From IMG/VR virus record IMGVR_UViG_3300032213_002044, positions 64,770-94,337 of that record: a DNA stretch of 29,568 nucleotides. The stretch is one strand, 5' to 3'. The position numbers and the translations under genes are program-made. Each line of letters opens with the position of its first letter. Within the stretch, counting starts at the first letter, position 1. Origin of the DNA: a virus. This document shows, piece by piece, positions 1 through 29,568 of this stretch. Below the pieces are notes generated by a model. That model saw only the letters and a list, made by a program, of their open reading frames with translations. It had not been told where the DNA came from and ran no database searches.

Positions 1-1
1 A

Positions 2-442
2 AGAAGTGTAAATTTACCATTCAGAGCATTTTATCTTAATACTGAAACTCCACTTCTCCTAATCAATCCAATTATTACAAAATATTCAAATGAAGCATTT
101 CAATCTACTGAAACTTCTGAATTTGATACTAATGGGAAATTTAGAATTGTAATTAGAGCATATTCAATTGAAGTTCAGACCGATAATTTAGGGTTGGTAG
201 TATTCAAAGGTGATATGGAAAATGAAAGAGAGGAATTGAATGAATGTATTTTTGCTCAACAAATGATTGACCTTTTAGATGGTATTACTGTTGCTGATAA
301 AAATATAAATCAACCTATTAAGGCACCAGTTCAATATGAAAGAAACCAAATAGTTATGGCTAAAGACCCTAATGGTAATATTGAGCAAATAAAATATAAA
401 CATATATCAAAGTATATGGAAAAGGGTTACGTTTTAATGTAA
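2..442 (+). CDS. Peptide deformylase-like protein, catalytic motifs lost (5' truncated)
   Basis: The reading frame is open from the left edge to a stop at 440-442, giving 146 residues; the true start lies outside the window. The layout follows the second half of peptide deformylase: an LLINP strand (residues 18-23 of the fragment), a segment where EGCLS should be, an R-A-x-x-I-x-V strand (about 52-58), and a helix ending in IDLLDGI. In active deformylases the metal is held by the Cys of EGCLS and the two His of HExxH. Here the matching positions read ETSEF (37-41) and QMIDL (87-91), so Cys, both His and the catalytic Glu are all absent. The C-terminal tail (IKYKHISKYMEKGY) resembles the tail of phage deformylases as I remember them. 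I infer a non-catalytic or repurposed homologue. Phage-encoded active deformylases are known in T4-like cyanophages. The family call is moderately sure and depends on fold order, not on active-site residues. Confidence 0.5.
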   Translation, partial: RSVNLPFRAFYLNTETPLLLINPIITKYSNEAFQSTETSEFDTNGKFRIVIRAYSIEVQTDNLGLVVFKGDMENEREELNECIFAQQMIDLLDGITVADKNINQPIKAPVQYERNQIVMAKDPNGNIEQIKYKHISKYMEKGYVLM

Positions 443-443
443 T

Positions 444-707
444 ATGAAAATGAATCAAAAAGAATTAAACGATGTTCTAACTAATAAAATAGTAGAACAA
501 AGTAATCAGTTGATATCAATACAAATCTTATTATATTCATTAGTAGATTTGGTTATAGAAAAAGAATTGATTTCAAAGGAAGATTTAGAGGAGATGATAG
601 ATAGTAAAAAGGCTATCGTTGAACAATGGATATCATCGGAATTAAAAACTCATACTAAAGATGATTCTTCGTTTATGATGCATTACGGCAAACCAGGAGA
701 AGCTTAA
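444..707 (+). CDS. Small acidic helical protein, unknown function
   Basis: An 87-residue protein starting one base after the stop of the deformylase-like gene. It is predicted to be mostly helical, with a hydrophobic middle (ISIQILLYSLVDLVI) and then a charged helix rich in Glu and Lys (KELISKEDLEEMIDSKKAIVE). There is no signal peptide, metal motif or recognisable domain. Its place, between the deformylase-like gene and the late sigma factor in a run of closely packed genes, suggests co-transcription. I do not recognise the family. Confidence 0.6.
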   Translation: MKMNQKELNDVLTNKIVEQSNQLISIQILLYSLVDLVIEKELISKEDLEEMIDSKKAIVEQWISSELKTHTKDDSSFMMHYGKPGEA

Positions 708-717
708 AATAAAATTT

Positions 718-972
718 ATGATAACACTAACAATAATAATGATATTTTTCATATTAACAACAATCGCAAGTGTGATAGGTATTTTAAATCTATTAAACAA
801 AGTTGATGCGTATGAAAATTTTATATTAGATAGACAGGCGGCATATGAATCTCTTTTACAAAGAATCAGAGATATAGATTATAAAGAAATTTTTGAAAAA
901 GATGATGAAGTTGGTGTTACATTCGATGATATCAAAAATGAGATAGAAGAATTTAAAAACATTATAGAATAA
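718..972 (+). CDS. Small membrane-anchored protein with acidic cytoplasmic tail
   Basis: An 84-residue protein with one strong N-terminal transmembrane segment (about residues 2-25, ILTTIASVIGILNLL at its end) followed by a charged helical domain. The tail contains FEKDDEVGVTFDDI, an acidic stretch of a kind I associate with small inner-membrane proteins of T4-like marine phages. There is no signal-peptidase site, so the segment probably stays as an anchor with the tail in the cytoplasm. The gene ends one base before the sigma factor start. The function is unknown; the membrane topology is the only well-supported statement. Confidence 0.6.
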   Translation: MITLTIIMIFFILTTIASVIGILNLLNKVDAYENFILDRQAAYESLLQRIRDIDYKEIFEKDDEVGVTFDDIKNEIEEFKNIIE

Positions 973-973
973 G

Positions 974-1693
974 ATGCCGAGAAAACCAAAAACTCCTAAA
1001 AGTAAAATGTATTTCACTTTGGAGACGGAGGAAGCGATAATAGCTTACAATAAATCTGACAACCAAAGAGAAAAAAATACATTGTATGTAGAGAGAATTA
1101 AATACCCGTTTGAAAAAATAGCGGAAAACGTTTTGAATACTTATAAGTTTTCTTATTTTGATGATGGGCATGGAGATGTAAAAAGAGAAGTAGTATCTCA
1201 GATGATTTATAAAATCCACATGTTTCAGGAGGGTAAAGGTAAAGCATTTTCTTACTTTACTAGAATGGCATTGAACCATTTAATTCTACTAAATAATTCA
1301 AACTATAAAAGGTACAAGCAGAATGAATTGATGTCTGTAATGCCTGAAAGTTGGAATCCTTCAGAAGATTCATTAGCAATTGAAACTGATGCAACCCACA
1401 TTGAATTCAGAACACTTATGTTATCATATTGGGATGTAAAACTAAATGTGGTATTTGATAAGAAGAGAGATATACAAATTGCAGATGCTATATTAGAATT
1501 ATTTAGGAGAGTTGATTACATTGAGAATTTTAACAAAAAAAGTTTATATCTCTTAATAAGAGAAATGACAGGGCATAAAACACATTACATAACAAAGGTA
1601 ATTTCAACTATGAAAGTACATCAGGATAAAATCTTAGAAGAGTACTTAAACACAGGAGATATTACCGTAGAAGAAGATATTTTTTATAGATGA
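974..1693 (+). CDS. 55: Late-transcription sigma factor, gp55-like
   Basis: A 239-residue protein matching the gp55 family of T4-like phages, the divergent sigma factor that replaces the host sigma on RNA polymerase and recognises the short late promoter element. Recognisable parts are the N-terminal basic patch followed by YFTLETEEAIIAYN (about 13-26), the helix block AENVLNTYKFSYFD, then GKGKAFSYFTRMALNHLI and NNSNYKRYKQ, which resemble sigma region 2 as seen in gp55 homologues of marine T4-like phages. It is longer than T4 gp55 (185 residues), with a C-terminal helical extension. Its final codon overlaps the carbamoyltransferase start as ATGA. The likely targets are the TATTTAT(A/T) elements before the virion genes in this window, though that link is inferred. 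Confidence 0.75.
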   Translation: MPRKPKTPKSKMYFTLETEEAIIAYNKSDNQREKNTLYVERIKYPFEKIAENVLNTYKFSYFDDGHGDVKREVVSQMIYKIHMFQEGKGKAFSYFTRMALNHLILLNNSNYKRYKQNELMSVMPESWNPSEDSLAIETDATHIEFRTLMLSYWDVKLNVVFDKKRDIQIADAILELFRRVDYIENFNKKSLYLLIREMTGHKTHYITKVISTMKVHQDKILEEYLNTGDITVEEDIFYR

Positions 1694-3375
1694 TACAAAT
1701 AGGAATAAGTTGTTATTATCATGATTCATCAGCCTGTTTAATTAAGGATGGTAAAGTGATATTAGCGGTAGAGGAGGAAAGATTTAGTGGGATAAAACAT
1801 GATAGTTCATTTCCAGAAAAATCAATTAAGTGGATTATTAAAGAATCCAGATTTAGTTTTGAAGATATTGAAGAGGTTTGTTTTTATGAGAAACCTTTAG
1901 TTAAAACACATAGAGTTGTAACAAATTGTTTGAAGAATTTCCAAATCGTAGATGCATTTAAATTTGGAGCAAAAGGAATCAAACAATATTTTAATTTGGT
2001 GAAGAAGCTAAAATGGATGTTTTCTAAAGCCCAAATTAAATTCACATCACATCACGATTCACACATTGGGTATTCATATTTAACTTCTCCATATAGAGAA
2101 GCGGCGATATTAAGTATTGATGGTGTTGGTGAATGGGATACGACAGTTTTAGCATATGGAAATGGAAATAGTTGGGAAACATTAGAGGCTACAAAATTTC
2201 CACATTCATTGGGAATGTTATATTCTACATTTACTGCGTTCTTAGGATTTAAACCTAATGAAGGAGAATATAAAGTAATGGGATTAGCACCATATGGTAA
2301 CCCAAAAACATTTTCACATAAATTCAGAGAAATTATTTATCCTTCTAAGAAAGGTGGATACACATTGAATATGAAAATGTTTCAATATGATAAAAGTGAC
2401 GAGGTGATGTTCACTTCAGAGTTATCAAAACACTTAGGAATCTTGCCTCGTTTACCGGAGGAGGAGATTACACAACAACATAAGGATTTAGCAGCGGCAG
2501 TACAATTCATTTATGAGATGTACTTTTTTCGTTTATTAAAAGATTTACATCGTAAAACAAAATGTGATAATTTAGTATTGGGAGGAGGATGCGCATACAA
2601 TGGAACTGCTAACGGAAAGATTTCAAAAAAGACAGGATTTAAAAATGTATGGATACCAAATGCACCATCTGATGCAGGTTCTTCAATTGGAGCATGTTTA
2701 ATATCATATTATAATAGTACACACCCACATAGAATTGATAATACGAATCCTTATTTGGGCCCAAAATATTTGAGTGATGTGGTTAAAAAAGAATTACAAA
2801 ATTACAATAAAAAATTAATATATAATAAACTATCCGATGATGAAATTATTTCAGTTGTTGCAAATGCAATATCAAATGGTAAAGTTGTGGCTTGGCTCGA
2901 AGGTAGATTGGAGTTTGGTGCTAGAGCCCTTGGGCATCGTTCTATTTTGGCTGACCCTACAAATGGGGAAATGAAAAGTAGAATAAATAAGATAGTAAAA
3001 AAGAGAGAAGGGTTTAGGCCATTCGCACCAATTGTAAAGTTGGAAGATGTTTCTACATATTTTGAATGGGATAAATCAGTTCCATATATGAATCAAATAG
3101 TAGGTGTTAAAAAAGAATATAGAGATATGTTACCTGCGATTACTCATGTTGATGGAACTGCTAGAATACAAACTTTAAATAGAGAAGATTGTGTTAGAAT
3201 ATATGATTTACTTACTGAATTAGAAAAACAAAACGAATACCCAATAGTTCTTAATACATCATTCAATATTAAAGACCAAACAATGATTAGAGACCCCAAA
3301 ACTGCAATAGATACATTTTTGGATGTTGAATTGGATATGTTAGTAATAGAGGATTATGTTATAACTAAGAAATGA
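1690..3375 (+). CDS. Carbamoyltransferase, NodU/TobZ/HypF-C family
   Basis: A 561-residue full-length member of the family that moves the carbamoyl group of carbamoyl phosphate onto a hydroxyl through a carbamoyl-adenylate intermediate. Visible signatures are the N-terminal YYHDSSACLI (9-18), the metal-binding HHDSH (121-125), a Gly-rich loop LGGGCAYNG (about 297-305), EFGARALGHRSI (408-419) and GFRPFAP (441-447), followed by the C-terminal domain with VLNTSFNIKDQ. All family motifs are intact, so it should be active. Both N-terminal kinase-like and C-terminal YrdC-like halves are present. It overlaps the sigma gene and the following SGNH-like gene by 4 bases each (ATGA), so these three are probably translated together. 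Family members carbamoylate sugars, antibiotics or lipo-oligosaccharides, and a phage member has been reported to carbamoylate 5-hydroxymethylcytosine in DNA. The substrate here is unknown. Confidence 0.9.
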   Translation: MIQIGISCYYHDSSACLIKDGKVILAVEEERFSGIKHDSSFPEKSIKWIIKESRFSFEDIEEVCFYEKPLVKTHRVVTNCLKNFQIVDAFKFGAKGIKQYFNLVKKLKWMFSKAQIKFTSHHDSHIGYSYLTSPYREAAILSIDGVGEWDTTVLAYGNGNSWETLEATKFPHSLGMLYSTFTAFLGFKPNEGEYKVMGLAPYGNPKTFSHKFREIIYPSKKGGYTLNMKMFQYDKSDEVMFTSELSKHLGILPRLPEEEITQQHKDLAAAVQFIYEMYFFRLLKDLHRKTKCDNLVLGGGCAYNGTANGKISKKTGFKNVWIPNAPSDAGSSIGACLISYYNSTHPHRIDNTNPYLGPKYLSDVVKKELQNYNKKLIYNKLSDDEIISVVANAISNGKVVAWLEGRLEFGARALGHRSILADPTNGEMKSRINKIVKKREGFRPFAPIVKLEDVSTYFEWDKSVPYMNQIVGVKKEYRDMLPAITHVDGTARIQTLNREDCVRIYDLLTELEKQNEYPIVLNTSFNIKDQTMIRDPKTAIDTFLDVELDMLVIEDYVITKK

Positions 3376-4154
3376 AACGAATAGTTGCATACGGAGATAG
3401 TTGGACAGTTGGAGAGGGATGTAATCGAGAAATTGAGGATACCCTCTCTAAACACGAAAAGATAATCTATCAAAAAGAAAATAGTTGGGTTAAACACTTA
3501 AGTGATAAATTGGGGTTACCTTATCAAAATAATGGGATAAGTGGCAACCCCAATAATGTTATATTCAATCAAATAGTAGATGATATAAAAAGTGGTGAAA
3601 CAACTAAGAATGATTTAGTAATCATAATGTGGAGTTCATCCTTAAGAGATTACTTACCATTTTTTCCAAAGGGGCCAAAAGGTGAGTGGTTAAGTTGGAG
3701 TACGAAACATCTTATGGAAACTCCTGATAGATTCTTTACTTCAACCCAAACACAAAATAGATATTATGATTTCTTTATGGAGGATTATAAGAAATTCTAT
3801 TTACTTAACCTATATAACGAAAATTATTATAGTATAGTTAACCAAAATTACATAGTATTTTTACAGGAATTTTTTAAACACTATAAGATATCTCACATCT
3901 TTATAGATGGTATAGAAGATATGTTTATGGGTATTCTACCTCACTATGATAAGACGGATTTGATAGATGGTAGAGTTTATTGGGAATTCAGAAAACAAAC
4001 CGCTAGGGGGTATTTAAATACGTTTAATAGGGTTGATTTATGGGAACATACAGAACGATGGGATACTCGTGGAACACAACACCCTAATTCGGAAGGATAC
4101 CAATTACTATCTGATGAATTCTATAAATTTATCGATACACAAAAAATTATTTAA
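3372..4154 (+). CDS. SGNH/GDSL-hydrolase-like protein, copy A
   Basis: A 260-residue protein with the start of an SGNH (GDSL) esterase fold: YGDSWTVGEG places the nucleophile at Ser10, and NNGISGNPNNVI (53-64) fits block II with its Gly and Asn. The last block reads GTQHPNSEGY, giving a candidate catalytic His237 followed by the usual P-N-x-x-G-Y. The Asp normally three residues before this His is Gly234, so the triad may be a Ser-His dyad, or Asp231 may substitute. Block III is weak (MWSSSLRDY instead of GxND). There is no signal peptide, so it acts in the cytoplasm or the virion. The 4-base overlap with the carbamoyltransferase suggests they work in one pathway, for example adding and removing groups on the same polymer. 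The substrate is unknown. Confidence 0.7.
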   Translation: MKRIVAYGDSWTVGEGCNREIEDTLSKHEKIIYQKENSWVKHLSDKLGLPYQNNGISGNPNNVIFNQIVDDIKSGETTKNDLVIIMWSSSLRDYLPFFPKGPKGEWLSWSTKHLMETPDRFFTSTQTQNRYYDFFMEDYKKFYLLNLYNENYYSIVNQNYIVFLQEFFKHYKISHIFIDGIEDMFMGILPHYDKTDLIDGRVYWEFRKQTARGYLNTFNRVDLWEHTERWDTRGTQHPNSEGYQLLSDEFYKFIDTQKII

Positions 4155-4159
4155 TAAGG

Positions 4160-4167
4160 TATTTATT
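4160..4167 (+). promoter_or_regulatory. Putative gp55-type late promoter element TATTTATT
   Basis: TATTTATT lies in the 16-base gap before the 4171 gene. The same core occurs in four other gaps before late genes. Only 3 bases separate it from the start codon, so a transcript from here would begin at or just inside the start; this copy is the weakest of the five. Confidence 0.35.
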
Positions 4168-4170
4168 AGT

Positions 4171-4602
4171 ATGGCAAAACAACAATCTACAGATTTTGTA
4201 ATGTTTGGGGAAAAGAAGTTATCTGACTTATTCGGTGAGATATATTCTAACCAACATTCAAAAAAACAGAAAATAAGTGATTTGATTGAGGAATTCAAAA
4301 AACAAATCAGACATGCAGGTGATATAGCATCTATTGGACCGGTTATCAAAGATTTGGTTAAGTTCTCAGTAGAGAATGATGATATATTGATTAGATTAGC
4401 AACAATTGGACAAAGATTCGTTGCTATGGAATACAAAGGAATTAACGATGGAGGATTATTATCCGACAAAGAAAAAGAAGAGTTGCTGGGTGAATTGGAG
4501 AAGATTTCAAAAGACGTTCAAGCTAAAACTATGGATAAAGTAGATGATATTGAATATGAATTGGAAGAAATCCAAAGGAAACTTGAACAAACCAAAAAAT
4601 AA
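4171..4602 (+). CDS. Helical protein of the baseplate cluster, unknown function
   Basis: A 143-residue, almost wholly helical protein. I chose the ATG at 4171 (MAKQQSTDF) over an in-frame ATG at 4033, because the earlier one would overlap 122 bases of the preceding gene and reads as off-frame SGNH sequence. Features are an N-terminal FVMFGEKKLSDLFGEIY, a central helix pair, and a highly charged C-terminal coiled coil (about residues 100-143, ending ELEEIQRKLEQTKK). It overlaps the next gene by one base (TAATG). Its place at the head of the baseplate block suggests a structural or assembly role. The family is not recognised; no catalytic motif is visible. Confidence 0.6.
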   Translation: MAKQQSTDFVMFGEKKLSDLFGEIYSNQHSKKQKISDLIEEFKKQIRHAGDIASIGPVIKDLVKFSVENDDILIRLATIGQRFVAMEYKGINDGGLLSDKEKEELLGELEKISKDVQAKTMDKVDDIEYELEEIQRKLEQTKK

Positions 4603-5840
4603 TGGCAGATTTATTAAGCACAAAGAGTGAATATAGAGTAAGCGCAAGTTCCAACAATGTACAAAGTAAACCAACAACTTATTTAGGAGTTGTTGAGAAA
4701 GTGTACCTTTCAATTGAAAAAGATGCGACTGGTAATAATATAATTCCAGGTTCAATATCCGTAAAGGGATTGGGTCTTAATAATAAAGGTATTGCAAAAA
4801 CGGCATACCCAATTGATGAAATGTGTTTAACCGTGCCGATGGTAGGTGAGATAGTTGAAGTATTTAATGATTCAAACGTACCTTCCTATAGGAGATTCAA
4901 TTTCAACGACTCTATCAGTTCAAGTGTAATGAAGGGTAGACAGGGATTGGCAAAATCTCCTCTTACTGATATAAGCTCATTTAAATCATTGGCATTATCA
5001 GGTGGAAGTGCATTGGCAGGATTAACGGGTGGCAAGCCAGCTAAAAGATTAAAATTATACGAAGGAGATACTGTTATTCAATCTAGATATGGTCAATCAA
5101 TTCGAATGAGTAGTGGTGCTGGTAGTGGTAGTCCAATTTTGATTATAAGAAATGGAGAAGCTAAAAAAGGATTATTAGGAGGAATTGTGTCGGGAATATT
5201 AGGAGGAGGTGAGGTAGAAGAGGATATAAATAAAGATGGTTCTTCCATTGCAATAAGTAGTGGAAATTATACATCACCATTTTCACCTGGAACACCTCTG
5301 CCGATTGTAGGAACTACTAATTTTAAGATGAACCCACAGAAAGCAATCCCTTTACCAGGATTTTTACCCAAAAAATCTTACGGGTTTGAAAATTATCCTC
5401 CAGCATTAGATGGTAATCAGATTATAATATCATCCGATAGATTAGTTTTTTCATCTAGAATAAATGAAATGATATTTTGGTCTAAAGGTCATTATGGTGT
5501 AATTACCGATGGAATTTTTTCCGTTGATACTGAGTTAGGGGCAAACATAAACTCAAAAGGTAATATCGATATTCAAGCTCCAGATAAATTTATTACTTTA
5601 TATGTAGGAAACGCTGGAAAGATACGATTGGGTGATATACGAGTACAACCAGCGGTATTAGGTGAATCATTAGTAAATATTTTAAAGGAAATAATAACTG
5701 AAATGGAAAACCTTAAAGCAGGTGGTTTACTTACACCAGCAGGACCTGTTAGTGGTATGAATCCAGAAATGGAAAAAAAACTTGAGCAAATTAGAGGCAG
5801 GTTAGATTCAATATTATCAAAAAAAGTTGGGGTAGCTTAA
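4602..5840 (+). CDS. Baseplate hub/spike-type protein with OB-fold-like N-terminus (gp5-like)
   Basis: A 412-residue structural protein. The N-terminal part (about 25-95: YLGVVEKVYL, then VPMVGEIVEVFND) reads like the oligonucleotide/oligosaccharide-binding barrel of T4 gp5 and related spike proteins. The middle has a repeated short-strand pattern with many Gly (YEGDTVIQSRYGQSIRMSS near 153-171, then IIISSDRLVFSSR and IFSVDTELGANINSKGNID), suggesting a beta-helix or stacked beta spike. The C-terminus is a helical tail (about 350-412) that includes a short Gly-Pro linker. Unlike T4 gp5 there is no lysozyme domain inside; a muramidase-like domain is instead found in the next gene. The overall role at the tail tip is a fair inference from neighbours and composition, not from a firm family match. 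Confidence 0.55.
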   Translation: MADLLSTKSEYRVSASSNNVQSKPTTYLGVVEKVYLSIEKDATGNNIIPGSISVKGLGLNNKGIAKTAYPIDEMCLTVPMVGEIVEVFNDSNVPSYRRFNFNDSISSSVMKGRQGLAKSPLTDISSFKSLALSGGSALAGLTGGKPAKRLKLYEGDTVIQSRYGQSIRMSSGAGSGSPILIIRNGEAKKGLLGGIVSGILGGGEVEEDINKDGSSIAISSGNYTSPFSPGTPLPIVGTTNFKMNPQKAIPLPGFLPKKSYGFENYPPALDGNQIIISSDRLVFSSRINEMIFWSKGHYGVITDGIFSVDTELGANINSKGNIDIQAPDKFITLYVGNAGKIRLGDIRVQPAVLGESLVNILKEIITEMENLKAGGLLTPAGPVSGMNPEMEKKLEQIRGRLDSILSKKVGVA

Positions 5841-5853
5841 TAAATTTTAATAT

Positions 5854-7341
5854 ATGCCAGGTTGGGAAGGATTTAAAACACAAATAAGGGCTGTAATGGA
5901 ATCATATCCATTAGATTATGATGTGTTACCCAAACAATTGGCAATAGCATATGATATGGCAATGAAAGTACCACCTGCAGGTGATTTGGTAGCCGGTAAC
6001 CCGGTTTTAGCAGGTAATGTTGCAGGAATGGAGGCAATGTTTAAAATTGTATTTTTACAACAAGCCACATCACCTGAACAATTAGATTTAATTAAACTTT
6101 TATCAACTGGATTTGTAACCTATTGGACAGGTGCAACTCTTGCTCCAATGAAACCACTTGCACTTGTTCCACCGGGATATACACCTCCATCGTTATCAGT
6201 ATTAAGTATATTATGTACCAATCCAGGAACAACCGCACAGATACCTACTTTTATTTATAAAGGAGAACCTAATGTAGATACCTTTATAAATAATTTCATT
6301 ACCGCCGCGGATATACATTTGCGAACCGTAAGTGGAATATTTAATGTAATGGCAATGTTGGGGGCACCACCTGCTGCTGTACTTACTCCCGGTATAGTAA
6401 ATTGGTTAGGATTTACTACAAATGCGAGTGCTGCAATTTTATCAAATCAATTATCATTTGATAGTGCTTTCTTAGCATTAGGATTAGGAGATAGGCCTGA
6501 TTTATTAGGAAATGCCGATGCTATTGTTGCAGCTTACAATGCTACAGCAGCTGGAGATGGTTCTGGAGGAGGAGAAGGTGATTTAACTATATCTAAAAGG
6601 CCGATAACAGACGAACCGTTGACATTCTTAGAAGCGGCTATACAAATTATTGCTACGGTTGAAGGAGGTTATGGAAATCCTGCAATGGTTGTAGACCATC
6701 CTTATAATGTTCCTGGACATAAACACTATAGAGCAAGTACACGAACACCCTTTATCAAAGATAAGAGATATCACAAAAGTGGTGAAACTATGTTTGGATT
6801 GGATAGAATCGCTGGAAATATTGAAAAAAACAACCCAACAGATGGCGTAGAATTTTTTAGATTAATCGATGCTCAGAACGCATGGGATAATTGGTCATAT
6901 AATTATATACCACCTGACCCACTAAAATCTCAATTAGTACTATTAGCAGCAAAAATAATGAAGGTTAGTTTTGATAGAAATATGAAGAATTTTGTTAAAA
7001 ATGAAGAATTAAAAGCATTGATTCCAACGAATGGTAAGCTTATGTGGAATTTCGCATATGCTACTTGGAATGGCCCTGGTTGGTTCGAAGGATTTGGCAA
7101 ACGTTTAGTGGATGTGTATGAAAAAGGAATGAAAGACCCTAAAGATTTGGCTGAATATTTTGTTAATTTAAGGATAAATAACGAAGGATTGATTGGAAAT
7201 AAGATAGGTGGTAGCGCTTATTCTCTTATTAGACAGGGTGGATTTAAGATAGCTAGTAAATTGGGTATAACCCCAACAAGTACAACTGAAGCGTGGGTTG
7301 CTCAGGTACAAACTAAATTAAGTACTACAATATCAGCTTAA
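5854..7341 (+). CDS. Tail-associated lysozyme-like protein (GH108-like domain) with virion-linked N-terminus
   Basis: A 495-residue protein of two parts joined by a Gly-rich linker (about 234-242, GDGSGGGEG). The N-terminal part (1-230) is an Ala/Gly/Pro-rich helical region of unknown fold, probably the piece anchored in the virion. The C-terminal part (about 255-475) looks like a peptidoglycan hydrolase: TVEGGY (268-273) gives the EGGY motif of glycoside hydrolase family 108 with candidate catalytic Glu270, then SGETMFGLDR (309-318) where such enzymes have G-x-T-x-x-G-I, and TWNGPGWF (404-411), a pattern common in lysozyme-like folds. It would cut the host cell wall during DNA injection. Its place directly after the spike-type gene supports this: the pair may divide between two chains what T4 gp5 does in one. 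Confidence 0.6.
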   Translation: MPGWEGFKTQIRAVMESYPLDYDVLPKQLAIAYDMAMKVPPAGDLVAGNPVLAGNVAGMEAMFKIVFLQQATSPEQLDLIKLLSTGFVTYWTGATLAPMKPLALVPPGYTPPSLSVLSILCTNPGTTAQIPTFIYKGEPNVDTFINNFITAADIHLRTVSGIFNVMAMLGAPPAAVLTPGIVNWLGFTTNASAAILSNQLSFDSAFLALGLGDRPDLLGNADAIVAAYNATAAGDGSGGGEGDLTISKRPITDEPLTFLEAAIQIIATVEGGYGNPAMVVDHPYNVPGHKHYRASTRTPFIKDKRYHKSGETMFGLDRIAGNIEKNNPTDGVEFFRLIDAQNAWDNWSYNYIPPDPLKSQLVLLAAKIMKVSFDRNMKNFVKNEELKALIPTNGKLMWNFAYATWNGPGWFEGFGKRLVDVYEKGMKDPKDLAEYFVNLRINNEGLIGNKIGGSAYSLIRQGGFKIASKLGITPTSTTEAWVAQVQTKLSTTISA

Positions 7342-7362
7342 TTTTACCAAATAATAAAAGCA

Positions 7363-7376
7363 AATATTTATATAAA
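7363..7376 (+). promoter_or_regulatory. Putative late promoter element, extended TATTTATA
   Basis: AATATTTATATAAA lies in the 47-base gap before the 7389 gene. The same 14 bases recur at 22873-22886, and in both places the motif ends exactly 12 bases before the start codon. This repeated sequence and spacing make a shared promoter element the simplest reading. Confidence 0.55.
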
Positions 7377-7388
7377 CAATAACAATGT

Positions 7389-7880
7389 ATGGACACGAAC
7401 AAACTATTTAAAGCAATTCAAATAATCGTTCAGGAGGAAGTAAAAAAAGAAATTTCTCTTATCAAAGAAGAAATAAGAAAAGAAGTATTAGCAGAGGTTA
7501 AGAAAACACAACCTGCTAAACAACAATCTTCTCTTAAATCATTGGTGGAGGAAAGTGCTGACCCGTTCGATTTAGCTAACAAAATTTTAAGCAGAGATAG
7601 AGAATCTCAGCCTGAACAAAAGAATTATGTTAAGAACCCAATGTTAAATCAGGTTCTTAATGAAACTGCAATGGCAGGAATTAGACCTAATTTTTCTAGA
7701 ACAGATGGTGAGTATGGTACTATAACTCCAGAAATGATTGGATATGGTAATCCACAAATGGGTATGCAACCACAGTATGCTAATCCATCTGCTCCAATCA
7801 GTACCGGAAATGATATATTAGATAAAGCAATCGCAAGAAGTGCTAAGGTTTTGGCGGCAAGTAAAGATAAAAATAGATAA
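7389..7880 (+). CDS. Coiled-coil virion or assembly protein, unknown
   Basis: A 163-residue protein. Residues 10-45 form a strongly charged coiled coil rich in Glu, Lys and Ile (VKKEISLIKEEIRKEV). The rest is low in hydrophobic content and rich in Pro, Gln, Met and Gly (YGNPQMGMQPQYANPSAP), probably disordered, and it closes with a short basic helix (AIARSAKVLAASKDKNR). It overlaps gene 25 by one base (TAATG) and has its own upstream late-type promoter motif. The position just before the gp25/gp6 wedge genes suggests a baseplate or tail assembly factor. I do not recognise a family. Confidence 0.6.
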   Translation: MDTNKLFKAIQIIVQEEVKKEISLIKEEIRKEVLAEVKKTQPAKQQSSLKSLVEESADPFDLANKILSRDRESQPEQKNYVKNPMLNQVLNETAMAGIRPNFSRTDGEYGTITPEMIGYGNPQMGMQPQYANPSAPISTGNDILDKAIARSAKVLAASKDKNR

Positions 7881-8311
7881 TGGCAATAATAACTGGCCCT
7901 AAGTTGGTAAAAGACCTGCCCGAAAGGGATAGGGTAGCAATAGGAATCACTCTTCCATTACAAAAGGGGAATGGTGGTTATTTTGCTCAATCATACCAAA
8001 CTTCTGAGCAAGTTAAATCCAATATAAAAAATTTAATCTTAACCCGAAAGGGTGAAAGATTAATGCATCCCACTTTTGGTACGGATTTGTATAATACTCT
8101 ATTTAACCAAAATACGGATGATTTAGAATCAGAAATTGAACGTTCTATTGATAGAGCTATTCAAGAATGGATGCCGTATATATCAATTGATGAAATATTG
8201 GTAGACCAATCAAACACAAATAGAGATACCTATTTCTTTACGGTTACATTGAATTTTAGAGTTGCTGGACAACAAAATTTAGAAACGGTAACATTTAATA
8301 TAAATGAATAA
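7880..8311 (+). CDS. 25: Baseplate wedge protein gp25-like
   Basis: A 143-residue protein of the gp25/phage W family, with a lysozyme-like fold but a structural role; T4 gp25 is 132 residues. Matching features are QVKSNIKNLILTRKGERLM (N-terminal helix and strand of the family), HPTFGTDLYNTLF, the helix ESEIERSIDRAIQEWMPYI, and the closing strand with TYFFTVTLNFRV. In contractile tails gp25 sits in the inner baseplate wedge, binds gp6 and gp53, and starts sheath polymerisation. Its immediate neighbour is gene 6, joined by a TAATG overlap, as in other T4-like phages. Family assignment is secure. Confidence 0.85.
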   Translation: MAIITGPKLVKDLPERDRVAIGITLPLQKGNGGYFAQSYQTSEQVKSNIKNLILTRKGERLMHPTFGTDLYNTLFNQNTDDLESEIERSIDRAIQEWMPYISIDEILVDQSNTNRDTYFFTVTLNFRVAGQQNLETVTFNINE

Positions 8312-10344
8312 TGGCATTTAAAGTAACAAATAAAAATATAGGTAGAAATAGTAGAGATATATCCTATTTAGGTAAGGATTTCGATTCGTTTAGAACTAAC
8401 TTAATGGAGTATGCTAAAACATATTTCCCAAGTACATATAACGATTTTAATGAAACCTCACCTGGTATGATGTTTATTGAAATGGCATCTTACATAGGAG
8501 ATGTATTAGGTTATTATACTGATGCTTCTTTAAAAGAGAGTTTAATACAATATGCATCCGAAGAAAAAAATGTATTTGCATTAGCTAACTTATTAGGGTA
8601 TAAACCAAAATCATCTGCGCCAGCAGTAACAACATTATCTGTATATCAATTATGTAAAGCAGATAACGCAGGTGAATTGGATACTAGATACTTATTGAGA
8701 CTTAATTCTGGATTAACGATAACATCTACATCTAATTCTGAAATTACTTTTAGAACGGTTGAATCATTGGATTTTAGTGACCCAATCGATAGAGAAATTT
8801 CTGTATATAATTTATCAGATTTTAATGTTCCTAATTATTATTTAGTTAAGAAGCAAATTCAGGCAATATCAGCTACAGAAAAAGAATACACTCAACCTTT
8901 CACTTCAGCTGAATCATTTGCATCATTGATTTTACCGGAAACAAATGTTATATCAATTGAATCTGTTATAGATGATGAGGGTAATAAATGGTATGAAGTT
9001 CCATATTTGGCGCAAGAAACAATATATATTGATTATCCTAATGCAGAATCTAATGACCCAGATTTATATCAATTTAAAGAAACTGTACCATATCTTTTAA
9101 AATTATTAAAAACTAGTAGAAGATTTGTAAGTAGAGTAAACGATGATTTTACCACATCAATTCATTTTGGTGGTGGAGATAGTTCTTTATCAGATGAACT
9201 TTTAATACCAAACGTTAAAAATGTAGGATTAGGATTAAATAGTTCAATCGATAGAATGGGAGAATCATATGACCCAACCAATTTTTTAAAAACAAAATCA
9301 TATGGTCAATCACCATCTAATACTACATTAACGATAAATTATTTAGTAGGAGGAGGAATTAGTTCAAATGTACCACAAGGAGATTTGACAACTATATCAT
9401 CAATTACATTTGATAATGATTTAGTAGATATGTTAGATTTAGATGATACCGTATATACGTTTATCAAAAATTCAGTTGCAGTTGAAAACGAAATACCTGC
9501 AAAAGGAGGAAGAGGATTTGATACAATAGAAGAGATTAGAGAAAGTGCATTAGCTAATTTTGCATCACAAAATAGAGCAGTGACATCAAAAGATTATCAG
9601 GTAAGAGCTTTATCAATGCCTTCAAAGTTTGGTGCAATTGCTAAAGTAGTTGCGGTTGGTGATAATTCTTTGAATGCTAATTCACCTGAAAGTATTTTAA
9701 ACTCAACTGATAACGTAGACCAATTTACGGAAATAGTAAAAACTATAACTAAAACAGCAATTGCTAATGGGGGTAACATACCAACTACAAATGATATAAA
9801 AGGATTAGTTAGAAATTTTGTACAAAAGACAACACAAAATGCAGAGTTAGTAAATCCTTTTGCTATTAACCTTTATACATTAGGATATGATTCAAACGGA
9901 AACCTAACTACATTAAACAGAGCTGTAAAAGAAAATCTTAAAACATATATTAATGAATATAGAATGTTAACCGATGGTGTTAACATAATCGATGGATTTA
10001 TTATTAATATAGGTGTTAATTTTGAAATAACCACATATAAAAACTTTAATCAAAGAGAAGTAATATTAACTTGTATAAATGAGTTAAAATCTTTCTTCGA
10101 TATAAATAATTGGCAATTTAATCAAACTATAAATCTTTCTGATATAGAATTAACTATAGCTATGGTTGAAGGTGTTGCATCGGTTCAGAGGGTTGAGATT
10201 GTAAATAAGTGTGGTGGTATATATGCAAGAAATAGTTACGATATACAAGCAGCAACAAAGAATAAGATTATCTATCCATCGTTAGACCCATCTATCTTTG
10301 AAGTTAAGTTTCCTGATAAAGATATTAAAGGTAAAGCTATATAA
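8311..10344 (+). CDS. 6: Baseplate wedge protein gp6-like (baseplate J family)
   Basis: A 677-residue protein close in length to T4 gp6 (660). The N-terminal signature of the family is clear: FRTNLMEYAKTYFPSTYNDF followed by ETSPGMMFIEMASYIGDVL and YYTDASLKESLIQYA, then LANLLGYKP. The middle region holds a baseplate-J-like core: RGFDTIEEIRESALANFASQ and NRAVTSKDYQVRALSMPSKF match the pattern of an assembly helix followed by RAVT.xDY. Gp6 forms the inner ring that joins baseplate wedges and drives the conformational switch on contraction. It follows gene 25 with one-base overlap and leads into further structural genes the same way. Confidence 0.85.
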   Translation: MAFKVTNKNIGRNSRDISYLGKDFDSFRTNLMEYAKTYFPSTYNDFNETSPGMMFIEMASYIGDVLGYYTDASLKESLIQYASEEKNVFALANLLGYKPKSSAPAVTTLSVYQLCKADNAGELDTRYLLRLNSGLTITSTSNSEITFRTVESLDFSDPIDREISVYNLSDFNVPNYYLVKKQIQAISATEKEYTQPFTSAESFASLILPETNVISIESVIDDEGNKWYEVPYLAQETIYIDYPNAESNDPDLYQFKETVPYLLKLLKTSRRFVSRVNDDFTTSIHFGGGDSSLSDELLIPNVKNVGLGLNSSIDRMGESYDPTNFLKTKSYGQSPSNTTLTINYLVGGGISSNVPQGDLTTISSITFDNDLVDMLDLDDTVYTFIKNSVAVENEIPAKGGRGFDTIEEIRESALANFASQNRAVTSKDYQVRALSMPSKFGAIAKVVAVGDNSLNANSPESILNSTDNVDQFTEIVKTITKTAIANGGNIPTTNDIKGLVRNFVQKTTQNAELVNPFAINLYTLGYDSNGNLTTLNRAVKENLKTYINEYRMLTDGVNIIDGFIINIGVNFEITTYKNFNQREVILTCINELKSFFDINNWQFNQTINLSDIELTIAMVEGVASVQRVEIVNKCGGIYARNSYDIQAATKNKIIYPSLDPSIFEVKFPDKDIKGKAI

Positions 10345-11309
10345 TGATATACTTTGTAACGGCATCAAAGGATGCATCGGTTTATAGTTTATATGTAAAT
10401 AAAAACACAGGTTTAGATGAGATACTAACTATATCCAAACATTACTCACGCTTTGCGGAAAGAGATAATGCTAGAACATTTATTGAATTTGATATAGATA
10501 ATGTACCATCTTATGTAACCGCATCATCGGCTACTTTACAATTAACACTTACTCAGCCCGAAGAACTGGCAGTGAGTTATTCGGTGTATGGATATCCTGT
10601 AACTGAAAGTTGGAATATGGGGAGAGGGACATGGCCTGAAAATATTAACACAGATGGTATAAATTGGACAAACCAAAGTGGAGTTGATTATACAATAGAA
10701 ACTATTCAATCATTTACATATTTCGATGGAGATATCAAAATGAATATTAAACCAATATATGATTATTGGACAGGTTCAGCTAATTATGGATTAAGATTAT
10801 CACATACATCATCAGCTGAAAGTACTTCATTGGATTATGGTGTTCTAAAATATTACTCTAAAGAAACAAACACTATATTTCAACCTTTGTTAAAATTAGG
10901 ATGGGATGATTCTCAATTTATCACCGGTTCACTTACTGCATTAACTGATTCACAAATTATAGTTAGAAGTAAAGAATTAAGGGATAATTATACTGAGGGT
11001 AATAAAGTTAAGATAAAAATAATAGGAAGAAGTTTGTATCCAACTAAAAGTTTTACAAATTCCTTTTCATATGATGATGTTAAGTATTTACCTCAAACTT
11101 CATATTATGCAGTTAGAGATGAAATAACAAAAGTTAATATAATAGATTTTTCGGATTACACAAAAATCAGTTGTGATGCGAATGGTAATTACATTAATTT
11201 AGATACTTCTAATTTCGCTAAGAATAGAGTTTATAGATTATTGTTTAAGATAGTTAGGGATGGTATAACTGAATTTATTGAAGATGATTTAACTTTTATA
11301 ATTAAGTAA
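10344..11309 (+). CDS. Structural protein with DNRLRE-like beta-sandwich
   Basis: A 321-residue beta-rich protein. Residues about 40-165 resemble the DNRLRE family: RTFIEFDIDNVPSYVTASSA followed by a long strand and VTESWNMGRGTWPENIN, i.e. the pattern of a Phe/Leu strand, a surface Trp-x-x-G-x-G-x-W, then paired strands. The C-terminal half (about 180-321) is another all-beta module with alternating polar and hydrophobic residues (VKIKIIGRSLY, VYRLLFKIVRDG). In T4 the gene after gene 6 encodes wedge protein gp7 and then gp8 (334 residues); size and place are compatible with a wedge component, but I see no direct gp8 match. It is chained by TAATG overlaps on both sides. Confidence 0.5.
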   Translation: MIYFVTASKDASVYSLYVNKNTGLDEILTISKHYSRFAERDNARTFIEFDIDNVPSYVTASSATLQLTLTQPEELAVSYSVYGYPVTESWNMGRGTWPENINTDGINWTNQSGVDYTIETIQSFTYFDGDIKMNIKPIYDYWTGSANYGLRLSHTSSAESTSLDYGVLKYYSKETNTIFQPLLKLGWDDSQFITGSLTALTDSQIIVRSKELRDNYTEGNKVKIKIIGRSLYPTKSFTNSFSYDDVKYLPQTSYYAVRDEITKVNIIDFSDYTKISCDANGNYINLDTSNFAKNRVYRLLFKIVRDGITEFIEDDLTFIIK

Positions 11310-12322
11310 TGGAATTTGAATTAATTAAAAAGGATTTACAGAATAGTGGTTCGTTAGTGGCTAAAAACAAACCAAACTCTTATTTTCAAACAAACGTTGA
11401 AGATGAGAAAGGAGGGTTTGTGTATGCACCTTCTAAAAAAAGAGTATATAATACTGATGAATTAAAGAAGACAATTGATATAAATGTAGTTGAATTAATT
11501 CCAGATAGATTAGAAACACAATTAGATTTAGTTCCACGTGTAATATATAATCAGGCAACTCGTTCATTAGAACTTGCAAACGAAACTATATTATCACAAT
11601 CCATAGTAATTGGAGGATTAGAGGCGCAAGTATCAGAATTAACTTCAATATCAGCATCATTAGATATACAATTAGATAATGAAAGATTATTAAGAGTTAC
11701 TGCAGAATCAAACGCAGAACAACTTAGAAAACAATTTGTTTTGGTAAATGATACAATGCAAACTGCATTACAACGCTCAGTTAGTGAGGGTATTGAAAAA
11801 ACTGGATTACAAGCTAGAAATGAGGGACAGAGTGCGACGGTTCAATCTCTTGGAAAACAAGTAGATAGTTTAACTCAACAACTAAATGGTAAAAATGCCA
11901 GATTAGCAGAGGGAGCTAAAGCGGCTGCAGATTTTACCATTAGAGTAATTGAAAAATCAGACCCTGCAAATAAGGATTTATATTTTGATGTTAAAACGGG
12001 TAATTCAACCGGTAAATGGAACAATGGGCCAACTGTAGAATTATTTAATACAACATTAGAACCGATAACCGTTGATATAAAAATTAAAGGAACTCAATCG
12101 TGGATTGGTGGGCCATCGATAGTTAATATAGAACCTCAACAAAAAGTTGAAGTAACGATGCAACCTGATTTTGGTGTAATCAATGGTTTAGACCCTAGAC
12201 CTAGAACGTTCTTAGGAATATTCGGAGGAGGTTCTGCTACAAACTACATTGGAACTGTATCATTTAAAAGTAAAAATGGAGAAGTTTCTTTAAGTTGTAA
12301 TTTATACAAACATAGAAGTTAA
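11309..12322 (+). CDS. Structural protein: central coiled coil plus C-terminal beta domain
   Basis: A 337-residue protein in three parts. The first 75 residues are polar with beta strands (FVYAPSKKRVYN). Residues about 80-205 form a long heptad-like coiled coil rich in Leu, Gln, Ser and Glu (LEAQVSELTSISASLDIQLD, then SLGKQVDSLTQQLNGKNARL). The final 130 residues are beta-rich with FDVKTGNSTGKW, VELFNTTLEPITVDIKIKG and a Gly-rich loop (FGGGSATNY), like a small immunoglobulin-type sandwich. A trimeric fibre-like shape with a terminal domain is likely. Placed inside the baseplate operon, it may be a short-tail-fibre or wedge-linking protein. No family recognised. Confidence 0.55.
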   Translation: MEFELIKKDLQNSGSLVAKNKPNSYFQTNVEDEKGGFVYAPSKKRVYNTDELKKTIDINVVELIPDRLETQLDLVPRVIYNQATRSLELANETILSQSIVIGGLEAQVSELTSISASLDIQLDNERLLRVTAESNAEQLRKQFVLVNDTMQTALQRSVSEGIEKTGLQARNEGQSATVQSLGKQVDSLTQQLNGKNARLAEGAKAAADFTIRVIEKSDPANKDLYFDVKTGNSTGKWNNGPTVELFNTTLEPITVDIKIKGTQSWIGGPSIVNIEPQQKVEVTMQPDFGVINGLDPRPRTFLGIFGGGSATNYIGTVSFKSKNGEVSLSCNLYKHRS

Positions 12323-12327
12323 AAAAT

Positions 12328-13719
12328 ATGAGTTTAGATAAATTTAAAAATATTGATGATGTATTAAAGAAGGGAACATCTCTTACTACTGAGTTAAGCG
12401 CTACTGAACTTAAGTTAATAGATAAGGGATTTATTGCAACACCTTTTTTAATTGGTAATAATGATGTTTTAGAATTTATATTGTATGATTCTACTAGTAA
12501 CATATTAGAACAAAAAGATTATGGAAATGTTCGTTATATAAATGCAAATGAAATATCAAATTATATTATAAGAAGTGAAAATGTATTAGATACGATATAT
12601 GATGGAGGAGGATTTCTTATAGATGTTAAAAAATTAGTAAAAGAAGCGGGGTATAACACAGGAGTATTTAGAGTGCAATTTAATTTTGTAAATAATAGAA
12701 TTGGTTCTAAAATAGAAATGGATAGATTATGGATTCATGAAATATCACCATCTAGAACAGAATTAAGATTATTACCTTATAATAATTTCAATACAAATAT
12801 TGCGTATGAAGCTGATATAGAAAGAGATTTAAATCAGGCATATGAAAGTTTTGTAGTAGGTAGATTTAGTGGGGATGAGGTTTATTCTGAAATAAACGAA
12901 ATTATAAACAGATTAGATGTTCAGCGATTACAAGATACATTTGCTAAAATAAAATCAAAGGATTACATAGATAGAATACAATATGAATTTGGTATTACTA
13001 ATTATGACCAATTCTTTAGCAAAGTATTAGAATCTATGGGTGAAGCGGTTAGACATGCATTACTTCATAAAAATTCAATTATAGGAAGTTCAGATTTTGG
13101 TAAACCATTAGGAGATGAAATTGATTTTACATATTATAATAAAAATGATATTGTGAATCTTCTTAATAAAAAATTTAGAGATGCATGTGATTTCCATCTT
13201 CCGAAAAGAACATTGGCTAATGAAGTATTGATAGATGCACAAACACAGGAAAGTATAGATAACTTAACTACATTAATTCAAAAATTAGAATCCGATAAGG
13301 TTACAGAAAATGTTTCTACAGAAAGAGTATCTGTTCCAATACCAACGTATGGAGAAATTAAAGATGCAGTAACATCTGTGACTAAAACAGCAGTTATTGT
13401 TCCTGGTGTAGAAACTCCTGTAATAATAGAAACTCCTGTTATGGAAACTCCAGCGACAACTGTATCAGATGTAATTAATGAAAGAGGTGGTGGTGGATTT
13501 TTAGATAAATTTAGAAAAAAAGGAAATAAACCTAAAACTGGATTTTTAAATAAAGATATAACTAAAAAGAAACTTGGTTTATTTGGAGGAAGGGGTAATG
13601 TAACTAACGGAGGAACAGGAGGTGGAACTACTACCGGTACAACGGAAGGTGATAGAAGAGCTGGAATACCATCTTCTATTGCAGAAAGGTTAAGAAATAA
13701 AAGAGATAACCAAAAATAA
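12328..13719 (+). CDS. Baseplate-region structural protein with Pro/Thr- and Gly-rich tail
   Basis: A 463-residue protein. The N-terminal 150 residues are a beta domain ending in VFRVQFNFVNNRIGS and LWIHEISPSRTELRLLPYN, a motif I associate with virion proteins of T4-like marine phages. The middle (about 155-320) is helical (DIERDLNQAYESFVVGRFSG; a helix with MGEAVRHALLHKNS). From about 330 on it becomes low-complexity: Val/Pro/Thr-rich (VIVPGVETPVIIETPV), then Gly-rich and basic (FRKKGNKPKTGFL, GGTGGGTTTGT). The last part is probably flexible and exposed, or involved in assembly. It starts 5 bases after the previous stop. A peripheral wedge or fibre-attachment role is an inference from position. 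Confidence 0.55.
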   Translation: MSLDKFKNIDDVLKKGTSLTTELSATELKLIDKGFIATPFLIGNNDVLEFILYDSTSNILEQKDYGNVRYINANEISNYIIRSENVLDTIYDGGGFLIDVKKLVKEAGYNTGVFRVQFNFVNNRIGSKIEMDRLWIHEISPSRTELRLLPYNNFNTNIAYEADIERDLNQAYESFVVGRFSGDEVYSEINEIINRLDVQRLQDTFAKIKSKDYIDRIQYEFGITNYDQFFSKVLESMGEAVRHALLHKNSIIGSSDFGKPLGDEIDFTYYNKNDIVNLLNKKFRDACDFHLPKRTLANEVLIDAQTQESIDNLTTLIQKLESDKVTENVSTERVSVPIPTYGEIKDAVTSVTKTAVIVPGVETPVIIETPVMETPATTVSDVINERGGGGFLDKFRKKGNKPKTGFLNKDITKKKLGLFGGRGNVTNGGTGGGTTTGTTEGDRRAGIPSSIAERLRNKRDNQK

Positions 13720-13726
13720 ATAAAAG

Positions 13727-14377
13727 ATGGCACAAAGAACTATAGAAGAATTAGCTAACGATTTTACTTCCGCTGGTACAAATCCAGGAGGCATTAGCGA
13801 TTCTATATTAACCTCAACCGGCGGCGGAGGTGGAGGAGGAGGAAGAGCGCCAGGTGGAGATATTCTAGCATTTGACCCATATACAAGCCCATATATAACT
13901 TCTAGAAAAGTTTTTTTTACAATAAACACATATACTAATTTAAGTAGAACCGATGTTTTGGCAAAAGCTTATTTAAACGGTACTGAAATAGAAGACCAAT
14001 CGAATTCAAAAGGAAGAGTTACATTTAGTTTAGATGAACAACGATTATTAAATCCATCTACGTTAACATTGGTTAGTGGTGATTTGAAACCACAAAAGTA
14101 TTTTTTAATTCAATCTAGAAAAGATATTGAAAATGAAGTTTCCATAATAGAAATTGATAATATTGCAGATACAACGCCTGTTGAGGGCACTCCTGTGCCA
14201 GGCGGAGAACGATTTGGTGGTGGATTTGTTGATACACGTGGTGGACAGTTTGATGGAAGTGGCGGTGGCTCTGGTGGTGGAGGAAGAAGTTTTTACGAAC
14301 CGGGTAACTATGATTCTGGATTATATGATGGTAGTAAACTTGTAGCTGATAGGCCGAGAATGGACGAACAAAAATAA
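13727..14377 (+). CDS. Gly-rich structural protein
   Basis: A 216-residue protein with a small beta domain (about 50-145, FFTINTYTNLSRTDVLAKAY and KYFLIQSRKDIENEV) flanked by Gly-rich segments: a run of eight Gly near residue 32-39, and GSGGGSGGGGRSF near the C-terminus. Such segments are typical of flexible linkers in tail proteins. The start ATGGCACAAAGA is the same 12 bases as the start of the next gene, so both proteins begin MAQR. This could be coincidence or shared ancestry of the first codons. It belongs to the baseplate block by position. Exact role unknown. Confidence 0.55.
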   Translation: MAQRTIEELANDFTSAGTNPGGISDSILTSTGGGGGGGGRAPGGDILAFDPYTSPYITSRKVFFTINTYTNLSRTDVLAKAYLNGTEIEDQSNSKGRVTFSLDEQRLLNPSTLTLVSGDLKPQKYFLIQSRKDIENEVSIIEIDNIADTTPVEGTPVPGGERFGGGFVDTRGGQFDGSGGGSGGGGRSFYEPGNYDSGLYDGSKLVADRPRMDEQK

Positions 14378-14394
14378 ATGATAATTATTAAGTA

Positions 14395-17300
14395 ATGGCA
14401 CAAAGAGAGATAAAAATACCGTTTAAGGATTACAGAGCTGATATAATATTGGATGTTCCATTTGAGGGAAACATTTCAGTTAGTACACCAGCACCTCCTC
14501 AGGCCATTTCTATAACTATTATTAACTCTATAGACCGACCTTCGGTAAGAGTTTATTATAAGAATGCAGCATCATTAGATGTTCAGGAAACTATAAGTAC
14601 TACTAGAACTATTGAGGTATTACAGAATAGTAAATTATCTATAGGTAGAGCAGATGCTATAAACTTTAACATCACTGGTATTAAGGTATCAAAAAGTGAT
14701 GGAACTTTAGTAAAAGATAGTTCAGCAAATTTATTTGATTTAGAAAATATTGTAGAAAGTTATACTATAAATGTAACAAGTCAGCAAAATGTAACTACTG
14801 ATAATATAGCTAAATTTTCAAATGTATTACAACCAACATACAAATGGAATACGGAATTAAATAAAGAATTTTCCATAAGTGTAGGAGTACAAAATGCTAC
14901 ATATGTAAAATACTATTTCCCAAATCAATCGGGTGCAAATTCAAATGGAGCAAAGATTGCCAACGTTGTTGACGGAACTGCTATAATTGTATTAAATAAC
15001 CCAAACGCGGTAGGAATATATGGATTAGTAGTTATAGCTGGAAATGATTTACTAAAAGATGGAGAAGAACAGAGGGCTAGAATAAATGTATATGTAGAAA
15101 AAACATATGGTCAACCGGATGTAACTAATATTATATTTGATAGAAATATTATAGAGGCCGATTTAAGACCTTTAGATTTTGATTTTAAGTTTGATATAGA
15201 TACAGTAGATTCTGAAGGAGTTGATGTATTTTTAGGTGATAATAAAATTTTTAATACTCCAATAGTAAATGGAGAGGCTAAAATCACATTAAAGGCAAAG
15301 GAATTATATAATTCATATAAAACTTATTTTAATGAAGATGATGATTCGTATGAAATAACATTTACCTTACAACCATATTTTAATGGTATAAATGGTAAAA
15401 TAGTAGGTAAGAGAGAAAGTTTTACTGTTTTTGTTCAAAAGGCTAAATACATTGTTTCAAGTGGAGAAGTTTTAGATACGTTTGCAAATGTATTTTCTCA
15501 ACTATTCTCAGGCGAAACAACTAAAAAAGATTTTGAAGATAACATTGTATTTGAAGATGATAAACACTTATACTATCAAGTTAAAACAGATAATGATGAA
15601 TCGTATGTTATAACAAATACAGGTGCGGATGACGCTACATTCTCATTAGAGGGTGAAAAAATTGTTCCCACTAGATATGAGATAGACCCTCAAAGTGGAA
15701 ATACCGTAAGGGTAAGAGAACAACGAGATTATTATTCATTAATAGTTAAATTATTAGAACCGGTAGCAGAAACTATAACTCCAAATCAATTAATTTGGGT
15801 TACTAAACAAATAATACCATCTATTGTAGAAACTATTATTATAAATGATAGTGATGAAAATACTTGTATTCCATTAAAACCAAACTTTGGAATAGATGTA
15901 GTAGATGAAACGGGCTATGAATTTTTTAATCAAATTGTAGCAAGCGGTTCAGTTACTTCTAATGATATAGTAAATCAATATTTATCAAAATCTCAATTTA
16001 ATTTAGAAGACCTTAATATTGAATACACTAGTGGCAGTAATGTAACTTCATCATATTTTTTAAAATTTGAAAACTTTGTTAACTTTTCAAGTGCACAAAC
16101 TCGTTTAGAAAATTTTCAATATAAAATAGAAACAATTGAGAATTGGGAAAATAAATTAACAACTACTCTTTATTCAGGTTCTACATTATCTACTTCATCT
16201 GTATCATTATTGACAAGTGCATCTTATGATGATAAAATAAGAATTATAAAAAATGGATTCGATGGATTTGAGAAACAGATGTATGTTGATTATGGAGTAA
16301 ATTCTTCAAACTCTCAGTTTTTTGAAATTCAAAAAGATTATGCAGAAGTATATGATAGAGAAAACAGAAACTATTTAGTAAAACACACACCTCAATTTAT
16401 AAAAGAGGATTCAGGTAATTTAGAATTCCTTTCATTCTTAGAAATGATAGGCCAACATTTCGATATTATCTGGTCATATATTAATGGAATTAATAGAATT
16501 AGAAAAGTAACTAATAAATCTACAGATGGTATATCTGATAAATTAGTTTATACCTTATTAGAAAACTTTGGATGGGACCCAAAGACTCCCTTTAGTGGTC
16601 ATCAATTGTGGCAATATGCATTTGGAACAAATGAAGATGGATTGGTTAAAACTAATCAAAACTCATTAGGTAATAATGTGTCGCCTTCTTATACTCCGGA
16701 GCAAGCAAGAAATCAAGTTTGGAGAAGAATATTAAACAACTTACCATACCTTTTAAAACACAAAGGAACTAAGAAAGCTATTAATGCAATTATGGCTTGT
16801 TATGGTGTACCATCTTCATTATTAACAATAGTTGAATTTGGAGGGCCTGCAAATAGTGGTTCTCAGAGTACTAAATATACATATGAGGATAGAACTGCGG
16901 CACTTAACATTTCTAGAGATGAATATCTTACCGTTGATTGGAAAGAAGGAACATCATTCAATGACCCTGATGCAATCGAACTTAGATTTAAAACATCTGT
17001 ATTACCATTTGTATCACAATCTACAACTCTTTATCATACACAAAGTTTAGTAAACATTGGTGGAAATGGTAGTGGTATATGGAATGTTAAGTTAGTACCA
17101 TCTGGTTCTACGATATATGGTGATATAGTATTCCAAATGAGTGCGAGTAGTAATGTTTATATTTCTCCTGGTGTAGTAACTTCAGGTTCTGAATTAGTAT
17201 CAATGAGTATTCAAAATGTTCCTATATTTGATAACACATATAAACACTTTACTATTCAAAGAGAAGTTCTTAGTAGAAATGAGTATATTGGTAATACGTT

Positions 17301-19260
17301 AACTAGAAGTTTGGATTATGAGCAATATACAATGTATTATAAACAAGCTAATGGTGATAGGATATCATTAAGCGAATCTGATGCATTGGATTTATTAATC
17401 ACATCTAATTCTGGCTCATTAGTTTCTAATGCAAAATATTATACTGCTATATCTTGGTTAAGTGGTAGTACGATTAATTTTGGTGGTCAAAATGCAGGTG
17501 GTATTAGTGGTTCAATAGATGAGGTAAGAATTTGGGGTGGAGCATTGAGTGAATCGGTAATAACATCGCATACATTAAATCCGGATACAATATTTGGTAA
17601 CGATGTTTACTCATCCACATCAGACCTTTTTTTCCGTTCAGATTTTGAATATCCTAAAAATAGACAAACTGGAAGTGGTGATAAGTTTATAAAGAACGTA
17701 GCACCATTTGTAACATACACATCTTCTTTAGATACTAATAATAAACAAATTGTTGTAAGTGGATATAGTGGTTATGCAACTGCTAGTATTTTTACAACTG
17801 CAAGTTCTTATCCATACCAATATGATGTATATGAAAGATTCGTAACTGCTGAAGTTCCTTCAATAGGATTTGTAGGAAAGGATAAAGTACGAACTGAAGA
17901 TATCACATTAACTGGTCAACTATCATATAAACAAAGAGCAACTAAAAAGGCGTATGATAGAGCACCGATTGATTCAAACAGATTGGGATTATTCTTCTCA
18001 CCTGTTAAAGAATTGAATTTGGATATTCTTCGTTCATTAGGCCCTATCAATATTGGAGATTATATCGGAGATTGGAATGATGAATATGGAACTGATACTT
18101 ATACAGACTTAGACCAACTTAGAAATTATTATTTTGAAAGAACTCAGTTAAATTTTGATGAGTATATAAAACTTATTAAATCAATTGATAAATCTATGTT
18201 TGATATGTTAGAGCAGGTAATTCCTGTAAGAGCTAACGTATCAAAAGGATTATTAATTGAACCATCATTATTAGAAAGAAGTAAAATTAAGATTAATAGA
18301 CCGGTAGCAGAAAATATATTACATACTGCTTCTATTAATACAATGGATACGATTTTAATAGAAATGAGTGTTCCTACATATACCGGTTCTCTTAATATGA
18401 ACGATGGTATAACATTTGAAGCAACTCTTCCATACTATTCAGGTAGTTACGATATAATTGAAAATTTAAATATAACAACGGAGTATCCTACTTATGGTGG
18501 AAATTATAGTGTTATTGGAAATATTACATCTAGTGCATCTATATTATCAAATTTACCAAATGCAGGAGGCATAGTAATAGAAATAGATTGTGGGCTGAAG
18601 AATCCTACTGTTTTGGGTGAAGTTGATTTAGAAGATTCATACCAACAAGTGGGTAATGATGCAGATTCTCCATTTAACAAAGGATTTGGAATAGTAGGAT
18701 TTAATGGAGCAGTTGATAGAACGTATTATAAAGAGTCCGGCAATTTAGTATTAACTGAAAGATATAATTCATATATAATAACTGTTAAATATACTAGAAG
18801 TGTACCTAGAAGAGTTCCTGCAAACGGATTATCCGGTTCACTATTTAATACATCTAAATTAGCACCAACGGATAAGGTAGTATTGGAAAAGATAGCACGA
18901 TATGAAAAGAAATTAATTTTAATAGACCCAATAGATTATTCACTTGGTGTACCCGCTTTTAGAGCACCATTACAACATTCATTCTATATAGATATATTAG
19001 CTGGTTTAGGAACATATCCATATAAAAATGGTATAATAACTGCAATTGAGCCGTTTGTAGGGCTAACATCGGGTCATTATAGTAATACAAAGGATACCAC
19101 TAGAGGTTTGGAAAATAGTTTTTATATGGGTTCTAAGCAAACATCATTAACAACTTTGGATGGAACTCCAGCGGTTGAAACATTCTCAACTAACCCTAAT
19201 AGATTAAGAGTTGGACCAACCGGTAGAGGTAGTGGAGAACCAATTTTAGAGGTAGATTAA
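14395..19260 (+). CDS. Very large baseplate/tail-tip protein with tail-protein-I-like and LamG-like regions
   Basis: A 1621-residue protein, the largest in the window. The first 450 residues are repeated beta domains that read like stacked Ig-like modules. Around 660-810 comes a helical segment (FLSFLEMIGQHFDIIWSYI, LENFGWDPKTPFSGH) ending with LPYLLKHKGTKKAINAIMAC (about 782-801) and YGVPSSLL, which matches the conserved end of phage tail protein I (GT-K-x-A-I-x-x-L then a short strand). Residues about 825-1070 form a concanavalin A/LamG-like sandwich with ISGSIDEVRIWGGALSESVI, a typical LamG closing motif. The remainder is beta-rich, with three related segments of about 20 residues near 1320-1380. 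It may play the part of gp7/gp10-like wedge periphery plus receptor or glycan binding. No stop or frameshift interrupts the frame. A 65-base gap and a new promoter motif follow it. Confidence 0.6.
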   Translation: MAQREIKIPFKDYRADIILDVPFEGNISVSTPAPPQAISITIINSIDRPSVRVYYKNAASLDVQETISTTRTIEVLQNSKLSIGRADAINFNITGIKVSKSDGTLVKDSSANLFDLENIVESYTINVTSQQNVTTDNIAKFSNVLQPTYKWNTELNKEFSISVGVQNATYVKYYFPNQSGANSNGAKIANVVDGTAIIVLNNPNAVGIYGLVVIAGNDLLKDGEEQRARINVYVEKTYGQPDVTNIIFDRNIIEADLRPLDFDFKFDIDTVDSEGVDVFLGDNKIFNTPIVNGEAKITLKAKELYNSYKTYFNEDDDSYEITFTLQPYFNGINGKIVGKRESFTVFVQKAKYIVSSGEVLDTFANVFSQLFSGETTKKDFEDNIVFEDDKHLYYQVKTDNDESYVITNTGADDATFSLEGEKIVPTRYEIDPQSGNTVRVREQRDYYSLIVKLLEPVAETITPNQLIWVTKQIIPSIVETIIINDSDENTCIPLKPNFGIDVVDETGYEFFNQIVASGSVTSNDIVNQYLSKSQFNLEDLNIEYTSGSNVTSSYFLKFENFVNFSSAQTRLENFQYKIETIENWENKLTTTLYSGSTLSTSSVSLLTSASYDDKIRIIKNGFDGFEKQMYVDYGVNSSNSQFFEIQKDYAEVYDRENRNYLVKHTPQFIKEDSGNLEFLSFLEMIGQHFDIIWSYINGINRIRKVTNKSTDGISDKLVYTLLENFGWDPKTPFSGHQLWQYAFGTNEDGLVKTNQNSLGNNVSPSYTPEQARNQVWRRILNNLPYLLKHKGTKKAINAIMACYGVPSSLLTIVEFGGPANSGSQSTKYTYEDRTAALNISRDEYLTVDWKEGTSFNDPDAIELRFKTSVLPFVSQSTTLYHTQSLVNIGGNGSGIWNVKLVPSGSTIYGDIVFQMSASSNVYISPGVVTSGSELVSMSIQNVPIFDNTYKHFTIQREVLSRNEYIGNTLTRSLDYEQYTMYYKQANGDRISLSESDALDLLITSNSGSLVSNAKYYTAISWLSGSTINFGGQNAGGISGSIDEVRIWGGALSESVITSHTLNPDTIFGNDVYSSTSDLFFRSDFEYPKNRQTGSGDKFIKNVAPFVTYTSSLDTNNKQIVVSGYSGYATASIFTTASSYPYQYDVYERFVTAEVPSIGFVGKDKVRTEDITLTGQLSYKQRATKKAYDRAPIDSNRLGLFFSPVKELNLDILRSLGPINIGDYIGDWNDEYGTDTYTDLDQLRNYYFERTQLNFDEYIKLIKSIDKSMFDMLEQVIPVRANVSKGLLIEPSLLERSKIKINRPVAENILHTASINTMDTILIEMSVPTYTGSLNMNDGITFEATLPYYSGSYDIIENLNITTEYPTYGGNYSVIGNITSSASILSNLPNAGGIVIEIDCGLKNPTVLGEVDLEDSYQQVGNDADSPFNKGFGIVGFNGAVDRTYYKESGNLVLTERYNSYIITVKYTRSVPRRVPANGLSGSLFNTSKLAPTDKVVLEKIARYEKKLILIDPIDYSLGVPAFRAPLQHSFYIDILAGLGTYPYKNGIITAIEPFVGLTSGHYSNTKDTTRGLENSFYMGSKQTSLTTLDGTPAVETFSTNPNRLRVGPTGRGSGEPILEVD

Positions 19261-19289
19261 AAGATTTTGTATAAAACGAATAAGTTATA

Positions 19290-19297
19290 TATTTATA
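19290..19297 (+). promoter_or_regulatory. Putative late promoter element TATTTATA
   Basis: TATTTATA lies in the 65-base gap after the 1621-residue gene, 28 bases before the 19326 start. It has room for a short 5' leader and heads a two-gene unit closed by the terminator at 21274. This is one of the better placed copies of the motif. Confidence 0.55.
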
Positions 19298-19325
19298 ATA
19301 GAAATAACAAAAAGAAAACCAAAAC

Positions 19326-19940
19326 ATGGCATACTTAGATAACTCGGAAATCATTGTAGATGCTATTCTAACAAAGAAAGGTAGAGAAAAATTGGCAGCT
19401 GGTCAACAATTAGGTATTACTCAATTCGCATTGGGTGATGATGAAATTGATTACCAATTATTTGATGCGGCACACCCAAAGGGTTCTGCATATTATGATG
19501 CGGCAATTAAAGCTACTCCTATATTAGAAGCTTCTCCAGATGAAACACAGGTTTTGAGATACAAACTTGTAACTCTTCCAAAAAACACAACTAAAATACC
19601 TCAAGTATCAATCGGCACAACTGCTATTAGTACTAATCAGACGAGAGGTAAAGTTTCTATTACACCTTCAACCTCACCAGCAGGTAACTCAACAAGTGGT
19701 TACACTGCGGTATTAGCTGATAAGACAGCAGGTACTTTGGTAGGAATTGGTATTGCATCATCAGGACAAATTTCTGTTAGTGATAATGTAACTGCAACAG
19801 CGGATGTTAAGAAAGGTTTAACTTTCGAATTCATCCCTAATCCGAATTTAACTTCGGCGGTTGTAACAACATTGACAGTTTATGGAAACGAAACAGGTGG
19901 TTCGATTTCTATTCCTGTGACAGTAAACTATGTAGCATAA
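19326..19940 (+). CDS. Phage structural protein of the LTKKGREKLA type
   Basis: A 204-residue protein. The first 60 residues carry MAYLDNSEIIVDAILTKKGR and FALGDDEIDY, a pattern that I recognise from structural proteins of many T4-like phages (an N-terminal domain that begins with a helix labelled by LTKKGREKL and then Q-F-A-L-G-D-D-E). The C-terminal 110 residues are Thr/Ser/Gly/Val-rich beta strands with an Ig-like character (GKVSITPSTSPAGNSTSGY; TFEFIPNPNLTSAVVTTLTV), a common decoration domain. With the next gene it forms a promoter-to-terminator unit, which suggests strong separate expression. The exact place in the virion is unknown. Confidence 0.6.
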   Translation: MAYLDNSEIIVDAILTKKGREKLAAGQQLGITQFALGDDEIDYQLFDAAHPKGSAYYDAAIKATPILEASPDETQVLRYKLVTLPKNTTKIPQVSIGTTAISTNQTRGKVSITPSTSPAGNSTSGYTAVLADKTAGTLVGIGIASSGQISVSDNVTATADVKKGLTFEFIPNPNLTSAVVTTLTVYGNETGGSISIPVTVNYVA

Positions 19941-19957
19941 AAATATAATATAATAAG

Positions 19958-21205
19958 ATGGCACAAATTACAGGAGCACAGGGAGCAGATTTAACCCAGA
20001 AACTTTCCCAATATTTAGTAGATAATGCGGGATTAATAGATTCTACTACGGTAGCTAATTTATTGAACCAATACTTACCTGCTAATGAAAAAGTGGGATT
20101 ATCAAGTGGTGGGGTTATTTCAAACGGAATATATAAAAAATTCGGAGATTTTGATGTTATTTCAAATAAAATAGAAGTAGTAACTGAAGGATTATGGAGT
20201 AATGGTAGCGGTAGTTTAAGTGGAGCTATTGCAACCGGTTCTACCGCAACTATAGCAGGACATAGTGGTTCAGATGCATCAAAGTATTACTTAAATGTAT
20301 TCTTAACTGGTTCTAATACCGGTTCTACTGCACCAATCGAATTTGCAGTAGCATACGGACACAAATATGGTAGTGGTTCAGTTCAGTTAACAACTTCGGA
20401 TTCTGCATTATTACCTACTAAGGCGATATACTCTCAATATAGAATTTTATTAAATAATAACTTTGAGGGAGATGCAGATGATTTCTTTACTTTTTATTCT
20501 TCTTCAGTAGAAGATGGGTATCAATCTAACCAAATCTATGTTATTAACTTAGCAAGAGCAAGATATAGACAACAAGCGGATGCGGGTAATATTAAAATCA
20601 CATTGAGTGGTTCTAATGGTACTTCGTTTACTTTCATCGATGATAGTGGTAAGAAATTCTCAGATAAAGCTGGTAAGGCTGGAACTGTATTTAATATAGT
20701 ATCTGGTTCTAATAATTTAGGAACTGAATTGGATGCTACGATTCATTCGTATGTAGCTTCTAACCAACAAGGATTTGGTAAATTTTATCCACAATTGGGT
20801 ATAATTTTATTAAACCCGGCAGCTATAGCAACCGTAGTAGGTTCAGAGGTGTTACCATCTACTGCAACAACTCCTACTGCTGAAACGTATAATCACAGAA
20901 GAATATTTAATGCAATTAAAGGTGGAGGAGATTTCGAAATGAGAAGAACTGAAAACGTATCAACTCAACACTTCTTTGTAAGAGCAACAAATAGAGAGTT
21001 TAACTTCTCTAATAATCCTACATTCACAAGTGGTTCAGATGGTACTCTAAGAGAACCTTCATTCGAGACAGACCCTAAAACATATATTACATCAGTTGGT
21101 TTATTCAATGATGCTAACGAATTAATGGCTGTGGCTAAAACTTCACAACCAATAGCGAAATCCTTCGATAAGGAGGTGTTGATTAAGGTAAAACTTGATT
21201 TTTAA
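19958..21205 (+). CDS. Virion structural protein with conserved C-terminal domain (A)
   Basis: A 415-residue protein. It begins with a helical head (TQKLSQYLVDNAGLIDSTTV) and then is beta-rich with many Ser-Gly pairs (GSGSLSGAIATGSTATIAGH). The last 75 residues carry a motif set: NREFNFSNNPTF, then TYITSVGLFNDANELMAVAK and the closing VLIKVKLDF. The same arrangement, less conserved, ends the gene after the terminator (EFNISTNPS, YITTVGLYDDEMNLVAVAK, VNIVVRFD), so the two are related by domain. The final four codons and stop (AAACTTGATTTTTAA) form the first copy of a 13-base tandem repeat that runs on past the stop. Confidence 0.6.
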   Translation: MAQITGAQGADLTQKLSQYLVDNAGLIDSTTVANLLNQYLPANEKVGLSSGGVISNGIYKKFGDFDVISNKIEVVTEGLWSNGSGSLSGAIATGSTATIAGHSGSDASKYYLNVFLTGSNTGSTAPIEFAVAYGHKYGSGSVQLTTSDSALLPTKAIYSQYRILLNNNFEGDADDFFTFYSSSVEDGYQSNQIYVINLARARYRQQADAGNIKITLSGSNGTSFTFIDDSGKKFSDKAGKAGTVFNIVSGSNNLGTELDATIHSYVASNQQGFGKFYPQLGIILLNPAAIATVVGSEVLPSTATTPTAETYNHRRIFNAIKGGGDFEMRRTENVSTQHFFVRATNREFNFSNNPTFTSGSDGTLREPSFETDPKTYITSVGLFNDANELMAVAKTSQPIAKSFDKEVLIKVKLDF

Positions 21206-21268
21206 ATTTTATTTTTAAACTTCATTTTTAAACTTTGTTTTTAAACTTAATTTTTAAACCTTAATTTT
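21191..21268 (+). repeat. 13-base tandem repeat, six copies, starting in the end of a gene
   Basis: Six consecutive copies of a 13-base unit with consensus AAACTTnATTTTT fill 78 bases. The copies begin at 21191, 21204, 21217, 21230, 21243 and 21256. The first encodes the final KLDF codons of the preceding gene and contributes to its stop; the others are noncoding. The copies differ at only a few positions, mainly 7-9, and the last is shifted by one base in its middle. The unit carries a TTTAAA palindrome across each junction. It ends 5 bases before the terminator stem. Slippage-type amplification of a gene end is the likely origin. Confidence 0.9.
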
Positions 21269-21273
21269 AATAG

Positions 21274-21297
21274 AACCCGCTTCGGCGGGTTTTTTTA
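21274..21297 (+). terminator. Intrinsic transcription terminator
   Basis: A perfect 7-base stem AACCCGC / GCGGGTT closes on a stable TTCG tetraloop and runs into a T tract (T at 21290-21296). It is by far the most GC-rich spot in this AT-rich neighbourhood. It ends the unit of the 19326 and 19958 genes. Confidence 0.95.
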
Positions 21298-21304
21298 ATT
21301 ATGA

Positions 21305-21312
21305 TATTTATT
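21305..21312 (+). promoter_or_regulatory. Putative late promoter element TATTTATT
   Basis: TATTTATT follows the terminator by 7 bases and precedes the 21318 start by 5. Restarting transcription right after a terminator fits a promoter, but with T4-like spacing the first transcribed base would be near the A of the start codon, i.e. a leaderless message. Confidence 0.45.
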
Positions 21313-21317
21313 GGTAT

Positions 21318-22859
21318 ATGTTTAAGTCAATTCCTAAATCCGATATCACCGTTAGACCTTTTAAAGTCTTCAAAAATTGGTCTTTTAATGAAGATACAAT
21401 AAATCTTCACGCTATTGAACGTAGAGAGGGGGCATTTGAAGATTATGAAGCATTCAATATAGCTGGTTCAGGTAGTAATTATGATTTTCAGTATTCGTAT
21501 AGTGAATATGCAACTGATAGAAGTATTAGAGCTATGTTCTATAATAATGCACCTAAATTAGTAGCGGTTGTAACGAATTGGAATTTAGAAAAACATAAAG
21601 CTAAAAAACAAAGATATTATTTAGTACAAAATATTAATGATATTACTAGTAATACAACCACATATCAATATTACTATGATATTACTACGGATTCTTATAT
21701 AGATGAGTTTCAATCATATTTAGATAATCATGGTTATATTGTTAGTGATAAGGGGCAAATATTAGCTGGTAAATTCACCGATATTACTAAGATGTATGGT
21801 AGTATGAAGAGTTTGGGGTCAGTTCAAGAAAGACAAATAGGTAATAGATTTTTCTTGTGGAATATACCAAATAAATTTATAGGAGAGGGTATAAAACCTG
21901 GTTCATTTAGAGTGGTAGATTATGGTAGAACAAGAAATACAAAAGGTAAGAAAGGAGAATTTATAACTATAGTTGATGATGGAAAATCTAATTTAATTGA
22001 TAATGATAGAGATTTATTAGGAATTATAGAATTAGATTTTAGTGGAAGTAATGATACGGGCAGTATGCTTATCAGAACAACTGAAGGGTTGGATTACACA
22101 TTTAATTTATATGAAAATGATTTTGGGGATGATACAATTAATAATGATGAAGTTCTAACTTATCAGTACAAAAATGATAGACCATACGGAGTAGATACAC
22201 GTGATATAGATGAAACAGATTTTAATGCTGGAGTAATGTTTGCAGATGAGGATTGGGATTTACCCTACCCAATACAAAATCCAAAAAAATCATTAGGTAA
22301 TATATTCTATGCAAATGGTATAGCTACTATAACTTGGCAAACAGGGTTCAGTACAGGTAGTGGTGTATATATAGAAGGAACTAATTATAATTTTGGAAGT
22401 GCGGGATATCAGATGAGTTTTCAATCTACAAAAACAATATTTGAGAATGAATTGTTTTTGGAAGTTAAACCAAACGAATTTAATATATCAACTAACCCAT
22501 CGGCTACAACTCATTATAGTGGTGGGTTGTATATAAACAAATACATAGAAAACCGACCATCCGCATTAGGTGATAGTGGTTCTTTCTTTGATTTAGATTT
22601 CCGTATTAAATCGGAACATATATTCAATTATACCTCATCGTGGGGGGCACCTGGCACTTCGGTTACTCGTTCAATAGGATTTGATGATTATGAATTTAGT
22701 TCTTCTCTAGATTCAACGGGTTCGTATTTAGCACCATACATAACTACAGTTGGATTGTATGATGATGAGATGAATTTAGTTGCAGTAGCAAAATTACCTT
22801 CTAAACCAAAATCGACACCTGATTACCCAGTGAATATAGTAGTTCGATTTGATACTTAA
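21318..22859 (+). CDS. Virion structural protein with conserved C-terminal domain (B)
   Basis: A 513-residue beta-rich protein. The N-terminal third carries TVRPFKVFKNWSFNEDTI and ERREGAFEDYEAFNI and has an aromatic, acidic character. The middle has many Asp and Asn (DDGKSNLIDNDRDLLGI), as in calcium-binding or exposed fibre modules. The C-terminal 130 residues hold EFNISTNPS, YITTVGLYDDEMNLVAVAKL and VNIVVRFD, homologous in arrangement to the end of the gene before the terminator. I infer a shared attachment domain, with the variable front halves giving different functions. No catalytic signature seen. Confidence 0.6.
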   Translation: MFKSIPKSDITVRPFKVFKNWSFNEDTINLHAIERREGAFEDYEAFNIAGSGSNYDFQYSYSEYATDRSIRAMFYNNAPKLVAVVTNWNLEKHKAKKQRYYLVQNINDITSNTTTYQYYYDITTDSYIDEFQSYLDNHGYIVSDKGQILAGKFTDITKMYGSMKSLGSVQERQIGNRFFLWNIPNKFIGEGIKPGSFRVVDYGRTRNTKGKKGEFITIVDDGKSNLIDNDRDLLGIIELDFSGSNDTGSMLIRTTEGLDYTFNLYENDFGDDTINNDEVLTYQYKNDRPYGVDTRDIDETDFNAGVMFADEDWDLPYPIQNPKKSLGNIFYANGIATITWQTGFSTGSGVYIEGTNYNFGSAGYQMSFQSTKTIFENELFLEVKPNEFNISTNPSATTHYSGGLYINKYIENRPSALGDSGSFFDLDFRIKSEHIFNYTSSWGAPGTSVTRSIGFDDYEFSSSLDSTGSYLAPYITTVGLYDDEMNLVAVAKLPSKPKSTPDYPVNIVVRFDT

Positions 22860-22872
22860 TCCGTTACGAAGT

Positions 22873-22886
22873 AATATTTATATAAA
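22873..22886 (+). promoter_or_regulatory. Putative late promoter element, extended TATTTATA
   Basis: AATATTTATATAAA, identical over 14 bases to 7363-7376 and at the same 12-base distance from the start codon. It lies in the 39-base gap before the 22899 gene and may drive that gene with the nuclease-like and SGNH-like genes behind it. Confidence 0.55.
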
Positions 22887-22898
22887 AGATACAAACAT

Positions 22899-23132
22899 AT
22901 GGCAAAGCAAATTATTGATTTATACAAGACTTCTAGAATAAAGGAGAAGAACGCTTCAGGACAAGCTAGTGATTTTAGTAAACCTAAAATCAATGGACAA
23001 ATAGCAGTAGATGGGTTTACACCAAAAGCAACTTTAGGTATCAGCGGATATAATACAGATGAAAAGGTACTAGAAGGTGCAAGAAAAGGTAAAGTGAATT
23101 CAACCAAATATTCATCCTCTACAAAGAGATAG
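22899..23132 (+). CDS. Small basic protein, unknown
   Basis: A 77-residue protein, hydrophilic, rich in Lys, Ser and Gly, without a clear hydrophobic core, so possibly disordered alone (ASGQASDFSKPKINGQIAVD; KGKVNSTKYSSSTKR). It has the best-matching late promoter motif directly upstream and a good start, which argues that it is a real gene despite its size. No family recognised; a DNA- or virion-binding peptide is possible from charge only. Confidence 0.55.
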   Translation: MAKQIIDLYKTSRIKEKNASGQASDFSKPKINGQIAVDGFTPKATLGISGYNTDEKVLEGARKGKVNSTKYSSSTKR

Positions 23133-23148
23133 TAAAAAAATAAAGGTT

Positions 23149-23595
23149 ATGTGGAAATATGATAAAGGGGAAATCTCAGATATAAATGAGATTCCCTATG
23201 GAGCATTTGGGTTTGTCTATGAGGTGAAACATATTCCATCTGGTAAAAAATATATTGGAAGGAAGCAACTCATATCAGTAACTACAAAAGCATTGGGTAA
23301 AAAAGAACTAGCTGAAATAACTGATAAAAGAGCTAGTAAGAAAAAGAAGGTTCAAAAAGAGAGTGATTGGAAAACATATTATGGTTCTCACTCTGAAATC
23401 AAACAACTTATTAAAGAAGGTAAAAAAGAAGAATTCGAAAGAACGATTATTGAATTTGCCTTTTCCCCAAAGCATCTTACATATTTGGAAACAAAGTATC
23501 TATTCTCATTAGGAGTATTAGAAAATGGAGATGTCTATTTCAACGATAATATATTAGGAAAGTTCTTCAGAAAAGATATACCGAGATATGAGTGA
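23149..23595 (+). CDS. GIY-YIG-like nuclease
   Basis: A 148-residue protein with a GIY-YIG-type core: GFVYEVKH (21-28) in place of GIY, KYIGRK (34-39) for YIG plus the following Arg, and a candidate catalytic Glu114 in the helix YLETKYLF. Between them is a Lys-rich insertion (about 50-75) and the segment DWKTYYGSHSEI. Related proteins in T4-like phages are often labelled Seg-like homing endonucleases, but this one is a single small domain with no DNA-recognition tail. Homing or processing of DNA are both open. It overlaps the next gene by 8 bases. Confidence 0.65.
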   Translation: MWKYDKGEISDINEIPYGAFGFVYEVKHIPSGKKYIGRKQLISVTTKALGKKELAEITDKRASKKKKVQKESDWKTYYGSHSEIKQLIKEGKKEEFERTIIEFAFSPKHLTYLETKYLFSLGVLENGDVYFNDNILGKFFRKDIPRYE

Positions 23596-24412
23596 TTTAT
23601 TAATTACAATTGGTGATTCGTTTACTTATGGTGAAGGATTACAATTTCATTTATGGAAAGATAAATATACTAATACCTTCGATAAATTCAAAGGTAAAAA
23701 TTCGTATGAACCTTGTCAAACAATAAGTGAAACATTTCAAGAATTTCACCTATACAGAATGGATAATAACTATAGTGGAGTTTTGGGAACGCTGATAGGT
23801 GTTAATAAAGTATCTAATTTTGGAAATGGCGGGAGTAACTATGGTGCGTTAGAAACTATGGATAAATGGTTGGATTATCTGAATCATGAAACTCAACTAA
23901 ACCCAAAATTATGTGTATTTCAATTTACCAACATTATTAGAGATATTGGACATGTTCAGAGTAACTATAGAAATACAGGTGGATTATTCGGAGCTGAGCT
24001 ATATGAGGATATAAAATATACCATAGCTAGGTTAAACCCCACACATATTCAAACAAAGGGTGATATAGAAAAAATGAATCCTATACTTGTAAAAATATTT
24101 AATACAATGTTTTTGGAAGTTAAAAAAAGATTCACTATATTAGAGGAGAAATATGGATGTAAGTGTATATTCTTACTCGGTTCAGTTGAGGAGTACTCAA
24201 GAAATCTTATTTATGATATAGCTAAGAATGATGAATACTATCTTCCTACTATATACAATGATGTTCCCTATGAAAGTTGGGATATAATGAATAGAAAGTG
24301 TGGACTCACTCTAAGAGAAAATATAGGGGTAAATGATGACCACCCTTGTTTAGAATCTCACAATTGGTTAGCTAATCAGCTTTACAAAAAATATTTGGAA
24401 ATCTCCAAATAA
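23588..24412 (+). CDS. SGNH/GDSL-hydrolase-like protein, copy B
   Basis: A 274-residue protein with the clearest SGNH signature of the three in this window. ITIGDSFTYGEG gives the nucleophile Ser11, SNFGNGGSNYGA (77-88) is a good block II, and FQFTNIIRD (111-119) supplies the Asn of block III. The C-terminal block reads VNDDHPCLESHNW, with His252 as candidate base and two Asp directly before it rather than at the usual minus-three position. There is no signal peptide. The front half has an insertion rich in aromatic and charged residues (about 20-60). The last codons contain the upstream element of a host-type promoter and an inverted repeat. Substrate unknown; esterase or acyl-removal activity is a family-level inference. 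Confidence 0.7.
   Translation: MSDLLITIGDSFTYGEGLQFHLWKDKYTNTFDKFKGKNSYEPCQTISETFQEFHLYRMDNNYSGVLGTLIGVNKVSNFGNGGSNYGALETMDKWLDYLNHETQLNPKLCVFQFTNIIRDIGHVQSNYRNTGGLFGAELYEDIKYTIARLNPTHIQTKGDIEKMNPILVKIFNTMFLEVKKRFTILEEKYGCKCIFLLGSVEEYSRNLIYDIAKNDEYYLPTIYNDVPYESWDIMNRKCGLTLRENIGVNDDHPCLESHNWLANQLYKKYLEISK
24393..24410. repeat. 7-base inverted repeat between promoter elements
   Basis: ATTTGGA, a 4-base AATC spacer, then TCCAAAT: a perfect 7-base inverted repeat. It lies in the last codons of SGNH copy B and covers the upstream TTTG box of the promoter at 24394. It could be an operator or a weak stem; no T tract follows. Confidence 0.6.
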
Positions 24413-24425
24413 TTTCGTATATTTG
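24394..24425 (+). promoter_or_regulatory. Bacteroidetes-type promoter TTTG-N20-TATATTTG
   Basis: TTTG (24394-24397) and TATATTTG (24418-24425), 20 bases apart, match the Bacteroidetes primary-sigma consensus (-33 TTTG, -7 TAnnTTTG). The same spacing and a matching flank (TTTCG before the -7 box) occur at 27502-27533. The -7 box ends 3 bases before the ATG at 24429, so the message would be leaderless or nearly so. Confidence 0.7.
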
Positions 24426-24428
24426 GGT

Positions 24429-25175
24429 ATGAAAAAATTGTATCTTTTCGGAGATTCATTCTCGTTATTTACTGAGGATATTAAAGACTATTATCTAAAC
24501 GATATAGAATTTAATACACATCATTCGTTATCAAACGAACATATCCTTAAATTGGTTAAGCTAAAGCTTACTAAAATTTTAGAACAGAACATTGATGTAA
24601 GTGGTAGCACGATACTAGTTCAATTAACCGTTTGTAGTAGAATGTGTGTTAATGAATCAAATATTCCGCATGAAAAAGATTTACTAAGGAAAATTTATTC
24701 ATATGAAACATCCGCCACTCAATATGGAGATGGTGATATTTTCAATAATAGATATTATACTTTATACCCAAATATGGGTACAAAAGATTCGGATTTAATC
24801 AAAATGGTATTCATGCCTTATTTGGGATTTTTTATAAATCGAAATGAGTTAAATATATTAAATGATTTATTGTTAGAAGTAAACCTATTAAAGAATCTAG
24901 CAAATTCAGTTGGTATGGATTTAGAGTACCTTTTCTACTCAAGTGATTTTGATGTATCGTTAAATGGGTTGAGCCCATTCAGAAAGGATAGAGTTCTTCT
25001 TCGTGAAATAAATAGTAATCACATTAAGTTTGGTGAGTTCAATAGTGTAGAATCTTATATAGCAGAAAATCATCCAGAATACTTTGTATCTAAATTAGAT
25101 ATTCACTTTAATAATCGTGGTAATAGATGGTATATTAATTGGTTAAAAGAAAGATATGATATCGGAAATAGATAA
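24429..25175 (+). CDS. SGNH-hydrolase-like protein, copy C (divergent)
   Basis: A 248-residue protein; I take the ATG at 24429 (MKKLYLFGDSFS) over a TTG six bases earlier, which lies within the promoter box. LFGDSFSLF puts the candidate nucleophile at Ser10. Block II is altered (NTHHSLSNEHIL), block III is LVQLTVCSRMC, and the C-terminal block reads LDIHFNNRGNRWY with Asp two residues before the candidate His. The order of strands and helices resembles copies A and B, but the catalytic geometry is less certain, so it could be an inactive or binding-only relative. It heads the group with primase and thymidylate synthase and overlaps the primase start by 20 bases. Confidence 0.55.
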   Translation: MKKLYLFGDSFSLFTEDIKDYYLNDIEFNTHHSLSNEHILKLVKLKLTKILEQNIDVSGSTILVQLTVCSRMCVNESNIPHEKDLLRKIYSYETSATQYGDGDIFNNRYYTLYPNMGTKDSDLIKMVFMPYLGFFINRNELNILNDLLLEVNLLKNLANSVGMDLEYLFYSSDFDVSLNGLSPFRKDRVLLREINSNHIKFGEFNSVESYIAENHPEYFVSKLDIHFNNRGNRWYINWLKERYDIGNR

Positions 25176-26085
25176 ACAATATGTATTAGGCCAAATGAAT
25201 ATAGTTTTGGGAGAAGGAAGAAACTTAGGTAGTTCCGAAATCCAATATTATTGCCCATTTTGTTCCCATCATAAACCTAAATTACAGGTCAACTTAGAAT
25301 CACAAAAGTGGAGATGTTGGGTGTGTAATGCTAGAGGCAAGAAGGTTCATTCTCTATTAAAGAAGTTGAGTGTAGATTATGATGTTATCCAAAGGGTAAT
25401 GAAAATTTACGATGAATCTGGATATGTAGCAAGAGCAGAAGATGAAGAGTTTGTAGAGATACATTTACCATCGGAATATAAAACTCTTTTGGATAATCAG
25501 CATATTATAGAGTTCAGAGTAGCATATAATTACCTAAAGAAAAGAGGTATAACTGATAAAGATATTCTCAAACATAAAATAGGATATTGTGATGGTGGTA
25601 TGTATAAAGGGAGAATTATTGTACCATCTTACAATTCACTTCATCAACTTAATTTCTTTTTGGCTAGAAGTATTTATCCAGATGAGAAATTAAAATATAA
25701 GAATCCACCTGTATCAAAAAATATAATTGGATTTGAATCAATGATAAATTGGAAAATGCCCGTAACACTTTGTGAAGGAGCATTTGATGCAATAGCAATC
25801 AAACGAAATGCTTCTCCGGTATTGGGTAAAACATTATCGAAAGAATTAACTGATAAAATCCTAACGGAGAAGCCATCAATCAATATTGTATTAGATGATG
25901 ATGCAATGGGAGATGCTATTAGGCACTACGAATACTTAACTGCAAATGGAATCGATTGTAAGTTAGTTAGATTAAGTGGTAAAGACCCTTCGGAAATGGG
26001 ATTCGTAGAAGTAACAAAACAAATAGAACAAAACACAACCTCATCATTTGAGGATTTAATAAGATTAAAACTATCGTTTACATAA
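25156..26085 (+). CDS. 61: DNA primase, gp61-like (DnaG/TOPRIM type)
   Basis: A 309-residue primase. The N-terminal zinc-binding domain has CPFC (33-36) and CWVC (54-57), a CX2C-X17-CX2C arrangement, with RCWVCNARG typical of the family. The TOPRIM domain has the catalytic Glu207 in LCEGAFDAIA and the acidic cluster INIVLDDDAMGDA (Asp247-249), then GKDPSE (275-280). T4 gp61 is 342 residues and works with helicase gp41 to make RNA primers on the lagging strand. The start overlaps the previous gene by 20 bases; the next in-frame Met (14) is possible but would remove part of the N-terminal helix. It shares the stop-start TAATG link with thymidylate synthase. Confidence 0.85.
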   Translation: MISEIDKQYVLGQMNIVLGEGRNLGSSEIQYYCPFCSHHKPKLQVNLESQKWRCWVCNARGKKVHSLLKKLSVDYDVIQRVMKIYDESGYVARAEDEEFVEIHLPSEYKTLLDNQHIIEFRVAYNYLKKRGITDKDILKHKIGYCDGGMYKGRIIVPSYNSLHQLNFFLARSIYPDEKLKYKNPPVSKNIIGFESMINWKMPVTLCEGAFDAIAIKRNASPVLGKTLSKELTDKILTEKPSINIVLDDDAMGDAIRHYEYLTANGIDCKLVRLSGKDPSEMGFVEVTKQIEQNTTSSFEDLIRLKLSFT

Positions 26086-27107
26086 TGAATAACTTAGACA
26101 AAAAATATCAACAACTATTAAGTGATATCATTGAATTTGGTGTAGAGAAAGAAGATAGAACAGGAACTGGTACTATCTCAGAATTTGGTCATCAAATACG
26201 CCACAAAATGAGTGAAGGATTTCCATTGCTTACTACAAAAAAGATGCATTGGAATTCCATTGTAACGGAACTCTTATGGTTTCTAAGAGGTGATACTAAT
26301 ATTAAATTCCTATTAGATTATGATTGCCATATTTGGGATGGTGATGCTTATAAGAACTATGCTTCAAAAACATCTCTTGATGCGGATGGGCAACTTACAA
26401 AAGAAGAGTTTATTAAAAAAATCAAAACCGATGAAACATTTGCTGAAAAATGGGGTGAGTTAGGACCAATCTATGGTAAGCAATGGAGAAATTGGGAAAG
26501 TGTAGATACAAGTCAATATTGGCAAGAAGATTGGAGTAGTAAAGATACTGACCAAATCCAAAACCTAATCAACGAACTTAAAACAAATCCAGATAGTAGA
26601 AGATTAGTGGTATCCGCTTGGAATGTGGGAGAGTTAGATAAAATGGTATTACCTCCTTGTCATTATGGATTTCAACTTTATACTAGAAAAACAACAAGAG
26701 ATGAAAAGATAGTTCATCCTGGAAAATATAGAGCAATCTCCCTAATGTGGAATCAAAGAAGTGTAGATACATTTTTAGGATTACCATTTAACATTGCTTC
26801 TTACGGATTGTTATTGGAGATTATTGCAAAAGAAGTGAATATGATACCGGATGAATTGATTGGAAACTTAGGAGATGTACATTTATATAAAAACCACATT
26901 GAACAGGCAAAAGAACAAATCGGTAGAACATCATTTGATTTACCAACAATCCAAATCACCGAAAGGAATTGGTATCAACATCAATTGGTTAAAGAAAGAT
27001 TGGGTGAAAAAACTTTAGATGAAAAACTTAAAAGTTATAGACCCGATTGTTTTGAATTAATAGGATACGAATCACATCCAAAAATTAAAGCACCATTAAG
27101 TAATTAA
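26085..27107 (+). CDS. thyA: Thymidylate synthase (ThyA type)
   Basis: A 340-residue enzyme that methylates dUMP to dTMP using methylene-tetrahydrofolate. Visible motifs: DRTGTGT (24-30), LLWFLRGDTN (63-72), GPIYGKQWR (127-135), PDSRRLVVSAWNVGELDKM (169-187), catalytic Cys192 in PPCHYGFQ, and SVDTFLGLPFNIASY with Asn236. That Asn marks the dUMP enzyme; dCMP hydroxymethylases have Asp there. It is longer than E. coli ThyA (264) because of an insertion of about 40 residues after IWD (86-125), another at 140-155, and a short one near 201-214. Insertions near the first place are common in some bacterial forms. It follows the primase with one-base overlap and probably supplies dTTP during replication of this AT-rich genome. 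Confidence 0.95.
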   Translation: MNNLDKKYQQLLSDIIEFGVEKEDRTGTGTISEFGHQIRHKMSEGFPLLTTKKMHWNSIVTELLWFLRGDTNIKFLLDYDCHIWDGDAYKNYASKTSLDADGQLTKEEFIKKIKTDETFAEKWGELGPIYGKQWRNWESVDTSQYWQEDWSSKDTDQIQNLINELKTNPDSRRLVVSAWNVGELDKMVLPPCHYGFQLYTRKTTRDEKIVHPGKYRAISLMWNQRSVDTFLGLPFNIASYGLLLEIIAKEVNMIPDELIGNLGDVHLYKNHIEQAKEQIGRTSFDLPTIQITERNWYQHQLVKERLGEKTLDEKLKSYRPDCFELIGYESHPKIKAPLSN

Positions 27108-27108
27108 T

Positions 27109-27501
27109 ATGAAATTAGAAGTAGAAATTAAACAACCCCTTAAAATAGAAAAGGCATGGGGGCACGAATTATGGATTCACAATGATGAAGAGTATTGTGG
27201 AAAATTATTAGTATTCAATAATACCGGTGATAAGTTCTCAATGCATTATCACTTAAAGAAAAAGGAGAGTTGGTATGTTCAGCAAGGCAGTTTTATATTC
27301 AGTTGGTTAGATGTAGAAGATGGTAAATTAATATCACAAATAATCAAAGTAGGAGATTCTGTAACAATAGAAAGAGGATTACCACATCAACTGCAAGCTA
27401 TAGATGATTTATCTACTATATACGAGGTTAGTACTCAACACTTTAATGAGGATTCATACAGAATATTCCGCAACACACCAATGGATTTAATTGGTAAATA
27501 A
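27109..27501 (+). CDS. Cupin-domain protein, mannose-6-phosphate-isomerase-like
   Basis: A 130-residue single-domain cupin beginning one base after the thymidylate synthase stop. Cupin motif 1 is GDKFSMHYHLKKKESWYVQQ (40-59), giving metal ligands His46, His48 and Glu53; motif 2 is GDSVTIERGLPHQLQA with His93. The opening KAWGHELWIH (15-24) is typical of the C-terminal cupin of phosphomannose isomerase/GDP-mannose pyrophosphorylase-type enzymes and of stand-alone relatives. It may act on a sugar phosphate or bind a sugar; the cupin fold is also used by epimerases and dioxygenases, so the reaction is open. It stands in the replication operon, perhaps linked to the carbamoyltransferase and SGNH proteins through sugar metabolism, but that is speculation. 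Confidence 0.75.
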   Translation: MKLEVEIKQPLKIEKAWGHELWIHNDEEYCGKLLVFNNTGDKFSMHYHLKKKESWYVQQGSFIFSWLDVEDGKLISQIIKVGDSVTIERGLPHQLQAIDDLSTIYEVSTQHFNEDSYRIFRNTPMDLIGK

Positions 27502-27533
27502 TTTGGTAGTCTCACCTTTTTTTCGTATCTTTG
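27502..27533 (+). promoter_or_regulatory. Bacteroidetes-type promoter TTTG-N20-TATCTTTG
   Basis: TTTG (27502-27505) directly after the cupin stop and TATCTTTG (27526-27533) match the Bacteroidetes -33/-7 consensus with the same 20-base spacing as the promoter at 24394. The start codon at 27556 is 22 bases beyond, leaving a leader of about 15-20 bases. Confidence 0.8.
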
Positions 27534-27555
27534 TAACACAACATATAGTATAAAC

Positions 27556-29568
27556 ATGCTTAACCTAAAAGTAGATTACATCTATCACTTAGCGGATTTA
27601 CACATCCGTAACTTAAAACGTCATAAGGAGTATAGAGAGATTCTAACTAAATTTTTAGCGGATGTAGATTCTCAAAAGAAAGAGAATGCCGTTATTTATT
27701 TAGCAGGAGATATTGCACACGCTAAAACGGAAATGAGTCCGGAATTAGTTAGAGAAATCACTTGGTTTTTTAATGAATGTGCAAATCGATTCCCTACATT
27801 TGTAATCACAGGAAACCACGATTGTAACTTAAACAATATGGATAGATTGGATGTATTAACTCCTATCTGTGATAACCTAAATAATCCAAACTTATATTAC
27901 CTAAGAGATACGGGTACAACTCATATCAATAATGAATTAACTTTTACAGTCTATTCAATCTTAGATAAGAAAGCGAATTGGCCGTTAGGAAAAGATGTAG
28001 AAGGTAAAACTAAAATATGTTTCTTTCATGGACCAGTAGATGCGGCTAGAACCGATATTGGTTATGTGGTATCATCTAACAATTTCACACCCGATATGTT
28101 TGATGGGTTTGATATGGTATTGATGGGGGATATTCACAAAAGACAAATCGTTCAACAAAGAGATAAGGCAAATGGTAAACCGATTGTAGTTTATGCGGGT
28201 TCGGTTGTTCAGCAAAATCACGGAGAATACTTAGAGAATCATGGTTACCTATTATGGGATGTGAAAAATGAAACTTTTGAAGAGTTTAACATTCACAATG
28301 ATTATGGTTACTTAACTATTGATGTAACGAATGGAGTTATACCACAATGGGTTCATGATGAGATAGGAACTAAGTTACCTAAACAACCTCGACTAAGAGT
28401 TAGATTTCAGGAAACAGAGGGTGGGGATATTAAGTTAGTATCAACGGAATTACAAAAGATGTTTAATATATCTGAAATTACCGTCACTAGGCAGGATACA
28501 TTGAACTCTCTTAAAACTAAAAACAGAAACGCTAGAAACTTAGCGGGTAATGTTAAGGATGTAAACATTCAGAATGGGTTAATTAAGGAGTATTTAGAAA
28601 GACAATTTCTTTTAGATAATGAGACTGTAAATAAAGTAATTGAAATTAACAATAACGTTAACACAAAGATTACTCATGAAGATACAGATAATATTCTATG
28701 GATTCCTAAGAAGTTTGAATTCAGTAATATGTTCTCATATGGTGAAGGTAATAAAATAGAATTCGATAGAGCAAAGGGAATCATTGGTTTATTTGCACCA
28801 AACACACAAGGTAAATCATCCCTATTCGATTCACTTTCATTTTGTATATTCGATAAGTGTAGTAGAGCATTTAAGGCTACTCATATTATGAATAATCAAA
28901 AAGATACATTCAGTTGTAAATTTAATTTTGAGATTGATGGTATAGATTATTTTATCGAACGAGAGGCTCATACAACTAAAACAGAAAAGGTTAAGGTAAA
29001 TGTTAATTTTTGGAGAGTAGTTGATGGAATAGATGAATCTTTAAACGGAGATGAAAGACGAAACACAAATGATGTAATCAAAAAGTATTTAGGTACTTAT
29101 GAAGATTTTGTAATGACTTCTCTTTCATTGCAAGGTAACAATGCTTTATTCATTGATAAATCACAATCAGAAAGAAAAGATATTCTTGCACAATACATTG
29201 GAGTAAATGTGTTTGATAAATTATTTGATGTAATTAGTGAAGATAATAAAGAAGCTGCTATTCTATTAAAGAATTTTAAGAAGGATGATTTCTCTTTGAG
29301 ATTAGCAGAATTAGATGAGATTGTTAACACTAATGGAAAGGTATTTAATGAGTTAGTTGAAAAGAAGGATGAGTTTGAGCAACATAAAACTGAAATAGAA
29401 AGGAAGTTATCTAATTTAGAATCTCAGATTCAACAAACTACTCTTTCAATTGATTTAGATGTTGAAACAAAACGATTAGAATCTTTTACAAGTTCATTAG
29501 AAACCGATAATGGTAAACTTGTAAAGATGGGAGAACAATTAACACAGGCGGAAGGTATAGTATCGGAG
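27556..29568 (+). CDS. 47/46: Fused recombination nuclease-ATPase, gp47 (SbcD) + gp46 (SbcC) in one chain (3' truncated)
   Basis: The frame is open from ATG 27556 to the right edge: 671 residues with no stop. Residues 1-240 are a Mre11/SbcD-type phosphoesterase: DLHIR (14-18), GDIAH (51-55), TGNHD (85-89), FFHG (156-159), GDIHK (191-195), all metal ligands intact. A capping region follows to about 375. From about 382 (WIPKKFEFSNMFSYG) it is the N-terminal lobe of a Rad50/SbcC ATPase with Walker A FAPNTQGKSS (413-422), and the chain enters a coiled coil after about 590. In T4, gp47 (339 residues) and gp46 (560) are separate proteins that make DNA ends ready for recombination-dependent replication. 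No ATG exists at the junction; the first in-frame Met after it (392) would remove the first ATPase strand. Walker A begins with Ala414 where Gly is usual. The zinc hook and Walker B half lie beyond the window. Confidence 0.85.
   Translation, partial: MLNLKVDYIYHLADLHIRNLKRHKEYREILTKFLADVDSQKKENAVIYLAGDIAHAKTEMSPELVREITWFFNECANRFPTFVITGNHDCNLNNMDRLDVLTPICDNLNNPNLYYLRDTGTTHINNELTFTVYSILDKKANWPLGKDVEGKTKICFFHGPVDAARTDIGYVVSSNNFTPDMFDGFDMVLMGDIHKRQIVQQRDKANGKPIVVYAGSVVQQNHGEYLENHGYLLWDVKNETFEEFNIHNDYGYLTIDVTNGVIPQWVHDEIGTKLPKQPRLRVRFQETEGGDIKLVSTELQKMFNISEITVTRQDTLNSLKTKNRNARNLAGNVKDVNIQNGLIKEYLERQFLLDNETVNKVIEINNNVNTKITHEDTDNILWIPKKFEFSNMFSYGEGNKIEFDRAKGIIGLFAPNTQGKSSLFDSLSFCIFDKCSRAFKATHIMNNQKDTFSCKFNFEIDGIDYFIEREAHTTKTEKVKVNVNFWRVVDGIDESLNGDERRNTNDVIKKYLGTYEDFVMTSLSLQGNNALFIDKSQSERKDILAQYIGVNVFDKLFDVISEDNKEAAILLKNFKKDDFSLRLAELDEIVNTNGKVFNELVEKKDEFEQHKTEIERKLSNLESQIQQTTLSIDLDVETKRLESFTSSLETDNGKLVKMGEQLTQAEGIVSE

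Follow-up and report, generated by a model that had tools for sequence, protein, structure and literature searches.

A 1621-residue phage protein with a tail-protein-I signature and an optional LamG-type insert, probably a baseplate wedge subunit

The window, by which we mean the whole stretch of 29,568 nucleotides analysed here, comprises bases 64770-94337 of a virus record of 94,337 bases (IMGVR_UViG_3300032213_002044). It contains a wedge operon in which the gene for a 1621-residue protein lies downstream of genes of the gp25 and gp6 types (Table 1). The family matched by the gp6-like gene, phrog_219, is the PHROG that is best matched by T4 gp6. Four ORFs are located between gp6 and the 1621-aa gene, with no family match above cut-off. 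The neighbours of the large gene to which no role could be assigned encode 321, 337, 463, 216, 204, 415 and 513 residues, and these ORFs could supply peripheral wedge roles. Of the wedge-operon ORFs compared, identity is lowest for the 216-aa ORF (13727-14377) that immediately precedes the large gene: over the aligned part it is 61% identical to its counterpart in locus L006 and 31% in L019, compared with 82% and 57% for the large protein.

Table 1. Features of the wedge operon and of the 1621-residue protein, with positions in the window.
Feature	Position	Strand	Evidence or remark
gp25-like sheath initiator	7880..8311	+	Pfam GPW_gp25 E 3.8e-16; phrog_261 E 7.7e-24
gp6-like wedge subunit	8311..10344	+	phrog_219 E 1.2e-22
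Conserved 321-aa ORF	10344..11309	+	Upstream homologue in 65/69 insert-bearing and 18/18 insert-less loci with room
1621-aa ORF, probable gp7/gpI-type wedge protein with LamG insert	14395..19260	+	ATG start
N-terminal beta-sandwich domains, ~residues 31-350	14485..15444	+	AlphaFold2, 10-residue mean pLDDT 74-94
Mostly helical wedge core and first tail-I strand, ~residues 541-811	16015..16827	+	AlphaFold2; conserved with and without insert
Tail-protein-I signature RRILNNLPYLLKHKGT...VEFGGP, residues 777-819	16723..16851	+	hhalign against 9-sequence tail-I profile
Optional insert, residues 818-1163	16846..17883	+	Bimodal GG-to-K[VI]R spacing
LamG/pentraxin-type sandwich, residues 832-1152	16888..17850	+	Z 16.0 to 4dqa; Laminin_G_3 in 42/78 inserts
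Resumed conserved block, K1164 to ~1290 (strand-helices-strand, P[AV]R motif); proposed tail-I second half	17884..18264	+	Common to insert-less relatives; moderate model confidence
C-terminal beta region and GEPILEVD tail	18685..19260	+	Alignment A2 consensus; partly low-confidence model
Conserved 204-aa ORF just downstream	19326..19940	+	63/63 insert-bearing and 15/15 insert-less loci with room
Conserved 415-aa ORF	19958..21205	+	57/57 insert-bearing and 15/15 insert-less loci with room

The 1621-aa gene is real, since 11 loci in viral contigs match the chain, along its whole length or in part, with 70-98% identity in the best segment. At least 574 stretches of one viral collection encode a relative of the protein. 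Our sample includes the best 80 of these 574 and 21 loci found with the Flavobacterium phage immuto protein as query, and the ratio of insert-bearing to insert-less members is set by this choice of queries and does not give a prevalence. One locus, L125, was excluded because none of its frames of sufficient length contains a KGT motif. The family is poorly covered by existing collections. PHROGs gave no match for the window protein and no informative match for the eight family proteins scanned; NCBIfam gave no informative match among seven. A sequence search of the PDB returned a single irrelevant match (E 1.6) for the window protein and none for the family profile A2, and both annotated relatives that we examined carry the label hypothetical. 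The contigs of two relatives, L096 and L097, are binned in metagenome-assembled genomes labelled Nitrosopelagicus and Winogradskyella; these contigs are probably viral, and the labels point at most to possible hosts.

An initial annotation, made from the sequence alone, had described the protein as a combination of tail-protein-I-like and LamG-like modules. The ORF is confirmed and both modules are present, the one as a profile match and the other in an AlphaFold2 model. For the former, a family profile (117 rows, window residues 660-824) was compared by hhalign with a tail-protein-I profile made of P2 gpI and eight relatives. Residues 777-819, which include KGTKKAI at 790-796, matched with a P value of 5.2e-4 and a score of 29.6; the best column shuffle scored 22.9, and none of 400 shuffles was as good. 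At 31%, the HH probability is low (44% when the two profiles change places), because the match is just 43 columns long. The KGT and the following GG are in register in this alignment, and the insert-less rows alone align to tail protein I at the same place (P 0.011-0.014). The curated Pfam model Tail_P2_I (PF09684) found no match anywhere in the record, even at E 10, and for this reason the protein is not filed in that family. The first half of a tail-I module is thus supported by the profile test. Its second half, which would lie after the insert, is proposed from the modelled order of strand, helices and strand and from conservation; the block at 1180-1305 itself did not match the tail-protein-I profile (136 of 200 shuffles scored as high).

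The R-pyocin protein Tri2 (PA0619) shares the KGT...E-[WF] signature with P2 tail protein I and the window protein, and was not used in building the profile. P2 gpI is encoded after gpJ, a place comparable to that of the window gene. The two known proteins differ from ours in length (176-177 residues compared with 1621) and in containing no Ig-like or LamG domain, and their second half could not be aligned by profile. The 80 copies listed by a scan of viral contigs with P2 gpI are 99-100% identical and could not serve to build a profile. A T4 gp7 profile gave no signal against the family (306 of 400 shuffles as high), also when cut to the core, and the tail-I profile gave no signal against T4 gp7 either.

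The second module was modelled with AlphaFold2 as part of residues 422-1621 (77 sequences; mean pLDDT 64.5, pTM 0.46). Structure prediction bears out the LamG/concanavalin-like sandwich that had been suspected from the sequence. Residues 832-1152, which are residues 411-731 of the model, gave a VIA Z of 16.0 to 4dqa (200 aligned, rmsd 3.3), and the LamG region also matched PAPP-A (Z 15.9), PTX3 (Z 14.4) and one domain of TSP2, a tailspike of phage CBA120 (Z 13.2). In this region the 10-residue mean pLDDT ranges from 53 to 94 as far as model residue 680, falls to 46-52 at 681-700 and rises again to 71-85 at 701-730. In the window protein, Laminin_G_3 (PF13385) scores 18.2-21.5 bits, below the Pfam cut-off of 27.6 bits; one relative, L029, exceeds the cut-off with 31.4 bits. 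Among the 78 inserts scanned, 42 match Laminin_G_3 at E <= 0.01 and 36 have no such match; the inserts of L013, L015 and L097 are not recognised as LamG by Pfam. The list from a Foldseek search of the PDB was taken up by LamG-like and other sandwich folds, and no baseplate fold was among the 50 matches listed in either of two PDB structure searches. The absence of baseplate proteins among the listed fold matches is no evidence against a baseplate fold. In BFVD, the top rows were mostly unnamed or uncharacterised phage proteins; one entry named 'Baseplate wedge subunit' (A0A6J7WVX1) had an E value of 9.9e-6 and a TM-score by target of 0.19, which is too poor to use.

The initial annotation had also placed long beta regions on both sides of these modules. 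This holds for the N-terminal side, where two Ig-like domains at about residues 134-350 match generic Ig tandems with Z 7.7-8.6 (nearly all rows lying within 133-356). Modelled strands at about 36-131, spanned by one row of the structure search, form another beta domain on this side. The C-terminal side is partly beta and mostly a low-confidence model. The N-terminal part is longer in many relatives, whose open frames reach up to 2174 codons.

The LamG domain does not directly follow the end of the tail-I segment, as had been supposed, but splits a conserved block, the second part of which starts at about residue 1164. In 22 of 117 rows, GG (817) and K[VI]R (1164) are spaced exactly 20 residues apart; the spacing is 259-382 residues in another 80, and 15 rows were unscored. 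From GG to P[AV]R (P1277), all 117 aligned rows could be compared: the spacing is 136-185 residues in 22 rows and 362-496 in 94, four of which (L065, L071, L076, L088) have cut ends and no end column; the one remaining value, 257 in L011, comes from a cut contig. Insert length was the criterion for counting a row as insert-bearing, while Pfam sees LamG in the smaller set given above. This bimodal spacing at one site indicates that the conserved block can carry the LamG region as an optional module, placed at one fixed position within it.

Relatives of the immuto type have no insert and keep both conserved sides. Immuto ORF 161 (QQO92079.1) is 28% identical over window residues 449-817 and 29% over 1215-1355, has gp25- and gp6-type genes upstream as in the window, and contains no LamG domain, with 20 residues in place of the 346 in the window protein. 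WWT39511.1 of the Microcystis phage Mel-JY01 is 26% identical over residues 448-1328 and syntenic. It has 1336 residues, with a shorter N-terminal part, and is annotated as hypothetical. This protein contains an insert of LamG length in which a GSI-E-R-W motif aligns with the window protein, and its insert had no Laminin_G_3 match at E <= 0.1.

The neighbouring genes are retained along with the large one, in agreement with the placement of the protein in the baseplate wedge in the initial annotation. Apart from the counts in Table 1, a gp6 homologue was found upstream in 50/64 insert-bearing and 18/18 insert-less loci counted as having room, and a gp25 homologue in 6/17 and 17/17, respectively. 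The room limit for gp25 was 4.5 kb, which is too lax given a distance of >6 kb in the window, and so 6/17 is no proof of absence; missed gp6 and gp25 homologues may sit beyond the DNA compared. All these neighbour counts omit 20 of 116 locus rows. Four relatives, namely Mel-JY01, an uncultured phage of 484 kb and the insert-less L122 and L126, have counterparts of gp25, gp6, the 321-aa ORF and both ORFs downstream, at 25-45% identity.

Sequence conservation differs between the parts of the chain. Mean identity to the window protein is highest in the stretch from KGT to GG (70%), followed by the block after the insert (55%) and the helical part (41%), each over 98-99 rows; the value for LamG is 39%, over 77 rows, and is not strictly like for like. 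For these and the pairwise identities, 17 of 116 locus rows were omitted as near-duplicates or fragments. Among insert-bearing pairs with flanks at >=90%, mean identity is 0.70 for LamG and 0.73 for the helical part, which is only a slight difference. We then listed 50 close pairs, defined by flanks above 90% and a helical part above 85%. LamG identity is 80% or more in 45 of these and lower in five, in some of which the divergence is strong. In L070/L091, LamG is 53% identical, compared with 96% for the flanks and 94% for the helical part. The corresponding values for LamG, flanks and helical part are 68%, 93% and 95% in L069/L085, 73%, 93% and 86% in L083/L084, and 74%, 96% and 85% in L007/L018. 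In L081/L039, LamG is 76% identical, compared with 99% for both flanks and helical part and 94-98% for the downstream genes in the DNA compared. In L005-L007, which are close relatives of the window protein, the order is reversed, with 87-96% identity for LamG and 70-78% for the helical part. The divergence of LamG fits occasional replacement or rapid change, as would be expected of a surface facing a host or a partner, and proves neither. A second local dip in identity (53-73%) between L070 and L091 is located at L070 residues 601-680, ahead of the tail-I block.

What might such a protein do? T4 gp7 has been likened to XM1 gp17 and the pyocin protein PA0619 (PMC10457771), and, in a paper on the type VI secretion system baseplate, to P2 gpI, Mu Mup48 and TssG (PMC6300606). 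Both papers describe proteins of the gp7/gpI type as a single subunit joining two chains of the gp6 type. A tail-I module in this operon position, taken together with this likening, makes the 1621-aa protein a probable gp7/gpI subunit. T4 gp7 is a large wedge protein encoded after gp6, as is the window gene, and is the protein to which gpI is likened (PMC6300606); it differs in giving no sequence-profile signal, in its length of 1032 residues compared with 1621, and in gene order, the window having four ORFs between gp6 and the large gene. The gp7 counterpart of XM1, gp17, belongs to a (gp16)2-gp17 wedge and has parts for spike binding (PMC10457771); it has 242 residues, and we liken it to our protein by description. 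T4 gp7 is not known to have a LamG domain.

Carbohydrate-binding modules on the wedge have a precedent. Gp119 of Vp4, the third wedge protein of that phage, carries two such modules that are reported as absent from the Deep-Blue and A511 homologues (PMC11406892), and Gp119 is reported to bind cells. These modules differ from LamG, their best matches being a family 16 carbohydrate-binding module and one from a xylanase (PMC11406892), and the N-terminal domain of Gp119 is homologous to A511 Gp105; here, too, the likeness to the window protein is one of description. According to a review of jumbo phages (PMC7824862), laminin G3 domains occur in tail fibres and in further parts of the virion. Since wedge-borne modules of this sort are already known from Vp4, the kind of thing is known, and what appears to be new, within the literature searched, is the protein family, the fixed insertion site and the pattern of presence and absence: for LamG or carbohydrate-binding modules in baseplates, that literature gave no description of such an insertion. 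A literature search restricted to phage names found no virion proteomics.

We favour the view that the 1621-aa protein is the third subunit of the baseplate wedge, in the position of T4 gp7 or P2 gpI, and that its LamG insert most likely binds a host glycan; judged from sequence comparison and modelling, this reading as a whole is somewhat better than an even bet. In a contractile-tailed phage, the part of the chain that is helical and of tail-I type would enter into the (gp6)2-gp7 wedge heterotrimer. The LamG/pentraxin-type domain, which separates the conserved halves of this part, would stand out from the periphery of the baseplate and most likely bind a glycan on the host surface during adsorption, before contraction. 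The glycan-binding face put forward in the initial annotation is plausible.

The main competing view concerns the insert. It might be a docking site for fibres or for another baseplate protein, and would then vary as the phage partner varies. LamG folds also mediate protein-protein contacts, as in laminin and neurexin, which favours docking, and in XM1 gp17, a short counterpart of gp7, flexible parts are involved in binding the tail spike (PMC10457771). However, in the L081/L039 pair it is LamG that has diverged while the downstream genes in the DNA compared have remained almost the same, and the insert-less relatives retain the same two downstream genes. We consider docking rather unlikely, roughly half as probable as the reading that we favour.

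Two further views concern the chain as a whole. It would be improbable, in our estimate, that the protein is a tail fibre or adhesin which lies in the wedge operon by chance, its KGT match being spurious. Lectin and Ig modules are common in phage fibres, and the tail-I match is as short, and its HH probability as low, as stated above; but no column shuffle reached its score, KGT and GG are in register, among the parts compared, conservation is highest from KGT to GG (99 rows, compared with 77 for LamG), and the gene order is retained in distant phages. More improbable still is the proposal of the initial annotation that this chain replaces several proteins of the T4 wedge periphery, that is, gp7 together with gp8, gp9 or gp10. 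The protein is longer than T4 gp7 and contains Ig-like and LamG domains, and the PHROG models of T4 gp8 and gp10 match nothing in the record or in three relatives, although in one of these searches no control genome gave a match. These negatives carry no weight, because the PHROG model of T4 gp7 also matched nothing in the record. When the chain was scanned against PHROGs, no family of gp8, gp9 or gp10 matched at E <= 0.1, and conserved ORFs without an assigned role flank the gene. The proposal is unsupported: tail protein I is likened to gp7 itself (PMC10457771, PMC6300606), and replacement of gp8-gp10 is not needed to account for a gp7/gpI subunit in this position.

If the protein is indeed a gp7/gpI-type subunit, naming it as such would fill a gap in the tail annotation of Flavobacterium and Microcystis phages and of uncultured myoviruses. 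If, in addition, the LamG insert binds glycans, host range would be set partly by the wedge and not by the fibres only, and the natural relatives with and without the insert make such a wedge-dependent host range testable. A broader and more tentative idea, which we regard as possible but doubtful, is that in many myoviruses, forming a large group known mostly from uncultured members, the wedge scaffold bears a lectin cassette that can be exchanged and that touches the host without help from the tail fibres. Host recognition might then reside partly in the baseplate core, and it would evolve as a single LamG domain is gained, lost or replaced at its fixed site.

Several other genes in the window deserve mention. 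Upstream of the baseplate genes, the region 1690-4154 encodes a carbamoyltransferase of the NolO type (PF02543, PF16861) followed by a GDSL-lipase-like ORF (below cut-off), possibly for surface or glycan modification. Towards the other end, a cupin-fold ORF (27109-27501) matches the PHROG 'cysteine dioxygenase' with E 4.5e-34 and adjoins thymidylate synthase. The last frame (27556-29568) runs past the window end and combines an SbcD-type phosphoesterase (PF00149, residues 9-195) with an AAA_23 ATPase region (residues 390-626); the latter matches PHROGs of the SbcC type, and the frame may encode an SbcD-SbcC fusion.
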